Below are positions 1 through 64,000 of a stretch of 64,000 bases of DNA, in pieces. The notes under the pieces were generated by a model. The model worked only from the letters and a program-made list of their open reading frames with translations, was not told the DNA's origin and searched no databases. The first letter of the stretch is position 1. Each line of letters starts with the position of its first letter. The stretch spans positions 62,001 through 126,000 of the forward strand of contig JARKPR010000012.1 in NCBI GenBank assembly GCA_029975165.1, given 5' to 3'. The position numbers and the translations under genes were made by a program. This stretch comes from Selenomonadales bacterium. Its GTDB lineage: Bacteria > Bacillota > Negativicutes > Sporomusales > UBA7701.

Positions 1-226
1 GCTGGTGGCCGTGTTCGCTTACCTGATGGTCAGCACGGTCAGATACCCCGATTTCAAGGGCAAGGGCGAGAAGATCCGCCCCGTGCCGGCCGTAATCGCC
101 GTACTGGCCGGCGCCTACATAACGTATCTTTCTCCGGCCGGCGTGCTGTTCGCGGCCTTCTTCACCTACGCCGTCTTCGGCATCCTCAACAGCCTGTTCG
201 CGGCGTTCGCGGCCAAGGAGGCATAA
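1..226 (+). CDS. pssA: CDP-diacylglycerol--serine O-phosphatidyltransferase, C-terminal fragment
   Basis: The reading frame is open from the window edge to TAA at 224-226, so only about 74 C-terminal residues are visible. It contains the segment YLMVSTVRYPDFKGKG followed by two hydrophobic stretches, a pattern known from the C-terminus of bacterial PssA. PssA is a CDP-alcohol phosphatidyltransferase that makes phosphatidylserine from CDP-diacylglycerol and serine in the cytoplasmic membrane. The catalytic CDP-alcohol motif would lie upstream and cannot be checked here. No downstream partner such as psd follows; the next gene starts 260 bases later. Confidence 0.75.
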   Translation, partial: LVAVFAYLMVSTVRYPDFKGKGEKIRPVPAVIAVLAGAYITYLSPAGVLFAAFFTYAVFGILNSLFAAFAAKEA

Positions 227-487
227 ACGCGCGAAACGGCGGACCGCGGGATACGATGATATTTGTTGGATATATTAATGGTAAGCCTTATTCGCGGCGG
301 CAGGAAAAACATCTTAGCCCGCCGAAGACTTCCGTTGTCCTTGAATTGGAAAAGTAAGCCATTTTGTGGTTTTTTTTATGGCTCGACCAATAATGCCTGC
401 TATCATTAGAAGTGGTTTTGTGCAATTAACGGACGGTTCCTTGCGGCCGGCGAGAATGCGGACCATTCCAGGAAAGGGAGACCAGCC

Positions 488-1777
488 ATGAACCAGGTTT
501 TCGACTACATAATGATTCCGATGCAGCTTGTCATCGTCTTCTTCACTCTTTACTATTTCGTTCTGGCTTTCTTTGGCATCTGGCGCCGCAACGAAATCAA
601 GATCCTCACCCCCAGAAAATCCTTCGCCGTCATCGTCGCCGCGCACAATGAGGAGAAGGTCATCGTCCAGTTGATCGAAAATTTGCAGGTGCTGAAATAT
701 CCCCGCCACCTGTACGATATTTTCGTCGTCGCCGACAACTGCAAGGACAACACCGCCGAGCTGGCCCGGGCCGCGGGGGCGATCGTGTACGAGCGCTTCA
801 ACCTCGAACAGCGCGGCAAGGGCTACGCCATAGAGTGGATTTTCGCCAAACTGTTCCGCCTGCCGCGCAAGTACGACGCGGTGGCGGTGTTCGACGCCGA
901 CAACCTTGTCCACCCCAACTTCCTCCTGGAGATGAACAACCGCCTCTGCAAGGGCGAGAAGGTCATCCAGGGCTACCTCGACGCCAAGAACCCCAACGAC
1001 ACCTGGATCGCCGGCACGTTCGCCATCTCGTTCTGGGTGGTCAACCATGTCTGGCATCTGGCGAAATATAATCTCGGCCTGTCGAGCGTTCTCGGCGGCA
1101 CAGGCATGTGCATCGCCACCGACGTGCTCCACAAGTTCGGCTGGGGGGCCACCTGCCTGACCGAAGACATGGAGTTCACGATGAAGGCGTTGCTCCTCGG
1201 CATCCGCACCACCTGGTGCCACGACGCCATCGTCTACGACGAGAAGCCGCTAAGCTTCGCGCAGTCCTGGCATCAGCGCAAGCGCTGGGCGCAAGGGCAC
1301 TTCGACGTCGCCAGCCGTTATATCCCCCGCCTGCTGTACGAAGGCATGCGCCAGGGCGACATCCGCATCCTCGACGGCGTGCTCCACCTTCTGCAGCCGC
1401 ACTTCCTCATCCTGTCCACCACGTTCGTTATCTGCAGCTACGTCTACCACCTCATGCCGTTCTACACCAATATCCTGTACATGGTGCTGCCGGTCGAGGT
1501 GTGGACCCTTATCGCCGTCGGCCAGTACGTCTTCCCGGTGATCGTCCTGGCGAAGATTCGCGCGCCCCTGAAGGCGTGGTGGTATATGGTGCTTTATCCG
1601 TTGTTCGTCTACAGCTGGATACCGATCACCTTCATCGGCTACCTCCACCGCAACGACCGCGAATGGAGCCACACCCAGCACACCCGCGGCATCAGCTACC
1701 GCGAGGTGCCCCTGCTGGCCCCGGCCGCCGACGATTTCCCCAAGGAGAACTATTTCAGCAAGCAGGCAGTCAAGTAA
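488..1777 (+). CDS. Membrane glycosyltransferase, family GT2
   Basis: A 429-residue protein with a hydrophobic N-terminal segment (about residues 8-30), a GT2 catalytic domain (about 42-270) and several C-terminal membrane segments (about 295-395). Visible GT2 motifs are VADN with the first Asp, FDADN (DXD, metal and nucleotide-sugar binding), TED, and QRKRW, the QxxRW motif typical of processive enzymes such as cellulose, chitin and hyaluronan synthases. It probably adds sugars from a nucleotide donor at the cytoplasmic face and may export the chain. The substrate cannot be read from the sequence. A clear purine-rich ribosome binding site (AGGAAAGGGAG) precedes the ATG. It stands alone and is closed by the terminator at 1808-1837. 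Confidence 0.85.
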   Translation: MNQVFDYIMIPMQLVIVFFTLYYFVLAFFGIWRRNEIKILTPRKSFAVIVAAHNEEKVIVQLIENLQVLKYPRHLYDIFVVADNCKDNTAELARAAGAIVYERFNLEQRGKGYAIEWIFAKLFRLPRKYDAVAVFDADNLVHPNFLLEMNNRLCKGEKVIQGYLDAKNPNDTWIAGTFAISFWVVNHVWHLAKYNLGLSSVLGGTGMCIATDVLHKFGWGATCLTEDMEFTMKALLLGIRTTWCHDAIVYDEKPLSFAQSWHQRKRWAQGHFDVASRYIPRLLYEGMRQGDIRILDGVLHLLQPHFLILSTTFVICSYVYHLMPFYTNILYMVLPVEVWTLIAVGQYVFPVIVLAKIRAPLKAWWYMVLYPLFVYSWIPITFIGYLHRNDREWSHTQHTRGISYREVPLLAPAADDFPKENYFSKQAVK

Positions 1778-1807
1778 GAACCCCGCCGCCTGGGCCGGCG
1801 CTGCCAG

Positions 1808-1837
1808 ATAGATGAGTCTCGGGGCTCATCTATTTTT
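1808..1837 (+). terminator. Rho-independent terminator after the GT2 gene
   Basis: A perfect 9-bp inverted repeat (ATAGATGAG / CTCATCTAT) with an 8-base loop runs straight into a T5 tract. It lies 30 bases after the glycosyltransferase stop and separates it from queD. Confidence 0.85.
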
Positions 1838-1898
1838 GTCTCCCGGCGGGTGCCGGCGCCGCTTGCGGGCAGATCAGAGGAATGGGAGGGAATATGCG

Positions 1899-2267
1899 AT
1901 GTTCGAACTGACCACGATCGTCGATTTCGAGGCCGCCCACCGGCTGGCCGATTATCCCGGCAAGTGCAGCCGCCTCCACGGCCACAACTGGCGGGTCGAG
2001 GTGACGGTGACTGGCACGGAACTGGATAAGTTGGGGATGCTTGTCGATTTCCGCCTGCTGAAACAGGAGGTGACCGCCGTCATCGATACGCTCGACCATT
2101 ACTACCTGAACGAGATCGAACCCTTTCGCACCACCAATCCGACGGCGGAGAACATCGCCAGGTACGTGTACCGCGAGCTGGCCGGCCGCCTGCCGGCCGG
2201 GGTGGCGGCAGCGGCGGTGAAGGTGTGGGAATCGCCGCATTCGGCGGCGGTCTACCGGGAGGTGTGA
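1899..2267 (+). CDS. queD: 6-carboxy-5,6,7,8-tetrahydropterin synthase
   Basis: A 122-residue member of the 6-pyruvoyl-tetrahydropterin synthase family. It converts 7,8-dihydroneopterin triphosphate to 6-carboxytetrahydropterin, the first pathway-specific step toward preQ0 and queuosine. The zinc ligands are visible as AAHRL near the start and RLHGHNW at about residues 29-35. CSRLHGHN carries the catalytic Cys and two His. The ATG at 1899 has GGGAGGG eight bases upstream. The frame stays open further upstream, but that part overlaps the terminator and has no family similarity. queE follows after 7 bases, so the two form a queuosine operon; queC and queF are not in the window. Confidence 0.93.
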   Translation: MFELTTIVDFEAAHRLADYPGKCSRLHGHNWRVEVTVTGTELDKLGMLVDFRLLKQEVTAVIDTLDHYYLNEIEPFRTTNPTAENIARYVYRELAGRLPAGVAAAAVKVWESPHSAAVYREV

Positions 2268-2274
2268 CCTAAGG

Positions 2275-2997
2275 GTGGAGTTCGTCGAAGTCTTTTCCTC
2301 CGTCCAGGGCGAGGGCAGGTATGTCGGCTACCGTCAGGTGTTTGTGCGGCTGGCGGGCTGCAACCTGGCCTGCGAATATTGCGATACGCCGTCCTCCCGG
2401 CAGGCGACGGCGGCGGGCAGGGTGGAGGGGACGCCGGGCGGCCGCGATTTCTTCCCGGTCGTCAACCCCGTTGCGCCCGACGCCCTGGCCGGGCATGTGA
2501 ACAACCTGCTCCGTTTCCCCCACCACGCGGTGAGCCTGACGGGCGGCGAACCGCTCTGCCAGGCGGCGGCGGTCGCGGCCCTGGCGCCGCAGCTTAATGG
2601 CCGCGTATATCTGGAGACGAACGGCACGCTGCCGGACGAGCTGGCGGTCGTGCTGCCGCATGTGGCGATCGTCGCCATGGACATAAAGCTGCCGTCGACA
2701 AGCGGCCGCGCCTGGTGGGACGAACACCGGCGCTTCCTTACGCTGGCGGCGGCCGGCGACGTATTCGTGAAGGTCGTGCTGACGGCGGCGACGACGGACG
2801 ACGAGTTCCGCCGGGCGATAGCGCTGGTGGCGGCGGTCGACAGGCGCATCCCGGTGGTGCTGCAGCCGGTGTCGCCGGTGGGGAGTGTCGCCGGCATCGC
2901 CCCGGAAGCGGTGCTGAAGCTGCTTACGGCCGCTTTGGACGTTTTGGAAGATGTGCGTGTCATACCCCAGACGCATAAGATAATGGGGCAGTTATAG
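2275..2997 (+). CDS. queE: 7-carboxy-7-deazaguanine synthase (radical SAM)
   Basis: A 240-residue radical SAM enzyme that turns 6-carboxytetrahydropterin into 7-carboxy-7-deazaguanine, the step after QueD. The N-terminus has the QueE signature FSSVQGEG. The cluster motif CNLACEYC has the CxxxCxxC spacing that binds the [4Fe-4S] cluster. TGGEPL is the SAM-binding motif. The C-terminal part reads VIPQTHKIMGQL, also typical of the family. GTG is the start, with GGGAGGTG ten bases upstream inside the queD end. The radical SAM fold is complete and of normal length. It is almost certainly co-transcribed with queD. Confidence 0.93.
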   Translation: MEFVEVFSSVQGEGRYVGYRQVFVRLAGCNLACEYCDTPSSRQATAAGRVEGTPGGRDFFPVVNPVAPDALAGHVNNLLRFPHHAVSLTGGEPLCQAAAVAALAPQLNGRVYLETNGTLPDELAVVLPHVAIVAMDIKLPSTSGRAWWDEHRRFLTLAAAGDVFVKVVLTAATTDDEFRRAIALVAAVDRRIPVVLQPVSPVGSVAGIAPEAVLKLLTAALDVLEDVRVIPQTHKIMGQL

Positions 2998-3011
2998 GGG
3001 AGGAGTCATTT

Positions 3012-3773
3012 TTGCGTATTCTTTTGACCAACGACGACGGGATCACGGCGCCGGGGATCCAGGCGCTGTGGCGGGAGCTGTCGGCGATCGGCGAGGTGAC
3101 GGTGGTGGCGCCGGACAGTGAACGCAGCGCCACCAGCCAGTCGATCACCGTTCATCAGCCCATCCGCGTCGACCAGTTCTGCATCGAGGACCCGCCGCTG
3201 TGCGCCTGGCGGGTGGGGGGGACGCCGACCGACTGCGTGAAGATCGCCATCGAGGCGCTGCTGCCGGCCAGGCCGGACGTGGTCGTCTCCGGCATCAATC
3301 TCGGCCCCAACCTCGGCACCGACGTGCTTTATTCAGGGACGGTGAGCGCGGCCATCGAGGGGGCGCTGCACGGTATCCCGTCACTGGCGGTCTCGCTGGC
3401 GGCCTGGAAGGACGCCGACTTCGGGCCGGCGGCGCGCTTCGCCCGCAAACTGGTGCCGACGATGGCCGAACGCAAGCTGCCGCCCGACACGCTACTCAAT
3501 GTCAACGTCCCGCCGCTGCCGGCCGACCAACTGGCCGGGGTGCAGGTGACCAGACTGGGGACGATCGAGTACGAGAACACCTTCGAGCGCCGCCAGGACC
3601 CGCGCGGCCGGGTCTATTACTGGATGGGCGGCAGTCTGGTGGACGCCGGCAACGAGGAAGGCACCGACGTGACGGCCCTAAAGCAGGGCAAGATTTCCGT
3701 CACCCCGATCCATTTCGATCTAACCAACTATGCTATCATGCATCTTATTGAGGAATGGAATCTGGCCACTTAG
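3012..3773 (+). CDS. surE: 5'-nucleotidase SurE
   Basis: A 253-residue SurE-family phosphatase, a metal-dependent cytosolic enzyme that removes phosphate from nucleoside 5'- and 3'-monophosphates. The N-terminus MRILLTNDDG carries the paired Asp metal ligands, followed by VVAPDSERSATSQSIT and SGINLGPNLGTDVLYSGTV, the family's nucleotide and metal site. Length is normal. The start is TTG at 3012, with GGGGAGGAG upstream, and the family N-terminus supports it. It follows queE by 14 bases and is probably in the same transcript. Confidence 0.94.
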   Translation: MRILLTNDDGITAPGIQALWRELSAIGEVTVVAPDSERSATSQSITVHQPIRVDQFCIEDPPLCAWRVGGTPTDCVKIAIEALLPARPDVVVSGINLGPNLGTDVLYSGTVSAAIEGALHGIPSLAVSLAAWKDADFGPAARFARKLVPTMAERKLPPDTLLNVNVPPLPADQLAGVQVTRLGTIEYENTFERRQDPRGRVYYWMGGSLVDAGNEEGTDVTALKQGKISVTPIHFDLTNYAIMHLIEEWNLAT

Positions 3774-3809
3774 CATAAATTACAGTAAAACCCTGGGAGG
3801 GGGATTACT

Positions 3810-4226
3810 GTGGCGAAGGTGACCAGGCGTTCGCGGCTGAACGTTCCGCCGCAGCGGGTGCCGGGAGCGGTGATGGCGGTCGGCAGGGGAGTGCTGGCCA
3901 GCTTGATCGTTTCCCTGGTGGCGATAATCTTTTTGGCGGTGGTCAGCCTGGCGACCGAGAGCCTGTTTGTCGAAAACTATCTGCGCTATATCATGGTCGG
4001 CGTGACAGTGGCGAGCATTTTCATCGGCAGCGCCTACGCCGCGCAGCGGGCTGGCGGCGCCGGGCTGCTCGTCGGCATGGCGGTAGGGCTGGTGTATGTG
4101 CTCATCTCGGTCGGCGTGGGCCTGGAGCTGACTGCCGAACCGGTGTCGCTGCTGGTGCTGGCCAACAAATTTTTCGCCGGCATAGCCGCCGGCGCTCTGG
4201 GCGGACTTGTGGGCGTAAATCTTTAA
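3810..4226 (+). CDS. Small four-helix membrane protein, TIGR04086 type
   Basis: A 138-residue protein with a short basic cytoplasmic N-terminus and about four hydrophobic segments (roughly 27-48, 57-76, 82-103 and 112-137). The arrangement and the Gly-rich helices resemble the TIGR04086 family of uncharacterised Firmicutes membrane proteins, often found near protein-export or spore genes. No catalytic motif is visible. The start is GTG at 3810 after GGGAGGGGG. It follows surE by 36 bases. Family assignment is by eye and the function is unknown. Confidence 0.65.
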   Translation: MAKVTRRSRLNVPPQRVPGAVMAVGRGVLASLIVSLVAIIFLAVVSLATESLFVENYLRYIMVGVTVASIFIGSAYAAQRAGGAGLLVGMAVGLVYVLISVGVGLELTAEPVSLLVLANKFFAGIAAGALGGLVGVNL

Positions 4227-4355
4227 TCAGGGAGGATTTTGCCGTCTGCAGGGCGAACAAGGTATGCGGCGCGATGCGTTGCGTACGCCGAGGGGCCGGA
4301 GGGCTCCTTTCTCACGCTTCGGCCCGGGACAAGCCAGAGAACAGGGGAGACGCTG

Positions 4356-5000
4356 ATGAACTACAAAGGCCTGCTTTTCGATCTTGACGGAACGCTGCTG
4401 GACACGACCGACCTTATTCTCAAATCCTTCCAACATACCATCCGCACCCATAACGGCCACGACGCCGACCTGGAGCTGGTGAAGTCGACATTCGGCCAGC
4501 CGCTCATCGAGGCGCTGGCGCTCATGGGGTCCGACCCCGAGGCCATGATCAAGACCTATCGCGATTACAACAAGCAGTACCACGACGAGCTGGCGCGGGT
4601 TTTCGCCGGGACGGCGGAGGTCATCCGGACGCTGTACGGCCGGGGGATAAAGCTGGCCGTGGTGACGTCCAAGATCAGGGCTATATCGGTGCGCGGGCTG
4701 CGGCTCTTCGACCTCGACAAATACTTCCCGGTGGTGATCGGCCATGAGGATTGCCAGCACCACAAGCCGCACCCCGAACCGGTGCTGCGGGCCCTCGACG
4801 GCCTGGGACTGGCGGCGGGGGACTGCCTTATGGTGGGCGACAGCCCGGTCGACATCCTCAGCGCCAAGGCGGCGGGGGTGAAGACGGCGGCGGTGCGCTG
4901 GACGCACGTGCCCTGGGGCGCCGTGATGGCCGCCGGGCCGGACCTCGTGCTCGAGGACATGGACGCTTTGCTGCCGTTGTGCGGCTGCGGGGAAGACTGA
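4356..5000 (+). CDS. ppaX: HAD-superfamily phosphatase, PpaX-like
   Basis: A 214-residue HAD-IA hydrolase. Motif I is LLFDLDGTLLDTTD with the nucleophile Asp and acid-base Asp. Motif II is VVTSK. Motif III/IV is HKPHPEP followed by MVGDSPVDI. A helical cap lies between motifs I and II. Length and motif details fit the PpaX/Gph group, which hydrolyse pyrophosphate or phosphoglycolate; the exact substrate is not certain. I chose the ATG at 4356 because ACAGGGGAGAC lies just upstream and motif I begins eight residues in. The open frame further upstream lacks family similarity. The gene ends at a strong terminator. Confidence 0.8.
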   Translation: MNYKGLLFDLDGTLLDTTDLILKSFQHTIRTHNGHDADLELVKSTFGQPLIEALALMGSDPEAMIKTYRDYNKQYHDELARVFAGTAEVIRTLYGRGIKLAVVTSKIRAISVRGLRLFDLDKYFPVVIGHEDCQHHKPHPEPVLRALDGLGLAAGDCLMVGDSPVDILSAKAAGVKTAAVRWTHVPWGAVMAAGPDLVLEDMDALLPLCGCGED

Positions 5001-5013
5001 AAGGGTGGAAATG

Positions 5014-5060
5014 AAAAAAGCCCATGAACCCTTATAAATCAGGGGTTTATGGGCTTTTTA
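5014..5060 (+). terminator. Rho-independent terminator after ppaX-like gene
   Basis: A long inverted repeat (AAAAAGCCCATGAACCC and GGGGTTTATGGGCTTTTT) ends in T5. The A-tract on the left arm means it could also work for leftward transcription. It marks the boundary with the AT-richer block that follows. Confidence 0.88.
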
Positions 5061-5216
5061 CGCATATGTCAGCGGAAGGGCTTGCCAGCTTTCATCAGAC
5101 TATTATGGTGGTGTCACTTCTTCTAATCCGTGTTCTCGAGAAGATGGTGTCCATGTCCGAAAATGGCTAGTATTTCCTTCCCGCGTTGCTATAATAAAAA
5201 TCAGGGGGGAAGAATT

Positions 5217-6704
5217 GTGAGGCAAACAAAAGTAACCAGGTTGCTGTTGGATAGCAAAGCCTGCTACGCCGCTGCGAAGGCCCACGATGTTCGCTTTGAC
5301 GGCCGGTTTTTTTGCGGGGTTTCTTCTACAGGCATATACTGTCGCCCCATTTGTCGAGTAAAACCTCCGAAAGAAGAAAATTGCACCTTCTATAGCAGTG
5401 CGGCGGCGGCCGAGGCGGCCGGATACAGACCGTGCCTCAGGTGCCGCCCGGAACTGGCGCCAGGCTTGGCGCCGGTGGATTCGGTCGCCAGGCTGGCACG
5501 TAGCGCCGCCCTGCTTATGGAAGAAGGCGTCTTGGCAACAAAAAAACTATCCGACCTGGCGGCGATGCTCGGAATTACGGACCGGCATCTTCGCCGAGTC
5601 TTTTTTGCGGAATACGGCGTTACGCCTATACAATATTTTCAGACCCAGAAATTGCTTTTAGCTAAAAGCCTGCTCACCGATACACAGCTTTCTGTGACCG
5701 AGGTGGCAATGACTGCCGGTTTCGGCAGTATTCGCCGGTTTAACGATTTGTTCAAAAAGCATTACCGTCTTGCGCCAAACAAACTCAGGAATAAAGGGCG
5801 AAGCCAGGCGGAGAGCAATGACGGAATTACTCTTTTCCTCGGCTATCGCCCGCCGTATGCCTGGAATAACCTGATTTCCTTTCTTGCCGACCGGGCGATT
5901 CCAGGGGTTGAGAGTGTAGTTGACAATGCTTATCGCCGTACGGTAGCTGTTAAAAAGGGCGAAACAATCTGTCGCGGCTGGATTTCAGTAGTAAACCGGC
6001 CGGAGAAAAATGGGCTTGCCGTGACCCTGGCGACAACATTATTGCCGGTTTTATCCCAGGTGTTGACGAGAATTCGCTTCCTGTTCGACCTAAACTGCAG
6101 CCCTGATAAAGTATCCGCAAAACTCATGGCGATGGACGAGCTTGCGCACAATATTTACGTGCCAGGAATCCGGGTGCCGGGATGTTTCGATCCGTTTGAG
6201 ATGTCGGTACGAGCCATTTTGGGACAACAGGTAACCGTTAAGGCGGCCAGTACGCTGGCCATGCGGCTGGTCAATGCTTTAGGCGAAAAAATAGAAACCC
6301 CATTTTCGGAGCTTACTTTCACATTTCCCCAGCCCGGTAAAATTTGTTCCCTCGAAGGTCCGATCGAAGCCCATCTGGGACCGTTCGGTATAACCGGTGC
6401 CAGAGCCCGCGCGGTTTTGGCCTTGGCAGAAGCTTTGGCATCCAACGCCATTACCCTCGCTTACGGGGCAACCCCGGCCATTGAAATGGAAAAGCTGCAT
6501 AAACTTCCCGGGTTTGGCCCCTGGACAGTCCAATATATCGCAATGCGTGCTCTCGGCTGGCCTGATGCCTTTCCCCATACCGACTACGGCGTAAAAAAGG
6601 CCCTTTCCGATAGGTCCCCGCAGGAAATATTGACTCTTTCCCAGGCTTGGAGCCCGTGGCGTTCGTACGCAACTGTTTTGCTGTGGAACTCTCTTTCTAC
6701 TTAA
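5217..6704 (+). CDS. Ada-AlkA fusion: methyl-sensing AraC regulator and 3-methyladenine DNA glycosylase
   Basis: A 495-residue three-part protein. Residues 1-80 are the Ada metal-binding domain: CRPIC gives C42 (the methyl-acceptor position) and C46, and CLRC gives C73 and C76, completing the zinc site. Residues about 85-185 are an AraC-type helix-turn-helix. Residues about 200-490 are an AlkA domain with the helix-hairpin-helix KLPGFGPWT and the catalytic Asp in PHTD. In known Ada proteins, methylation of the first Cys turns the protein into an activator of repair genes. The O6-methylguanine transferase domain of E. coli Ada is absent and replaced by AlkA. GTG at 5217 follows CAGGGGGGAAG. 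It begins the AT-richer block. Confidence 0.9.
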   Translation: MRQTKVTRLLLDSKACYAAAKAHDVRFDGRFFCGVSSTGIYCRPICRVKPPKEENCTFYSSAAAAEAAGYRPCLRCRPELAPGLAPVDSVARLARSAALLMEEGVLATKKLSDLAAMLGITDRHLRRVFFAEYGVTPIQYFQTQKLLLAKSLLTDTQLSVTEVAMTAGFGSIRRFNDLFKKHYRLAPNKLRNKGRSQAESNDGITLFLGYRPPYAWNNLISFLADRAIPGVESVVDNAYRRTVAVKKGETICRGWISVVNRPEKNGLAVTLATTLLPVLSQVLTRIRFLFDLNCSPDKVSAKLMAMDELAHNIYVPGIRVPGCFDPFEMSVRAILGQQVTVKAASTLAMRLVNALGEKIETPFSELTFTFPQPGKICSLEGPIEAHLGPFGITGARARAVLALAEALASNAITLAYGATPAIEMEKLHKLPGFGPWTVQYIAMRALGWPDAFPHTDYGVKKALSDRSPQEILTLSQAWSPWRSYATVLLWNSLST

Positions 6705-6719
6705 ATAAAGGAGTTTGAT

Positions 6720-6821
6720 ATGAGTAAACCCTGTATCGCCTTGCTTGCGGCGGCCCATGTGTTTACCGGCTTGAATCAGGGGAGACTTGCCCTGGTGGTT
6801 AACAGCTTGACGACACTATGA
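6720..6821 (+). pseudogene. Remnant of an MFS transporter N-terminus
   Basis: A 33-codon frame starts with ATG after AAAGGAG. It reads LLAAAHVFTGLNQG, which matches the start of the intact MFS gene at 7681 (LLSAGHLFTDLNQG) in protein and partly in DNA. The similarity fades after about 25 residues and a stop follows. I read it as the surviving first transmembrane segment of a second MFS gene lost by deletion. It could instead be translated as a short peptide, because its ribosome binding site is intact. The promoter of the next gene overlaps its end. Confidence 0.65.
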
Positions 6822-6836
6822 TTAAGATGATATCCT
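6807..6836 (+). promoter_or_regulatory. Likely sigma-A promoter of the GntR regulator
   Basis: TTGACG at 6807-6812 and TATCCT at 6831-6836 are separated by 18 bases. The site overlaps the end of the MFS remnant and lies 22 bases before the GntR start codon. Confidence 0.45.
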
Positions 6837-6858
6837 GCAATAAACAGGAGATGATCTG

Positions 6859-7557
6859 ATGAATGGTGTTTCCTTTAAGGCTGTGCAGCAAAGAAAATTG
6901 GCCGACCAAGTCACTCAGCAGCTCCAGGAAAAAATATCGCTGGGAGAGTTGAAGCCTGGCGATAAGATCCCTACCGAGCCGGAACTCATGGCGCTGTTCG
7001 CTGTAGGCCGTTCGACTATTCGGGAGGCAGTGAGAGTTTTGGTGAAGGCGGGTTTACTTGAGGTCCGCCAAGGTGACGGAACTTATGTAATTAACCGGAT
7101 TACTAATTCGGAACCATTAGATCATCGCCTCCGCCGAGCGGCAATACTGGAAGTGTACGAGGTTCGCCGCATTCTCGAACTGGAAATCGCAAGGCTGGCG
7201 GCTGAACGCCGGTCCGACGACGATCTCCTCCGTATGCGGGAAAGCTTGGAGCAGCGCCGTGAAGCAAGACGTGCCAACGATATGCGCGCGTATGTCGACA
7301 GCGATCTTGCCTTTCATCTCGCCATCGCCGCCGCCAGCAAAAATAGTGTTTTAACTGACTTATATCTCAGCTTTTCCAACGCCCTGCGGGATGCGCTGGA
7401 TAAATTGGTAGCAGACCAGGAGCTACATCAAAACCAAATTGCGATTCACGAGCAGATGTTAGCTGCTATTGAGCGTAAAGACGCGGAAGAAGCCGGATAT
7501 TGGACGGCCGAGAATATCGGAAGAACGACGAAAGATTTACTGGCGTTACTGCGTTAA
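6859..7557 (+). CDS. GntR-family regulator, FadR subfamily (FCD domain)
   Basis: A 232-residue DNA-binding regulator. Residues about 12-75 form a winged helix-turn-helix with the GntR signature KIPTEPELM, GRSTIREAVRVL and VRQGDGTYV. The remainder is an all-helical FCD ligand-binding domain with the metal-site pattern DLAFHLAIAAAS and later His residues. FCD regulators bind small carboxylates or sugar acids and usually repress nearby catabolic or transport genes. It sits directly upstream of the MFS transporter at 7681, 123 bases away on the same strand, so that gene is the likely target. The ligand is unknown. Confidence 0.88.
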   Translation: MNGVSFKAVQQRKLADQVTQQLQEKISLGELKPGDKIPTEPELMALFAVGRSTIREAVRVLVKAGLLEVRQGDGTYVINRITNSEPLDHRLRRAAILEVYEVRRILELEIARLAAERRSDDDLLRMRESLEQRREARRANDMRAYVDSDLAFHLAIAAASKNSVLTDLYLSFSNALRDALDKLVADQELHQNQIAIHEQMLAAIERKDAEEAGYWTAENIGRTTKDLLALLR

Positions 7558-7680
7558 CCTGACTAGTTTTTTGCGCATGTCCTAATCTTGCGCCGGATGA
7601 GGAGAGGATAATCATAAATTAGCGAAGATTTGCAGTTGCATTCATCAGATGATACGATGAAAATAACGGAGGTTGTAACA

Positions 7681-8841
7681 ATGAAGCATCGTTATGTTTG
7701 GCTATTATCGGCAGGACATTTGTTTACCGACTTGAACCAAGGGGCGCTACCAGCCATCCTGCCTTTCATGATCACGGAATACAACCTGAGTTATGCTGCG
7801 GCGGCAGGGCTCGTTTTTGCGGCAAATTTCGTTTCTTCTGTTGTACAGCCGTTGTTCGGATACTTGGCCGACAGGGTTTCCAAGCCGTGGCTTATGCCTT
7901 CAGGTATTCTGCTAGCCGGGGCCGGATTGGCGGTCACTGGATTTCTTTCAAACTATTGGATGCTCTTTGCGGCTGTTACGGTTAGCGGCATAGGAATTGC
8001 CGCTTTTCATCCGGAAGCGGCGAGAATGGCCAATAAGGTTTCTGGCGAGAAAAAAGGCACTGGAATCAGCATCTTTTCCGTTGGCGGCAATGCGGGCTTT
8101 GCCTTGGGGCCAATTATTACTACAGCGTCATTATTGCTCTTTGGTTTAAAGGGAACCTTGATTCTTATAGTGCCCGCAATCATCATGGCGGCCATAGTAG
8201 CATCACAGGCCGGCAAATTGCATGAATTCCAGGTGCGTCCGAAAAAAATGGGAGATAGCCGGAACGAAATAGTGAAAGATGAATGGGCACCATTTTCAAG
8301 ACTTACTGTGGTCATATTCTGCCGTTCCATAATCTTCTATGGATTGAATACTTTCTTGCCGCTATATTGGATCAATGTTCTCCAGCAGTCGAAAGCCGTC
8401 GGCGGCACGGCGTTAACTATTTTATTTACAGTCGGAGCAGTCAGCACTCTATTGGGCGGGCGGTTAGCCGATCGCTACGGCTACAATAAGATCATTCGAA
8501 TCGGATTTGCCGCCCTCCTTCCGTTGTTGATTATTTTTAACTTCGTGAACGATGCCGCCTTGGCAACAGTACTGTTGATTCCTGTAGGCATGGCGCTATT
8601 CGCTCCTAACAGCCCTATGGTCGTACTGGGGCAAAAATATCTTCCCAATCGGCTTGGCTTGGCTTCCGGCGTTACCCTCGGTCTGGCCGTGAGCGTGGGC
8701 GGAATAACTGCTCCCATATTAGGCAGGTTTGCCGATATTTATGGATTAACATATGCAATGCATTTGATCTCTTATGTATCTATCGTAGCTGCAGTTATGG
8801 CTTTTACCCTGCCGATCCCGGGGACTAATTCGACTCGCTAA
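7681..8841 (+). CDS. MFS transporter, fosmidomycin-resistance (Fsr) type
   Basis: A 386-residue major facilitator protein with about twelve hydrophobic segments. The start HLFTDLNQGALPAILPFMI is characteristic of the Fsr family, whose E. coli member exports fosmidomycin. The MFS loop motif is visible as GYLADRVSKPW after helix 2 and GGRLADRYGYNKI after helix 8. ATG at 7681 follows GGAGG by seven bases; the open frame upstream from 7630 has no family similarity. It is probably controlled by the GntR regulator just upstream. An inverted repeat TTCATC-N9-GATGAA near 7640-7660 could be an operator. The substrate is not known. Confidence 0.85.
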   Translation: MKHRYVWLLSAGHLFTDLNQGALPAILPFMITEYNLSYAAAAGLVFAANFVSSVVQPLFGYLADRVSKPWLMPSGILLAGAGLAVTGFLSNYWMLFAAVTVSGIGIAAFHPEAARMANKVSGEKKGTGISIFSVGGNAGFALGPIITTASLLLFGLKGTLILIVPAIIMAAIVASQAGKLHEFQVRPKKMGDSRNEIVKDEWAPFSRLTVVIFCRSIIFYGLNTFLPLYWINVLQQSKAVGGTALTILFTVGAVSTLLGGRLADRYGYNKIIRIGFAALLPLLIIFNFVNDAALATVLLIPVGMALFAPNSPMVVLGQKYLPNRLGLASGVTLGLAVSVGGITAPILGRFADIYGLTYAMHLISYVSIVAAVMAFTLPIPGTNSTR

Positions 8842-8923
8842 ATTGCATGCCGGGAAAATTGCGGCGTGCCGGCCGTGGACGAAGAAAGGCGCCGACATAC
8901 ATTCGTGCGGCGCGTTAAACGCC

Positions 8924-9625
8924 TTACAATAAGGCATCGTCTTTCTTGTCAACATAGAGATTACCCTCGGGAGTAAACATGGCCAGCATTACATCTTCAA
9001 CACTTTTGACGCCCAGGTTGCGCAACTGAAGCTCCAGTTTTTGCAGCGATAAGCCGCTCTTGGCTAATCCCTGATCGATAATTTTCCCATCGATTATGAC
9101 TTCCGTGCCTGCTAAAGGGCTTACCGGAGTCTGGACTCCGGCGTTATTTAAGTCTTTCATTGTCGGGCTTTGATAGTCCGATTTTTTCAATACACTAAGC
9201 TGGCCGTCCGATTCGATCAGCGCTTTTTCGACTTGCTTGGGATCGAACGTCCCTTGCTCCCGGAGCATTTCCAGGAGATCATTGATATTGTAGTATCGTT
9301 TCTTCAGATTGTATTCTAAGATTTTACCCCTATCTATAACCAGAAGCGGTTCGGCTTCAATTATTTTTCGGGCGGGAATGAATCTTAGCGACAACATATT
9401 CATGGCCAAAACCCATAATGTCGAAACAACCAGCGCAATTATCCCCTCGCGAATGGTGAATTGGTCTGCGATGACTGCGGCACCAACATTGCCGAGGATT
9501 AAGCCGACAACAAAATCGTAAAAGGTTAACTCGGATAGAGTTCTTCTCCCCAAGATTCTCGTAATGATAAGGAGGCAAAGCAAGGTAATAAGGGTGCGAA
9601 TAATTATCCCCAGATCAGTTGCCAA
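8924..9625 (-). CDS. DUF421 membrane protein, YetF-like
   Basis: A 233-residue protein with three N-terminal membrane helices (about 7-28, 37-55 and 61-80) and a soluble C-terminal domain. The segment TLSELTFYDFVVGLILGN and the later pair ARKIIEAEPLLVIDRG and DLLEMLREQG are typical of the DUF421/YetF family of Bacillus and relatives. The family is widespread in spore formers and its function is not settled. The start is TTG at 9625, preceded by GGGAGGATAGGAAA. The gene stands alone, convergent with the MFS gene and tandem to the ArsR-rhodanese gene. Confidence 0.85.
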   Translation of the reverse strand: MATDLGIIIRTLITLLCLLIITRILGRRTLSELTFYDFVVGLILGNVGAAVIADQFTIREGIIALVVSTLWVLAMNMLSLRFIPARKIIEAEPLLVIDRGKILEYNLKKRYYNINDLLEMLREQGTFDPKQVEKALIESDGQLSVLKKSDYQSPTMKDLNNAGVQTPVSPLAGTEVIIDGKIIDQGLAKSGLSLQKLELQLRNLGVKSVEDVMLAMFTPEGNLYVDKKDDALL

Positions 9626-9793
9626 TTTCCTATCCTCCCAGAAGTATTGCCAGGTGCCACGCCGTACGCCCAGCCTTCTTATTCTATCCTTTATCAGTTC
9701 ACGCTATCAGCAGCTAAGCCTACATGGCGAAAAACGGGCGATGAGGCGCCGCCGCCGGTTGCCGGCTACGGTGGTGTATACATGCACACAGCT

Positions 9794-9842
9794 TAAAAAA
9801 ATAACGAGGACCTAACTGGTATTGATATACACCGGCTAGGTC
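9794..9842 (-). terminator. Terminator for the ArsR-rhodanese gene
   Basis: Read on the minus strand, GACCTAGCCGGT and ACCAGTTAGGTC pair (10 of 12, with wobble) around a 10-base loop. The hairpin is followed within about six bases by a T7 tract. It lies about 70 bases after the stop at 9910. Confidence 0.65.
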
Positions 9843-9909
9843 TTCGCTGTTTTCTTAGTCAGGAGATTTCTTGGTTCGTGCCGTTTTTTATGGCATTAAT
9901 GCGATATTC

Positions 9910-10566
9910 CTATTCATCGTTGCAGGAATACCATTCTTGCACACTTTCTTCGAGCCGTACAGCCTTGAACCCATGATCTCTTAAAATCTCTACTGCTTCT
10001 ACCGACAATAAGCAATAACGGCCACGGCAATATGCGACAATTTCTTGATTGAGCGGCAAGGTAGATAAATGCTTCTCCAATTCTTCCATGGGAATGGAAT
10101 TTGCGCCGGGAATATGCATCATCTCATACTCCTCCCTCGGCCTGACGTCAATCAGCGTAACCTTGCCCTCTTTCATCCGTTCAAGCAACTGGTCCATTTT
10201 AATTTGGTCCATATTGTCTTTATTGGTGTAGATTTCCTCCCGGAGTTTTTGAATTTCCGCAATGCGTTTCTCCGCCAGCAATTGTAAAGACAAAATGAAA
10301 TTTATTACGGTCTTATCCGCCAACTTGTAATGCGAGTAAAGTCCCTGTTTGTGATACTCCACCAGTCTGGCTTCCAGCAAGGTTTGCAAGTGCTGCGAAG
10401 TATTGGCCACACTCATATCCGTTTCCCGCGCGATGGCCTCCACCGTTTTGGACCCTTGCGTCAAAATATCCAATATCTCCAACCGCCTAGGACTCGCAAT
10501 CGCTTTGCCTATGCGGGCAAGCTGTGCATAGGTGCTGTCTTTAAAGGTTCGAGATTCGTTTAGCAT
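9910..10566 (-). CDS. ArsR-type regulator fused to a rhodanese domain
   Basis: A 218-residue protein. Residues about 15-95 are an ArsR winged helix (SPRRLEILDIL, SVANTSQHLQTL as recognition helix, GLYSHYKL wing). Residues about 118-215 are a rhodanese domain with DVRPREEYEMMHIPGA and the active-site loop CRGRYC. Rhodaneses carry persulfide on the first loop Cys, so the fusion suggests sensing or handling of reactive sulfur or a related thiophile. The ATG at 10566 is preferred over 10572 because it gives seven bases to GGGAGGG. It is divergent from the broken DUF401 transporter, whose promoter lies between them and is the likely target. Confidence 0.88.
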   Translation of the reverse strand: MLNESRTFKDSTYAQLARIGKAIASPRRLEILDILTQGSKTVEAIARETDMSVANTSQHLQTLLEARLVEYHKQGLYSHYKLADKTVINFILSLQLLAEKRIAEIQKLREEIYTNKDNMDQIKMDQLLERMKEGKVTLIDVRPREEYEMMHIPGANSIPMEELEKHLSTLPLNQEIVAYCRGRYCLLSVEAVEILRDHGFKAVRLEESVQEWYSCNDE

Positions 10567-10602
10567 CGGCATACCCTCCCGCTCAACTATTCAATTACTT
10601 TA

Positions 10603-10631
10603 TTGACTAGTATAACATAGATAGATATAAT
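10603..10631 (+). promoter_or_regulatory. Sigma-A promoter of the DUF401 pseudogene
   Basis: TTGACT at 10603-10608 and TATAAT at 10626-10631 are exactly 17 bases apart, a near-consensus promoter. It lies in the divergent region next to the ArsR-rhodanese gene, where that regulator could block it. Confidence 0.75.
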
Positions 10632-10680
10632 TTACAGTATACAAGCAACAATTAGCTGGAGAAATCTTTGGGAGCGGTGT

Positions 10681-11555
10681 ATGGAGATTATTAAACTACT
10701 TGCTGTTTTTGCTGTCATTGTTATTGTGCTGAAGCTAAAAAAGCCCTGCCTTCCGCCAGTGTGGTTGTTATTTGCGGCGACGTCGTGCAAAGGAGCGTTG
10801 GCGACTATTTATCGACAGAAGAAAAGGCTTTTATAACGACATATTATCGCCATATACCTGAAAGTGTACTTCCAACCTTCTCGTCTGTTATTATTGCCAT
10901 CAGTCTGACACAAGGAGCTGTCACGGTGGGCTCCTTTTTGATCGGCATGATCCCGATGGTAATTGCCTTAGCGATACTAGGATATGTCTTTTACCTGAGA
11001 AGGATTCCCAAGGAGACAATGATGCCTCCTAGCGATAACAAATGGAAGGACTTTTTGAATCTTTGCAAAGGATGTTGGCCTATTGCCCTGATTATCGTAC
11101 TCATTCTTATCTTTGATATCTCCGTATATATTGCGGCCGCTATTTCCATCGTGCTTTTTATTCTTACAGACCGCTTCAAATTATCAGAACTAAAGCCATT
11201 TGTAAAATCTGCGTTTGAGGCAAACCTTTTAATCAGCACCTTTTTTATCATGCTGTTTAAGGATGTCTTGAGCGCCACAGGTGTAATTTCTACCTTACCC
11301 GCCTTGTTTTCTAAACTGCCACTTCCCGAATTCCTGATTTTTTCACTCGTCTTTTTCGTTGGTACGGTTATCGGCGGTTCGCAAGCAATTGCGGTAATAG
11401 GCATACCGCTCGTATTTACGGCGATACCGGATGCTGGACTTCCCATGTTCATATTATTGACGGGGACAGCGTTCGCGGCCAATCAGATAACGCCAACTCA
11501 TGTATGCCTGCCTGTTACCGCTGAATACTTAAAATCAATTTTGGAGCCCTTGTAA
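10681..11555 (+). pseudogene. DUF401-family membrane transporter, broken by deletion and frameshift
   Basis: ATG at 10681 with GGGAG upstream opens a frame reading MEIIKLLAVFAVIVIVLKLKKP, a normal first helix for the DUF401 family. Soon after, the rest of the family continues in a different frame (KALPSASVV, then LSTEEKAFITTYYRHIPESVLP and five to six membrane helices to the stop at 11555). Known DUF401 proteins have further helices between these two parts. The simplest reading is an out-of-frame internal deletion near 10740-10760. The second frame is open for 264 codons from GTG at 10761 but lacks its own ribosome binding site. It keeps a near-consensus promoter. Confidence 0.7.
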
Positions 11556-11701
11556 CAGAATCTATACCTATAGTTACGTCCTTTTGCGCTATACTTATAG
11601 CTTACTATTTTCTTATGAGAGTATTTTTTTAACCTGAGAGGAGCGCGACGCTGGAACAAGCCAATACCGACCGGCAAAAAGAAGATTTGGAGGGATAAGC
11701 C

Positions 11702-12034
11702 ATGAAAGTGGGCCTAATTCGCTGTATGCAGACGGAAGATATGTGCCCGGCAACTACTTGTCTAAAAGTAATGAAGGACAAGAAGCTGGCCTTTGAAGGC
11801 GTAGAAGACGATGTGGAAATTATCGCTGTAAGCACCTGTGGTGGCTGCCCGGGCAAAAAGGCTGTAACCAGGGCTGCGGAAATGGTAAAACGGGGCGCAG
11901 ATACAATCGCTTTTGCTTCTTGTATCTTTAGAGGCACACCGATAGGATTTCCTTGCCCGCATGCGCAAGTTATGAAAGATGCCATTATAAAAAAAATAGG
12001 CGACACGATTCGGATCATTGACTATACTCACTGA
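11702..12034 (+). CDS. CGGC-domain protein
   Basis: A 110-residue cysteine-rich protein. It matches the CGGC domain in pattern: MKVGLIRCMQTEDMCPATTCL at the start, STCGGCPGKK at about residues 42-51, and later FASC and FPCPH. The conserved cysteines probably bind a metal or cluster or carry a redox function; the family's role is not established. The ATG at 11702 follows TTGGAGGG. It lies 146 bases after the DUF401 remnant and has no close partner. Confidence 0.8.
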   Translation: MKVGLIRCMQTEDMCPATTCLKVMKDKKLAFEGVEDDVEIIAVSTCGGCPGKKAVTRAAEMVKRGADTIAFASCIFRGTPIGFPCPHAQVMKDAIIKKIGDTIRIIDYTH

Positions 12035-12123
12035 GTGATAGAGGGCTGGGCTTAACCTATAGCGGAGGTGGGGCACGCCAACGATTTAGCAGGAAAAGCA
12101 CGCTTTGAGCGATATCAAATCAT

Positions 12124-12642
12124 TTAAGTGAGCTGTTCGTACAGCTCTCTGAAAATCCGGATGTGGCGTTTCTCGTCGAGGATGATGCGGTTTAAGATCG
12201 CCGTGATGTTCCTGTCGCAGATAGTGTTCGACTGTCTGGTATACTTGCAGATGGCCGCTTTTTCCGCTTCGATTGATTCGGCTATCAAGGCGCGTATGTC
12301 GCACGGGTAACTGATAAACGCGGGCGACCACCAGCGCATGCGTGTCCGCCCGCACCAGAGCCGCGGGTCTGCCCCGAGCAGCAGTGCAAGCTCGGCGAAT
12401 ATATTGAGATGGTGCATTTCAATGATGCTGATATGGTGAAAGCATGCCGAAATTGAGCAAAACTGCGGCTTCGTTACCACGGCAATGTAGAAATACCGAG
12501 TGACGTCACTCATCTCGGAAACAACGTCCCCCATGTTGCTGAGCATCTCGTCGGCATAGACGAGGTTTGGTTCATCCACGCGCACTGGCGGGTACGGCGC
12601 GTTCACCTTGTAGTGGCATTCGTTGGTGTTGTTATCATCCAT
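12124..12642 (-). CDS. Ferritin-like di-iron protein, possibly a coat or stress protein
   Basis: A 172-residue four-helix protein. Ferritin-like metal ligands are visible as E and EMHH in the first helix pair, EAEKAAI in the third and DEKRH in the last, giving the ExxH pattern. The N-terminus reads NAPYPPVRVDEPNLVYADEML, similar to small spore-coat-associated ferritin-like proteins of Firmicutes. I chose ATG at 12642 because GGAAGGAG lies eight bases upstream; the frame is open further. The second half is His- and Arg-rich. Whether it stores iron, detoxifies peroxide or forms part of the spore coat cannot be read from the sequence. Confidence 0.7.
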   Translation of the reverse strand: MDDNNTNECHYKVNAPYPPVRVDEPNLVYADEMLSNMGDVVSEMSDVTRYFYIAVVTKPQFCSISACFHHISIIEMHHLNIFAELALLLGADPRLWCGRTRMRWWSPAFISYPCDIRALIAESIEAEKAAICKYTRQSNTICDRNITAILNRIILDEKRHIRIFRELYEQLT

Positions 12643-12763
12643 CCATATTGCTCCTTCCGCATACCGGTACGGTACAGCGTATTCGTGCGGATAGAAGATT
12701 GTGATAGTGCCGCCAACCTGCGGGTACGGCGTTTTGGCACGCAAGTTCTGCAAAGTAATTAAT

Positions 12764-12841
12764 CAGGGGGAAGGCATTGGCCTTCCCCCTGTCAGGTTTG
12801 CGCTAGGGTTGTCTTTCCCGGTGTTGGGAAAGCGTCTTTTT
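12764..12841. repeat. Two hairpins between the ferritin-like gene and spoVT
   Basis: The first is a perfect 12-bp inverted repeat (CAGGGGGAAGGC, loop ATTG, GCCTTCCCCCTG) at 12764-12791. The second is CTTTCCC-N6-GGGAAAG at 12813-12832 followed by T6 on the plus strand. The first probably ends spoVT transcription on the minus strand, although the following tract (ATTAATTACTTTG) is only moderately T-rich. The second has a proper T-tract only in the plus direction, where no gene precedes it. Confidence 0.6.
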
Positions 12842-12885
12842 CTATGCCACTGTTTCTTAGTCAATCATTTTATGCAGGCAAAAGG

Positions 12886-13392
12886 TTATCTCGTTTGCTT
12901 ACCAATAAACTTGGCGGCCGTTTCCACAAGCTTTAATTCCAGATCGCCTAGCGGGGCAATGCCTTTGGACAGTAAAATGACAAGACCCGCAGTGTCGTCG
13001 TTAACAACAATACTGGAAAAAGCCGCGCTTATTTTTTCGTCTTTATCCTGGAAAAGCCCTGATGGGGATTTCTGGCTTTCTTCCAGCCAATTATCCGGGA
13101 GAGGTTTACCGAGCCATTCGCGTTGCGGACTCCCCGCGACGGCGACGAAGGCCTCCTTATCCGCCACCAGCGCTATATGTCCGGTTACCTCAGCCAGGGT
13201 TTTGGCGTAGTCTTTTGCGGCCTCGGCAATTTCTCCTGTGGCGGGAGAGTATTTTTTTAGCATCACACTGTTACCGGAGGTAAAGATTTCGAGTGGATCT
13301 CCTTCGCGGATACGGAGTGTCCTTCTAAGCTCCTTCGGCATCACTACGCGTCCTAGATCATCGATCCGTCTGACAATGCCAGTAGGTTTCAT
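12886..13392 (-). CDS. spoVT: Stage V sporulation protein T
   Basis: A 168-residue regulator. Residues 1-50 are an AbrB-type swapped-hairpin DNA-binding domain (MKPTGIVRRIDDLGRVVMPKE, EGDPLEIF). Residues about 60-165 form a GAF-like domain. This two-domain layout and length are those of SpoVT, a forespore regulator of sigma-G genes and spore coat and germination functions in Bacillus. ATG at 13392 follows GGGAGTG by seven bases; the open upstream frame is not conserved. It is single and divergent from the methylthioadenosine cluster. This is strong evidence that the organism forms endospores. Confidence 0.9.
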   Translation of the reverse strand: MKPTGIVRRIDDLGRVVMPKELRRTLRIREGDPLEIFTSGNSVMLKKYSPATGEIAEAAKDYAKTLAEVTGHIALVADKEAFVAVAGSPQREWLGKPLPDNWLEESQKSPSGLFQDKDEKISAAFSSIVVNDDTAGLVILLSKGIAPLGDLELKLVETAAKFIGKQTR

Positions 13393-13749
13393 GTTATCAC
13401 TCCCGCACTTTGTGTTTTTTTGCGCCCAATAATAATAGCTTTCCTTTTCTTGTCGCTTGAAAATCATGGGGATTAGGACCACATTTGCCATTTATTATGG
13501 AGCCAACCTGATGGCGAATCTGTTTGTCCGCAGTGACGGGAATAACTGCATCAGGCTGTTGGATTCAATTCGGCAGTTGAAAAAAGGGAAGCCTCGGAGA
13601 AGGTTCTGGCCGATGATCAGGGTCTTTACGGATAATGAGCCACTTTTTACCGTCTGCGGGGAGGAAAACGGGCCTCGCAGGTACAATATATTACACTTTG
13701 GACACCCTAATATCGCCCGAAAATATACAATACTGGAGGACGCGACAAC

Positions 13750-14544
13750 ATGGCGAGGATAGCGATCATCGGCGGAACTGGGCTGTACGATCCGCGCATT
13801 TTGAGCAACGTCCGCGAGGAGCAGGTAGCCACGCCGTACGGTGAGGTGGCTTATAAGGTCGGCGAATATGGCGGCGAAGCGGTCGCGTTCATCCCCCGCC
13901 ACGGCAGCAAGCATTCCATCCCGCCTCATCTCATCAACTACCGGGCCAACATCTGGGCGATGAAGAAGATCGGCGTCCAAAGCATAATCGCCACGACCGC
14001 GGTGGGTTCGCTCAACCGGAAGATGGCGCCGGGGCATTTCGTGCTGACCGACCAGTTCCTCGACTTCACCAAGAACCGGGTGACGACTTTTTACGAGGGC
14101 GGCGAACGCGGCGTGGTGCACGTGGACGTGACCGAGCCTTATTGCCCGACGCTGCGCGCCGTCCTCTACAAGGCGGCGCGGGACCACGGCATCGCGGCGC
14201 ACGAACGGGGCACGTACGTGTGCGCCGAAGGACCGCGCTTCGAGACGCCGGCTGAGATCAAGGCCTATGCCCTGCTGGGCGGCGACCTGGTCGGCATGAC
14301 GAACGTGCCGGAGGTCGTGCTGGCCAGGGAGGCGGAGATGTGTTACGCGACAGTGTCGATGGTGACCAATTACGCCGCCGGCATCTCCCTCCGGCCGCTG
14401 ACCCACGGCGAGGTGCTGGACGCCATGGGGGCCAACGTGGAGAATATCAAAAAGCTGGTCATGACGGCGATCGAGCGCCTCGACCCGGCGGCCGACTGCG
14501 CCTGCCGGCGGGCGCTGGCCGAATACGGCGGCTTCAAACTGTAG
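13750..14544 (+). CDS. mtnP: Methylthioadenosine phosphorylase family, probably S-methyl-5'-thioinosine phosphorylase
   Basis: A 264-residue PNP/MTAP-family enzyme: GGTGLYDP (phosphate loop), RHG and H, NYRAN, TTAVGSL, EGPRFET and NVPEVVLAREAEMCYA. It releases the purine base and yields methylthioribose-1-phosphate. In 6-aminopurine MTAPs the base-binding loop reads TDYD. Here it is TNYA (N207 and A209), the kind of change known to shift the Pseudomonas enzyme to 6-oxopurines such as methylthioinosine. That fits the deaminase MtaD encoded in the same run of genes. ATG at 13750 follows CTGGAGG. It is the first gene of a five-gene operon. Confidence 0.85.
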   Translation: MARIAIIGGTGLYDPRILSNVREEQVATPYGEVAYKVGEYGGEAVAFIPRHGSKHSIPPHLINYRANIWAMKKIGVQSIIATTAVGSLNRKMAPGHFVLTDQFLDFTKNRVTTFYEGGERGVVHVDVTEPYCPTLRAVLYKAARDHGIAAHERGTYVCAEGPRFETPAEIKAYALLGGDLVGMTNVPEVVLAREAEMCYATVSMVTNYAAGISLRPLTHGEVLDAMGANVENIKKLVMTAIERLDPAADCACRRALAEYGGFKL

Positions 14545-14560
14545 GAGCGGGGGATAAATT

Positions 14561-15607
14561 TTGCGATCACTGACATGGCAACAGGGCTGCCTGCGGCTGC
14601 TCGACCAGACGGCCCTGCCGGGGCGGACGGAGTATATCGACTGCCGCGACTGGCGCCGCGTGGCCGAAGCCATCAGGAAGTTGGAGGTGCGGGGCGCCCC
14701 GGCCATCGGCGCGGCGGCGGCCTTCGGCCTGGTGCTGGCGGCCCGCGAGCTGGCCGCCGGGCCGGCCGAGTTCCGGCCGGCGCTGCTGGCGGCGGCCGGG
14801 GAGCTGCGGGCGACGAGGCCGACGGCCGTCAACCTTTTTTGGGCGCTCGACAGGATGCTGGCGGTGGTTGGCCGCCACCGCGACGATACCTCGCCGGCGG
14901 CCGTGGCGGCCGCCCTTGAAGAGGAGGCAATGGCCATCGCCCGCGAGGACGAGGTGGTCAACAGCCGCATCGCGATGAGCGGCGCGCCCCTTTTTTCGCC
15001 GGGCAGCGCCGTGCTCACCCATTGCAACGCCGGGGCGCTGGCGACGGTGGCGTTCGGGACCGCGCTCGGCGTCATCGGCGAGGCCTGGCGGCAGGGGCGG
15101 ATAAGCCGCGTGTTCGCCGACGAGACCCGCCCGCTGCTGCAGGGCGCGCGGCTGACGGCGTGGGAGCTAGTCCAGGAAGGCATCCCGGTGACGCTGATCA
15201 CCGACAGCATGGCCGGCTGGGTGATGAAACTGGGGCTGGCGCAGGCGGCGATCGTCGGCGCCGACCGCATAACCGCCGGCGGCGACGTGGCCAACAAGAT
15301 CGGCACGTATACCGTGGCCGTGCTGGCGCAAAGGCACGGCATCCCCTTTTACGTGGCCGCGCCCCTCTCGACGTTCGATTTTTCTCTCGACAGCGGGGAT
15401 GACATCCCCATCGAGGAACGCCACCCGGCCGAGGTGACCGGCTTCGGCGGCGTGCGCACCGCTCCCGCGGGCGTTGACGTTTTCAACCCCGCTTTCGACG
15501 TCACCCCCAGCGAGCTGGTCACAGCGATAATAACCGAGCACGGCGTGCTGCGGCCCCCTTTGCGGGTGGCCATCGCCGCCCTGCGCGATAAGAAAGGCGG
15601 CCGATAA
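14561..15607 (+). CDS. mtnA: Methylthioribose-1-phosphate isomerase
   Basis: A 348-residue MtnA. It isomerises 5-methylthioribose-1-phosphate to methylthioribulose-1-phosphate. The catalytic Cys is C155 in [10 protein letters not shown] and the catalytic Asp is D235 in [17 protein letters not shown] lies near the N-terminus. The related eIF2B-type and ribose-1,5-bisphosphate isomerases are less likely given these motifs and the context. The start is TTG at 14561 with AGGAGCGGGGG upstream, 16 bases after mtnP. MtnA also accepts 5-deoxyribose-1-phosphate in some bacteria, which would let the operon dispose of 5'-deoxyadenosine from radical SAM enzymes. Confidence 0.93.
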
Positions 15608-15609
15608 TA

Positions 15610-16851
15610 ATGGAATCGATCATCAGGGACACCAACCTCGCTCCTCAGGGGCTGGACAAGATCAACTGGGTCAAGGAGCACATGCCGGTGCTGAACGTGC
15701 TGAACGCCGAGCTGTCGGCCACTAAGCCGCTGGCCGGCCACCGGCTGGTGGTGACAGTACACCTCGAAGCCAAGACGGCTTATCTGGCGCTGGTATTGAA
15801 GAATGCCGGAGCGAGCGTGGCCGTGACCGGCTCCAACCCACTCTCCACGCAGGACGACGTGGCTGCGGCGCTCGCCGGCCAGGGCGTCAAGGTATTCGCC
15901 TGGTACGATTGCACGGCCGAAGAGTATGACAATTTCCTCCATAAGGCGCTCGACACCAAGCCAGACATCATCATCGACGACGGTGGCGACCTCGTGTCGC
16001 TGCTCCACGGCGAGCGCGCCGACCTAGCTGCCGGCATCCTCGGCGGCTCGGAGGAGACGACGACCGGCGTGCACCGTCTCCGGGCGCTGGCGGCGGCCGG
16101 CAAGCTGAAGTTCCCGATGATCGCCGTCAACGACGCCGCCTGCAAGTATCTGTTCGATAACCGCTACGGCACCGGCCAGTCCACCTGGGACGGCATCATG
16201 CGCACCACCAACCTCACGGTGGCCGGCAAGACGGTGGTCGTGTCCGGCTACGGCTGGTGCGGCAAGGGCGTGGCTATGCGAGCCAGGGGCCTCGGCGCCA
16301 ATGTCATCGTCACCGAGGTCGACCCCATCCGCGCTGCCGAGGCGCTGTTCGACGGCTACCAGGTGATGAATATGCTCGACGCGGCCGCCAGGGGCGATTT
16401 CTTCGTCACCGTCACCGGCTGCCGCGACGTCATGCGCCGTGAACACTTCCAGGCCATGAAGCCGGGGGCGGTTATGGCCAACGCCGGCCATTTCGACGTC
16501 GAAATCAACAAGGAGCACCTCGGCGAGCTGGCGGTCAGCCGCCGTCCGGTGCGCAAAAATATCGAGGAATTCGTCTTCGCGGACGGCAAGAAGGTTTACC
16601 TGCTCGGCGAGGGACGGCTCGTCAACCTGGCGGCCGGCGACGGCCATCCGACGGAGATCATGGATCTGTCGTTCGCGATGCAGGCCCTGTCAGTGCTTTA
16701 TATCCTCGAAAATCACGCCAAGCTCGAGAAGCAGGTCTACAAGCTGCCGCACGAGCTCGACCGGCGGGTGGCGGCCCTCAAGCTCAAGGCGATGGGCGTC
16801 GCCATCGACGAGCTGTCGACCGCCCAGACCGATTATCTGAACAAGGCGTAG
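15610..16851 (+). CDS. ahcY: S-adenosylhomocysteine hydrolase family, possible S-inosylhomocysteine hydrolase
   Basis: A 413-residue NAD-dependent hydrolase that splits S-adenosyl- (or S-inosyl-) homocysteine into homocysteine and nucleoside. Catalytic positions are present: H51, D124, E149 in EETTTGVH, K179 and D183 in CKYLFDN, the NAD loop GYGWCGKG, and GHPTE. The adenine-site segment, HMTVET in the human enzyme, reads HLEAKT here. The C-terminal tail that human-type enzymes use to complete the NAD site is missing. Both traits are seen in the archaeal/thermophile type, which includes the Methanocaldococcus S-inosylhomocysteine hydrolase. It lies 2 bases after mtnA. Confidence 0.9.
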
Positions 16852-16863
16852 GGGAGAGGGCGT

Positions 16864-17529
16864 ATGGATAACCGGAAAACGGCCAGGGACGAAGTCGTGC
16901 GCACCGCACTGGCCATGCTGGAGCGCGGCCTGGTGGCGGGGACGTGGGGCAATGTCAGCGTCCGTGTGCCTGGGGCGGCGCAGGTGGCGATAACGCCGTC
17001 GGGGCGCGACTACCGCAGCCTCGGCCCGGAGGATATCGTCGTCGTCGACCTGCAGGGCAACAGGGTGGCCGGCGCATTGGCGCCGTCGTCCGAGCTGCCC
17101 CTCCATCTGGCCATTTACGCCGGCCGGGTCGACGTCGGCGCCGTCGTCCACACCCACAGCATCTTCGCCAGCGCCTGCGCGGCTGCGCGCCGCGCCCTGC
17201 CGCCGGTTATCGAAGACCTGATCCAGATAACCGGCGGGGCGGTGGAGGTGGCCGACTACGCGCTGCCCGGCACGGCAGAGCTGGCGACGAACGCCGTCGC
17301 CGCCCTGGGCGACCGCCAGGCGGTGCTGCTGGCCAACCACGGGGCGGTGGGCTGCGGCCGCACGGCCGACGAGGCTCTGCTGGCCTGCGAGCTTATCGAG
17401 AAGGGCGCCCAGATATTCGTCTACGCCAACCTCCTGGGCGGGGCCCACGCGTTGGACGGCGGCGACGTGGCGGCGATGCGCCGCTTCTATATCGAGCACT
17501 ACCGGCAGCGGCAGGAAGGAGCGGAATGA
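16864..17529 (+). CDS. Class II aldolase, likely methylthioribulose-1-phosphate or deoxyribulose-1-phosphate aldolase
   Basis: A 221-residue class II aldolase/adducin protein. GTWGNVS and TPSG bind the phosphate end, E77 in SSELPLH is the catalytic acid, and H96, H98 and H159 bind zinc. The segment around E77 matches fuculose-phosphate aldolases better than the MtnB dehydratase of the same superfamily, whose motif is SAETLLH. Placed after mtnA, it would cleave methylthioribulose-1-phosphate to DHAP and methylthioacetaldehyde, or deoxyribulose-1-phosphate to DHAP and acetaldehyde, as known for DHAP-shunt aldolases. It lies 12 bases after ahcY and overlaps mtaD by 4. The substrate is inferred from context. 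Confidence 0.85.
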   Translation: MDNRKTARDEVVRTALAMLERGLVAGTWGNVSVRVPGAAQVAITPSGRDYRSLGPEDIVVVDLQGNRVAGALAPSSELPLHLAIYAGRVDVGAVVHTHSIFASACAAARRALPPVIEDLIQITGGAVEVADYALPGTAELATNAVAALGDRQAVLLANHGAVGCGRTADEALLACELIEKGAQIFVYANLLGGAHALDGGDVAAMRRFYIEHYRQRQEGAE

Positions 17530-18809
17530 TGGCGAGGATACTGCTTAAGGACGGCGAAGTCTATACCGGCGGACAGGTTGTCAGGGCCGATGTGGCAATC
17601 GCCGGCACGACGATCGAGACGGTGGGGGCGGTGGCCGCCGACTGGCCGGCCGACCGGGTGATCGACTGCACCGACAAACTGGTGATGCCCGGCTTCGTCA
17701 ACACCCACACCCACGCAGCCATGACCCTTTTCCGCAGCTACGCGGACGACATGGCCCTCATGGACTGGCTGCAGACCAAGATTTGGCCGGCCGAAGCCGG
17801 CCTGACCGGCGACGACGTCTACTGGGGGACGATGCTGGCCATCGCCGAAATGGTGCGCGGTGGCACGACGATGTTCGCCGACATGTATTTCTTCATGGAC
17901 GAGGTCGCCAAGGCCGTCGACGTGAGCGGCATGCGGGCGGTGCTGTCCCGCGGCATGGCGGGGGTGGCGCCTACCGCCCAGCAGGCGCTGACCGAGAGCG
18001 AGGCCTTCTACCGCAACTGGCACGGCAAAGCCGGCGGGCGGATCACGGTCATGCTGGGGCCGCATGCCCCCTACACCTGTCCGCCCGACTACATAAAGAA
18101 AGTCATCGCCCTGGCCGGCAAGCTGGGGGCGGAGATCCACATCCACCTGGCGGAGACGGCCGGCGAAGTGGAAACATGCCGCAAGGAGCACGGCCTGTCG
18201 CCGATCGCCCTCATGGCGGACCTGGGGCTGTTCGATTTCGGCGTGCTTGCCGCCCATTGCGTCCACCTGTCGGCCGAGGACATCGCCATCCTGAAGGCCA
18301 AGAAGGTGCGGGTGGCCCATAACCCTGGCAGCAACATGAAGCTGGCCAGCGGCGTGGCGCCGGTGCCGGCGCTGCTCGCCGCCGGCGTGCCCGTCGGCCT
18401 GGGCACGGACGGCGCCGCCAGCAACAACAACCTCGACATGCTGGAGGAGATGCGGCTGGCCGCCTTCCTCAACAAGGTCGCGGGCTTCGACCCGCTGGCC
18501 GTGCCGGCAGCCAAAGCGGTGGCGATGGCCACGGCCGAGGGCGCGGCCGTCCTCGGCATGGGCGGCGTTACCGGCGAGGTGGCGCCCGGCCGCAAGGCCG
18601 ACATCGCTATTTTCGATATGACGGCTCCCCACTGGTATCCGCGCCACGACCGCCTGTCGCTGTTGACCTACGCCGCTGCGGCGGCTGATGTCCATACGGT
18701 GATCGTTGACGGCCGGGTGCTGCTCGACGGCCGCCGCCTGCTGACCATTGACGAGGAACAGGTCAAGTACGAGGCCAACCGCCGCGGCCTGCGGCTGGTG
18801 GGCAAATAA
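17526..18809 (+). CDS. mtaD: 5-methylthioadenosine/S-adenosylhomocysteine deaminase
   Basis: A 427-residue amidohydrolase. Metal ligands are H61 and H63 in NTHTHAAM, His in IHIHLAET, His in AAHCVH and the Asp in LGTDGAASNNNLDM. The whole layout fits MtaD, which deaminates methylthioadenosine and S-adenosylhomocysteine to the inosine forms. The start ATG at 17526 overlaps the aldolase stop as ATGA, with GGAAGGAG upstream. This enzyme feeds the 6-oxopurine phosphorylase and the hydrolase in the same operon. The guanine and atrazine deaminases of the superfamily are less likely in this context. Confidence 0.92.
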   Translation: MMARILLKDGEVYTGGQVVRADVAIAGTTIETVGAVAADWPADRVIDCTDKLVMPGFVNTHTHAAMTLFRSYADDMALMDWLQTKIWPAEAGLTGDDVYWGTMLAIAEMVRGGTTMFADMYFFMDEVAKAVDVSGMRAVLSRGMAGVAPTAQQALTESEAFYRNWHGKAGGRITVMLGPHAPYTCPPDYIKKVIALAGKLGAEIHIHLAETAGEVETCRKEHGLSPIALMADLGLFDFGVLAAHCVHLSAEDIAILKAKKVRVAHNPGSNMKLASGVAPVPALLAAGVPVGLGTDGAASNNNLDMLEEMRLAAFLNKVAGFDPLAVPAAKAVAMATAEGAAVLGMGGVTGEVAPGRKADIAIFDMTAPHWYPRHDRLSLLTYAAAAADVHTVIVDGRVLLDGRRLLTIDEEQVKYEANRRGLRLVGK

Positions 18810-18845
18810 ATATATAATCGTGAACCGAAAGGAAGGGATAGTCTC

Positions 18846-19685
18846 TTGTATACCATCGTCAAAAAAGAAGAACTCTCGCCCGGCGTCAAGCTCTTCGTCG
18901 TGAAGGCGGAGCTCATCGCCAGGAAATGCCAGCCCGGCCAGTTCGTCATCCTGCGCATCGACGAAAACGGCGAACGCATCCCGCTCACCATCGCCGACTT
19001 CGACCGCGATGCCGGCACCATCACCCTCATCTTCCAGGAAGTCGGCAACACCACCCGCCAACTCGGCACGCTGAACGAAGGCGACGCCCTCCTCGACCTC
19101 GCCGGCCCCCTGGGCAAAGCCACCCACATCGAAAAATTCGGCACCGTCGTCTGTGTCGGCGGCGGCATCGGCGTAGCTCCCGTATATCCCATCGCCCGCG
19201 CCTACAAACAGGCCGGCAACAAGGTAGTCTCCATCATCGGCGCCAGGAACGCCGACCTCCTCATAATGGAAAAAGAGATGGCCGCCGTCAGCGATATCCT
19301 CCACATCACCACCGACGACGGCTCCAAAGGGCGCAAGGGCTTCGTCATCCATCCGCTGCAGGAAATGATCGACGCCGGCGAAAAAATCGACCTCGTCATG
19401 GCTATCGGCCCGGTCATCATGATGCGTAGCGTCGCCGACGTCACCCGGCCCCACGGCATCCCTACCCTCGTCAGCCTCAACCCCATCATGGTCGACGGCA
19501 CCGGCATGTGCGGCGGCTGCCGCGTCAACATTGGCGGCAAAAACAAATTCGCCTGCGTCGACGGCCCGGAATTCGACGCCCACCAGGTAGACTTCAACGG
19601 CCTTATGGTCCGGCAGCGCATGTACCAGGACTACGAAAAAATGGCCCGCTGCTCGGAAGGGGGAAACTGCCAATGCAACAAGTAA
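18846..19685 (+). CDS. nfnA: NADH-dependent ferredoxin:NADP+ oxidoreductase, small subunit
   Basis: A 279-residue flavoprotein of the ferredoxin-NADP reductase fold: FAD-binding IPLTIAD, glycine-rich VCVGGGIGVAPVYPI for nucleotide binding, and a C-terminal [2Fe-2S] site DGTGMCGGCRV with a later C in FACVDGPEF. This matches NfnA, also called SudB, which forms an electron-bifurcating complex with NfnB. NfnAB couples NADH and reduced ferredoxin to NADP+ reduction in anaerobes. The start is TTG at 18846 after AAAGGAAGGG. It overlaps nfnB by 13 bases. It follows mtaD by 36 bases and may share its transcript. Confidence 0.88.
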   Translation: MYTIVKKEELSPGVKLFVVKAELIARKCQPGQFVILRIDENGERIPLTIADFDRDAGTITLIFQEVGNTTRQLGTLNEGDALLDLAGPLGKATHIEKFGTVVCVGGGIGVAPVYPIARAYKQAGNKVVSIIGARNADLLIMEKEMAAVSDILHITTDDGSKGRKGFVIHPLQEMIDAGEKIDLVMAIGPVIMMRSVADVTRPHGIPTLVSLNPIMVDGTGMCGGCRVNIGGKNKFACVDGPEFDAHQVDFNGLMVRQRMYQDYEKMARCSEGGNCQCNK

Positions 19686-21070
19686 AGCACAAGATGCCCG
19701 AACAGCCGGCGGAGGAAAGGCGCCGCAACTTCAACGAAGTCGCCCTCGGCTACGAGGAAGCCACCGCCCGCGCCGAAGCCGCGCGCTGCCTGCAGTGCAA
19801 AACCGCCCCCTGCCGCCAGGGCTGCCCCGTGGAGATCAACATCCCTCAATTCATCAAGCACGTCAAAGACGGCGACTTCGACGCCGCCATCGACGAGATC
19901 AAGGCCAAGAACAACCTCCCCGCCGTCTGCGGCCGCGTCTGCCCGCAGGAAGACCAGTGCGAGAAATACTGCATCATGGGCAAAAAAGGCGAACCCGTCG
20001 GCATCGGCCGCCTTGAGCGGTTCGCCGCCGACTGCGCCATGGCCAGAGGCCGCCGTGACAAGGCGACCGCCCCGCAGGAAGCTCTCGGCAAAGTCGCCGT
20101 CATCGGCGCCGGCCCCGCCGGCCTCACCACCGCCGGCGACCTGGCCCGCCTGGGCTACAAAGTCACCGTCTTCGAAGCCCTCCACGCCCCCGGCGGCGTC
20201 CTCATGTACGGCATCCCCGAATTCCGCCTCCCCAAGGCCATCGTCCAGCGGGAGATCGCCGCCCTCCGCGACCTCGGCGTCGATATCCAGGTCAACGCCG
20301 TCATCGGCAAGACGTTCACCATCGACGAGTTATTGAACGAGGAAGGCTACGACGCCGTCTTCATCGGCACCGGCGCAGGGTTGCCCCATTTCATGGACAT
20401 CCCCGGCGAAAACTACAACGGCGTCTACTCCGCCAACGAATTCCTGACCCGCGTCAATCTCATGAAGGCTTACCAGCATCCCCATACCGGCACGCCGGTA
20501 AGGGTCGGCCGCAAGGTAGCCGTCGTCGGCGGCGGCAACGTCGCCATGGACTCGGCCCGCACCGCGCTCCGCCTCGGCGCCGAGCAGGTCTACATCGTCT
20601 ACCGGCGGTCGATGGAGGAACTGCCGGCCCGCCACGAGGAAGCGGAACACGCCATCGAGGAAGGCATCGACTTCCGCCTCTTGACCGCCCCGGTGCAGGT
20701 CCTGGGCGACGACAAAGGCTGGGTCACAGGCCTCGAGTGCATCAAGATGGAACTCGGCGAGCCGGACGCCTCGGGCCGGCGTTCGCCGGTGCCTGTGGCA
20801 GGCTCCAACTTCGTCCTCGACGTCGATACGGTCGTCATCGCCATCGGCCAGGGACCCAACCCGCTGGTGCAGGACACCACGCCCGGCCTGGCGGTCAACA
20901 AGCGCGGCAATATCGTGGCCGACGAGGCCGGGGCGACCTCCAAGGCGGGCGTCTTCGCCGGCGGCGACATCGTCACCGGCGCCGCCACCGTCATCTTGGC
21001 GATGGGCGCCGGCAAGAAGGCGGCTGCCAAAATCCACGAATATGTGCAAAATAAAAAAGCCGCCAGGTAG
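19673..21070 (+). CDS. nfnB: NADH-dependent ferredoxin:NADP+ oxidoreductase, large subunit (GltD-like)
   Basis: A 465-residue protein of the GltD/SudA family. An N-terminal part has eight cysteines in the CxxCxxxxCxxxC style (ARCLQCKTAPCRQGCP and CGRVCPQEDQCEKYC) that bind two [4Fe-4S] clusters. Two dinucleotide sites follow (VIGAGPAGL for FAD and VVGGGNVAMD for NADPH), and FAGGDIVTGAATV near the end. NfnB carries the bifurcating FAD. ATG at 19673 has AAGGGGGAAAC upstream, inside the end of nfnA. Glutamate synthase small subunit is the alternative, but no gltB is present and nfnA is adjacent. Confidence 0.9.
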   Translation: MQQVKHKMPEQPAEERRRNFNEVALGYEEATARAEAARCLQCKTAPCRQGCPVEINIPQFIKHVKDGDFDAAIDEIKAKNNLPAVCGRVCPQEDQCEKYCIMGKKGEPVGIGRLERFAADCAMARGRRDKATAPQEALGKVAVIGAGPAGLTTAGDLARLGYKVTVFEALHAPGGVLMYGIPEFRLPKAIVQREIAALRDLGVDIQVNAVIGKTFTIDELLNEEGYDAVFIGTGAGLPHFMDIPGENYNGVYSANEFLTRVNLMKAYQHPHTGTPVRVGRKVAVVGGGNVAMDSARTALRLGAEQVYIVYRRSMEELPARHEEAEHAIEEGIDFRLLTAPVQVLGDDKGWVTGLECIKMELGEPDASGRRSPVPVAGSNFVLDVDTVVIAIGQGPNPLVQDTTPGLAVNKRGNIVADEAGATSKAGVFAGGDIVTGAATVILAMGAGKKAAAKIHEYVQNKKAAR

Positions 21071-21169
21071 GAATACCGCCTTGGCGGCGGGAATATTTCG
21101 CTTAGAGAGCCTTTGATGGGGCGATAAGTCACCACTGGCATACGCAGTCGATAGGGAGGGGTAGGCAGT

Positions 21170-22333
21170 ATGTTGCAACAGGCAAAGAGAATGCAAGGCA
21201 TGTCGTCGGCGATCTTCACCCAGGTGGACGATATGCGCAGAGAAGCGGTCGCTGCCGGCAAGGACGTCATCACCCTGAGCCTCGGCAGCCCCGATATGGC
21301 ACCGGCGCCGCACGTCATGGAGGCTCTGCGGCGGGGCATAGCCGACCCGAAAAACTATGGCTATGCGCTGTCCAAGGGTTTGCCGGCCTTCCTGCAGGCG
21401 GTCGCCGACTGGTACCGGACCAAGTTCGGCATCGTCCTCGACCCGGCGACCGAGATCCATTCCCTCCTCGGGTCCCAGGACGGTCTGGCTCACATTTCCC
21501 TGTGTTTCGCCAATCCCGGCGACGTTGTGCTCGTGCCCGACCCCGGTTATCCCATCTACACCGCCGGGCCGGTCTCCGCCGACGCCGAGCTCTATCTCAT
21601 GCCGCTCACGCCGGAGAACGATTATTTGCCCGACCTGGACGCCATCCCCGAGAACGTCCTCCGCCGGACGAAGATGATGATCCTCAATTACCCCAACAAT
21701 CCCCTGGCCGCCACCGCCACCAGCGAGTTCTTCGGCCGGGTGGTGGACTTGGCCAAACGGTATAATTTCCTCGTATGCCACGACTTCGCGTACAGCGAGA
21801 TGTGCTACGACGGCTACCGGCCGCCCAGCTTCCTGAGCATCCCGGGGGCCAAGGAAATCGCCGTCGAGTTCCACACGCTGTCGAAGAGCTTCTGCATGGC
21901 CGGCTGCCGCGTCGGGTTCGTGGTCGGCAACGCCCAGGCCATCGAACTGCTCGGCCGGGTGAAATCGAACTTCGACTACGGCATCTTCCTGCCCATCCAG
22001 CACGCCGCCATCGCCGCCCTCACCGGCCCGCAGGAATGCGTGGCCGCCATGGCGGCGGAGTACGCGCGCCGGCGGGACGTGATCGTCGACGGGTTCACGG
22101 CGTTCGGCTGGCAGGTGCCGCGCCCGAAGGCGTCCATGTACGTGTGGGCGCCGGTGCCGACCAAGCAGGACTCGTTCGCTTTCGCCGCCGATTTGATCGC
22201 GAACGCCGGTGTTGCCGTGGTGCCCGGTGTGGGGTTCGGTCCTCACGGGGAAGGATATGTGCGCATCGCGCTGGTGCAGCCGCAGGACCGGCTTCAGCAG
22301 GCGGTGGACCGCATCCGCCAATGGTTGGGATGA
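21170..22333 (+). CDS. PLP-dependent class I/II aminotransferase, DapL-like
   Basis: A 387-residue fold-type I aminotransferase. LGSPDM near the N-terminus, NYPNNPLAA, DFAYSEM and the PLP lysine in SKSFCMAGCRVGF are visible, with the late Arg in GEGYVRIAL. The sequence resembles LL-diaminopimelate aminotransferase and related alanine/aspartate transaminases. A DapL role in lysine and cell-wall synthesis is possible, but substrate cannot be fixed from motifs. ATG at 21170 follows GGGAGGGG. It begins a new unit 99 bases after nfnB; the ASCH-like gene follows after 24 bases. Confidence 0.82.
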   Translation: MLQQAKRMQGMSSAIFTQVDDMRREAVAAGKDVITLSLGSPDMAPAPHVMEALRRGIADPKNYGYALSKGLPAFLQAVADWYRTKFGIVLDPATEIHSLLGSQDGLAHISLCFANPGDVVLVPDPGYPIYTAGPVSADAELYLMPLTPENDYLPDLDAIPENVLRRTKMMILNYPNNPLAATATSEFFGRVVDLAKRYNFLVCHDFAYSEMCYDGYRPPSFLSIPGAKEIAVEFHTLSKSFCMAGCRVGFVVGNAQAIELLGRVKSNFDYGIFLPIQHAAIAALTGPQECVAAMAAEYARRRDVIVDGFTAFGWQVPRPKASMYVWAPVPTKQDSFAFAADLIANAGVAVVPGVGFGPHGEGYVRIALVQPQDRLQQAVDRIRQWLG

Positions 22334-22357
22334 TATAGCGGAGGAGGAAAAAGAGGA

Positions 22358-22705
22358 ATGCGCGCGCTCAATTTTTACTCGTCCAATTACCACAGCCAAC
22401 TGGTGTGCCGGCGCAAAACCTGTACGATCAGGCTCGGGGACAAAACCCACAAATATGCCGAGGGCGACATCGTCTGGGTGACGGTGGGCAAGCGTTTCTC
22501 CCAGAAGAAGAAAATCTACACCGCCGCCATCGACCGGGTGCTGGTCAAACCCATCTGCCAACTTACGGCCGAGGATCTGGCGGGTGAGAACCCCGACCTG
22601 GCCAACGTCGATGACCTGCTGGTGTTCCTCCGGTCGATCTACGACAAACCTCTTACCCTCAACGACACCGTGACCGTCGTGTACTTTTCCGAGATCATCG
22701 AATGA
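22358..22705 (+). CDS. ASCH/PUA-like small protein
   Basis: A 115-residue protein whose CTIRLGDK, YAEGDIVWVTVG and AAIDRVLVKPICQLTAEDL segments look like a beta-barrel ASCH domain, a PUA-related fold proposed to bind RNA. The match is by pattern only. It has a good ribosome binding site (GGAGGAGG further up, then AAGAGG) and lies between the aminotransferase and pduL, 29 bases before the latter. No catalytic motif is visible and the function is unknown. Confidence 0.6.
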   Translation: MRALNFYSSNYHSQLVCRRKTCTIRLGDKTHKYAEGDIVWVTVGKRFSQKKKIYTAAIDRVLVKPICQLTAEDLAGENPDLANVDDLLVFLRSIYDKPLTLNDTVTVVYFSEIIE

Positions 22706-22734
22706 ATCAATTTGTATTGGGGAGTGTTGCAAAC

Positions 22735-23313
22735 ATGGCAAAACCTAAGATTCCGGTAGGCATTTCCGCCCGTCACCTCCATGTCACCCAGGAAGACCTG
22801 GAGATCCTCTTCGGCAAAGGGCATCAGCTCACCCCTTTCAAGAACCTCAGCCAGCCCGGCCAGTACGCCTGCGAAGAGCGGGTCGACCTCGTGACCGAGA
22901 AAGGCAGCTTCAAACAGGTGCGCATCCTCGGTCCGGTGCGGTCCAAGACCCAGGTCGAGCTGGCGCTGACCGACGCGATGAAGCTGGGGCTGAAGATCCC
23001 GGTGCGCGACTCGGGCGATCATAGCGATTCGCCCGGCCTGACGCTCGTGGGGCCCAAAGGGGAAGTCAAACTCTCCGCCGGCGTAATCGCCGCCTGTCGG
23101 CATATCCATATGACGCCGGCCGACGCCGCCCAGTTCGGCGTGAAGGATAAGCAATTCGTGTCGGTGAAGGTCGGCGACGCCGACCGATGCCTGGTTTTTG
23201 ACAAGGTGCTGGTGCGTGTCCACGACAGCTTCGCCCTCGACATGCACATGGACACGGACGAGGGCAACGCCTGCGGCGCAAAGACAGGCGATTTCGCGGT
23301 CATCGTCGAATAG
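22735..23313 (+). CDS. pduL: Phosphate acyltransferase PduL
   Basis: A 192-residue PduL-type phosphotransacylase. The two metal-binding repeats are visible as SARHLHVT and ACRHIHMT, with HxH histidines for the two zinc ions, and the sequence ends GAKTGDFAVIVE as usual. It interconverts acyl-CoA and acyl phosphate. There is no N-terminal encapsulation peptide and no shell protein gene nearby, so it probably works in the cytosol as the acetate-pathway phosphotransacetylase. ATG at 22735 with GGGGAGTG eight bases upstream is preferred over 22702, which overlaps the previous gene. Confidence 0.92.
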   Translation: MAKPKIPVGISARHLHVTQEDLEILFGKGHQLTPFKNLSQPGQYACEERVDLVTEKGSFKQVRILGPVRSKTQVELALTDAMKLGLKIPVRDSGDHSDSPGLTLVGPKGEVKLSAGVIAACRHIHMTPADAAQFGVKDKQFVSVKVGDADRCLVFDKVLVRVHDSFALDMHMDTDEGNACGAKTGDFAVIVE

Positions 23314-23322
23314 GCTGCCGCT

Positions 23323-23517
23323 ATGGACGAGGACGACAGTAAGACGCTGGCGATGCTCGCCGCCAAAGTATTCCCCGCCGCCACGACGCTGGTCGACGTG
23401 GTCGACTTCCTCAACAAGTCGCTGAAACGGGAGGGCTATATCTTCGGCGTCAGCAAAAGCGGCGACAAAATGACCATCGTGATTTACCGGGCCGACGGCC
23501 CCGAACCCCGCGAATGA
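23323..23517 (+). CDS. YpmA-like small protein (DUF4264)
   Basis: A 64-residue protein with the pattern VVDFLNKSLKREGYIFGVSKSGDKMTIVIY, which matches the small DUF4264/YpmA family of Firmicutes. No known function. It starts 9 bases after pduL without a clear ribosome binding site of its own, so translation is probably coupled to pduL. Its stop codon lies inside the terminator hairpin. Confidence 0.7.
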   Translation: MDEDDSKTLAMLAAKVFPAATTLVDVVDFLNKSLKREGYIFGVSKSGDKMTIVIYRADGPEPRE

Positions 23518-23534
23518 TCGCGGGGTTCGTTTTT
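23502..23534 (+). terminator. Rho-independent terminator ending the pduL unit
   Basis: CGAACCCCGCG and CGCGGGGTTCG form a perfect 11-bp stem with a 6-base loop holding the stop codon of the small gene. A T5 tract follows. Confidence 0.9.
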
Positions 23535-23684
23535 GGGCGGGCGACGGACGGCCGCCGTTGACACGCGCCGGAATTTAGCCGGAATTGTTTCCATTTTCCG
23601 CGCCCATAATATCGTTTGAGACGACAATAGTCCCCCTGCGGAAGACATTGGCGGTATTTTGTATTCATGGCCGCGCCCGGAAAA

Positions 23685-23701
23685 AATGGCAGGATTCCAT
23701 T
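23685..23701. promoter_or_regulatory. Inverted repeat upstream of the IclR gene, possible operator
   Basis: AATGG-N7-CCATT lies about 50 bases before the IclR start. IclR proteins bind short palindromes of this kind near their own promoters. The site is a candidate only; the promoter of this unit is not clear. Confidence 0.3.
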
Positions 23702-23749
23702 AGCCTGCTGCGAATATATTATTATGTGACAAAGAACGCTGTTCGACAT

Positions 23750-24544
23750 ATGGAAACGGAGGCGGTTTACCTGGAGAAGGCGACCTCGCCATATATCATC
23801 GCATCGGTGGACCGGGCTGTCGAACTTTTGCTGCTGCTGGGCAGGCGTCGGCGGGACATGGGGGTCACCGAGCTTGCCAAAGAGCTCGGCGTCCAGAAGA
23901 GTACGGCGCACAGCCTGCTGCAGACGCTGATGCTGCGCGGTTTCGTCCGTCAAACGGATACCGGCCGCTATACGCTCGGCTATGGCCTTATCGGGCTCGG
24001 CGAAGCCTGCGCCGAACAGCTCGACATCCGCGCCATCGCCCGGCCGTTCATGAGCGAACTGGCCAACGAGTCGGAGGAGATCGCCCTGCTGGCCGTCCTG
24101 TCGGGCACCGAACTGATAATCATCGAGAAGGCGGAACCGCAGAAGCCTTTCTTCATCATCCCGAAATTCGACTTCTCCATCACCCTGCACAGCACAGCCA
24201 TCGGCAAGGTGCTGCTGGCCAACGCGCCGGCGGCGATAGTCGACGAGGTCCTCGGCCGCGGCGTCGAGCGGTTCACGTCCTATACGCTTACCGATCGCGA
24301 CGTGCTCTTCAAAGAGCTTGTCCAGGTGCGGACCCAGGGTTTTGCGGTGGGGTGCAACGAGACGATCGAAGGTGTTACCTGCATCGCCGTGCCGGTGTAC
24401 GACGCCGGCGGCAAGGTGGCGGCCGCGCTGTCGGTGTCGAGCGCCAGCTCGAAGCTTGCCGCCCAACGGTATGAAACGCTCGTCAGGATCCTGCGCGAAA
24501 AGGCCGGTAAGGTTTCCCGGCGGCTCGGCTACCAGCAGGCGTGA
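23750..24544 (+). CDS. IclR-family transcriptional regulator
   Basis: A 264-residue regulator. Residues about 15-70 are the winged helix (SVDRAVELL, MGVTELAKELGVQKSTAHSLLQTL, RYTLGYGLIGLG). The rest is the IclR effector domain (ARPFMSELANES, LHSTAIGKVLLA, GFAVGCNETIEGVTCIAVPVYD), which binds small metabolites, often aromatic or 2-oxo acids. ATG at 23750 is chosen because the family N-terminus begins near here, but its ribosome binding site is weak; GTG at 23726 is an alternative. It lies 37 bases before the oxidoreductase operon on the same strand, so it probably controls that operon. Confidence 0.88.
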   Translation: METEAVYLEKATSPYIIASVDRAVELLLLLGRRRRDMGVTELAKELGVQKSTAHSLLQTLMLRGFVRQTDTGRYTLGYGLIGLGEACAEQLDIRAIARPFMSELANESEEIALLAVLSGTELIIIEKAEPQKPFFIIPKFDFSITLHSTAIGKVLLANAPAAIVDEVLGRGVERFTSYTLTDRDVLFKELVQVRTQGFAVGCNETIEGVTCIAVPVYDAGGKVAAALSVSSASSKLAAQRYETLVRILREKAGKVSRRLGYQQA

Positions 24545-24581
24545 CAATACGCCGCGAAATAGTATAAAAGGGGGAATCGCA

Positions 24582-24785
24582 ATGCCGAAACCTGTGTTTA
24601 ACGAGGACCGGTGCAAGGGGTGCGAACTGTGTACGGTGGTCTGCCCGAAGAAGATCGTAGTCATCGCCAATCGCTTCAACAGCAAGGGGTACCGCCCGGC
24701 GACCTGCAGCGACGAATCGCAGTGCATCGGCTGCATGATGTGCGCCCGGGCGTGTCCGGATGTAGTGATTGAAATCCATAAATAG
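24582..24785 (+). CDS. vorD: 2-oxoacid:ferredoxin oxidoreductase, ferredoxin (delta) subunit
   Basis: A 67-residue 2[4Fe-4S] ferredoxin with CKGCELCTVVCPK and CIGCMMCARACPD. It passes electrons from the thiamine enzyme to soluble ferredoxin. It is the first gene of a four-gene set ordered delta, alpha, beta, gamma, as in 2-oxoisovalerate or 2-oxoglutarate oxidoreductases of anaerobes. ATG at 24582 follows AAAAGGGGG. The ending VVIEIHK is usual. The symbol follows the vor naming; kor is the alternative. Confidence 0.85.
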   Translation: MPKPVFNEDRCKGCELCTVVCPKKIVVIANRFNSKGYRPATCSDESQCIGCMMCARACPDVVIEIHK

Positions 24786-24802
24786 GCAAGGGAGTGAGTA
24801 GC

Positions 24803-25870
24803 GTGGCGGAAAAAATCCTCATGAAGGGCAACGAAGCCATCGGCGAAGCGGCAGTTGTCGCCGGCTGTCGCCATTATTTCGGTTATCCCATCACCCCGCA
24901 GAGCGAACTGATCGAGTATATGGCCAAGCGCCTGCCGCAGGTGGACGGCGTATTCCTCCAGGCCGAGAGCGAAATTGCGGCCATCAACATGGTTTACGGC
25001 GCCGCCGGCGCGGGGGCGCGGGTCATGACTTCGTCCTCCAGCCCCGGCATCAGCCTCAAGCAGGAGGGAATCTCGTACATCGCCGGCGCGGAACTGCCCT
25101 GCGTCATCGTCAATATGGTGCGCGGCGGCCCCGGCCTCGGCAGCATCCAGCCCGGCCAGTGCGACTATTTCCAGGCCACCAAGGGCGGCGGCCACGGCGA
25201 TTATCACAATATCGTGCTGGTGCCCAACTCGGTGCAGGAACTGGTCGACTACACCATCCTGGCCTTCGAACTGGCCGACAAGTACCGCAACCCGGTTATG
25301 CTCCTCGGCGACGGCGCCCTCGGCCAGATGATGGAACCGATCGCCTTCCCGCAGGGCGCAGCCGCGGCGCCGGCCAAGCCGTGGGCCACGACCGGCCTCC
25401 GCGGCCGCAAAGAGCCCAACGTCATCAACTCCCTCCACATCCAGGCGCCTGACCTTGAAAAGCATAATATCCATCTCCAGGCAAAATATAAGACGATCAG
25501 GGAAAACGAAACCCGCTGGGAGACGTACAAGACCGACGACGCCGAACTCGTGCTGGTGGCGTACGGCATTTCCGCCCGCGTCGCCCTGTCGGCCATGGAG
25601 CAGGCCCGGGCGGCGGGCATGAAGGTCGGCCTTTTCCGGCCGATCACCGCCTGGCCCTTCCCGTACGAGGCTCTGGCGCCGCTGGCCGGCAAGGCCAAGG
25701 CATTCCTGGCCGTTGAACTGAGCGCCGGGCAGATGGTCGAGGACGTGCGCCTGGCGGTCAACGGCGCGAGCCCCGTTTACCACTACGGGCGCCTCGGCGG
25801 CATGATCTGCAGCCCTAAAGAGGTTCTCGGCGAAGTGACCAAGATTATGCAGGGCAAGGAGGGCAAATAA
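24803..25870 (+). CDS. vorB: 2-oxoacid:ferredoxin oxidoreductase, alpha subunit
   Basis: A 355-residue pyruvate:ferredoxin-oxidoreductase-type alpha chain: MKGNEAIGEAAVVAGCRHYFGYPITPQSE, then SSSSPGISLKQEGISYIAGAELP and RGGPGLG. It forms part of the site that oxidatively decarboxylates a 2-oxoacid to acyl-CoA. The likely substrates are branched-chain 2-oxoacids or 2-oxoglutarate; sequence alone does not decide. GTG at 24803 fits the homologous start and has GGGAG nine bases upstream; GTG at 24794 is possible. It follows the ferredoxin gene by 17 bases and ends one base before the beta gene. Confidence 0.85.
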   Translation: MAEKILMKGNEAIGEAAVVAGCRHYFGYPITPQSELIEYMAKRLPQVDGVFLQAESEIAAINMVYGAAGAGARVMTSSSSPGISLKQEGISYIAGAELPCVIVNMVRGGPGLGSIQPGQCDYFQATKGGGHGDYHNIVLVPNSVQELVDYTILAFELADKYRNPVMLLGDGALGQMMEPIAFPQGAAAAPAKPWATTGLRGRKEPNVINSLHIQAPDLEKHNIHLQAKYKTIRENETRWETYKTDDAELVLVAYGISARVALSAMEQARAAGMKVGLFRPITAWPFPYEALAPLAGKAKAFLAVELSAGQMVEDVRLAVNGASPVYHYGRLGGMICSPKEVLGEVTKIMQGKEGK

Positions 25871-26623
25871 ATGGCGGAGATAGCATTTGCCAGACCGGAA
25901 TCGCTGCACGACGTGCCGTTTCATTACTGCCCCGGCTGTCATCACGGGATAATCCACCGGCTGGTGGCCGAGGTGATCGACGAGCTGAAGGTTCGCGACC
26001 GCACCATCGGCGTCGTGCCGGTGGGCTGCTCGGTTCTCGCCTATAACTACTTCAATTTCGACACCCAGGAGGCCGCCCACGGCCGGGCGCCGGCGACGGC
26101 TACCGGCGTCAAACGCGTCCACCCCGACAGTGTCGTGTTCACCTACCAGGGGGACGGCGACCTGGCGTCGATCGGCTGCGCCGAGATCGTCCACGCCGCG
26201 GCCCGGGGCGAGAAGATCACCACGGTATTCGTCAACAACGCCATCTACGGCATGACCGGCGGCCAAATGGCGCCGACGACGCTGCCGGAGCAGGTGACGG
26301 TGACGTCGCCGTACGGCCGCGATCCCGAGAAGGTCGGCATGCCGATCAGGGTATGCGAGATGCTGGCGACCCTCGACGGGGCGAAGTTCATCGCCCGCGT
26401 GGCCGTCAACAACCCGGCCAACATGGCCAAAGCCAAGGCGGCGATCAAAAAGGCCTTCGAAATCCAGATGAGCGGCCTCGGCTTCGCGATCGTCGAAGTG
26501 CTTTCGACCTGCCCGACCAACTGGGGAATGACGCCGCTCGAGGCGGTGGCCTGGCTGGAGAAGAATATGATGCCGTACTATCCGCTGGGGATATTCAAAA
26601 CGCCTGAGGGGGTGGCGAAATGA
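25871..26623 (+). CDS. vorA: 2-oxoacid:ferredoxin oxidoreductase, thiamine (beta) subunit
   Basis: A 250-residue thiamine-diphosphate subunit. The TPP and Mg motif is visible as [21 protein letters not shown] and [24 protein letters not shown] near the N-terminus holds cluster-related cysteines seen in this family. It oxidises the 2-oxoacid together with the alpha chain and hands electrons to the ferredoxin subunit. It starts one base after the alpha stop and overlaps the gamma gene by 4 bases, so the order of translation is tightly coupled. Confidence 0.87.
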
Positions 26624-27159
26624 CCCACGAAATCGTTATGGCCGGCTTCGGCGGCCAGGGCGTCATGCTGATGGGTCAGCTCATGACCTACGCCGGCATG
26701 CTGGAGAACAAGCAGGTCTCCTGGATGCCGTCCTACGGGCCGGAGATGCGCGGCGGGACGGCCAACTGCTCGGTGATCATCTCCGACGAGCCGATCGGCG
26801 CGCCGATCATCACCGAACCGACGGCCGTCGTCGCCATGAATCTGCCGTCGCTGGACAAATTCGAGCCGGCGCTGCGGACAGGCGGCATCCTGATCATCAA
26901 CAGTTCGCTCATCGAACAGAAGGCCAAACGCAGCGACGTCAAGGAATACCGCGTGCCGTCGAACGACATCGCCAGCGAGCTGGGCAACCTGAAGGTGGCC
27001 AACATGGTGGTGCTGGGAGCGATCATCGCCGCCACCAAGGCCGTGAGCCAGGAATCGGTCATGCAGGCCTTCGCCAAGATGTTCGCCAAGAAGCCCGGGC
27101 TGCTGGAGATCAACGAAAAGGCGATCAAGCGCGGCGCGGCGCTTGTCGAAGGAAAGTAA
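26620..27159 (+). CDS. vorC: 2-oxoacid:ferredoxin oxidoreductase, gamma subunit
   Basis: A 179-residue gamma chain with the family signature [13 protein letters not shown] at the N-terminus, then [16 protein letters not shown], and [13 protein letters not shown]. In related enzymes this chain helps bind coenzyme A. It completes the delta-alpha-beta-gamma set. ATG overlaps the beta stop as ATGA. A strong terminator follows ten bases after its stop. Confidence 0.9.
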
Positions 27160-27168
27160 CCCGTGGGC

Positions 27169-27196
27169 AAAAGCCGTCCCCAGCGGACGGCTTTTT
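27169..27196 (+). terminator. Rho-independent terminator after the vor operon
   Basis: AAAAGCCGTCC and GGACGGCTTTTT pair around a short loop (CCAGC) and end in T5, right after vorC. Confidence 0.9.
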
Positions 27197-27272
27197 GTCA
27201 TATTGGCAGGAATTTATCTTCCTGCCAGCGAATTACATGCCCAATATATCCGTGAAGGAAGGGCTATTAGGG

Positions 27273-28754
27273 GTGTCGCAGACGATGACCGACGCCATGC
27301 TTGGCGCGCTGCTTCAATCCGTGCCGGCTACGGTTCTTACCGTCGGCGGCGACGGCTGCATAAAAGAATTGGCCGCCGGCAGGCGCAAGCCTGGTTCCCA
27401 CGAATTCCGCGCCAAGGGGAAAAGCTTCGCCAGATTGCTCCGCTGCGTATTCGGCCCGGCGGCGGCCAAGCTGTGGCAAGCTTACGAAACCGCCGCCCGG
27501 ACGGGACGGACGGTCAGCTTGCCCCGCCTGCCGCACCGGACGATCCGCGACTTTACCGAATATCTGACCTGGAGCTTCACCCCCGCCGCCGGCGACGTTG
27601 TCGTCTGCATCCGCAACGTCACCGAGACGGTCTGCCTCGAACAGGAATTCATTGATCTTTCCAAGCAGAACGCCGCCGCCAACCGCGACCTGCTCGCCGC
27701 CATGTCCAAACTGGACTTCCGCCTGATGGACCTCGATCAGGCTCACAAGAAGCTGGCCGCCTTATACAGGATAACTTCCGCGGGGCAGGGCACTGTCAGC
27801 GAGGAGGAGATTCTCGATGAGATCGTGGCCGGGATCACCGGCGAGCTCGGCTATGCGTGCGCCGCCGTGCTGCTTCTCGACGCGGACCGCCGCGAACTGG
27901 TCATGAAGGCCAGCCGCGGCTACCCGGCCAACATGCGTATCCCCTATGGCCAGGGAATAACCTGGCGTGCGGCGCTCACCGGCAAAATGGTGTATGTCGC
28001 CGACGTCACCAAGGACCCGCACTACATACCGGCCATCGGCAACGGGGCGAGCGAACTTGCGGTACCGCTCATCCACGCCGACAAGGTCATCGGCGTCCTC
28101 GACGTCGAGACGACCGCCGACCGGCCCCTTCACCCGTACGACCGCGACCTTATCGGCTCACTGGCCGGCCAGGTCGCCTTGACCATCGCCCATGCCAAGC
28201 ACGTGGCGACGGTCGAGGTCCAGGCGATCACCGACGGCCTCACCGGACTGTTCAACTATCGCTGCTTCCACACCATGCTGGAGCGCGAATACAGGCGGGC
28301 GGCCCGCTACAAACGGCCACTGTCCCTCATCATCCTCGACATCGACTACTTCAAGCGCTATAACGATACGAACGGCCACAGCCTCGGCAACGAGGCCCTC
28401 CGCCAGGTGGCCGAGATCCTGCGGCAGGTGTGCCGCGACGTCGACATCGTCGTGCGCTACGGCGGCGAGGAGTTCATCGTGCTGCTCCCCGAAACCGGCC
28501 TGGCCGAGGCGGAAGGCGTGGCGGAAAGGATCAGGGAGGCGATTGCCGGCCACCCCTTCGTCAGCCGCGAAGGCCAGCCCGGCGGCATGCTGACGGTCAG
28601 CCTGGGGGTGGCGGGGTATCCGTTCGACGCCAAGTCGGACAGCGAGCTGCTCGAGCACGCCGACACGGCCCTCTATCTCGCCAAGCGGACGACGCGGAAC
28701 TGCGTCGTGCCCTACCTGTCCAGGACAGACCGGGCGAACGGCCGGACTTCTTAA
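27273..28754 (+). CDS. Diguanylate cyclase with GAF sensor
   Basis: A 493-residue soluble protein. An N-terminal PAS-like region (about 1-125) leads into a coiled-coil helix (about 125-165), a GAF domain (about 170-325) and a GGDEF domain (about 335-485). The active site is GGEEF in RYGGEEFIVLL, and an inhibitory RxxD site (RDVD) lies five residues before it, so c-di-GMP feedback inhibition is likely. It would make c-di-GMP from two GTP in response to a ligand of the GAF domain. GTG at 27273 is chosen because GGAAGGG is nine bases upstream; ATG at 27285 is an alternative. It is a single-gene unit. Confidence 0.85.
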   Translation: MSQTMTDAMLGALLQSVPATVLTVGGDGCIKELAAGRRKPGSHEFRAKGKSFARLLRCVFGPAAAKLWQAYETAARTGRTVSLPRLPHRTIRDFTEYLTWSFTPAAGDVVVCIRNVTETVCLEQEFIDLSKQNAAANRDLLAAMSKLDFRLMDLDQAHKKLAALYRITSAGQGTVSEEEILDEIVAGITGELGYACAAVLLLDADRRELVMKASRGYPANMRIPYGQGITWRAALTGKMVYVADVTKDPHYIPAIGNGASELAVPLIHADKVIGVLDVETTADRPLHPYDRDLIGSLAGQVALTIAHAKHVATVEVQAITDGLTGLFNYRCFHTMLEREYRRAARYKRPLSLIILDIDYFKRYNDTNGHSLGNEALRQVAEILRQVCRDVDIVVRYGGEEFIVLLPETGLAEAEGVAERIREAIAGHPFVSREGQPGGMLTVSLGVAGYPFDAKSDSELLEHADTALYLAKRTTRNCVVPYLSRTDRANGRTS

Positions 28755-28771
28755 AATAAGCGAACCGCACG

Positions 28772-28799
28772 CAGCCTGTGTAGCACAGGCTGTTTTTCT
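28772..28799 (+). terminator. Rho-independent terminator after the cyclase gene
   Basis: CAGCCTGTG and CACAGGCTG form a 9-bp stem with a three-base loop, followed by T5. Confidence 0.9.
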
Positions 28800-28855
28800 T
28801 ATTTTCACACCGCCCCTGCCGGATTGTCATACGATATTACGAGGGGGGTGCGACG

Positions 28856-29788
28856 GTGGGGGAGATGATAGTGAAGGTGAACGGCCGGGAGTACGGGCGC
28901 CGGCCGAAGGTGGGCGTGGCGCTCAGCGGCGGCGGGGTGCGGGGGGCCGCGCATGTCGGCGTCCTGCAGGTGCTGGCCGAGAACAAGATCCCCGTCGATA
29001 TGGTCGCCGGCACGAGTGCCGGGGCGCTTGTCGCCGCTTTGTACGCCTGCGGCTACCGGCCCCACGAACTGGAGAAGATGGCCGCGGAACTCAAGGTCGG
29101 CGAACTCGTCGATTTGAAAATGACGGTGGGCGACCTTTTCAAACAAGGGGTGAAGTGGCTGTTCGGCGGGCGGATGCGCTTCTGGTCGGTGCTGCCCATC
29201 GGCCTCATCAAGGGGGACAAGGTGGAGCATTATCTGGCCGGCCTGGTGGAACGGCGCACGGTCAAAGACACGCAGATCCCGTTGGCCATCACGGCGGTCG
29301 ACCTCATAACCGGGGACACGGTCTTTTTCGTCACGCCCCGTGAAGGGTGGCGGGCCATCCTCAACGCCCGCTACTTTACCAACACCCTGCTGACCGACGC
29401 GGTGCGGGCCAGCATCTCCGTGCCGGGGGTATTCTGTCCGAAGAAATACCGCAACATGCTGCTGGTGGACGGCGCAGTGAAAAACAACCTGCCCACCGAC
29501 ATTCTCCATCAGATGGGCGCAGAGGTCATCATCGCCGTGGATTTGGGCTATTCCGGGCAGGTGAACGAGGACTTCCGGTCGGCGAGCGAGATCGTGCTCC
29601 AGAGCATCGACATCATGAACCGGGAAGTGACCTTGCTGAAAGGGGTTCAGTACGCCGATGTCGTCATCCGGCCGGAGGTCGGCGACATCGACTTCAAGCA
29701 GAGCGGCTACATGTCGCTGTGCGTGGCCCGCGGCGCCAAGGCTGCCTGGGCCCAGATCAACGAGATCCGCCGCCTCGCCAAGGGGTAA
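28856..29788 (+). CDS. Patatin-like phospholipase, RssA type
   Basis: A 310-residue patatin-family acyl hydrolase. The oxyanion loop is SGGGVRGAAHVGVL, the nucleophile is S54 in GTSAGAL, and the catalytic Asp lies in VDGAVKNNLP, giving the Ser-Asp dyad. There is no signal peptide, so it is probably cytosolic and acts on phospholipids or acyl esters. GTG at 28856 follows GAGGGGGGTG; ATG at 28865 is possible. A peptidase gene follows after 61 bases on the same strand and may be co-transcribed. Confidence 0.88.
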   Translation: MGEMIVKVNGREYGRRPKVGVALSGGGVRGAAHVGVLQVLAENKIPVDMVAGTSAGALVAALYACGYRPHELEKMAAELKVGELVDLKMTVGDLFKQGVKWLFGGRMRFWSVLPIGLIKGDKVEHYLAGLVERRTVKDTQIPLAITAVDLITGDTVFFVTPREGWRAILNARYFTNTLLTDAVRASISVPGVFCPKKYRNMLLVDGAVKNNLPTDILHQMGAEVIIAVDLGYSGQVNEDFRSASEIVLQSIDIMNREVTLLKGVQYADVVIRPEVGDIDFKQSGYMSLCVARGAKAAWAQINEIRRLAKG

Positions 29789-29849
29789 CCGGTCGCCGCT
29801 CTCCCGTGACCCGCATATCATAAACTAGATGTGCCGGGGAGGTGGAGCG

Positions 29850-30857
29850 ATGAACGGGATAGATTGGCTGGCTTTATATAAAGAACTGGCCGGGTTCGAT
29901 AACGTGGTCGGCGTCGGACGGGGCCACAAGCTGGTACGAGGGGAGAGTACCGGCCGCGAGGCGGCGGTGGTGCTGGTCAGTAAGAAATACCCGCGTGGCG
30001 ACCTGCGCCGGACGGCGCTCGTGCCGAAAAGGATCGGCGAGGTGGTGAGCGACGTCATCGAAGTGGGCGATATCCGCCTCCTGGGCGTGGACGAGCGGAC
30101 CGGCACGCAACGGCCGGCCCGGCCGGGGGTGAGTATCGGCCACTACAAGGTTTCCGCCGGGACGTTCGGGGCGGTGGTACGCGACCGCACGAGCGGCGAG
30201 ACGCTCATCCTCTCCAACAACCATGTTCTGGCCAACTTGAGCGACGGCGCCGACGACCGGGCGGCGGTGGGCGACCCTGTCCTACAGCCCGGCCTGTACG
30301 ACGGCGGTGAAAAGGACACGGCCGTGATCGGCCATCTGCGGCGGTTCGTGCCCATCCGCCGTCAGGCGATAATCCCGTTCTGCCGCATCGCCCGCCTGTT
30401 CGAGACGCTTTTGAACGGCGCCATCGGCGCGGTCAAACCGCAGTACCGCGTCCAGGTGTGGCGGGAGAACGAATTGCCCAATATGGTCGACTGTGCGGTG
30501 GCCGCGCCGCTCTCGCCCGAACTCGTGGCCGCCGACATCCTTGAAGTGGGGCCGGTGGCCGGCGTCAAAGAAGCGGCGCCGGGTATGGCCATCAAGAAGA
30601 GCGGCCGCAGTTCCGGTTTGACCGCCAGCTTTGTGCTTGCCACCGACGTCACGCTCAAGGTCGGCATGAGCTACCGGGAATACGGTCTGTTCGCCGACCA
30701 GATCCTGGCCGGGCCGATGAGCAAGCCCGGCGACAGCGGCTCGCTGGTGCTGGCCGAGGACAACTGCGCCGTGGGGCTGCTGTTCGCCGGCTCCGACCAG
30801 GCAACGATGCTATCGCCGATAGGGCGGGTACTGGACGCCCTGAATATTACCTTCTAA
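29850..30857 (+). CDS. Trypsin-like serine peptidase, Nal1-like
   Basis: A 335-residue protein with a chymotrypsin-fold triad: H125 in LSNNHVLA, D214 in MVDCAVA and S296 in KPGDSGSLV. About 100 residues precede the protease core and may act as a pro- or regulatory domain. An insertion of about 60 residues lies between His and Asp. There is no signal peptide, so it probably acts in the cytosol or the forespore; trypsin-like enzymes in this form are less usual than secreted or HtrA types. ATG at 29850 is preferred because GGGGAGGTGGAG precedes it. The substrate is unknown. Confidence 0.78.
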   Translation: MNGIDWLALYKELAGFDNVVGVGRGHKLVRGESTGREAAVVLVSKKYPRGDLRRTALVPKRIGEVVSDVIEVGDIRLLGVDERTGTQRPARPGVSIGHYKVSAGTFGAVVRDRTSGETLILSNNHVLANLSDGADDRAAVGDPVLQPGLYDGGEKDTAVIGHLRRFVPIRRQAIIPFCRIARLFETLLNGAIGAVKPQYRVQVWRENELPNMVDCAVAAPLSPELVAADILEVGPVAGVKEAAPGMAIKKSGRSSGLTASFVLATDVTLKVGMSYREYGLFADQILAGPMSKPGDSGSLVLAEDNCAVGLLFAGSDQATMLSPIGRVLDALNITF

Positions 30858-30874
30858 AAAATATAAACATGGAC

Positions 30875-30902
30875 AAAAAACCAGGACGTAGTCCTGGTTT
30901 TC
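30875..30902. terminator. Bidirectional terminator between the peptidase and coat genes
   Basis: AAAACCAGGAC and GTCCTGGTTTT form an 11-bp stem with a three-base loop (GTA). The A- and T-tracts on either side allow it to serve both the rightward peptidase gene and the leftward coat gene that ends at 30906. Confidence 0.85.
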
Positions 30903-30905
30903 GCG

Positions 30906-31373
30906 TCAGTAGTCCCAGCCTTGGCGATTGTCGGAACGGCCGCGTTGCCCCTGGTCGGCCCAGGCTGGCTGCCGGCCTGGGCGGCCGTCTCCTCCCAGGT
31001 TCTGGCCCAGGCGGCGTGTCCCGCTGGCCGCGGCGTAGCGGCTGTCGGCCCGTGGCTGCCAGGCCCCGGACGCGGGCGGCTGCGGCCCGCCCGACAGGCG
31101 CTGGCCGCCTTGCAGGCGGCGGCCGAACTTCTGCCGGTTGGCGCCGGTGGTGTACCAGCCCTGCCGCTGCATGAAGTCGAACAACATCTGCGCCGTAGTG
31201 TGCTCGTCCTGCTGCAGGGCGACGAACGTGTCGCGGACGGCTTCGGTGGACGCCTCCATAATGGCGTGGTCGTACAGGTGGGACATGTACTTCTCCGTCG
31301 CCAACAGGTCGAGGAGCATATCCCGGTCGGACAGGCGGTTGCGTTGTGGCGCGAATTTCTCGCGGTTTGCCAT
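30906..31373 (-). CDS. CotF-family spore coat protein with Gly/Gln/Arg-rich tail
   Basis: A 155-residue protein. The first 90 residues are the CotF ferritin-like helical bundle (LSDRDMLLDLLATEKYMSHLYDHAIMEAS, then TFVALQQDEHTTAQMLFDFM and GWY). The rest is low complexity, rich in Gly, Gln, Arg and Pro, as in several coat proteins. It probably ends up in the spore coat. ATG at 31373 has GAGGTGA upstream. It follows the smaller coat-like gene by 14 bases and the two form an operon. Confidence 0.85.
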   Translation of the reverse strand: MANREKFAPQRNRLSDRDMLLDLLATEKYMSHLYDHAIMEASTEAVRDTFVALQQDEHTTAQMLFDFMQRQGWYTTGANRQKFGRRLQGGQRLSGGPQPPASGAWQPRADSRYAAASGTRRLGQNLGGDGRPGRQPAWADQGQRGRSDNRQGWDY

Positions 31374-31387
31374 CGAATTCACCTCAG

Positions 31388-31618
31388 TTATTGGTATTGA
31401 CGTCCGGGCGCAGCGTCGGCCGGTTGACCGATTAACCGTTTGAGCTGGTTGGCGTGGTAGCGTTTACTGCGGGCGACGTCGGAAAGGAGCGACTTCATGG
31501 CTTGGTCCTGGCATTGATCGGCGTATACCCCGCATTTGGCGATGCAGAGGTTCTCCATCTGCAAAGCGTCCTGCAGGTAAGCGCGCTCCTTAGGGGCAAG
31601 GCTGCCGGCGTGGGGCAA
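31388..31618 (-). CDS. Small coat-associated helical protein
   Basis: A 76-residue helical protein with three cysteines (CIAKCGVYADQCQDQ) and a KRYHANQLKRLI end. It looks like the short partner often encoded before CotF in this group. The start is TTG at 31618 with GGAGGTGA six bases upstream. It precedes the CotF-type gene in the same operon. Function as a coat component is inferred from the neighbour. Confidence 0.65.
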   Translation of the reverse strand: MPHAGSLAPKERAYLQDALQMENLCIAKCGVYADQCQDQAMKSLLSDVARSKRYHANQLKRLIGQPADAAPGRQYQ

Positions 31619-31693
31619 GTGCTGTCACCTCCGTTTGTTTGCTAACTGTAATATGCGTGCCGCGGGGGCCGGCTATGCATGGCGCCGGATACG

Positions 31694-31729
31694 AAAAAGC
31701 GCGGTGCCGGCAACGGCACCGCGCTTTTT
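31694..31729 (-). terminator. Strong terminator hairpin after the frameshifted small gene
   Basis: AAAAAGCGCGGTGCCG and CGGCACCGCGCTTTTT form a perfect 16-bp stem with a 4-base loop. On the minus strand it lies directly after the extended end of the small gene (stop at 31732-31734). It is symmetric and could work in both directions. Confidence 0.88.
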
Positions 31730-31731
31730 CG

Positions 31732-32047
31732 TCAGATGGGAAAAATCATGCTATCCCAAAAGGTGTTCTCGTCATCCGCCTCGGCCTCGGCCTCGGGCTC
31801 GACCGCCGCATCGTCGCCCGCCGCCAGGTCGGAATCGTAAACCTCGCTTTTAAGCCAGGGGGTCAGCTTGTCCACGGTCTTTTTTCCATTTCGCGGCGGC
31901 GTTTTTGGCGGCGGTGGCGTCGGTGCTGTCCTCGGCGGCCCGCATCTTGTCGCCGAGACTGCCGAAATTTGCGACCTCGGCGGCGAACTCGTAGAGGTTG
32001 TCGGTGGACTTCGACCTGAATGAAGATTTCAACGGCACGCTTACCAC
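31732..32047 (-). pseudogene. Small acidic-tailed protein gene interrupted by a +1 frameshift at an A6 run
   Basis: From GTG at 32047 the frame gives 65 residues (STDNLYEFAAEVANFGSLGDKM is the clearest part) and stops at 31850. At 31880-31885 there is an A6 run on the coding strand. Removing one A continues the frame as KWKKTVDKLTPWLKSEVYDS, with an acidic Glu/Ala/Asp tail and the end FWDSMIFPI, stopping just before the terminator hairpin. So the gene is probably about 104 residues long, split by an indel or read through by slippage on the A-run. The start is uncertain: an ATT at 32098 has AAGGAGG five bases upstream and is in frame. No family recognised. Confidence 0.5.
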
Positions 32048-32129
32048 ATCCTTCGTGCAGATTTGCCTTATTATTTTGGCCGCAGCCGTGGAAAAAATAC
32101 TCGCCTCCTTAAGCCGGGGCGGCAGACGA

Positions 32130-32157
32130 AACCCGCGGCTGTCTCTGGCCGCGGGTT
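32130..32157 (-). terminator. Hairpin after the SHOCT gene, weak terminator
   Basis: AACCCGCGGC and GCCGCGGGTT form a perfect 10-bp stem with an 8-base loop. It lies ten bases after the SHOCT gene on the minus strand. No good T-tract follows, so it may be a transcript-stabilising hairpin. Confidence 0.5.
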
Positions 32158-32167
32158 CAGGTGTGAT

Positions 32168-32416
32168 CTATATCGAGGCAAGCTCTTTTTTCATCCGCTG
32201 GTAGTCGTCAATAGAAATCTCGCCGCGGGCGTAGCGCTGTTTAAGGATCGTTTCGGCCTTGCGATCTCCCGAGTATTGCTCGGCGCCACGGAACAGCGAC
32301 CGGAAGAGCCAAACTGCGGCGAGAACGACCATCACCGCGAACGCTATATGGACCACAATCCCGAGAACCACGGCCAGCCAGCCGAGCGGGCCTTCGATTC
32401 CGTACATCATCATCAT
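32168..32416 (-). CDS. SHOCT-domain small membrane protein
   Basis: An 82-residue protein with one long hydrophobic segment (about 8-40) and a C-terminal SHOCT motif (AETILKQRYARGEISIDDYQRMKKEL). SHOCT tails are short oligomerisation or adaptor modules found on many small membrane proteins. It starts with four ATG codons in a row; ATG at 32416 has AGGAGGTG six bases upstream. Function unknown. It is divergent from the His-rich secreted protein gene. Confidence 0.8.
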   Translation of the reverse strand: MMMMYGIEGPLGWLAVVLGIVVHIAFAVMVVLAAVWLFRSLFRGAEQYSGDRKAETILKQRYARGEISIDDYQRMKKELASI

Positions 32417-32531
32417 GGTGAACACCTCCTGTTCTCTTGGTTTCATTATAGAACGGCAATATGAATATCCGGTGAAAGGAATGTGATGGTCTTGTGTTTT
32501 TCCCGGCGTGCTTCCCGGATTAATAACACAA

Positions 32532-32578
32532 CTTATTCACCGTGTCTTCATTAGTTCTTCACAAAAAATTGGTAAACT
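32532..32578 (+). promoter_or_regulatory. Response-regulator-type 11-bp repeats and -10, promoter of the His-rich secreted protein
   Basis: Three adjacent 11-mers, CTTATTCACCG, TGTCTTCATTA and GTTCTTCACAA (32532-32564), are followed by 8 bases and TAAACT (32573-32578). The same layout occurs before the two-component operon (38574-38609) and the efflux operon (40563-40609). Tandem repeats at one-turn spacing that stand in for a -35 box are the usual target of OmpR/PhoB-type activators. Confidence 0.65.
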
Positions 32579-32608
32579 TAGGGCAAAAGATGAGACGGAG
32601 GATTGAGC

Positions 32609-32800
32609 ATGAAGAAGAGTGTCGCAATATTGGCAACGATCATGTTTCTGGGGGTGCCGGCGGCGGCGCTTTTGCTGCAACCCACGGCGGCGTACGCAGC
32701 GGCCCAGACTTCCGGCGCCCAGGACCAGCAGCCCGGCGACAATGCCAAGGACGGCCGGCAAGGCGGCGAGGCTGACGGCGGCCACTCCGGCCACCATTGA
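32609..32800 (+). CDS. Small secreted His-rich protein
   Basis: A 63-residue protein. It has a Sec signal peptide (MKKS, hydrophobic stretch to residue 28, likely cleavage after AYA at about residue 30) and a short polar mature part of about 33 residues ending GGHSGHH. The His-rich end resembles the tails of the CusB-like adaptor and of the lipoprotein in the efflux operon, which suggests metal binding in the periplasm. ATG at 32609 follows GGAGGATTGAGC. Its promoter carries the same 11-bp repeats as the two-component and efflux operons. Confidence 0.7.
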   Translation: MKKSVAILATIMFLGVPAAALLLQPTAAYAAAQTSGAQDQQPGDNAKDGRQGGEADGGHSGHH

Positions 32801-32819
32801 ACCGTAGAGGCGCTCGCGT

Positions 32820-33386
32820 ATGAAGCCCAATGAATGTCAGCTTGCTTCTTTGAAAAGCATAGCCGAAGGCAATGCCAAGGCGCCGCTGGACATACGTTTT
32901 AAGCGATTCGTCAAAAACCGCCTCAGTCCGCGCCAGGTACAAGCCCTGCGTCGGGGCCTTCAGGCCGGAAAAGCCCTTTGGGGCCGGGTAAACGGCAAGG
33001 CCACGCCGGCGGCCGATGTCAATCAAGAGCGGCTACGGGCCGGCCCTGACAACAGCCATGTCCAGGAGGCGACACTGCGCGCCGGCGACTGGGTTGGCGT
33101 ACGCTCGGAAGAGGAAATCAGGGCTACCCTTGACGGCGACGATAAGTTGAAAGGCTGTTCCTTTATGGCCGCAAACGGAATGGGCCAATACTGCGGCACG
33201 GTCCGCCGCGTGCTCCAGCCGATTACGCGGTTCATCGACGAAGAGGAGGGGTGCGCGGCCAAAAACTGCGGCGGCCTCGTCCTGCTCGAGGGCGTGATGT
33301 GTTCAGGCGACACGAGCCTCGGGCGTTGCGACCGCTCCTGTCTGCTGTTCTGGCGCGAGGAATGGCTGGAAAAACTCACGGAATAA
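32820..33386 (+). CDS. Cysteine-rich conserved protein of unknown function
   Basis: A 188-residue protein. The N-terminal 75 residues are basic and helical. The C-terminal part has the order LRAGDWVGVRSEEEIRATLD, CSFM, QYCGTVRRV, CAAKNCGGLVLLEG and CDRSCLLFWREEWL. I know this pattern from uncharacterised proteins found near sugar-polymer genes in various bacteria, where it reads GDWV, ATLD, FCG, LEG, C and CLLFWKEAWL. The spaced cysteines suggest a metal or cluster site. ATG at 32820 lacks a strong ribosome binding site. It follows the His-rich gene by 19 bases and may share its promoter. Confidence 0.6.
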   Translation: MKPNECQLASLKSIAEGNAKAPLDIRFKRFVKNRLSPRQVQALRRGLQAGKALWGRVNGKATPAADVNQERLRAGPDNSHVQEATLRAGDWVGVRSEEEIRATLDGDDKLKGCSFMAANGMGQYCGTVRRVLQPITRFIDEEEGCAAKNCGGLVLLEGVMCSGDTSLGRCDRSCLLFWREEWLEKLTE

Positions 33387-33407
33387 AAATGAAATCCTTG
33401 CCTGGCC

Positions 33408-33449
33408 AAAGCGGACACCGGGATGGTGCCAACCGCCGCGGCTTTTCTT
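33408..33449 (+). terminator. Compound hairpin after the Cys-rich gene
   Basis: A short CACC-GGGAT-GGTG stem sits inside a longer imperfect repeat (AAAGCGG ... CCGCGGCTTTT) that ends in CTTTTCTT. It lies about 20 bases after the stop at 33386. The fit is imperfect. Confidence 0.4.
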
Positions 33450-33496
33450 ATATGCGAAGGCGGTGCTTATTACCCTTTTGTTTAACAGAAAAGATA

Positions 33497-33525
33497 TTGA
33501 CGAATCATATATTGGGGCGTATCAT
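33497..33525 (+). promoter_or_regulatory. Promoter of csoR-copA
   Basis: TTGACG (33497-33502) and TATCAT (33520-33525) are 17 bases apart. The predicted start of transcription falls at the left edge of the CsoR-type operator at 33531-33549. Confidence 0.6.
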
Positions 33526-33530
33526 ATAAA

Positions 33531-33549
33531 TATACGGTACGGGGGTATA
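33531..33549. promoter_or_regulatory. CsoR-type operator
   Basis: TATACGGTACGGGGGTATA has TATAC and GTATA arms around a GC-rich centre, like the G-tract operators of known CsoR copper repressors. It lies between the -10 box and the csoR ribosome binding site, so CsoR without copper should block its own operon. Confidence 0.6.
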
Positions 33550-33566
33550 GTATTGGAGGGAGTAAG

Positions 33567-33836
33567 CTGCTTACGGATAAAGAAAAGAGCGATCTGCGCA
33601 AACGGCTGAAAAGGATTGCCGGGCAGATCAACGGCATTGACAAAATGCTTGAGGAAGGACGCTACTGCGTAGATATAGTGCAGCAGATCCTGGCGGCGCG
33701 GGCGGCCCTGAATCAGGTGGCGCTGATCATTCTGGAAAGCCATGCCAAAAGCTGTGTGGTGTCGGCTATCAAGGAGGACCGCGCCGAACAGAGTATCGAT
33801 GAATTGATGGGCGTACTGCGACAGTTTACCAAGTAA
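33567..33836 (+). CDS. csoR: Copper-sensing repressor CsoR
   Basis: An 89-residue all-helical repressor: [29 protein letters not shown] and ESHAKSCV. The Cu(I) ligand set is Cys in RYC, His in ESH and Cys in SCV, the C-H-C pattern of CsoR. Copper binding releases DNA. No ATG, GTG or TTG lies at the conserved N-terminus. The frame runs from CTG at 33567, six bases after GGAGGG, and gives [11 protein letters not shown] therefore propose a CTG start. Internal ATG at 33645 would remove the first helix. copA follows after 29 bases. Confidence 0.88.
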
Positions 33837-33865
33837 GAATTTGCCGAGGGGAGGATGCGACAAGG

Positions 33866-36289
33866 ATGCCTGCTGATACCAGGGAGCAAAAATTTTTTAC
33901 CGCAACCTTGAAAATAGGCGGCATGTCCTGTGCCGCCTGCGCAGCCAGGATCGAGAAGGGTTTGGCCAAATTGCCGGGCGTGGACAAAGCGGCCGTGAAT
34001 TTGGCCACCGAAAAGGCCACCGTGGTTTACGACCCGGCGAAAATAAGCGTTAAAGAGATCGCCGCCAAAGTGGAAGACCTGGGCTATCAGATTATCAAAG
34101 ACCGGGCCGATGTGAAGATTGCCGGCATGAGCTGCGCGGCCTGCGCCAGCCGCATCGAAAAGGGGCTGCAGGGCTTGCCGGGCGTTTATAAGGCCGCGGT
34201 CAATTTTGCCGCCGAGAAAGCGGCGGTGGAATATAATCCGGCCGAGGTGACCTTCGGGCAGATCAAGGAATTGATACGGAAACTGGGCTACGAAGCCCAT
34301 GATATAGCCGACGCCGGGGATGTAGACCGGGAAAGAAAAGCCCGGGAAGAGGAGGTCGGGAAGCAGCGCTTCCGGTTGATGCTGTCCGCCGCGCTCTCTT
34401 TCCCCCTGCTTGGGGCGATGGTCCTGCATTTCTTCGGCATCATGGGGCCGGTCGGCGACGTTTTGATGAATCCTTATTTGCAATTGGCGCTGGCAACGCC
34501 CGTGCAATTCGTAGCCGGCTGGCAGTTCTACCGCGGGGCTTATACCGCCTTGCGCAACGGCAGCGCCAATATGGATGTGCTGGTGGCGCTGGGAACTTCG
34601 GCGGCGTACTTCTTCAGCCTGGTGAACGTGGCAACCGGCTCGCCGGATTTGTATTTCGAGACGTCGGCGATTCTTATCACCCTTATCATTTTGGGGAAAC
34701 TGCTGGAGGCCAACGCCAAAGGCCGCACCTCCGAGGCGATCAAGGCGTTGATGGGCCTGCAGGCCAAAACGGCCCGCATCGTCCGTGACGGGCAGGAAAC
34801 CGACATCCCGATCGAGGAAGTTGCCGTCGGTGATGTCATCGTCGTCCGGCCGGGGGAAAAAATCCCCGTGGACGGGGTGATCGCCGAAGGAACCTCGACG
34901 GTCGACGAGTCGATGCTGACCGGCGAGAGCATCCCGGTCGACAAGAAAACCGGCGACGAGGTCGTCGGCGCCACCATCAACAAGTTCGGCACCTTCAAAT
35001 TCGAGGCCACCAAAGTCGGCAAGGACACCGCCCTGGCCCAGATAATCAAAATCGTCGAGGACGCCCAAGGTTCAAAAGCGCCCATTCAACGCTTTGCCGA
35101 TGTGGTGTCCGGGTATTTCGTGCCGGCGGTCGTCGGGGTGGCCGCGCTTACCTTTCTGGCGTGGTATTTTGTCTTCGATGCCGGCAATTTTACCCGGGCG
35201 CTCGTCAACTTTACGGCGGTGCTGGTGATCGCTTGTCCCTGCGCGCTGGGCCTGGCCACGCCGACCTCGATCATGGTCGGTACAGGCAAAGGCGCCGAGA
35301 GCGGCATCCTTATCAAGGGCGCGGAGCATCTGGAGAACGCCCACCGGCTGACCACGATCGTGCTGGACAAGACCGGCACCATCACCAAAGGCGAGCCGGA
35401 GGTAACGGACATTGTGGCCCTCGGCGGACAAAACGAAGACGAACTGCTCCAAATAGCCGTGCGGGCCGAAAAAAACTCCGAGCACCCGCTAGGCCAGGCA
35501 GTGGTCAAATACGGCCAGTCCCAAGCCGTGGCGCCGGCCGACCCCGATTCCTTCGCAGCCATTCCCGGCCGCGGCGTGGCAGCAACAATCGACGGGCGGA
35601 CCGTGCTGGTGGGCACGCGCAAGCTGCTGCGGGAAAACGGCATTGCCATCGACGGCGTCATCGGCCAGGTCGAAGGACTGGAGCAGCAGGGCAAGACCGT
35701 AATGCTCATGGCCGTGGACGGCCGGCCGGCAGGGCTTATCGCGGTGGCCGACACGGTGAAGGAGCATTCGGCCGCCGCCGTGGCCGAGCTGCAGCAGATG
35801 GGGATCGAGGTATGGATGATAACCGGCGACAACGAACGGACGGCCCAGGCCATCGCCGGCCAGGTGGGAATAAAGAGCGTCATGGCCGAGGTGCTGCCGG
35901 AGTATAAGGCGGAGAAGGTCGAGTCGCTCAAGCGCGAAGGAAAAATTGTCGCCATGGTCGGCGACGGCATCAACGACGCGCCGGCGCTCGCCACCGCGGA
36001 CGTGGGGTTCGCCATCGGCACCGGCACCGACGTGGCGATTGAAGCCGCCGATATTACCCTGATGCGCGGCGACCTCAGGGGGATCGTCGCGGCTATCAAG
36101 CTGAGCAGGGCGACGATGCGCAACATCAAGCAGAACCTTTTCTGGGCGCTAGTATATAACGCCCTGGGAATCCCGATCGCCGCCAGCGGCTTTCTGTCGC
36201 CCGTCCTGGCCGGCGCCGCCATGGCTTTCAGCTCGGTATCCGTGGTAAGCAACGCCTTGCGGCTGAAAGGCTTCGATCCTTACCGTTAG
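33866..36289 (+). CDS. copA: Cu(I)-exporting P-type ATPase
   Basis: An 807-residue P1B-ATPase. Two N-terminal heavy-metal domains carry GMSCAAC at residues 22-25 and 90-93. Eight membrane helices follow, with the Cu-binding CPC in [14 protein letters not shown], the phosphorylation motif DKTGT, the P1B HP in SEHPLG, and the hinge [10 protein letters not shown]. It exports Cu(I) (or Ag(I)) from the cytoplasm with ATP. ATG at 33866 follows GAGGGGAGG. It is the second gene of the csoR operon; no copZ chaperone gene is present, and the paired N-terminal domains may serve that role. Confidence 0.95.
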
Positions 36290-36369
36290 GCGCCGCCGCT
36301 AAAGGGGCTGCCGTCATGGCGGCCCCGGTGCTTTCGGGAAAATCGTCACGACCTTTTCATCCTTCCTGC

Positions 36370-36398
36370 TTCCTGGCAATTTGCCAGGAATTTTTTTT
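36370..36398 (+). terminator. Rho-independent terminator after copA
   Basis: TTCCTGGCA and TGCCAGGAA pair tightly and are followed by T8. A second GC-rich hairpin (GGGGCTGCC / GGCGGCCCC, 36304-36326) lies upstream without a T-tract. Confidence 0.9.
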
Positions 36399-36483
36399 GG
36401 GGCCGATAGGAAAAGGGTGTCGATGCATCGAAAATATATATTACATCACAAGAATATATCTATAATAAGACAAGCGAGGAGCA

Positions 36484-37278
36484 ATGGCAGCTGAACAAGA
36501 AATCGTCGCCGGGGTTGACGCCGGTTCGACGGCGATAAAGGTGACGTTATTCGACGGCACGGCGATGGCGAACTATCTGGAACCGGCCGGCTGGAATCCC
36601 CGCGAAACCGCAACCGTCCTGTTGTCCAAGGCGGCCGGGCTGCGGGGCGTGAAGGCCGGGGGGCTGGCGAGGGTGTATGGCACCGGTTACGGCCGGGTGG
36701 GGCTCGGCTTCCTGGCGAAGGCGGTGACGGAGATCACCTGCCATGCCCGGGGGGCGGCGTACATGGCGCCGGAGGCCCGCACCGTCATCGACATCGGCGG
36801 GCAGGACGTCAAAGCGATCAGGATCGACGGAGCAGGGCGCGTGCGCGATTTCGTGATGAACGACAAGTGCGCGGCCGGCACGGGGCGCTTCCTGCAGGTG
36901 ATGGCCGGGGCCCTCGGCATGGACCTGGGGACGATGGCGGCGCTGCCCGCCGACGGGGACGCCTGTCCGATCAACGCCATGTGCACAGTGTTCGCGGAGT
37001 CGGAGGTCATCGGGCTGCTCAACCGGGGCACGCCGCGGGAGACGATCGTGGCCGGCCTGTACAAGTCGATCGCCGGCAGGGTGGCCGCCATGGCCGCCCG
37101 GATAACCCCCTGTCCGCCTGTCGTCCTGACCGGCGGCGTCGCCCTGCATCAAGCCCTGCACAAGGCTCTGGAGAACGAGCTGGGACTTAAGGTGACAATC
37201 CCCGGAGAGGCGGTGTTCGCCGGCTCGATCGGCGCGGCATTGCTGGCCTGGGAAGATCTGCGCAGAAAAGGAGAATGA
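36484..37278 (+). CDS. ATPase activator of a 2-hydroxyacyl-CoA dehydratase or double-cubane protein
   Basis: A 264-residue ASKHA-fold ATPase of the BadF/HgdC type. ATP motifs are GVDAGSTAIK, VIDIGGQDVK and LTGGVAL. C129 in NDKCAAGTGRF and C167 in AMCTVFAESE are the two ligands that, in the dimer, hold one [4Fe-4S] cluster between the subunits. It drives a low-potential electron into its partner using ATP. It precedes the partner gene by 4 bases, as in the yjiL-yjiM pair and in the double-cubane reductase of Carboxydothermus. ATG at 36484 follows GCGAGGAGC. Confidence 0.88.
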   Translation: MAAEQEIVAGVDAGSTAIKVTLFDGTAMANYLEPAGWNPRETATVLLSKAAGLRGVKAGGLARVYGTGYGRVGLGFLAKAVTEITCHARGAAYMAPEARTVIDIGGQDVKAIRIDGAGRVRDFVMNDKCAAGTGRFLQVMAGALGMDLGTMAALPADGDACPINAMCTVFAESEVIGLLNRGTPRETIVAGLYKSIAGRVAAMAARITPCPPVVLTGGVALHQALHKALENELGLKVTIPGEAVFAGSIGAALLAWEDLRRKGE

Positions 37279-37282
37279 CGAG

Positions 37283-38437
37283 ATGACTTTATCACGTCCC
37301 CAGGCCATGGCCCATTTCGACATGGCCATACCCCACGCCGCCACCTCGCTGAAGCAGCTCAAGGAGAACGGCACAAAGGTAGTCGGCTACTACTGTATGT
37401 TCGCGCCCCAGGAGGTGGCCCTGGCGGCCGGCGCCCAGCCGGTGGCCCTGTGCGCGACCAAGGAGGAGCCGATCGCCGACGGCGAAAAGACGCTGCCGCG
37501 CAACTTCTGTCCGCTGATCAAATCGTCGTACGGCTTCGCGGTCACCGACAAGTGTCCGTTTTTCCTGCATTCCGACCTCATCGTCGGCGAGACGACCTGC
37601 GACGGCAAAAAGAAGATGTTCGAGCTGATGGCGAAATTCAAGCCGGTGCATGTCATGAACCTGCCGCAGGGCTATGCCGCCGAAGAGGATAAGGCCTATT
37701 GGCTGGCGGCGGTCGAGAAACTGAAGAAATATCTCGAAACAAGCCTGGACGTAGAGATTACCGACGCGAAACTGGCCGCCGCCATTAAGGAACGCAACGC
37801 CGAGCGGCGGCTGATTCAGGAATTGGCCGACCTGACCAAGCACGATCCGGTGCCCTTGTCCGGCCAGGATATGCTGAAAGTTCTCTGGGCCCACAATTTC
37901 GTATTCGACCGCCAGGAGTTCGCGGCCCAGGTGCGGGAACTGGTCGGCGAACTGAAGGAACAGGCTGCCAGGGGCGAGGGGGCGCTGCCCAAGGGGGCCA
38001 AGCGGATCGTCGTCACCGGCGTCCCCACCGGCATTGGCGCCGAGAAGGTGCTGAAGATCATCGAGGACTGCGGGGCGGCGGTGGTTTATATCGAAAACTG
38101 TTCCGGCATGAAGCAGTTCGTCACCCTGGTGGACGAGGACAAACCGGCGCTGGCGGCGATCGCCGACAAATACCTGGGCACCCATTGCTCGTGTATGAGC
38201 CCCAACCCGCGGCGAATGGAGCTGGTGGCCGAGGTCGCCCGCGACTGGCGGGCCGACGGCGTCGTCGACGTCGTCTGGCAGGGGTGCCACACTTACAACG
38301 TCGAGGGCCGGGTGCTGAAGGATTACCTGCGCGACAACGGCAACGTCCCGTACCTGCAGATCGAGACCGACTACTCCCAGGGCGACGTGGAACAGATCAA
38401 GACCAGAGTCCAGGCTTTCCTGGAGATGATGGGCTAG
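37283..38437 (+). CDS. Double-cubane-cluster-type protein (2-hydroxyacyl-CoA dehydratase D family, YjiM-like)
   Basis: A 384-residue single-subunit member of the 2-hydroxyacyl-CoA dehydratase D family. Ten cysteines are seen (38, 57, 76, 91, 106, 263, 273, 302, 304, 335), enough for six ligands of an [8Fe-9S] double-cubane cluster as described for Carboxydothermus DCCP. True dehydratases need two different subunits and CoA-transferase genes; neither is here. So a small-molecule reductase of DCCP type is more likely. It receives electrons from the ATPase encoded just upstream. ATG follows AAAAGGAGA. The substrate is unknown. Confidence 0.8.
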   Translation: MTLSRPQAMAHFDMAIPHAATSLKQLKENGTKVVGYYCMFAPQEVALAAGAQPVALCATKEEPIADGEKTLPRNFCPLIKSSYGFAVTDKCPFFLHSDLIVGETTCDGKKKMFELMAKFKPVHVMNLPQGYAAEEDKAYWLAAVEKLKKYLETSLDVEITDAKLAAAIKERNAERRLIQELADLTKHDPVPLSGQDMLKVLWAHNFVFDRQEFAAQVRELVGELKEQAARGEGALPKGAKRIVVTGVPTGIGAEKVLKIIEDCGAAVVYIENCSGMKQFVTLVDEDKPALAAIADKYLGTHCSCMSPNPRRMELVAEVARDWRADGVVDVVWQGCHTYNVEGRVLKDYLRDNGNVPYLQIETDYSQGDVEQIKTRVQAFLEMMG

Positions 38438-38490
38438 TTTGCGGAGAAACCGCGACCGGTATGCGGCCCGGTAAAATGGAAAAAGAGCAT

Positions 38491-38527
38491 GGCAAGGGGC
38501 CGGATATATAATGTCCGGCCCTTTGCC
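38491..38527 (+). terminator. Hairpin after the double-cubane pair
   Basis: GGCAAGGGGCCGGA and GTCCGGCCCTTTGCC form a long, nearly perfect stem. There is no following T-tract, so the termination strength is uncertain. Confidence 0.55.
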
Positions 38528-38573
38528 GTCGCCGGGCGGCGGTGGACGGCTAAAATATACAAAAAAATCATAT

Positions 38574-38609
38574 TTTCTGCACAACTTCTTCATAATTTGT
38601 TGTTAAAGT
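38574..38609 (+). promoter_or_regulatory. Response-regulator-type repeats and -10, promoter of the two-component operon
   Basis: TTTCTGCACAA (38574-38584) and CTTCTTCATAA (38585-38595) are tandem 11-mers, followed by 8 bases and TAAAGT (38604-38609). The layout is the same as at 32532-32578 and 40563-40609. It implies that the response regulator activates its own gene. Confidence 0.6.
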
Positions 38610-38680
38610 AAAGGTATATCAAGGAAATGTTTTCGCCGCCGGGTGTGATAATATATAGGGGAGACGGAGGAGGAACCGCC

Positions 38681-39373
38681 ATGGCGCACCAGACGGTGTT
38701 CATTGTCGACGACGACGTCAAGATCACGAAACTGCTGAAATCCTACTTCGATAGGGAAGGCTTCATAACTTACCTGGCCCACGAGGGCGGCAACGCCGTC
38801 CGGGCCATACGGGACAAAAATCCCGATCTGGTTATCCTCGACCTGATGCTGCCCGGCATGGACGGGTGGGAGATTTGCCGCAAGCTCCGCAAGGAGAGCG
38901 AGGTGCCGATCATCATGCTCACCGCCCGCGACGAAGAGACGGACCGCGTCATCGGCCTGGAAATGGGGGCCGACGACTATGTGGCCAAGCCGTTCAGCCC
39001 GCGGGAGGTGGTCGCCCGGGCCAAAGCCATTTTGCGCCGGACCCAGAAGACGGCCGCCAAGGCCGAGCCGATCCATGTGGGCGACCTGGTTATCGACGCC
39101 GAACGGCATTTGGTCAAGAAGGGCAACACGGTGCTCGATCTGACGCCGACGGAATTCAAGATCCTCGAGCAGCTTGCCACAAACGCCGGCCGGGTATTCA
39201 CCCGGCTGCAGATCGTCGAACGGGTGCAGGGGTATTCGTTCGAAGGGTACGAAAGGACCGTCGACGCCCATATGAAGAATCTGCGCCGGAAAATTGAGGA
39301 CAACCCGAAAGAACCGCGCTACATTCTCACGGTATACGGGGTGGGGTACCGGTTTGCCGGTGACTGCGAATGA
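38681..39373 (+). CDS. OmpR-family response regulator, CusR-like
   Basis: A 230-residue regulator. Receiver domain 1-120 has the acidic pair in FIVDDDV, the phosphorylated D54 in VILDLMLPGMDG, T in MLTAR and K in YVAKPFSP. A winged-helix output domain (about 130-228) follows with DLTPTEFKIL, YERTVDAHMKNLRRKI and VYGVGYRF. It overlaps the kinase gene by 4 bases. ATG at 38681 has GGAGGAGG upstream. Its likely targets are the three promoters that share tandem 11-bp repeats, including the copper/silver-type efflux operon downstream. Confidence 0.9.
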   Translation: MAHQTVFIVDDDVKITKLLKSYFDREGFITYLAHEGGNAVRAIRDKNPDLVILDLMLPGMDGWEICRKLRKESEVPIIMLTARDEETDRVIGLEMGADDYVAKPFSPREVVARAKAILRRTQKTAAKAEPIHVGDLVIDAERHLVKKGNTVLDLTPTEFKILEQLATNAGRVFTRLQIVERVQGYSFEGYERTVDAHMKNLRRKIEDNPKEPRYILTVYGVGYRFAGDCE

Positions 39374-40488
39374 TCAGCATAACCTACAGGATAACGGGCC
39401 TGATGTTCCTCGCCATCACCTTGACGGTCTTCCTGCTGGTCTTCCTGGCCAACCACCAGATGACCACCCTCTTCGCGAACTATCTCGTCGACCTGTACCA
39501 GCATTCGGACGGCCTTGTCACCGGGCATACCATGATGGGCCTGCAGGAGCAGGAATTCCTGAACTCGGTGCACAATTCGCTGATCTGGGTGGGCTGGGCC
39601 ATCGTTCTTGTCGGCCTGGCGGCCAGCTACGCGCTGGCCCGCAGCATCACCGTGCCGCTCCGCAAGCTGAACGCCGGCGTCCGCGAAATCGAGCGGGGGA
39701 ACTTCGCCCATACGGTCGAGGTGGATTCGAACGACGAGGTTCAGCAGCTTGCCGCCGCTTTCAACCGCATGGCCGCGGCCCTGGAGACGAACAACAGGCT
39801 GCGCAGGCAGCTTCTGGCCGACATCGCCCACGAGCTGAAGACGCCCTTGTCGGTCATCCAGGGCAACCTGGAGGGCATGATCGACGGCGTCGTCGCTACC
39901 GACAGGGAACAGCTGCTCTCTTTGTTCGAAGAGTCGATTCACCTCAACCGGCTGATCAACGATCTGCGCGATCTGTCGCTGGCCGAGGCCGGCCAGCTTT
40001 CCCTCGAAAAGGCCCCGGCCGATATCAACCAGCTCGTTGCCCACGCGGTCGGCATGGTCAAGCGCCTGGCAGAGGAAAAGAAGCTCCAGGTAGAATGCGA
40101 CCTGGGCAGGCTGCCGACGCTGGAAGTCGACGTCAACCGCCTGCGCCAGGTGGTTTTCAATCTGCTGACGAATGCCGTGCGCTACACGAACGAGGGCGGC
40201 AAGGTGACGGTGGCGACAGCCGTAGAGCGCAGGGAGGAGCAGGAATGGATCGCCGTTTCGGTCCGCGACAGCGGACAGGGAATAGCGCCGGAAGACCTGC
40301 CGTATATTTTCGACCATTTCTACCGGGCGGACAAATCGCGCAACCGCCGGAGCGGGGGAACGGGCATCGGCCTGGCGATCGTCAAACGATTGGTGGAAAC
40401 CCACGGCGGCAGCGTCCTGGTCGACAGCCGGCCGGGGGAGGGCAGCTGCTTCAAGGTGTTGCTGCCGGCGGCGGCCCCGAAAGCATAA
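39370..40488 (+). CDS. Sensor histidine kinase, CusS-like
   Basis: A 372-residue membrane kinase. TM1 is about residues 8-27, TM2 about 70-90, with an outer loop of only about 42 residues rich in His and Met (NHQM, YQHSD, GHTMM, VHNS). A HAMP domain (about 91-143), the phospho-acceptor H154 in AHELKTPLS, and an ATP-binding domain with NLLTNAVRY, DSGQGIAPEDLPYIF and GGTGIGLAIV follow. The His/Met-rich loop is consistent with sensing periplasmic Cu(I) or Ag(I). The start overlaps the regulator stop as ATGA. A terminator follows. Confidence 0.9.
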   Translation: MISITYRITGLMFLAITLTVFLLVFLANHQMTTLFANYLVDLYQHSDGLVTGHTMMGLQEQEFLNSVHNSLIWVGWAIVLVGLAASYALARSITVPLRKLNAGVREIERGNFAHTVEVDSNDEVQQLAAAFNRMAAALETNNRLRRQLLADIAHELKTPLSVIQGNLEGMIDGVVATDREQLLSLFEESIHLNRLINDLRDLSLAEAGQLSLEKAPADINQLVAHAVGMVKRLAEEKKLQVECDLGRLPTLEVDVNRLRQVVFNLLTNAVRYTNEGGKVTVATAVERREEQEWIAVSVRDSGQGIAPEDLPYIFDHFYRADKSRNRRSGGTGIGLAIVKRLVETHGGSVLVDSRPGEGSCFKVLLPAAAPKA

Positions 40489-40504
40489 TATGCACGAGTT
40501 CATC

Positions 40505-40542
40505 AACAGGACAGCTACCTACCGGTGGCTGCCCTGTTTTTT
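40505..40542 (+). terminator. Rho-independent terminator after the kinase gene
   Basis: AACAGGACAGCTACC and GGTGGCTGCCCTGTT pair over 15 positions with two wobble pairs and run into T6. It separates the two-component operon from the efflux operon, which has its own promoter. Confidence 0.85.
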
Positions 40543-40562
40543 GTGCCGGCAATTTAACACAA

Positions 40563-40609
40563 CTTCTTCAAAGCTTATTCATCAGTTTTTCACATTGTCC
40601 CGGTAAGAT
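40563..40609 (+). promoter_or_regulatory. Response-regulator-type 11-bp repeats and -10, promoter of the efflux operon
   Basis: Three perfectly phased 11-mers, CTTCTTCAAAG, CTTATTCATCA and GTTTTTCACAT (40563-40595), are followed by 8 bases and TAAGAT (40604-40609). This is the clearest of three sites with the same layout and is the best candidate binding site of the CusR-like regulator. Confidence 0.7.
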
Positions 40610-40640
40610 ATAAACGGACTACTTCGGGGGAGGAAGAGAT

Positions 40641-41915
40641 GTGAACAGGCAACGAACCAGCTTTTTCGCCGCGCCGCTCGTGGCGCTGGCGTTAATGGCC
40701 AATGCCGTCGGCCCGGCGTTGGCGGCCGACGCCCTTACGCTGAACGAGGTCGTCAGCGCGGCCATGAACAAGAACCCGGCGGTGCTCGAAGCCCAGAAGC
40801 GCTGGGAAGAGAAGGACAACAGGATTTTGTCCGCCCGATCGCTGGCCAATCCGCAGCTCGGCGTGATGAAGGACGACATCCCGACCAAGACGCTCGGCCC
40901 CGGCCAGGCGATGATGACGGAATACGGCCTGATACAGGACATTATGAATCCGGCCAAGCTTAACCTGATGGGCAAGATGGCGGCCAGCGACGCGGCCATG
41001 GCCAAGGGCAATTATCTCGATAAGCGGCTGCAGGCGTACATAGACGCCAAGCAGGCCTACTACGACCTCCTGTACGCCACCCAGGCCCTGGCGATCGGCA
41101 AGGAGAACCAGCAGCTGATGGGGCAGCTGGCGAAGCTCGCCCAAGTGAACTTCTCGACCGGCATGGTGCCGCTGCAGGACGCCCTGCGGGCTCAGGCCGA
41201 GTACTCGAAGATGACCACCGACCTGGTTGCCATGGCCGGCATGGAGACGGTGGCGAGGGCAAAGCTCAACGTCGTCATGGGCCGGGCGGCTGACGGCGAA
41301 CTGGCGGTGAGCGAAGAGTTCAACGCCCCGCCGCCCAACTTCGACCTGGCGGCGCTGCAGGCGCAGGCCCTGAGCGGCAAGCCGGCGCTGCAGGGGATGA
41401 ATTCGCAAGTGGCGATGGCCGAGAGCGGCGTGCAGCTGGCGAAGAAGCAGGCCAGCCTGCCGGACTTCCAGTTCTCGCTCGGCTATAAGGACTACCGGGA
41501 CGACATGGCGGAAGACACCTGGAAGGTGGGCGTGATGCTGATGCTGCCGGTGTGGGGCGGCAAGAACCAGGCCGACATCCGCGCCGCCGCCGCCGGCCTC
41601 GAGGCGAGCAAGGCTTCGCTGGAAAGCATGAAAAACATGGCCGGGCTGGACGTGCAGATGGCTCTCACCGACGCCCGGACGGCCTGGAGCCAGATCGACC
41701 TGTACAAGAACACCATCGTCCCCCAGGCCGAGCAGTCGTATGAAGCGGCGGTCGTCGCCTACACGAACGGCAAGGCCGACTTCATGGCCGTGCTCGACGC
41801 CGTCACCATGCTGAGAAACGCCAAGCTCGGCTATTACAAGGCCCGGATCGATTACGAAAAAGCGGCCGCCAATCTGGAAAAAGCCGTCGGCAGGCCCTTG
41901 TTCACCAGCATCTAA
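40641..41915 (+). CDS. TolC/CusC-type outer-membrane efflux channel
   Basis: A 424-residue outer-membrane efflux protein. It has a signal peptide (cleavage likely after ALA at about residue 28), then two TolC repeats with long helical segments (TLNEVVSAAMNKNPAVLEAQ, and the second half starting near KPALQGMNSQVAMAESG). It forms the trimeric outer-membrane duct for the adaptor and RND pump that follow. This is direct evidence for an outer membrane. The start is GTG at 40641 with GGGGGAGGAAGAG upstream. The following gene is 38 bases away. Several Met residues lie in the mature part (GVMLMLPVWGG). Confidence 0.88.
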   Translation: MNRQRTSFFAAPLVALALMANAVGPALAADALTLNEVVSAAMNKNPAVLEAQKRWEEKDNRILSARSLANPQLGVMKDDIPTKTLGPGQAMMTEYGLIQDIMNPAKLNLMGKMAASDAAMAKGNYLDKRLQAYIDAKQAYYDLLYATQALAIGKENQQLMGQLAKLAQVNFSTGMVPLQDALRAQAEYSKMTTDLVAMAGMETVARAKLNVVMGRAADGELAVSEEFNAPPPNFDLAALQAQALSGKPALQGMNSQVAMAESGVQLAKKQASLPDFQFSLGYKDYRDDMAEDTWKVGVMLMLPVWGGKNQADIRAAAAGLEASKASLESMKNMAGLDVQMALTDARTAWSQIDLYKNTIVPQAEQSYEAAVVAYTNGKADFMAVLDAVTMLRNAKLGYYKARIDYEKAAANLEKAVGRPLFTSI

Positions 41916-41953
41916 CTCCAGCGGAAATTAGCGAAGAGGACGGAGAGGACAAT

Positions 41954-43231
41954 ATGCGGGATTGGGTACAAGCCAACAGATGGATGCTTATAGGCGTGAT
42001 TGTCGTCCTGGCGGCGGGCGGCGGCTGGGGCTACAGCAGATTCGCCGCCCCCAAGGCGGCGCCGGTAGCGCAGCAGGCGGCGGCGGAGAGCGGCCATGCC
42101 GGCCACGGGGCGGCGAGCGACGTGGTGAAGCTGGACGCCAAGGGCCGGCAATTGGCCGGGGTGCAGACGGCCACAGCCGCCAAGCGGCAGTTGACCAAGG
42201 ATATCAAGACGACCGGCAAGATCGCCCTCAACGAAACTAACCGCGCCTTCATCACCTCCCGGGTGGAAGGACGAATCGACGAACTGTACGTCACCGCCGA
42301 GGGGCAGTACGTCGCCCCCGGCCAGGCGGTCGCCGCCGTGTACAGCCCGACGTATATCGCGGCCCAGGAGGAGTACTTGCTGGCGCTGGACAGCGTCCGG
42401 AAGCTGCACGGCGCCGGCCGCGAGGTGGTCCAGATCAACAACCGGCTGCTGGCGGCGGCCAAGCGCAAAATCATCCTGCTCGGTGTTCCCGAAGGGGAAA
42501 TTGAGCACTTGGCCCATACCAGCCAGGCCGCGGACGTCATGATAATCCGCGCCCAGTTCGGCGGCACGGTGATGGAGAAACAGGTCCTCCCCGGCGCCTA
42601 CGTCATGCCCGGCGACAAGCTCTTCACCCTGTCCGACCTCGCCAGCGTGTGGTTGAACGCCGACATTTACGAGAACGATATCGCCGCCGTGAAGGTGGGG
42701 CAGCCGGTGCAGGTGACGGCCGCCGCCTATCCCGGCGAGAACTTCGGCGGCGCGGTAACCTTCATAAATCCCGTGCTCGACGACGCCACCCGGGCGGTCA
42801 AGGTGCGCGTCGAAATGGCCAACCCCGACGGCAAGCTCAAGCCGAACATGTTCGTCAACGCATCGTTGGGCGTAGCGTTGGGCGAGAGCCTCGCCATCCC
42901 GATTTCCAGCCTCATCGATACCGGCACGCGCAAGGTGGTATACGTGGCCCAGGCCGAGGACACGTTCGTCAGGCGCGACATCACCACCGGCCAGGAGGCC
43001 GACGGCTACGTCCAGGTGTTGTCCGGCCTGCAGCCGGGGGAAACGGTGGTAACGTCCGCCGCTTTCCTGATCGACTCGCAGACCCAGCTCGGCAGCTTCG
43101 GCAGCCACGCCGGCCACGGCGGCAAGTCCGGCGGCGCGCAAGCCCCGCCAGCCGCTCCGGCCCCGCCGCAGAGCGCCCCGGCCGCCCCTGCCGCCCCCGC
43201 CAACGATCACTCCGGCCATAGCGGCCATTAA
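41954..43231 (+). CDS. CusB/CzcB-type RND adaptor with His-rich ends
   Basis: A 425-residue periplasmic adaptor. It has an N-terminal membrane anchor (about 10-30), barrel-sandwich and beta-barrel domains (SRVEGRIDELYV, GQYVAPGQAV, RAQFGGTVMEKQV) and a membrane-proximal domain. His-rich stretches frame it: SGHAGHGA after the anchor, and SHAGHGGK then DHSGHSGH at the end, with a Pro/Ala linker. Such His clusters are known to bind metal in CusB and CzcB relatives. It links pump and channel. ATG at 41954 follows GGAGAGG. It starts 38 bases after the channel gene and ends 11 bases before the pump gene. Confidence 0.9.
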   Translation: MRDWVQANRWMLIGVIVVLAAGGGWGYSRFAAPKAAPVAQQAAAESGHAGHGAASDVVKLDAKGRQLAGVQTATAAKRQLTKDIKTTGKIALNETNRAFITSRVEGRIDELYVTAEGQYVAPGQAVAAVYSPTYIAAQEEYLLALDSVRKLHGAGREVVQINNRLLAAAKRKIILLGVPEGEIEHLAHTSQAADVMIIRAQFGGTVMEKQVLPGAYVMPGDKLFTLSDLASVWLNADIYENDIAAVKVGQPVQVTAAAYPGENFGGAVTFINPVLDDATRAVKVRVEMANPDGKLKPNMFVNASLGVALGESLAIPISSLIDTGTRKVVYVAQAEDTFVRRDITTGQEADGYVQVLSGLQPGETVVTSAAFLIDSQTQLGSFGSHAGHGGKSGGAQAPPAAPAPPQSAPAAPAAPANDHSGHSGH

Positions 43232-43242
43232 GGGGGAGGGCC

Positions 43243-46200
43243 ATGCTCAACAAACTCATCGAATTCTCCCTGAAAAACCGGGTTATCATCGTCGTCCTGG
43301 CGATGTTGACCGTCATGTGGGGCATCTTCGTCCTCCGCGACACCCCCATCGACGCCTTCCCCGACCTGAGCGAGAACCAGGTGCTGGTGTACGCCGACTG
43401 GATGGGCCGCGGCCCGCAGGAGGTGCAGGACCAGGTCACCTATCCGCTGGAGACCGCGCTGCGCGGCCTGCCCAAGGTCAAGGACGTGCGCTCGTCCTCC
43501 TCGTTCGGCTTCTCGATGGTAACGGTCATCTTCGAGGACGGCGTGGACCCGTACTTTGCCCGCCAGGTGGTCAACGAGAAGGTGCAGCAGGCCATCCCGC
43601 GGCTGCCGCGGGGCGTCCAGCCGGCCCTCGGGCCGGTGAGCACGCCGATGGGGCAGGTGTTCATGTACACCGTCGAGAGCGACCGCCACAACCTCGCCGA
43701 ATTGCGGACGATCCAGGACTTCCTCATCAAGCCGCAGCTGAGCGCCGTGCCCGGCGTGGCCGAAGTGGCCAGCATCGGCGGCTACGTCCTCCAGTACCAG
43801 GTAAACCTCGACCCCAATCTGATGAAGGCCTACCGGGTGAGCGTCGGCCAGGTGTTCGCCGCCGTGGGCGCCAACAACGCCAACATCGGCGCCAAGGTGG
43901 TGGAGCAGAACGGCCAGGAGTACGTTATCCGCGGCCTCGGCCTCATCCAGTCGGTCGACGACATCGCCAACATCGTCATCACCCAGAACAACAACGTGCC
44001 CGTGTACGTCAAGAACGTGGCCCGCGTAGCGCTGGGGCCGGACTTTAGGCGCGGCGTGCTGACCAAGGACGGCCAGGAGGCGGCCGGCGGCATCGTCATC
44101 CAGCGGATGGGCGAGAATACGCTGAATGTCATCGACCAGGTCAAGGCGAAAATCGCCGCAATCCAGCCCACCCTGCCCCAAGGGATGAGGATAGAGCCGT
44201 TCTACGACCAGACCGACCTGGTCAAGAAGGCGGTCAACACCCTCAACCGGGCGCTCGTCGAGGAGTTCATCCTCGTGTCCCTGATCGTCTTCCTCTTCCT
44301 CGGCAACTTCCGGTCGAGCATCATCGTGACCAGCGCCATCCCGATCGGCATACTGATCGCCCTCATCTGGATGAGGGGCATCCACCTGTCCGCCAACCTC
44401 ATGTCCCTCGGCGGCATCGCCATCGGCATCGGGGTGATGACCGACGCGGCCATCGTCATGGTCGAGAACATCTACCGCCACCTGGCCGCCAGCGGCGGCC
44501 GGCGGAACGTACTGGAGGTGACGCTGGAAGCGGCCAAGGAAGTCGCCGTGCCGATCTTCTTCTCGATAACGATCATCATCGTCACCTTCCTGCCGGTGTT
44601 CACCATGACCGGCACTGAAGGCAAGATGTACACCCCCATGGCCTGGACCAAGACCTTCGCCATGACCGGCTCGCTCATCCTCGCCTTCACCCTCGTGCCG
44701 GTGCTGTGCACCCTGCTGCTCCGCGGCAAGATCAAGGAGGAGGAGACGTGGGTGGTCCGCAAGCTCCACCAACTGTACGTGCCCATCCTCAAAAAAGCGA
44801 TCGCTTACCGGAAAACGACGATTATTTTCGCCATCGTCATAATGGTCGCCGGCTTCGCCCTCCTGCCGTTCATCGGCACCGAATTCATGCCGGCCCTCGA
44901 CGAAGGAACCTTCCTTGTCATGCCGACGATGCTGCCGAGCGTGTCGCTCACGGCGGCGACAGAGGCGGCCAAGAAAATGGATAAACTCATCATGGAGGTG
45001 CCGGAGGTCGCGATGTCGGTCGGCAAGGTCGGCCGGGCCGAGTCGGCCATGGACCCGGCGCCGATCAACATGATCGAGACGATCGTCACCTTGAAGCCTA
45101 AGGACCAGTGGCGGCCGGGGATGACCAAGGCGGACATCGAGCATGAGATGGCCACCAGGCTTGCCGCGCTGCCCGGCCTCAACCAGGCGTACACCCAGCC
45201 GATCGCCGGCCGCCTGGCGATGCTGACCACCGGCGTCCGCACCGAGCTTGGCCTGAAAATTTACGGCGACGACCTCGCCGTCCTCCAGCAGAAGGCGTTC
45301 GAGATCGAGAAGCTGCTGGCGACCGTACCCGGCACCGGCGACCTGCTGGCCGAGCGGATCTTCGGCGCTCCCTACCTGGAGGTGCAGGTCGACCGCGAGA
45401 AGGTGGCCCGCTACGGCCTCAATATCGGCGAAGTCCAGGACGCCATCGAGCTGGCCATCGGCGGCCGGGCGGCGACGACCACCATCGAGGGCCTCAAACG
45501 CTTCGACGTCCTCGTCCGTTACAACCGCGACAACCGCGAGACCATCGACGCCATGAAGAACATCCTTATCCCGGTGACCGCCGGCGGCGCCAAGGCTACC
45601 GGAGGCGGAGGGATGGGCGGCATGGGCGGGATGGGGGGCGACTCCGCTGCTGCCGCTGCACCCCCGAGCGGCGCATATATCCTGCTCGGCGATGTCGCCC
45701 AGTTCCGGGTGGCGGACGGCCCGTCGATGATCAGCAGCGAGAGCGGCACCTACCGCGTCATCGTCCAACTCAACACCCGCGGCCGCGACCTCGTCGGCTA
45801 CGTCGACGAAGCCAACAGGCTCATCAGGGAGAAGGTCGACCTGCCGCCGGGCTACTCGGTGCAGTGGACCGGCCAGTACGAGAACCAGCAGCGGGCCAAG
45901 AACCGCCTGGCGCTGGTCGTACCGCTGGTCATCGTCCTCACGTTCTTCCTGCTGTTCATGACCTTCAATTCCGCCCAGGACGCGCTGCTCATCCTCCTCA
46001 ACGTGCCGTTTTCGCTCATCGGCGGCATCGTCGCCATCTGGGCGTCGGGCATGTACCTGACGGTGGCGGCGGCGGTCGGCTTCATCGCCCTCTTCGGCAT
46101 CGCCGTGCAAAACGGGGTCATCATGGTGACCTACATCAACCACCTGCGCGCGCACAAGCCGCTGGAAGAGGCGATTATCGAAGGCGCGGTGACCAGGCTC

Positions 46201-46437
46201 AGGCCCGTTATGATCACCGCCCTCGTCGCCAGCCTCGGCCTCTTCCCGCTTATCTTCGCCAGCGGCACGGGCGCCGAAGTGCAGCGGCCCATGGCCACCG
46301 TTGTCGTCGGCGGCCTGGTTACCGCCACCATCCTCACCCTGGTCGTACTGCCGAGCATCTACTATGTGTGGTATGCCCGGCGGGAAAAGAACCGGCCCCA
46401 AGAGAAATCAGCCTATTTAACGGAGGAGAAACCATGA
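43243..46437 (+). CDS. CusA/CzcA-type heavy-metal RND pump
   Basis: A 1064-residue HME-type RND transporter with twelve membrane helices and two large periplasmic loops. TM4 carries the proton-relay Asp in GVMTDAAIVMVENIYRH. The periplasmic cleft has several Met residues (MPTMLPSVSL, SAMDPAPINM), as in copper/silver pumps such as CusA. An unusual Gly/Met-rich insert, GGGGMGGMGGMGG, lies at about residue 787. It exports monovalent metal through the TolC-type channel using the proton gradient. The substrate Cu(I)/Ag(I) is inferred from Met content and context; Co/Zn is the alternative. It overlaps the lipoprotein gene by 4 bases. Confidence 0.9.
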   Translation: MLNKLIEFSLKNRVIIVVLAMLTVMWGIFVLRDTPIDAFPDLSENQVLVYADWMGRGPQEVQDQVTYPLETALRGLPKVKDVRSSSSFGFSMVTVIFEDGVDPYFARQVVNEKVQQAIPRLPRGVQPALGPVSTPMGQVFMYTVESDRHNLAELRTIQDFLIKPQLSAVPGVAEVASIGGYVLQYQVNLDPNLMKAYRVSVGQVFAAVGANNANIGAKVVEQNGQEYVIRGLGLIQSVDDIANIVITQNNNVPVYVKNVARVALGPDFRRGVLTKDGQEAAGGIVIQRMGENTLNVIDQVKAKIAAIQPTLPQGMRIEPFYDQTDLVKKAVNTLNRALVEEFILVSLIVFLFLGNFRSSIIVTSAIPIGILIALIWMRGIHLSANLMSLGGIAIGIGVMTDAAIVMVENIYRHLAASGGRRNVLEVTLEAAKEVAVPIFFSITIIIVTFLPVFTMTGTEGKMYTPMAWTKTFAMTGSLILAFTLVPVLCTLLLRGKIKEEETWVVRKLHQLYVPILKKAIAYRKTTIIFAIVIMVAGFALLPFIGTEFMPALDEGTFLVMPTMLPSVSLTAATEAAKKMDKLIMEVPEVAMSVGKVGRAESAMDPAPINMIETIVTLKPKDQWRPGMTKADIEHEMATRLAALPGLNQAYTQPIAGRLAMLTTGVRTELGLKIYGDDLAVLQQKAFEIEKLLATVPGTGDLLAERIFGAPYLEVQVDREKVARYGLNIGEVQDAIELAIGGRAATTTIEGLKRFDVLVRYNRDNRETIDAMKNILIPVTAGGAKATGGGGMGGMGGMGGDSAAAAAPPSGAYILLGDVAQFRVADGPSMISSESGTYRVIVQLNTRGRDLVGYVDEANRLIREKVDLPPGYSVQWTGQYENQQRAKNRLALVVPLVIVLTFFLLFMTFNSAQDALLILLNVPFSLIGGIVAIWASGMYLTVAAAVGFIALFGIAVQNGVIMVTYINHLRAHKPLEEAIIEGAVTRLRPVMITALVASLGLFPLIFASGTGAEVQRPMATVVVGGLVTATILTLVVLPSIYYVWYARREKNRPQEKSAYLTEEKP

Positions 46438-46892
46438 AAAAAAGCACGGTGACTGTTCTCGCCCTGGCGCTCATCTTCTCCCTGGCCCTTGTAGCCGGCT
46501 GCGGCGCCGGCGACGGCGAGCCCCAGACTCAGACCCAGCAGCCGCAGAAGGCGCCGGACGGCCACGCCGGCCACGCGATGCCGAGCGGCGACCCGATGCC
46601 GCTGATGAAAGACATGGACAAGAGTCTCCGCGACATGGCGAGGCAGGTCAAGGCCGGCCAGACGATGGATGCCCAGAAATCCGCCGGCCAGATCGCCAGC
46701 CTGGCCGACAAGGTACTGCCCCATATGAACGACGCCGCCGCCAAGGCCGGCCTGCAGAAGGCCGCCGGCGACCTGCGGGATTCGGTCGGCGGCGCCAAGG
46801 TCGACCAGACGGTCGTGGAAGCCAGGCTCAAAGCCATGCAGGACGCCATGGCCCAGGCGACGAAGAACCTCCAGACCGGTTCGCACCATTAA
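46434..46892 (+). CDS. His/Met-rich lipoprotein of the efflux operon
   Basis: A 152-residue lipoprotein. The signal peptide ends in the lipobox LVAGC. A Gln/Pro-rich linker leads to DGHAGHAMPSGDPMPLM, a His- and Met-rich patch, then amphipathic helices with many Lys and Met, ending GSHH. The patch resembles the adaptor's SGHAGHGA and suggests Cu/Ag binding in the periplasm, perhaps feeding the pump. ATG overlaps the pump stop as ATGA, with GGAGGAG upstream. No known family was recognised; a CusF-like role is an inference. Confidence 0.8.
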   Translation: MKKSTVTVLALALIFSLALVAGCGAGDGEPQTQTQQPQKAPDGHAGHAMPSGDPMPLMKDMDKSLRDMARQVKAGQTMDAQKSAGQIASLADKVLPHMNDAAAKAGLQKAAGDLRDSVGGAKVDQTVVEARLKAMQDAMAQATKNLQTGSHH

Positions 46893-46916
46893 ACGGTAGG
46901 GAAGGGGAGGGGCCGG

Positions 46917-46979
46917 ATGAAAAACGGCTTATATTCCCGCTGGTGGCGATCGCCGCTTTGCATTGATCGCACCGGATAA
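46917..46979 (+). CDS. Possible 20-residue peptide at the end of the efflux operon
   Basis: A 20-codon frame (MKNGLYSRWWRSPLCIDRTG) begins with ATG after the strong ribosome binding site AGGGGAGGGG, 24 bases after the lipoprotein stop. It may be a real small peptide or the truncated start of a lost fifth gene. No similarity recognised. Confidence 0.25.
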   Translation: MKNGLYSRWWRSPLCIDRTG

Positions 46980-46985
46980 GAAAAC

Positions 46986-47015
46986 TACGGCCATCCTCCG
47001 GAGAGGGTGGCCGTA
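46986..47015 (+). terminator. Hairpin terminator of the efflux operon
   Basis: TACGGCCATCCTC and GAGGGTGGCCGTA form a 13-bp stem with one wobble and a 4-base loop, followed by ATTCATATTACTC. The tail is only moderately T-rich. The stretch from here to 47194 holds no gene I can support; it has one imperfect repeat (GTCAGTCA-N8-TGGCTGAC) near 47035. Confidence 0.6.
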
Positions 47016-47194
47016 ATTCATATTACTCTTGTGTCAGTCAACCATGCGTGGCTGACAACACTCGAGCATAATTGGCCGCGCCCATAATTTATGTAGCGGT
47101 CGGACATACCAATATATCGCTGTACACATCGCCGCACTACGATCATAAAGAATTCTTTTTTCAGCAAAATAATACGATGGGCATTCACCACTTA

Positions 47195-47223
47195 TTGACA
47201 TACGCAGAGAGAATATATAGTAT
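47195..47223 (+). promoter_or_regulatory. Promoter of the tetR gene
   Basis: TTGACA (47195-47200) and TAGTAT (47218-47223) are 17 bases apart. Just downstream, AATACCAATAATACCAACACGG followed by TACTA contains two direct AATACCA copies and TACC-N5-GGTA, a possible operator for the TetR protein. A related TTGGTACTATGG lies at about 47933, before the pump genes. Confidence 0.6.
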
Positions 47224-47273
47224 AGTAATATAATACCAATAATACCAACACGGTACTAAAAGGCGGATATAAA

Positions 47274-47846
47274 ATGCGCGACCGGATAGTCATGGCTGCT
47301 TTCGAGGAAATGAATACCCGTGGGCTACGCTTTACCATGGGCGATTTGGCTCGTGCGCTCGCTATCAGTAAAAGTACGATTTATCAGTATTTCGATTCCA
47401 AGGATGAACTCATAGAGGCGGTTACCAACGCTATATTTGCGGACATCCGCGAACAGGATGAAGAGATAGCGGCCGACCCTAATCTGAGCTTCTTACAGAA
47501 GATGGAAGCCTTGCTATCGGTGTTTCCGCGGAAATTCGGCCCGATTAACGAACGTCTTATAGATGAGACCGAGCGATTCATGCCTATGATGAAGGCTAAG
47601 GTTGAACCGTTTCGCAAAGAGAAGTGGCTCCGCATGGAAACGATGATTCGCCATGAAATTGACGAGGGAAGGCTGCGTCCGATTAATCTGGTGGTATTGG
47701 AAAGGATATACATGCTGGTGAGCAACGGCTTGGTCGATTACAAATTTCTCACCCAAAACAGGCTCTCCGCCCGCGAGGCTATAGCCACCTTCGCGGAAAT
47801 CATCACCTTCGGGCTAATGCGGACGAAAGATATGCCAGAAAGGTGA
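47274..47846 (+). CDS. TetR-family repressor of the AcrAB-type pump
   Basis: A 190-residue TetR regulator. The helix-turn-helix reads FTMGDLARALAISKSTIYQYFDSKDELIEAVT (residues about 20-50). The helical ligand domain follows. It lies upstream of an adaptor-pump pair on the same strand, 208 bases away, and probably represses both itself and the pump until a drug or other hydrophobic ligand binds. ATG at 47274 follows AAAGGCGG. It could also respond to bile-like or cell-envelope compounds; no ligand residues can be assigned. Confidence 0.85.
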   Translation: MRDRIVMAAFEEMNTRGLRFTMGDLARALAISKSTIYQYFDSKDELIEAVTNAIFADIREQDEEIAADPNLSFLQKMEALLSVFPRKFGPINERLIDETERFMPMMKAKVEPFRKEKWLRMETMIRHEIDEGRLRPINLVVLERIYMLVSNGLVDYKFLTQNRLSAREAIATFAEIITFGLMRTKDMPER

Positions 47847-48054
47847 CAATTTTTATCGACCTCCAAGGCTGTACTGATACGGACGAATGATGTCAGGGGC
47901 AGTATATTTTTGTCAGTACCCAAAAAACTGAATTGGTACTATGGTTCAAAATCTTGTTTCAGGCTCCGCTTGCCTAACGGCATTCACGTAAAGTGAAAAA
48001 ATAGCCATGCGGGGGGCGTTAAAACGGAAATTCAAAAATACAGGGGGTAATAGT

Positions 48055-49182
48055 TTGAACAGGAAATGCATCATGGGACTGGCAATACTTTTTATGCTCA
48101 CAATAACAGGATGCGGCAAACCACCTGCCAATGCGCCGCAGCAAGTCGCCGTCAAGGCGACTCCGGTCATTCAGAAGGATACTCCGGTTACATACGAATA
48201 TGTCGGCGAAATTGTGGCCAAAGATGAAGTCCAAATTCAATCGAGGGTATCAGGTAATATTGCCCGCAAGTTCATCAAGGGCGGCGACAGCATCCGGGCC
48301 GGACAGCCCTTGTTTGAAATAGATCAGCGTCAGTACGCGGAAGCGGCAGCCGATGCCCAGGCCCAGGTCGCGCAAGCTCAGGCTTCCCTCGGAAACGTCC
48401 GCCGGAACTTGGCGCGCTATAAAAAATTAGCGGCCGAAGGTGCGATACCGCTCCAGACCCTGGATAACACCGCGTCGCAAGAAGAAGAGGCTGAAGCCGT
48501 ACTCCGTGCGTACAAGGCGAAACAGGCCCAAGCCGAAATCAACCTAACAGACACGGTAATCGTATCCCCGGTCGACGGGCGAATCGGGGTGGGCGAATTG
48601 AGCGTCGGCCGCTTTGTCCAGGCCGGGAGCACCGTTTTGGCGACAGTCTCGACGGTAGACCCCATCCAGGTCCGCTTCAGCATGAGTGAGAACGAATACC
48701 TGAAGTTCGCCGGCATGGGTAGTTCTCCCGAGGACTGGGGAAAAAACCTGAAACTTGTCCTCAGCAACGGCAGCGAGTATCCGCTTGCCGGGCAGTTGGA
48801 AGAGATCGACCGCGGCATGGCTAACCAAACCGGTACGTTGACGATGAAGGCGGCCTTCGGCAACCCGAAACGCCTGCTAGTTCCCGGAATGTTCGCCCGT
48901 GTCGTGGCTATCGGCGAAACGAGAAAAGAAGCGATCCTGATCCCCCAGCGCGCGGTGCAGGAATTGCTCGGCAAGACCTTCGTGACTGTGGTAAGCGCGG
49001 ATAACAAGGCGGAAACACGACATGTGGTGGTGGGGCCGAAAGTCAGCAATCTGCAAATCGTGGAGAAGGGCCTGTCCGCACAGGACGTAGTTATCGTCGA
49101 AGGATTTGCCAAAACGCAGCCGGGCACGCCGCTTAAAGTTACCATGATCGGGCCGGACGAACTCAACCCGGAAACGAAGTAA
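48055..49182 (+). CDS. AcrA/MexA-type RND adaptor lipoprotein
   Basis: A 375-residue membrane-fusion protein. It has a lipoprotein signal with lipobox TITGC, then lipoyl-like halves (SRVSGNIARKFIKGGDSIRAGQPLFEID and TVIVSPVDGRIG) around a helical hairpin rich in Ala and Gln, and a beta-barrel domain. It bridges the inner-membrane pump to an outer-membrane channel. TTG at 48055 is chosen because AGGGGG lies seven bases upstream and a clean signal peptide follows; GTG or ATG starts at 48007 or 48073 are possible. The pump gene starts 10 bases later. Confidence 0.88.
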   Translation: MNRKCIMGLAILFMLTITGCGKPPANAPQQVAVKATPVIQKDTPVTYEYVGEIVAKDEVQIQSRVSGNIARKFIKGGDSIRAGQPLFEIDQRQYAEAAADAQAQVAQAQASLGNVRRNLARYKKLAAEGAIPLQTLDNTASQEEEAEAVLRAYKAKQAQAEINLTDTVIVSPVDGRIGVGELSVGRFVQAGSTVLATVSTVDPIQVRFSMSENEYLKFAGMGSSPEDWGKNLKLVLSNGSEYPLAGQLEEIDRGMANQTGTLTMKAAFGNPKRLLVPGMFARVVAIGETRKEAILIPQRAVQELLGKTFVTVVSADNKAETRHVVVGPKVSNLQIVEKGLSAQDVVIVEGFAKTQPGTPLKVTMIGPDELNPETK

Positions 49183-49192
49183 GGGGGACATC

Positions 49193-52100
49193 ATGGCCAA
49201 GTTTTTTATCAACCGCCCGATCTTCGCGATGGTCGTTGCGATAATAATCACCCTCGCAGGAGGCATCGCCGCCTTTCAGTTGCCGGTTGCCCAATACCCG
49301 CAGATTACGCCGCCCCAAGTAAATGTTGGTACTACATATACCGGCGCTAACGCCGATGTTGTGGAGAAATCGGTGGCGCAGGTCATCGAGCAGCAGGTCA
49401 ACGGCGTGGCCGGCATGGTGGCCATGTCTTCCACCAGCGCCGACACCGGTCGATACACCATGAACGTAAAATTCGAACTGGGCGAAAACCCGGATATGGT
49501 CACCATGTACACCCAGAACCGGGTGGTGCAGGCCAACGCCGGCCTGCCGCAGGACGTACAGACCAACGGCGTCATAACTCGAAAGGTTTCGCCGGATACG
49601 GCCTTTTACTTCAGCCTCATCTCGCCCAGCGGCGAATACGACAGAGTCTTTCTCAAGAACTACGGCAGCATCAACATCATCGACGATATCCGCCGCGTCA
49701 AAGGGGTGGGCGACGTCGGCGAATATGGCTCCGACTTCGGCATGCGCATCTGGCTGAAACCGGACAAGTTGGCCCAGATGAAGATTACCGCCGCCGATGT
49801 CGCCGCCGCTATTAAGGATCAGAACGTTCAGGCACCGGCCGGCACTATCGGTCAGTTGCCGTCGGTGCCGGGACAGGAGCACCAATTTACGGCCACGGTT
49901 CAAGGGCGCCTAGTAACAGAAGAGGACTTCAGACAAATTATATTGCGGTCGCAGGCCGACGGCTCGGCGATCCGGCTGGGCGACGTAGCAACCGTTGAAC
50001 TGGGCGCCAAGGACCAAAACTTCATAAGCTCATATAACGGCAAAGGCTCGGTAGTGTTTGCCGTGCAACTGACGACCGAAGCCAACGCATTAGAAACGGT
50101 TGCCGGGGTGAGGCAGGTAATCGAGGACGCCGCCAAGCGTTTCCCGCCCGGGATGGCATACAGTGTACTGACCGACAACACCAAGTACATCCGCGAGTCG
50201 CTGCAAAAAGTGTTCCGGACTTTCATCGAAGCCCTTGTTCTGGTAATTATCATTGTCTACCTATTCCTGCAAAGCTGGCGTGCCACGATGATTCCTATAT
50301 TGGCAGTGCCAGTCTCGCTGGTAGGAACGTTCGGCGCTTTTGTGGTTCTGGGGTTCACAATCAATACTCTGACCTTGTTCGCCATGGTTCTGGCCATCGG
50401 CCTGGTCGTCGACGATGCGATCATCGTGGTGGAGGCGACGGAACACCACATGCGGCACTCGGGGCTTAGCCCGAAAGAGGCGACAATCCGTGCGATGGAG
50501 GAAGTATCCGGCCCGGTGGTTGCCATCGCTTTCGTACTGGCCTCCGTTTTTATCCCGGTCGCTTTTTTCGGGGGCACTACCGGGGTGCTGTATAAACAGT
50601 TCGCCCTCACCATCGCCGTGTCGATGCTCTTGTCGGCCGTTATCGCCCTGTCGTTGACGCCGGCGTTATGCAGCAAACTGCTGCAGCCTCATGCGAAAAC
50701 TCGTACGGGTATTGCCGGGAGGTTTTTCGACTGGTTCAACGATTGGTTTGAGCGTACGACGGAGCGGTATTCCGTCGGTGTCAGGCAGGCTATCCGCCGG
50801 GCAGGTTTATCGCTGATAAGTCTGGCTGTGATCGGGATTCTTTGTATCTGGCTGCTGCGCGTTATTCCCTCGACTTTCGTTCCCAGCGAGGATCAGGGTT
50901 TTATCCTGTCGGTCGTCAGTTTGCCGGAAGCAGCGAATATGAACCGCACCCACGCGGTTACCAAGCAAGTCGGTGAGATTATTCGCGCCCTGCCTGGCGT
51001 GGAAAACACCATGGAGGTGGTCGGCTACGACGCGCTGTCAAGCGGTCAAAAACCGAACGGGGCTATGGTTGGTGCCGGCATGAAGCCGTGGTCGGAACGG
51101 ACTTCGCAGGAAACGCAGGTGGACGCGGTAATCAAGCAAGCGATGCAACAATTAAAGGACATCCCTGAGGCGACCATCTTATCTTTCAGGCCGCCTTCCC
51201 TACCGGGAATCGGGGCGGTCGGCGGATTAACCATGATGATCCAGGACCGGGGTGGAGCTACGACCGCGGAAATGAACGCAATATCCGCGCAGTTTGTCGC
51301 CGCCGCCCGCCAGCGGCCGGAAATTGGCATGATTCAGTCGAGTTTCCAGTCGAATACGCCAGGCTACCGCTATGATGTCGACCGCGCCAAGGCGAAAGCG
51401 ATGGGGGTTCCGCTGCAGGATATCTTCACGACGCTGCAAACTTTTTTCGGTGGCGTGCAGGTCAACGACTTCAATCGCTTCGGCCGTACTTACAAGGTTA
51501 TGCTGCAGGCCGAGCCGGAATTCCGCGCCGATGCGGATGCGACCCGCTTTTTCTATGTAAGGAATTCTAGCGGCGACATGGTGCCGCTCAACACGTTAAC
51601 TAAGGCGGAAAAAATCAGCGGACAATCGCTGATAAAACGCTTCAACGGCTACCCGGCAATGCAGATCAACGCCAACACGGCGCAGGGGTATAGCTCGGGG
51701 CAGGCGATGAAGGCGCTGGAAGAAGTGGCCGCGGCCACGCTGCCCAATACCTTCACTTACGAATGGGCGGATATGAGCCGTGAAGAAAAGCTGTCCGGCG
51801 GACGTACGCCAATTATCTTCCTCTTCGGTCTGCTCTTCGTGTTCCTCTGCCTGGCCGCCCTCTATGAAAGCTGGAATATCCCGTTCGCCGTCCTGCTGTC
51901 GGTTCCCACGGGCATCCTCGGCGCTTTGCTTTTTCAACATTTCCACGGCCTGGAAAATAGCGTGTACATGCAAATCGGTTTGGTCATGCTGATTGGTCTT
52001 ACGGCCAAAAACGCGATCTTGATTGTGGAATGGGCCAAGGTCAGGACCGACAAGGGTATGGAACCGGTAGAAGCCGCGATTGAGGCGGCCAAGCTCAGAC

Positions 52101-52324
52101 TGCGGCCGATTCTCATGACATCGTTCGCCTTTATTCTGGGCTGCATACCGCTGGCGGCATCGACCGGAGCCGGCGCGGCTGCCCGGCAGGCACTCGGCAC
52201 AACTGTTGTCGGCGGCATGCTGACGGCTACTGTTTTGGGAATCTTTCTTGTGCCCGTCCTATTTGTTGTTATCGAATACGGAGTGGCAAAGTTCAAATCT
52301 TTTAAAATCGGCCGTTCCAGATAG
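49193..52324 (+). CDS. AcrB/MexB-type multidrug RND pump
   Basis: A 1043-residue HAE1-family pump with twelve membrane helices. The N-terminus MAKFFINRPIFAMVVAI is typical. The proton-relay Asp pair in TM4 is GLVVDDAIIVVE. The second half includes GLTAKNAILIVE with the relay Lys. It exports hydrophobic drugs or similar compounds by proton antiport. No outer-membrane channel gene follows, so it probably borrows a TolC-type protein, perhaps the one at 40641. ATG follows AAGGGGG. The gene pair is under the TetR regulator upstream. Confidence 0.92.
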   Translation: MAKFFINRPIFAMVVAIIITLAGGIAAFQLPVAQYPQITPPQVNVGTTYTGANADVVEKSVAQVIEQQVNGVAGMVAMSSTSADTGRYTMNVKFELGENPDMVTMYTQNRVVQANAGLPQDVQTNGVITRKVSPDTAFYFSLISPSGEYDRVFLKNYGSINIIDDIRRVKGVGDVGEYGSDFGMRIWLKPDKLAQMKITAADVAAAIKDQNVQAPAGTIGQLPSVPGQEHQFTATVQGRLVTEEDFRQIILRSQADGSAIRLGDVATVELGAKDQNFISSYNGKGSVVFAVQLTTEANALETVAGVRQVIEDAAKRFPPGMAYSVLTDNTKYIRESLQKVFRTFIEALVLVIIIVYLFLQSWRATMIPILAVPVSLVGTFGAFVVLGFTINTLTLFAMVLAIGLVVDDAIIVVEATEHHMRHSGLSPKEATIRAMEEVSGPVVAIAFVLASVFIPVAFFGGTTGVLYKQFALTIAVSMLLSAVIALSLTPALCSKLLQPHAKTRTGIAGRFFDWFNDWFERTTERYSVGVRQAIRRAGLSLISLAVIGILCIWLLRVIPSTFVPSEDQGFILSVVSLPEAANMNRTHAVTKQVGEIIRALPGVENTMEVVGYDALSSGQKPNGAMVGAGMKPWSERTSQETQVDAVIKQAMQQLKDIPEATILSFRPPSLPGIGAVGGLTMMIQDRGGATTAEMNAISAQFVAAARQRPEIGMIQSSFQSNTPGYRYDVDRAKAKAMGVPLQDIFTTLQTFFGGVQVNDFNRFGRTYKVMLQAEPEFRADADATRFFYVRNSSGDMVPLNTLTKAEKISGQSLIKRFNGYPAMQINANTAQGYSSGQAMKALEEVAAATLPNTFTYEWADMSREEKLSGGRTPIIFLFGLLFVFLCLAALYESWNIPFAVLLSVPTGILGALLFQHFHGLENSVYMQIGLVMLIGLTAKNAILIVEWAKVRTDKGMEPVEAAIEAAKLRLRPILMTSFAFILGCIPLAASTGAGAAARQALGTTVVGGMLTATVLGIFLVPVLFVVIEYGVAKFKSFKIGRSR

Positions 52325-52416
52325 TATCGCTGACCATCTGCTTTTTCTGGTATAAAAGGCTCATTTATCCGGCGACAGACGGCGTGGCTGTACTGGCGAA
52401 GGGAGATTAGGCTGAA

Positions 52417-53856
52417 ATGGGTATAAGATCGGTGTTGTTTCTCGCAACAGAGGCGTTCCCTTTTGTTAAGACCGGGGGCTTGGGCGAAGTGGTCGGCTCT
52501 TTGCCGCGCGAACTGGCCCGTCGGGGTGTTGACGTAAGAGTGATCCTTCCGAAGTTCGGCGCTATCCCGAACTACTGGCGGGAACAGATGGCACCCCTGA
52601 GAAGTTTCGATGTCCGCCTGGGGTGGCGCCGGCAGTATTGCGGCCTCGAAACGGTGATCCATGAGGACGTGCCGTTCTATTTCATCGATAACGAATATTA
52701 TTTCAAACGGCCCGGCCTTTACGGCTGGGCGGACGACGCTGAACGGTTCGCCTACTTTGGCCGGGCGGTTTTGGACGCCTTGCCATATCTTGATTTTACG
52801 CCCCAGATACTTCACTGCCACGATTGGCATACAGCCATCGTGCCGCTGCTCCTGAAGGCCGACCACAGTATCCGGCCAAGGTATGCCAATCTGCGGACGG
52901 TTTTGACCATCCATAACGCCGAGTACCAGGGAATCTTCGATCCGTCAGTAGTAAACGACCTTTTTGATTCGACGGGCGAGTACTGCGCCGGCGGCCGTCG
53001 GGAATTTGACGATGCCGCCAACTATCTGAAAGCGGGGATAGTGTTCGCCGACCTACTGACAACGGTAAGCGGTACCTATGCCTGGGAGATCACCACCCCC
53101 GAGGGCGGACGGGGCCTGGACGGATGGCTGAGGAAAAGGCAAGCGGACTTGTGCGGCATCGTCAACGGAATCGACTATGACATTTATGACCCCGCAAAGG
53201 ACGGGCTTATATACGCCAATTATTCCTGGCGGGCGCCTAAAGGCAAGCAGGAAAACAAGGCCAGGCTGCAGGAATGCCTCGGGTTGCCGGTCAGAGCCGA
53301 CGTGCCGCTTATCGGGATGGTAACGCGCCTGGTCCCGGCCAAGGGGTTCGGCCTGGTGGTAGAGGCGCTGGCGGAATTGCTGGCCATGGACGTGCAACTG
53401 GTTATCATGGGCGAAGGCGACGAGAAGTACGCCGGCATGCTCAGGGTAGCCGCCGACGGTAATCCGGGCGCATTGTCGGTGCACACGCATTTCGACGAAG
53501 CGGTCGCCCACAGGATCTACGCAGGCAGCGACCTTTACCTGCAACCGTCGCTGTCCGAGCCGTGCGGCACAAGCCAGCTCGTGGCCATGCGTTACGGCAG
53601 CGTGCCCGTGGTACGTGAGACGGGCGGGCTCAAGGACACCGTCGTTTCCTATAACGAGTACAGCGGCGAAGGGAACGGCTTCAGCTTTCGCGGCGCGAAT
53701 GCGCAGGATATGCTTTATACGGTCGACCGGGCTATTTCGTTTTACCGTGACAAAAAAATATGGCGGAAAATTGTCCGGGCGGCGATGAGGACCGATCATA
53801 GCTGGCGCAGACCGGCGGACGATTATATAGCGATATACCGGAAGCTGTGCGGGTAA
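52417..53856 (+). CDS. glgA: Glycogen synthase (ADP-glucose type)
   Basis: A 479-residue GT5 enzyme. The N-terminal KTGGLGEVVGSLP carries the ADP-glucose-binding KxGGL motif; HCHDWHTA and the C-terminal SLSEPCGTSQL with RETGGLKDTV are also typical, including the catalytic Glu of the E-x7-E region. It extends alpha-1,4-glucan chains from ADP-glucose. ATG at 52417 follows GAAGGGAG. glgP follows 84 bases later, so synthesis and breakdown are encoded together; glgB, glgC and glgD are not in the window. Confidence 0.93.
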   Translation: MGIRSVLFLATEAFPFVKTGGLGEVVGSLPRELARRGVDVRVILPKFGAIPNYWREQMAPLRSFDVRLGWRRQYCGLETVIHEDVPFYFIDNEYYFKRPGLYGWADDAERFAYFGRAVLDALPYLDFTPQILHCHDWHTAIVPLLLKADHSIRPRYANLRTVLTIHNAEYQGIFDPSVVNDLFDSTGEYCAGGRREFDDAANYLKAGIVFADLLTTVSGTYAWEITTPEGGRGLDGWLRKRQADLCGIVNGIDYDIYDPAKDGLIYANYSWRAPKGKQENKARLQECLGLPVRADVPLIGMVTRLVPAKGFGLVVEALAELLAMDVQLVIMGEGDEKYAGMLRVAADGNPGALSVHTHFDEAVAHRIYAGSDLYLQPSLSEPCGTSQLVAMRYGSVPVVRETGGLKDTVVSYNEYSGEGNGFSFRGANAQDMLYTVDRAISFYRDKKIWRKIVRAAMRTDHSWRRPADDYIAIYRKLCG

Positions 53857-53940
53857 AGCCTGAAGGGTAAAGGGGCAATGGCCAGGAGAGGCTTCCGGGA
53901 CGCAGACCGTCCGGGATGCTGCAGCAAGGAGGAGCAATTC

Positions 53941-56328
53941 ATGAAAGAGGTTGCGCAATTTAAGACGGCTTTCATAAACCGGCTGATGACGTTGAGCGGC
54001 AAAGACTTAGAAGAAGCGTCGGCTTATGACAAGTACGCAGCCGTCGCAAGCCTTGTGCGGGATGTGATCGGCCAGCGCTGGGTGAACACAACCCGCCGCT
54101 ACGATGCCAACGACGAGAAACAGGTCTACTATTTTTCCGCCGAATTCCTGCTGGGCCGCCTGCTGGATAGCAACCTGCGGAGTCTCGGGGTGCGGGATGT
54201 GTGGGCGGAAGCGCTTAAGGAGATGGGTATTGACTACGGCGAACTTGCCGGCCAGGAGCGCGACGCCGGGCTCGGCAACGGCGGCTTGGGCCGCCTGGCC
54301 GCCTGTTTCCTCGACTCGATGGCGGCTATCGGCCTGCCCGGCCACGGGTGCGGGATACGTTACACATACGGCTTGTTCGAACAGCGGATTGTGAACGGCG
54401 AACAGGTCGAACAGCCTGATGTATGGCTGAAAGATCTCAATATCTGGGAGTACCGCAAGGCCGACAAGGCGGTGACCGTCCGCTTCGGCGAACCCTTGGG
54501 GGCCGTGAAGGCCGTGCCGTACGATATTCCTGTCATCGGTTTCGGCAATGGCACGGTTAATACCCTCCGTCTATGGAGTGCCGAGCTGCGGGACGGAATA
54601 GCGGTAAATTACTCCAGCCTCGGCCCGGACGATTATCGCCGACTGCTGGAGTATAAAAACCAGGTGGAAGCCATCTCGCAGATTCTTTACCCTGACGACC
54701 GCTACGAAAGCGGCCGCCTGCTGCGATTGGTCCAGGAATACTTCCTGGTGTCGGCCGGAGTCCAGAGCATCGTACGCCATATGAAGCGCAAGCATGGAAC
54801 GGTCGGCGATCTGGACAAGCGCGCGGCCATCCATATCAACGACACCCATCCGGCGCTGGCGATTCCGGAACTGATGCGAATTTTGATGGACGGTGAGGGA
54901 TTAAGCTGGGACGAAGCCTGGCGGCTTACAATCGCGACCATTTCCTATACCAACCATACCATTATGCCGGAGGCGCTGGAAAAGTGGCCGGAGGATAAAT
55001 TCCGCAACCTTCTGCCGCGTATTTACGAGATCGTCCGGGAAATCAACGAGCGTTTTTGCCGCCAGCTATGGGACAGATATCCCGGCGACTGGGACCGTAT
55101 CGCCGCCATGGCGGTGACCGCCTACGGGCAGGTACATATGGCTAACCTGGCAGTCGCCGGCAGCCACAGCGTCAACGGAGTGTCTAAACTCCACAGCGGA
55201 ATACTGCGGGACGACCTGCTAAAGCTTTTCTACGCACATACGCCCGAGAAGTTCAACAACAAGACCAACGGCGTTGCCCATCGCCGCTGGCTTCTGGCGG
55301 CCAACCCGGAACTGGCCGCGCTCGTCACCGACACGATCGGCCCGGCATGGGTCCAACGACCGGGGGAATTGGAACGGCTGCTGCCGTTCGCGGCGGACGG
55401 CGCCTTCCGGCAGAGGCTTGCCGGCGTGAGGCGGGAGCGTAAACTGGCCCTGGCCAAGTTTGTTGGCGATAAGTACGGTTTAAGCCTTGACCCGGAATCG
55501 ATATTCGACGTTCAGGTGAAACGGATACACGCCTATAAACGCCAGCTATTGAACGTTCTGCGAATCATGGACCTCTATTGGCGCCTGAAGGACAATCCCG
55601 GGCTTGGTGTCCGGCCCCGTACCTTCATCTTCGCCGGCAAGGCCGCCCCCGGCTATTATCTGGCGAAAAAAGTTATCAAACTGATCAACACCCTGGCCGC
55701 CTCGATCAACTACGACAAAACGGTCAACGACAGACTGAAGGTGCTGTTCGTCGAGAACTATAACGTCTCGCTGGCGGAACTGATCATTCCCGCCGCCGAT
55801 ATCAGCGAACAGATCTCCACCGCCGGCAAGGAAGCGTCCGGAACCGGCAACATGAAATTCATGATGAACGGCGCCCTAACCGTCGGCACGCTCGACGGCG
55901 CCAACGTCGAGATTCGCGAGGCGGTGGGCGAGGACAATATCATTATTTTCGGCCTGCAGGCGGATGAGGTCGCTGGTTGCCGCGCTACGGGCCGGGGAAA
56001 TCCGCTGCTGATCTACAACAGCGATGAACAGGTCAGGAGGTGCGTGAACTGGCTGGCGGACGGGAGCTTATCCGCTATCCGCGACGAGTTCAAACCGCTT
56101 TTCGATTACCTGGTCTATGACGGCCAATACTGCGAACTAGCCGATTTTGCCGCCTATATCGGCGCCCAGGCGAAAGCCGATGAACTGTTGGCCGACGAGG
56201 TGACCCACTGGCAATCGGCAGCCATCAACATCGCCCGTTCAGGCACTTTCGCCAGCGACGAAACTGTCAGGGCTTATGCCGACGATATTTGGGGCGTGCG
56301 GCCATCTCCGGAAGCCCATGCTAGGTGA
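53941..56328 (+). CDS. glgP: Glycogen/maltodextrin phosphorylase
   Basis: A 795-residue GT35 phosphorylase. GLGNGGLGRLAACFLDS at about residue 110, NDTHPALAIPELMRIL, and the PLP lysine in ISTAGKEASGTGNMKFMMNGALTVGTLDGAN near residue 640 are visible. It cleaves alpha-1,4-glucan with phosphate to release glucose-1-phosphate. ATG at 53941 is chosen because the family N-terminus begins there and GGAGGAG lies upstream; ATG at 53878 in frame would add 21 unrelated residues. Likely in one transcript with glgA. Confidence 0.94.
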   Translation: MKEVAQFKTAFINRLMTLSGKDLEEASAYDKYAAVASLVRDVIGQRWVNTTRRYDANDEKQVYYFSAEFLLGRLLDSNLRSLGVRDVWAEALKEMGIDYGELAGQERDAGLGNGGLGRLAACFLDSMAAIGLPGHGCGIRYTYGLFEQRIVNGEQVEQPDVWLKDLNIWEYRKADKAVTVRFGEPLGAVKAVPYDIPVIGFGNGTVNTLRLWSAELRDGIAVNYSSLGPDDYRRLLEYKNQVEAISQILYPDDRYESGRLLRLVQEYFLVSAGVQSIVRHMKRKHGTVGDLDKRAAIHINDTHPALAIPELMRILMDGEGLSWDEAWRLTIATISYTNHTIMPEALEKWPEDKFRNLLPRIYEIVREINERFCRQLWDRYPGDWDRIAAMAVTAYGQVHMANLAVAGSHSVNGVSKLHSGILRDDLLKLFYAHTPEKFNNKTNGVAHRRWLLAANPELAALVTDTIGPAWVQRPGELERLLPFAADGAFRQRLAGVRRERKLALAKFVGDKYGLSLDPESIFDVQVKRIHAYKRQLLNVLRIMDLYWRLKDNPGLGVRPRTFIFAGKAAPGYYLAKKVIKLINTLAASINYDKTVNDRLKVLFVENYNVSLAELIIPAADISEQISTAGKEASGTGNMKFMMNGALTVGTLDGANVEIREAVGEDNIIIFGLQADEVAGCRATGRGNPLLIYNSDEQVRRCVNWLADGSLSAIRDEFKPLFDYLVYDGQYCELADFAAYIGAQAKADELLADEVTHWQSAAINIARSGTFASDETVRAYADDIWGVRPSPEAHAR

Positions 56329-56428
56329 CATTAAGCTCATAGCGGATAGTGTTCATGTGGAAGAGCAAGAATAGAGCGCTGGCGTTTCACGGATCTGCCG
56401 ACCGAAGTCTGGTGGGTGAGGTGATTTC

Positions 56429-56698
56429 ATGAAAGTAACAGCAGGATTGGTGCGGGAGATCGACGCCACGGGCAGGCTGGTTCTGCCGAGCGAGATGCGC
56501 CACTTGTGCAATATAAAGCCAGGCGATATCATCGAATTTCTTATCGACGGCGACAAACTGATTCTTAGCAAAAAGGAATATGGCTGCCTGTTCTGCGGCG
56601 GCAGCGCCGGCCTGACTATGTTCAGGGGCAGGCACGTGTGCCAAGGGTGTCTAGCCATCGCCGCCGCCGAAGTGAAGGGAAGAACCAAGGGAGGATGA
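56429..56698 (+). CDS. AbrB-type regulator with C-terminal zinc ribbon
   Basis: An 89-residue protein. Residues 1-50 form an AbrB swapped-hairpin DNA-binding domain (GLVREIDATGRLVLPSEM, GDIIEFLIDGDKLIL). A small zinc ribbon follows with CLFC (53 and 56) and CQGC (71 and 74). AbrB proteins regulate stationary phase and sporulation genes in Firmicutes. The zinc ribbon may mediate dimer contacts or sensing. ATG at 56429 follows GGGTGAGGTG. It is followed four bases later by a small unknown gene. Confidence 0.8.
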   Translation: MKVTAGLVREIDATGRLVLPSEMRHLCNIKPGDIIEFLIDGDKLILSKKEYGCLFCGGSAGLTMFRGRHVCQGCLAIAAAEVKGRTKGG

Positions 56699-56702
56699 TA
56701 AC

Positions 56703-56957
56703 GTGCTGTTTCAGTTGGGTGGACATGAATTTTCTATCCTTAGGGAAGAGGTGGAACGGCGGGTAGCTGATTTACAGCCTGTCGAAAATTTTAGGAAGGG
56801 TTTTTATGTCGAAATCGGCGGCGAGCTTTTCGCCGCCAGACAGGTTGTCGCCGCGGCGACGGACCAGGCCATGGATGAGTTGACAACCTTGGATGCCTGC
56901 AAGGTTTTGAGGTTACTCGGTTTCGAGGTTATTTTCAGGCGTAAAAACGCCGGTTGA
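56703..56957 (+). CDS. Small protein of unknown function
   Basis: An 84-residue protein with a mixed alpha/beta look: REEVERRVADLQPVENF, then GFYVEIGGELFAARQVV and VLRLLGFEVIFRRK. No family recognised. GTG at 56703 has GGGAGG upstream and starts four bases after the AbrB-type gene; the lipase gene follows after 10 bases. It is probably a real member of this small operon. Confidence 0.55.
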   Translation: MLFQLGGHEFSILREEVERRVADLQPVENFRKGFYVEIGGELFAARQVVAAATDQAMDELTTLDACKVLRLLGFEVIFRRKNAG

Positions 56958-56967
56958 GAGGATTTGT

Positions 56968-58314
56968 ATGAATAGCAAATGGGTTGTCTTCTGGGTCTGT
57001 GTAATTATGGCATTATCGATTCCGGTTCCCGGGCGGGCAGGCGTTCGGGAGGACTACGAACAGGCCTATAAGATATATATTGCCGCCGGGGCTTGTGTCG
57101 CGGCTTACAGCGATAGGTACGGCCAACTGGCCAACAAATACCTCGAACGGGACGGCTGGCGTATTGAAAGGATCGCGGAGGCGGGAGACATCGTCGATGC
57201 CCGTTTTATGCTTGCCGAAAAACGGTTGAGCCCCGGGAGGACGATGTATATCCTGGCATTCGTCGGCACGGAGACAGGCAAGGATATGAAAGCTAACTTC
57301 AAGGTGGAAAAAGTCCATTTTGCCGGCAGCACGCTGGAGGAGTTCGCCGCCGCGGCGGCTGAACAGGGTGTTTCGTCGTCGGAACCCAAAGTCCATCGGG
57401 GGTTCCACGAATTTGTCCAGGCCGGTCTTGCCGCTGTGACAAAGGGCGCCGACGGCGATGCAGGCGGCATTGTGGAGATGCTGCTCAAGCATAGGGACAG
57501 GAAAATCTATATCGTCGGCCATAGCCGCGGAGGGGCGGCAGCTATCATCGCCGGTGCGAGGCTGATCAGCATGGGCGTGAAGCCGGAACAGGTCGAGATC
57601 ATCACCTTCGGCGCTCCTGCCGTCGGTAACGCGGCGTTCGCGGTCCGCTACGAACCTGTTTTAAACCTGACCAGGGTGGTAGTTTCCGGTGATCAGGTAA
57701 CCGGAGTGCTGCAAACGTTCGTCAGCGACTATAAGCAGTTTGGGCGGGAGGTTCTGTGGGATATGGCCACCGGGGCCGAAAACCCCCACGATATGACCGG
57801 CTATGCTGACACGGCCATAAAACAGTATTACGATAGGCGCGAGCAGGCCCGAAAGGCGGGTTTTGTCCAATTGATGACTTCCAGGACGGGGACAGGGGCG
57901 GGCAACGGAGCGGTGTACGTCGCCCCGCTGAAGAACAGCCTGCCGGAGTACCTGACCAGGGATTTCTGGTATATTCAGCAGGCTTTATATGACGAATACC
58001 GCCAGATACTGCCGGAATTCGTTTTCGCCCAAGAATCCGCCTCCGGCAATTTGTTGAGAAAAGCGGCCGCCGCCGGTTGCAGATGGGTTGTGGTTCCCGA
58101 GGTCAGCGGCTATCGTCTTAAAGAGGAAAGGAACGCGTACTGCATAGCGCTGCTGCAAGTCGTGTACGACGTGGCGAGCGGGGAGATAGTCAAGGCGGCC
58201 GGTTTTTCGACCGGCACGTTTACTCTCACGCCGCTGGAGGCATTCATCCATATCAGCAAAGGAATGACATACGACTGGCTGATGCAGAGGTCCTCTGCGC
58301 TCCAACAACATTGA
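56968..58314 (+). CDS. Secreted lipase-like protein (class 3 lipase fold)
   Basis: A 448-residue protein with a signal peptide (hydrophobic 5-20, cleavage likely after GRA near 24). A class 3 lipase core follows: LAFVGTETGKD near the oxyanion hole, KVHRGFHEFV, the nucleophile S186 in VGHSRGGA, and FGAPAVGN; the catalytic Asp and His are probably in VSGDQVTG and PHDMTG. About 150 further residues form an unknown C-terminal part. It probably acts in the periplasm on lipids or esters. ATG at 56968 follows GAGAGGA. Its stop lies in the left copy of a direct repeat. Confidence 0.75.
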   Translation: MNSKWVVFWVCVIMALSIPVPGRAGVREDYEQAYKIYIAAGACVAAYSDRYGQLANKYLERDGWRIERIAEAGDIVDARFMLAEKRLSPGRTMYILAFVGTETGKDMKANFKVEKVHFAGSTLEEFAAAAAEQGVSSSEPKVHRGFHEFVQAGLAAVTKGADGDAGGIVEMLLKHRDRKIYIVGHSRGGAAAIIAGARLISMGVKPEQVEIITFGAPAVGNAAFAVRYEPVLNLTRVVVSGDQVTGVLQTFVSDYKQFGREVLWDMATGAENPHDMTGYADTAIKQYYDRREQARKAGFVQLMTSRTGTGAGNGAVYVAPLKNSLPEYLTRDFWYIQQALYDEYRQILPEFVFAQESASGNLLRKAAAAGCRWVVVPEVSGYRLKEERNAYCIALLQVVYDVASGEIVKAAGFSTGTFTLTPLEAFIHISKGMTYDWLMQRSSALQQH

Positions 58315-58359
58315 GAGGAATAACCCCTTTGGGCAACGGCATCGACTATCCGGAACATA
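58303..58359 (+). repeat. Left copy of the marR gene-start repeat
   Basis: This segment repeats 60524-60583 imperfectly: CAACAACATTGAG, then TTGGGCAACGGCATCGA and GGAACATA, in the same order and spacing within one or two indels. The right copy is the start of the marR gene. The left copy is followed by a short dead frame (GNGIDYPEHRALLSK) to a TAG near 58425. The AT-rich gene at 58434 lies between the copies. Confidence 0.65.
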
Positions 58360-58433
58360 GGGCTTTATTGTCGAAGCGTCGCTTATGGTTGACCGAGAGA
58401 ATAAATCTTGTGGCATATCTTTAGGCACAGGTG

Positions 58434-60503
58434 ATGAATATGTTTGAAATTTTTTTCTTAGATATGCAGCAGAACATAAAGCTATTTCTGTTTCCGCCGC
58501 TATTATGCGCCGTTTTCCGGGCAATTTTCATTGGGATGTACAATCCTTATCCAAGCCTGCGAGGGCAAGAAAAGAAGATTTATCACTGCTTTCGTTTCGG
58601 ATTCTGGCTGGGCATGGATGTTAATGCGTATGTATTGCTGGTTCCGTTGGTAGTCGTCACCGTACCGGGAATGCTTTTTCCTCAATGGCTTGCTTACGGA
58701 GATTATGTAAGGATTATCCTTATGGATATTTATTTAGCCCTGTTATATTTCGCCTTCGCCGGGAAGCTTATTTTCTATTCGCATTTTCATGATATTTACA
58801 ACTCGGTTTTGTGGCTGGGGAAAAAAGCCGAAAAGCGTAACTTAGCCGACGTGTTTTTCAATCAGCATCATGGTGGATGGATTTTGTTAGGGCTTTTTCC
58901 TTATCTGGCGTTTTGTACGTTTATGGTGAAGGAAAGCTTAGTTTTATCGAACATTGCTTATCCGCATTTTTCAACCGTAGGAACCTATGTTTTTAATGCC
59001 ATGGTAATTGCTGCTAGTGGGGGAGGGTTCTATTTTTTCCGGTATGGAGGGTCGCTGGCCCATTCGCATAAACCGCGACTGGATAGAATTCCAGACATTC
59101 TGAATAATGATAGCTTTTTTACCCGGGCGGCAATAGATGATGCGATCGCACTCAAAAAAGTTTGGGAATATCCTTTGCATGAATCGCTTACTCATACAGA
59201 TGAAGAGAATGAGGCGTCTATTGGGAAGATTATACCGGAACCGATGCGGACGACTTGGCGACACTTGCCAAATCCCGTGTATGCGTTTGAAAGAACGGCA
59301 AGTGGGGCGCAGATTAAAAAACCGCAACAAATTTTCTTTGTTGTCGGCGAATGCTATTCACAGCTGCCGTTCGACAGTATTTACGATTCCTTGCATATCG
59401 TTGATGGCGGCAAGAGGTTTCGCGAAGATATCCATACTGTAAGCCTAAATAATTTCCTTCCGGCTGGAGAGATCTCGCGCCCGTCTCTTGTCGGGCTGAT
59501 TGCCGGTATTTTTGATGCGCGCCTGGAGCTGAATGAAAGAGAAGCTTTTTGGCGAGGGACTTTGCCGACAGCTCTGCCTTTACAGCTTAAAAAATTAGGA
59601 TACGAATCCATCTACTGGTATGGTGGCAATGCTGCATACGGAAACATGAATAAGTTTGCGTTGGCGAATGGTTTTGATCGTGTAATGTCGGCACCTGAGT
59701 TTTGTGCGCAGGATGCGCCGAGGACATGGGTGGGCGTTTATGATCACGTTTTCTTGGAAACAGCATCAAAAATGATCAAGAAAATGGATGCTGATAAACC
59801 GATAATTCATTTTGTTTATACAACCTCGAATCATAGCCCGTTTACAATTAATGTGCGAAAACTGGGGTATGATACGGAGCAGATTATGCCGGAGGCGCCA
59901 AAAGCGCTAAAAAATAGCCGGAAAGTGCAGAAAGCACTTGGAACGCATTGGTATTCCGACTGGGCGCTTTTTCATTTTATTGAAGATATGAAGAGGACAT
60001 ACCCGGACAGTTTGATTCTCGTCACAGGTGATCATTCTTATATACCTTACAAGGTAAACAAAATGCTGCATCGTGATTATACGTATAGGGAAAGGTTCTG
60101 TACATCCTTTATGATGCATCATCAGGGTATAGATCAGGATATATTGGCAGGGAACACTATTGGCGGTCATATGCATGTTATGCCGACGATTATGGAGCTT
60201 ATTGCCCCCAAAGGGTTTACGTATTATTCTTTGTTTCCCCCTCTGACAGAGCCGGTTGACCACGTGATTACGCCGTACCACTGGCTCACGCGGGACGCTA
60301 TCGGGGCACAGGGGAGCGGTTTCTATCAACCGCTGGTTGTATCGCCGGAAGAAATACCGACGCTGGAGGGGGACAATCACTTTACGAAGCAGGCGGATGA
60401 TTGGTGCAGCCTTAGCAGTTGGCTTGTAAGGCATCCGAATAGGCTGGAACCAGTTGGAACACTTACAACTGCGCCGGCAAAGGGAAGACATGCAACCGGC
60501 TGA
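58434..60503 (+). CDS. Membrane phosphatase/sulfatase of the LTA-synthase type
   Basis: A 689-residue protein with about five N-terminal membrane helices (to about residue 200) and a large outer domain of the alkaline phosphatase/sulfatase fold. FVVGECYS, then YTTSNHSPF and LVTGDHSYIP are sulfatase-type metal-site segments. LtaS, EptA/opgB-type phosphoethanolamine or phosphoglycerol transferases are the closest idea. The nucleophile Thr/Ser is not obvious to me. The start is ambiguous (GTG 58431, ATG 58434 or 58440), with a weak ribosome binding site. Codon choice is much AT-richer than neighbours and direct repeats flank it, suggesting transfer. Confidence 0.7.
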   Translation: MNMFEIFFLDMQQNIKLFLFPPLLCAVFRAIFIGMYNPYPSLRGQEKKIYHCFRFGFWLGMDVNAYVLLVPLVVVTVPGMLFPQWLAYGDYVRIILMDIYLALLYFAFAGKLIFYSHFHDIYNSVLWLGKKAEKRNLADVFFNQHHGGWILLGLFPYLAFCTFMVKESLVLSNIAYPHFSTVGTYVFNAMVIAASGGGFYFFRYGGSLAHSHKPRLDRIPDILNNDSFFTRAAIDDAIALKKVWEYPLHESLTHTDEENEASIGKIIPEPMRTTWRHLPNPVYAFERTASGAQIKKPQQIFFVVGECYSQLPFDSIYDSLHIVDGGKRFREDIHTVSLNNFLPAGEISRPSLVGLIAGIFDARLELNEREAFWRGTLPTALPLQLKKLGYESIYWYGGNAAYGNMNKFALANGFDRVMSAPEFCAQDAPRTWVGVYDHVFLETASKMIKKMDADKPIIHFVYTTSNHSPFTINVRKLGYDTEQIMPEAPKALKNSRKVQKALGTHWYSDWALFHFIEDMKRTYPDSLILVTGDHSYIPYKVNKMLHRDYTYRERFCTSFMMHHQGIDQDILAGNTIGGHMHVMPTIMELIAPKGFTYYSLFPPLTEPVDHVITPYHWLTRDAIGAQGSGFYQPLVVSPEEIPTLEGDNHFTKQADDWCSLSSWLVRHPNRLEPVGTLTTAPAKGRHATG

Positions 60504-60523
60504 TAAAGAAGAGGGCTTTAAGT

Positions 60524-60583
60524 CAATAACGTTGAGGAGGGAGAATCGTTTTGGGCAACGGTATCGAAATCGCCTGGAACATA
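60524..60583 (+). repeat. Right copy of the repeat, start of marR
   Basis: Matches 58303-58359 with CAATAACGTTGAG, TTGGGCAACGGTATCGA and GGAACATA. It contains the ribosome binding site GAGGAGGGAG and the TTG start of the intact marR gene. Confidence 0.65.
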
Positions 60584-60988
60584 TATCATCTGGCCTTTAT
60601 CCTCCAGCAAAACCTCCTGCGGCCGGTTAACCTTATGTCGGGATTCCGTCTTAGCCCGTTGCAAGTCCAGGTATTGAATGTACTTAAGGATAAAAAGCAA
60701 GCCTCGATGAAGAACCTAGCAAACGAAATCCGCGTATCCCAGCAACAACTGACTATCATCGCCAAAAAGCTGGTCAAACAAGGAATCGTCAAGAGAGAAT
60801 ATGATCTCAATGACAGGCGGGTAATTAGAATAAGGCCTACCGGGAAAGGGCTGGCTTTGCTCGACAACTGGAGTAGGGAAGTGTTGCCAACACTGACCGT
60901 TAAACTAGAGTCTTTTCGTGAAGATGACCTGATATATCTCAACGCAGCTGTCGAACGATTAACCAACCTTATCAACGAAGAAAATTGA
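60551..60988 (+). CDS. MarR-family regulator
   Basis: A 145-residue winged-helix regulator: LSPLQVQVLNVLKDKKQASMKNLANEIRVSQQQLTIIAKKLVKQGIVKREYDLNDRRVIRIRPTGKG, with the DxR wing signature DLNDRRV. MarR proteins repress nearby genes and release DNA on binding a small phenolic or oxidant. The start is TTG at 60551 after GAGGAGGGAG. It lies 47 bases after the sulfatase-type gene. A damaged second copy of its first codons lies at 58328 on the other side of that gene. Its target is unknown. Confidence 0.85.
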   Translation: MGNGIEIAWNIYHLAFILQQNLLRPVNLMSGFRLSPLQVQVLNVLKDKKQASMKNLANEIRVSQQQLTIIAKKLVKQGIVKREYDLNDRRVIRIRPTGKGLALLDNWSREVLPTLTVKLESFREDDLIYLNAAVERLTNLINEEN

Positions 60989-61193
60989 CCTTGTCGCTCA
61001 AAAACCATTAACTTAACATAATAGATATTATCGGACGTAATCAGGGACGAAAAACTGGCCCCCTCGCGACAGGCGGTACAGAATTTCGCAATGCAAAAGC
61101 AGCGCCGTTCGTGCGGGTTTTTGTTAGTGGCGTTTTCGTAAAAAAATGGAACATTTATGTCGCCGGATTCGCACCTAGCATATGGGGTCACAT

Positions 61194-61223
61194 AAAAATG
61201 CCGGCTCGTTTCCGAACCGGCAT
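61194..61223 (-). terminator. Terminator of the yneA-like gene
   Basis: On the minus strand ATGCCGGTTCG and CGAGCCGGCAT pair (10 of 11) around GAAA and lead into T5. It lies about 35 bases after the stop at 61257. The 200 bases between this and the marR stop hold no gene I can support. Confidence 0.85.
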
Positions 61224-61256
61224 CATTTGCTCTGCGGATTGTCTATTGATTACCTT

Positions 61257-61556
61257 TTACCTTTGTTTGACCGGCACTTTCAGTACCTGACCGGGATGAA
61301 TTCGTACGTCGTTGCCGAGATTGTTCGCTTTTTGGATTGCTACGACAAGGGTGCGGATATCGTCTTTTTCACCCGCGTGTTTAGCGGCGATCGACCAGAC
61401 GGTGTCGCCCCCGCCTACCTGCACGGCCTGGTACTGGCCGCCGGTCCCCGAACCGCTGGCGTCGGCGCCTGTGCCGGCTGACCAGGCATAAAACAGCACG
61501 ATTAAGACCATGGTTATTTTTATCAATGTTTCGCCGGTAATTCTGCCTTTGTTCAT
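61257..61556 (-). CDS. LysM protein, YneA-like SOS division inhibitor
   Basis: A 99-residue protein with an N-terminal membrane helix (about 10-28) and a LysM domain ([16 protein letters not shown], then [22 protein letters not shown]). In Bacillus subtilis, YneA has this build, lies divergent from lexA and blocks division during SOS. The same position, size and LexA boxes in the shared upstream region support that role here. ATG at 61556 follows GGAGGACGGCACG. It ends at a clear terminator. Confidence 0.8.
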
Positions 61557-61568
61557 CGTGCCGTCCTC

Positions 61569-61582
61569 CGAATATATGTTCG
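61569..61582. promoter_or_regulatory. LexA box 1
   Basis: CGAATATATGTTCG matches the Gram-positive consensus CGAAC-N4-GTTCG with one mismatch. It lies just upstream of the yneA-like ribosome binding site. Confidence 0.75.
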
Positions 61583-61592
61583 TATTGGTTAT

Positions 61593-61621
61593 ATATTATC
61601 ACAGCACATATGTTCGGTCAA
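61593..61621 (-). promoter_or_regulatory. Promoter of the yneA-like gene with LexA box 2
   Basis: Read on the minus strand, TTGACC (61621-61616) and TAATAT (61598-61593) are 17 bases apart. The spacer begins with GAACATATGTGCT, a second LexA box with one strong half (CGAAC at 61616-61612), so LexA would sit on the promoter. Confidence 0.7.
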
Positions 61622-61640
61622 GGGATTGGGGGGAATTTTT

Positions 61641-61680
61641 CGAACAGGTGTTTGCGTTTTTTGCCAATAGCTGCTATAAT
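61641..61680 (+). promoter_or_regulatory. LexA box 3 and lexA promoter
   Basis: CGAACAGGTGTTTG (61641-61654) is one base from the LexA consensus. It overlaps the -35 box TTGCGT (61652-61657); TATAAT (61675-61680) follows at 17 bases. This predicts autorepression of lexA. Confidence 0.75.
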
Positions 61681-61720
61681 TATGGTAAGCAGGACTTGTA
61701 AACTTGGGGAGGATGTGTCA

Positions 61721-62341
61721 GTGAACAAGGAGCGGTTTTTAAGTTCTCGGCAGAAACAGATATTGAGCTATATAAAAGACACCTTGCGAGCAAAGGGATA
61801 TCCTCCGTCGGTGCGGGAAATCGGCGAGGCGGTCGGCCTGAGTTCCAGCTCCACAGTCCACAGCCACCTGGCGAAACTTGAGGAATGCGGTTTCATTCGC
61901 CGCGATCCCACCAAGCCCCGGGCCATAGATGTCCTCGACGAGACTCCCTGGCGGCAAAAGGCGATGACGCCTGTGCCTCTCGTGGGCCGGGTAACGGCCG
62001 GCCAACCGATCCTGGCAGTGGAAAATATCGAAGAGACGTACTCCCTGCCCACCGAGTTGGTCGGCGGCGACAGCGTCTTCATGCTGGCGGTGCAAGGCGA
62101 CAGTATGGTCAACGCCGGCATCCTCGACGGCGATTATGTGCTGGTGCGCGACCAGGACACGGCCAGGAACGGCGAGATCGTCGTCGCGATGGTCGGCGAC
62201 GACGAAGCGACGGTTAAACGTTTTTTCCGCGAGCGCGACCATATTCGTCTGCAGCCGGAAAATGATCTCCTCGAGCCGATCATCTCCCGCGAGGTGTCGA
62301 TCCTCGGCAAGGTCGTCGGCGTTTTCCGCAAGATCCACTAG
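61721..62341 (+). CDS. lexA: SOS repressor LexA
   Basis: A 206-residue LexA. The N-terminal winged helix covers residues 1-65 ([35 protein letters not shown]). The self-cleavage site is A93-G94 in VTAGQP. The catalytic Ser is S128 in [10 protein letters not shown] and the Lys is K166 in EATVKRFF. RecA filament on single-stranded DNA triggers its cleavage and turns on SOS genes. GTG at 61721 with GGGGAGG eight bases upstream is chosen; the upstream frame is not conserved. It is divergent from the yneA-like gene and followed by a bidirectional terminator. Confidence 0.96.
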
Positions 62342-62349
62342 GCAAAAAA

Positions 62350-62381
62350 TAAAAACGGCCGAAAGCCGTTTTTATTTTTTT
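62350..62381. terminator. Bidirectional terminator between lexA and the VanW gene
   Basis: AAAAACGGC-N5-GCCGTTTTT with A-rich and T-rich flanks on both sides. It lies between two convergent genes and can serve both. Confidence 0.88.
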
Positions 62382-62396
62382 GTTTATATGCGGCCC

Positions 62397-63776
62397 CTAC
62401 TTTTTCGGTGCCGGGGTTTTAGTGCCCACCCTGACCACCCGTTCTTCAGGCTGATACTCGTCCGTACCGAGGAAATCGCGGCCGATCTCACGGCCGTTAG
62501 CGTATTTGATGCGATAAGTGCTGACCTGGAACCCTTTCTGCCCTTCCACTTCCACGACTTCCTTGCCGAGGTCGAGCTGGGGGTCCTGCTTGACGACCGT
62601 GTTAGGCTCCCAGACCTTTTTGTTGTCGGCGACGATCTGGATTTCCGGCGGGTTGGCGCTGAGGCGCCCGAGGATATTAATACTAATCTGCTCGTGGGCG
62701 ACGTCGCTGAGGATGTAGATATTATGGCCCGAGGTGTTGTGGAACTTGAAGTCGAGATAATTGTCGGCCACGGTGGCGTCCTGGCCTAGCGGCACATAGG
62801 CCGGGGGCCTGAAGTGCGGCGTCCGTTCCTCGATCTTCATATCGGCCAGCAGGACAGCGTTGTAGAGGGTGCTGCTCACCTGGCATACCCCCCCGCCATA
62901 GTCGGGCACGAGCTTGCCGTTGATGAATACGGGGGCGATCTTGTAGCCGTTGGTTGCGAGGCGCTGACCGACGAGCTTGTTGAACGAGAAGGTCTCGCCC
63001 GCCCGCACCACGATGCCGTTAACGTTTTTGGCGGCCAGGACGATGTTGTCGCTACGGTTCGCATCCTCGCGGCTGAACTGCGTGGCGTAGGAGGCGATGA
63101 CCCCGTCGATGCCTTCGAGGTCGCGGGCCGTTATCGCCGGCTGAATCTCGGCCACGGTCAGCGGCAGGACGAACGGAATCTTAACATTCAGACGGGCGGT
63201 GATGTCAGCCATGGTCTTGGCGATATCGACCTTCTGGCCGATGCTGTCGGCCGTCCTGGTAACGCTGAGGTTGGCTACCCTCAGGGCCGCGTTTTGCGGT
63301 TCGCGGTCCACGGTTCTGGCCACGGCGGCCACTTGGGAATATAGCTTGTCGGCGTTGTAGGTGACGGCCAGGGGGATTACGTGGCCGCGGTTGATTGTCA
63401 GGTACCGTTCCTGCAACTGCTGGACGATGTTGCCTGTCCGGCCCACGGCGTAAGCCTCTTTGGCCAGGGCGGCAGTGTCGATGGCAAGGTCGATGTCGCC
63501 GGCGGCTATCTTCCAGCGCCGGTCTTTATGGACAAGGGTGATCGGTTCGCGATCCTGCCATTCGTTGAATGCGGCTTTGATTTTGTTCTCAGCTGCTGCC
63601 GGCGTCAGGCCGCCGACGTCTATATCGCCGATCTTGATGCCGCCGTAGATGTCATCCGTGACCGTGAAGGCGGCGTTGAGCGTAACCGTGCCGATAATGC
63701 TGCACAACACGATGACGCCGAGGAAAATGACGATATTCTTGCCGACAGGCTTGATTGTAGGCTGCACGACTGGCAC
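62397..63776 (-). CDS. VanW-family protein with PG-binding and G5 domains
   Basis: A 459-residue cell-envelope protein. It has one N-terminal membrane helix (about 14-36), two repeats of the peptidoglycan-binding type domain (IKIGDIDVGGLTPAAAENKI and a second copy from about residue 160), then the VanW domain (LAAKNVNGIVVRAGETFSFNKLVG, YGGGVCQVSSTLYNAVLLADMKIEERTPHF) and a C-terminal G5-like domain. The family is common in Firmicutes and is thought to act on the cell wall; the VanW function is unknown. The start GTG at 63776 has only a weak ribosome binding site. Confidence 0.85.
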   Translation of the reverse strand: MPVVQPTIKPVGKNIVIFLGVIVLCSIIGTVTLNAAFTVTDDIYGGIKIGDIDVGGLTPAAAENKIKAAFNEWQDREPITLVHKDRRWKIAAGDIDLAIDTAALAKEAYAVGRTGNIVQQLQERYLTINRGHVIPLAVTYNADKLYSQVAAVARTVDREPQNAALRVANLSVTRTADSIGQKVDIAKTMADITARLNVKIPFVLPLTVAEIQPAITARDLEGIDGVIASYATQFSREDANRSDNIVLAAKNVNGIVVRAGETFSFNKLVGQRLATNGYKIAPVFINGKLVPDYGGGVCQVSSTLYNAVLLADMKIEERTPHFRPPAYVPLGQDATVADNYLDFKFHNTSGHNIYILSDVAHEQISINILGRLSANPPEIQIVADNKKVWEPNTVVKQDPQLDLGKEVVEVEGQKGFQVSTYRIKYANGREIGRDFLGTDEYQPEERVVRVGTKTPAPKK

Positions 63777-63823
63777 TTCCGATCGTTGTCAGGATGGAAG
63801 AACTGCGGACTGGGAGCCAGCCG

Positions 63824-64000
63824 CTAAATGGACATGGAAAGCTCGACGAATTTGCCGGCCAGCTTGGCTTTTTGGATGACTTCTTCAGTGATTTCGCCAC
63901 CCTGCTCGACAATGACGACGCCGTTGTCAGTTTCGATGCGGCGGTTGGCTTTCTTGCCCAGGAGGAACTTGCGCTGCTTGTCGTCAAACTTTTTCGCCGA
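63824..64000 (-). CDS. C-terminal fragment of an unrecognised protein
   Basis: The frame is open from the window edge to TAG at 63824-63826, giving 58 residues. It reads FLLGKKANRRIETDNG, VVIVEQGGEITEEVIQKA and KLAGKFVELS. Such a segment, an RRIETD then a Glu-rich ITEEVI helix, occurs at the end of uncharacterised PRC-barrel-like Firmicutes proteins, but I cannot be sure. It lies 47 bases upstream of the VanW gene on the same strand and may share its operon. Confidence 0.55.
   Translation of the reverse strand, partial: SAKKFDDKQRKFLLGKKANRRIETDNGVVIVEQGGEITEEVIQKAKLAGKFVELSMSI

Follow-up and report, generated by a model that had tools for sequence, protein, structure and literature searches.

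Gene pair and genomic setting

The window, by which we mean the whole stretch of 64,000 nucleotides that was analysed here, contains two genes separated by four bases (37279-37282), with that of a candidate reductase (activase) placed first and that of a candidate double-cubane cluster protein (DCCP) placed second. An earlier note on this DNA had described an ASKHA ATPase with two cluster cysteines, C129 and C167, followed after a 4-base gap by a single 384-residue dehydratase-D-like protein with ten cysteines, and this description held in all its parts. The activase matched both profiles of its family, PF01869 as well as TIGR00241 (cut-off 125 bits), and its C129 and C167 align with cysteines of chain 7yyl_E; these two residues we take to be the predicted ligands of a bridging [4Fe-4S] cluster. 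The larger protein belongs to the HGD-D family (PF06050, 395 bits), and its ten cysteines are found at positions 38, 57, 76, 91, 106, 263, 273, 302, 304 and 335. Upstream of the pair lie genes for a metal-sensitive repressor of the CsoR type and a copper P-type ATPase, and downstream lie genes for a response regulator, a histidine kinase, an outer-membrane efflux protein (OEP) and proteins of the CusB and CusA/CzcA types. Elsewhere in the window, positions 29829-30854 encode a 342-aa protein whose match to the Nal1 C-terminal domain is borderline (26.1 bits, at cut-off).

Table 1. Coordinates, strand and basis of assignment of the features at the DCCP locus
Feature	Position in window	Strand	Basis
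Terminator-like hairpin after copA and before the pair, nine pairs followed by eight T	36370..36390	+	Pattern scan
DCCP reductase/activase (ASKHA ATPase), 264 aa	36484..37278	+	TIGR00241 236 bits; PF01869 184 bits; 7yyl_E, E 9e-54
Double-cubane cluster protein (DCCP), 384 aa	37283..38437	+	NF040772 510 bits; 6eno/7yyl, E about 1e-83; trees
Codon C38 to codon C335, six predicted [8Fe-9S] ligands	37394..38287	+	Alignment to BzdN ligands

When the window's own genome was searched with PF06050, five matches were obtained, namely the DCCP gene itself, one gene on contig C4 and three weak matches on contig C98, and the contig of the pair yielded no further HGD-D gene. At the locus one activase thus adjoins a lone HGD-D gene, and the claim of the earlier note that dehydratase partners are absent was borne out for this contig with regard to a second catalytic subunit. 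The match on contig C4 belongs to another pair (L002:38-1797), of an HGD-D-like protein (325 aa) and an activase (261 aa); no NCBIfam model matched the former at 1e-20, and the remaining five genomes of the family set also gave weak NF040772 matches of a similar kind. The DCCP gene of the window is overlapped by a longer antisense ORF, and a greedy longest-ORF caller missed this DCCP as well as those of L059, L072 and L074, for which reason the locus counts given below were taken from six-frame HMM searches.

Assignment to the double-cubane family

We found that the 384-residue protein scored well above the cut-off of the NCBIfam double-cubane equivalog NF040772 (350 bits) and below those of the HadC (107 bits, cut-off 700), BzdN (76 bits, cut-off 454) and BcrC (65 bits, cut-off 421) equivalogs. 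The nearest solved chains were those of 7yyl and 6eno, followed by HadC (E 9e-20) and BzdN (E 3e-18). In a tree of 131 rows, built by a quick method with SH-aLRT support only, the window was placed in an 18-row DCCP clade (support 99) together with Heliorestis, Methanoregula, UBA5324, other members of its genus and one of two DCCP types that occur in its order. With segments of 6eno, BzdN and HadC added, a FastTree analysis gave a set of 113 rows (0.993) that included the window and 6eno and excluded BzdN and HadC; within that set 6eno fell in a separate 9-row group (0.95) and not in the subclade of the window. In a working group of 17 rows, consisting of the 18-row clade minus two duplicates and plus L026, the reductase gene came first in 15, and the other two had no reductase within 300 bp on the same strand.

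The protein of the window is thereby a member of a known family of oxygen-sensitive iron-sulfur enzymes, although not of the subclade of 6eno. Because the equivalog score lies over its cut-off, the nearest chains are 6eno and 7yyl, the trees agree and the six ligand positions are kept (see below), we regard it as highly probable, as judged from sequence, that the pair encodes a DCCP with its own reductase, a judgement that also takes in the incidental copper context discussed below. The likeness to the DCCP/DCCP-R arrangement of Carboxydothermus hydrogenoformans (6eno, 7yyl) that had been pointed out before was consequently supported at the level of the family and not at that of the subclade. 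That system likewise combines an HGD-D protein with an activase partner, and its DCCP shares with the window the six ligands, C57, C91 and the CxC motif at 302/304, at 39.1% identity over 376 columns, whereas its chain carries about 34 extra N-terminal residues. The enterobacterial pair of the YjiM/YjiL type, for which Kluyvera locus L091 served as stand-in, falls under the same NCBIfam equivalog (E. coli being over its cut-off) and also has an adjacent activase; its DCCP is 46% identical to that of the window and lies in another clade, of 40 rows.

Cysteine ligands of the predicted cluster

The [8Fe-9S] ligands of BzdN are given as Cys36/73/100/263/293/327 (PMC11971306), and these residues align with C38, C76, C106, C273, C302 and C335 of the window protein, which are therefore the predicted ligands, assigned via BzdN at 23% identity and not from a DCCP structure. 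All six are also present in the 6eno segment, and they were complete in 107 of 109 DCCP rows (106 of the 107 distinct rows, counting the 6eno segment). The exceptions, L137 and L168, are one and the same sequence, gapped at C335 in a stretch that ends at a contig end. Among 21 outgroup rows, labelled as two-subunit-like by tree position and neighbours only and including the second HGD-D-like gene of the family (L010 and L016), the six were complete in six (BzdN, L148, L142, L151, L139 and L141) and incomplete in 15. Since BzdN and five nearby rows keep all six, the six ligands must be seen as necessary for a DCCP and not as sufficient. A four-row group adjoining that of 6eno had the six ligands in three of its members and lacked C91.

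The ligand set suggested in the earlier note, which had called for a check of six conserved cysteines, thus survived with regard to C38, C76, C106, C302 and C335, whereas it had missed C273 and included two residues that were here rejected as ligands. One of these was C263, being a cysteine in only 26 of the 109 DCCP rows, and the other was C91, the surrounding stretch of which is missing from all 13 HadC/BzdN-like rows. Together with C57, C91 is a cysteine in 109/109 DCCP rows and in 0/21 outgroup rows, BzdN included, and both residues are non-ligands by the BzdN alignment.

YedF and other neighbours of DCCP genes

In two other genomes of the genus (G001 and G002) the reductase and DCCP genes are followed by yedF, the gene of a sulfurtransferase-like protein, as the third gene of an operon, and all three YedF proteins concerned scored over the TIGR03527 cut-off, with G001 having two such operons (L017 and L018) about 12 kb apart. 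The DCCPs of these operons are 86% identical to that of the window and the reductase again comes first, whereas YedF is missing from that place in the window, and CopA, CsoR and Cus genes are missing near the operons. Within 8 kb of the DCCP gene of the window, no YedF, DUF3343 or SelD was found.

For the wider comparison we used 80 loci (the best 80 of 558) and, for the window's order, a set of 18 loci drawn from 15 genomes, with one genome common to both sets. Since the neighbour HMMs were built from clusters in the same loci, the following counts, all within 3 kb of DCCP, are descriptive only. YedF was found in 9/80 loci (near full length in 8) and in 8/18 order loci, DUF3343 in 8/80 and 5/18, cysteine desulfurase in 8/80 and 5/18, SelD in 7/80 and 0/18, and an MtaA-like methyltransferase in 11/80 and 0/18. 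The SelD count leaves out L065, which is HypE (466 bits), and the SelD profile also gave weak matches in L058 and L060 (37-41 bits). In 61 of 99 loci, with up to 8 kb of sequence, no selenium or methyltransferase marker was seen.

Locus L165 of the order carries YedE, DUF3343, YedF, cysteine desulfurase, DUF3343, DCCP and reductase in one run, the first six of which were checked by curated models; on reading, L162 resembles this run, and the markers are also present in L156, L157 and L163. The DCCPs of these five loci represent the other type of the order and fall in the 40-row clade with Kluyvera, that of L165 being 42% identical to the window DCCP. In the 17-row subclade of the window, YedF within 3 kb was confined to L017, L018 and L019 (full) and L022 (DsrE part). 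In L022, from Heliorestis, the DCCP pair stands in a run (L022:2112-12083) that by reading only also includes an apparent hybrid-cluster protein and an apparent sulfite/nitrite-reductase-like gene, and the DsrE-domain gene lies 2.5 kb downstream.

Co-occurrence of DCCP, YedF and SelD in genomes

Using curated NCBIfam models on 101 genomes drawn evenly from the phylum, with the window's genome included, we counted 35 with DCCP, 62 with YedF and 72 with SelD, in each case over cut-off. YedF was present in all 35 DCCP genomes compared with 27 of the 66 others (Fisher p 1.7e-10), and with one genome per family (70 families) the median draw gave 24/24 versus 19/46 (p 2e-7). As the YedF match was C-terminal only (profile 80-194) in seven of the 35 DCCP genomes, the comparison was also made for full-length YedF, giving 28/35 versus 23/66 (p 1.3e-5). 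Thirteen genomes had no DCCP over cut-off and a weaker match at E < 1e-20, a limit of our own choice, and YedF was found in seven of them. Shared ancestry and anaerobic life inflate co-occurrence of this kind, an effect that is lessened, and not abolished, by sampling one genome per family and by the comparison with these 13 genomes. In the order of the window (28 genomes), YedF was found in 15/15 versus 11/13 genomes, which is near ceiling and not significant (p 0.21).

SelD was also more frequent with DCCP (34/35 versus 38/66 genomes, p 7e-6). Among the genomes having SelD, YedF was present in 34/34 with DCCP versus 25/38 without (p 8e-5), whereas among the genomes having YedF, SelD showed no association with DCCP (34/35 versus 25/27, p 0.40).

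A YedF paralog in a genome without detected SelD

Of the 35 genomes with DCCP, that of the window alone gave no SelD match over cut-off (125 bits; best score 90.5 bits), a lack that, at 96.3% completeness, may reflect an assembly gap; this also applies to G003, at 87%. The only full-length YedF found in the window's genome is encoded on contig C4, away from DCCP. In a YedF tree it fell among those YedFs of the genus that adjoin DCCP (98/91), apart from those that adjoin SelD (97/93), with SelD adjacency read from coordinates. The numbers of copies over cut-off of DCCP and of the DCCP-type YedF were 1/1, 2/2, 1/1, 0/0 and 0/0 in G000 to G004, respectively, and those of SelD and the SelD-type YedF were 0/0, 1/1, 1/1, 0/0 and 1/1. 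These YedF rows of the genus retain both of the cysteine motifs of the protein. The C4 yedF gene lies about 120 bp upstream of a gene for a 711-aa molybdopterin oxidoreductase (L170:6573-9411), which resembles formate dehydrogenase alpha and PhsA, below their cut-offs.

Proposed reaction and possible substrates

In the mechanism that we propose, reduced ferredoxin or flavodoxin would load the [4Fe-4S] cluster held between two reductase subunits by C129 and C167 of each, whereupon ATP hydrolysis by the reductase would force a very-low-potential electron onto the predicted [8Fe-9S] double-cubane of DCCP, which, once charged, would reduce a small molecule. Here the family, the pairing and the ligand residues are given by sequence, and the cluster, the homodimer and the ATP-driven transfer are taken from the literature or from general background on the family. 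As judged by gene neighbourhoods and co-occurrence, the likeliest partner is YedF and therefore the likeliest substrate a small sulfur compound (a selenium compound in relatives), which we put forward as a tentative proposal that still has less than an even chance of being right. The ATP-driven reductase may then work with YedF on such a sulfur (or selenium) compound. A more specific version is unlikely in our estimate: DCCP, driven by ATP, would act together with a YedF paralog dedicated to it in the reductive release or transfer of sulfur from a small compound, independently of selenium, with the YedF of the genus split into SelD-linked and DCCP-linked forms and the window's genome keeping only the latter.

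Two other readings of the YedF association, each of which we consider rather unlikely, have to be weighed against this proposal. According to the first, DCCP serves selenium metabolism only, for example by reductive release of selenide for selenophosphate synthesis. This would suit the frequency of SelD in DCCP genomes, the true SelD genes near seven of the best 80 loci, the L165 run with its YedE and its DUF3343 (PF11823, now named Se/S carrier) and the type I mlp clusters with dicubane protein, which a preprint ties to methyl-selenium use, linking the dicubane cluster protein itself provisionally to selenium metabolism (PMC10418091). It fits less well with DCCP adding no SelD association among YedF genomes, with its still going with YedF among SelD genomes and with the window's genome having DCCP without SelD over cut-off, although at its completeness the latter is not proof.

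The second has YedF supplying sulfur for the building of the nine-sulfide cluster of DCCP, the true substrate of which would then be unrelated to sulfur. Such a role would explain why YedF co-occurs with DCCP across genomes, and it agrees with the cysteine desulfurase genes near DCCP in both locus sets as well as with the bridging sulfide that the cluster has beyond its two cubanes (PMC11971306). However, E. coli has DCCP and no YedF over cut-off, and it served as production host for BzdN, a protein with this type of cluster (PMC11971306), so that YedF is not strictly required for such a cluster.

The copper neighbourhood

The earlier note had suggested that the position of the pair between csoR-copA and the Cus-like system may be chance, and this caution was supported by the comparisons made here. 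The terminator-like hairpin after copA is a consensus match only, with three such matches found versus 2.7 expected in 36200-38800 on both strands, and it has the longest stem and T-run of the three. DCCP was over cut-off in three of the five genomes of the genus. In the two without it, G003 and G004, there were CusB orthologues (85% and 74% identity) in complete runs of regulator, kinase, OEP, CusB and CusA, and these 15-kb stretches gave no match to DCCP, reductase, CopA or CsoR; in the DCCP-bearing genomes G001 and G002, identity to CusB was no higher than 29-30% in the best matches. The CopA, CsoR, CusA and CusB models matched in none of the 80 loci (the best 80 of 558; 36 of the 80 with full 8-kb flanks), and linkage of DCCP with these genes is thus not conserved.

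It is very unlikely, in our view, that the pair belongs to a response to copper or another metal, which would explain its position, on the same strand, between csoR-copA and the two-component/Cus cluster. Some loci have features in line with this, namely L164 of the order, where an RND pump pair, of a membrane fusion protein and an AcrB/CusA-like protein, lies directly upstream of the reductase (L164:2751-8047); L017, where a response regulator, a kinase, a SHOCT protein and a 106-aa HMA-like protein (20.6 bits, under the cut-off of 24.8) are encoded directly upstream of it (L017:2723-6220); and L076, where an HMA-like ORF lies some 2 kb away from DCCP on the opposite strand. Against it stand the hairpin separating copA from the pair, the occurrence of Cus without DCCP and of DCCP with only distant CusB matches in the genus, the 0/80 loci, and E. 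coli yjiM, listed in PMC12724342 as one of the genes of the Fnr regulon that are repressed when Cu plus Ni are present. Most likely, the nearby copper genes are independent units and chance placement is the simplest reading, with a link to metals being unlikely.

Relation to known systems and significance

That the DCCP could instead be a lone subunit, its partner missing, of either a class I benzoyl-CoA reductase or a two-subunit 2-hydroxyacyl-CoA dehydratase is suggested by its Pfam family and by BzdN (8s02) keeping all six ligands, and we reject it as exceedingly improbable on account of the HadC and BzdN scores below cut-off, the tree position with DCCPs, the C91 segment missing from HadC/BzdN-like rows and the single HGD-D gene found on the contig. 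BzdN also differs in forming a heterodimer with BzdO (PMC11971306).

Structures of iron-sulfur assemblies with more than four irons exist for few families, among them double-cubane proteins and nitrogenases (PMC12491067). DCCPs reduce acetylene, azide and hydrazine and not N2, with these reductions being reported as ATP-dependent for the Carboxydothermus DCCP, according to PMC11971306 and PMC7306483, the former of which states that the physiological role is unknown. A selenium link of DCCP is known in outline from the mlp clusters and from Lin et al. 2015 (PMC5322559), who for one species list unspecified 2-hydroxyglutaryl-CoA dehydratase subunits and an activase among the proteins that STRING connects with YedE, YedF, DUF3343 and a LysR gene. 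This was the only paper that combined hydroxyglutaryl-CoA dehydratase and YedF in the literature searched. In that same literature, a scope outside which most subscription papers fall, no joint mention of YedF with a double-cubane protein or with an acyl-CoA dehydratase activase was found, nor were the DCCP-YedF co-occurrence and the DCCP-type YedF paralog found stated.

YedF as a frequent companion, with a paralog that follows DCCP and not SelD, narrows the search for the role of DCCP to sulfur/selenium chemistry and provides a named partner protein for tests of DCCP, for which the window's genome, seemingly having DCCP and YedF without SelD, is a useful case. If the proposed sulfur system of DCCP and YedF is true, it would reveal the class of physiological substrates on which this nitrogenase-like cofactor acts.
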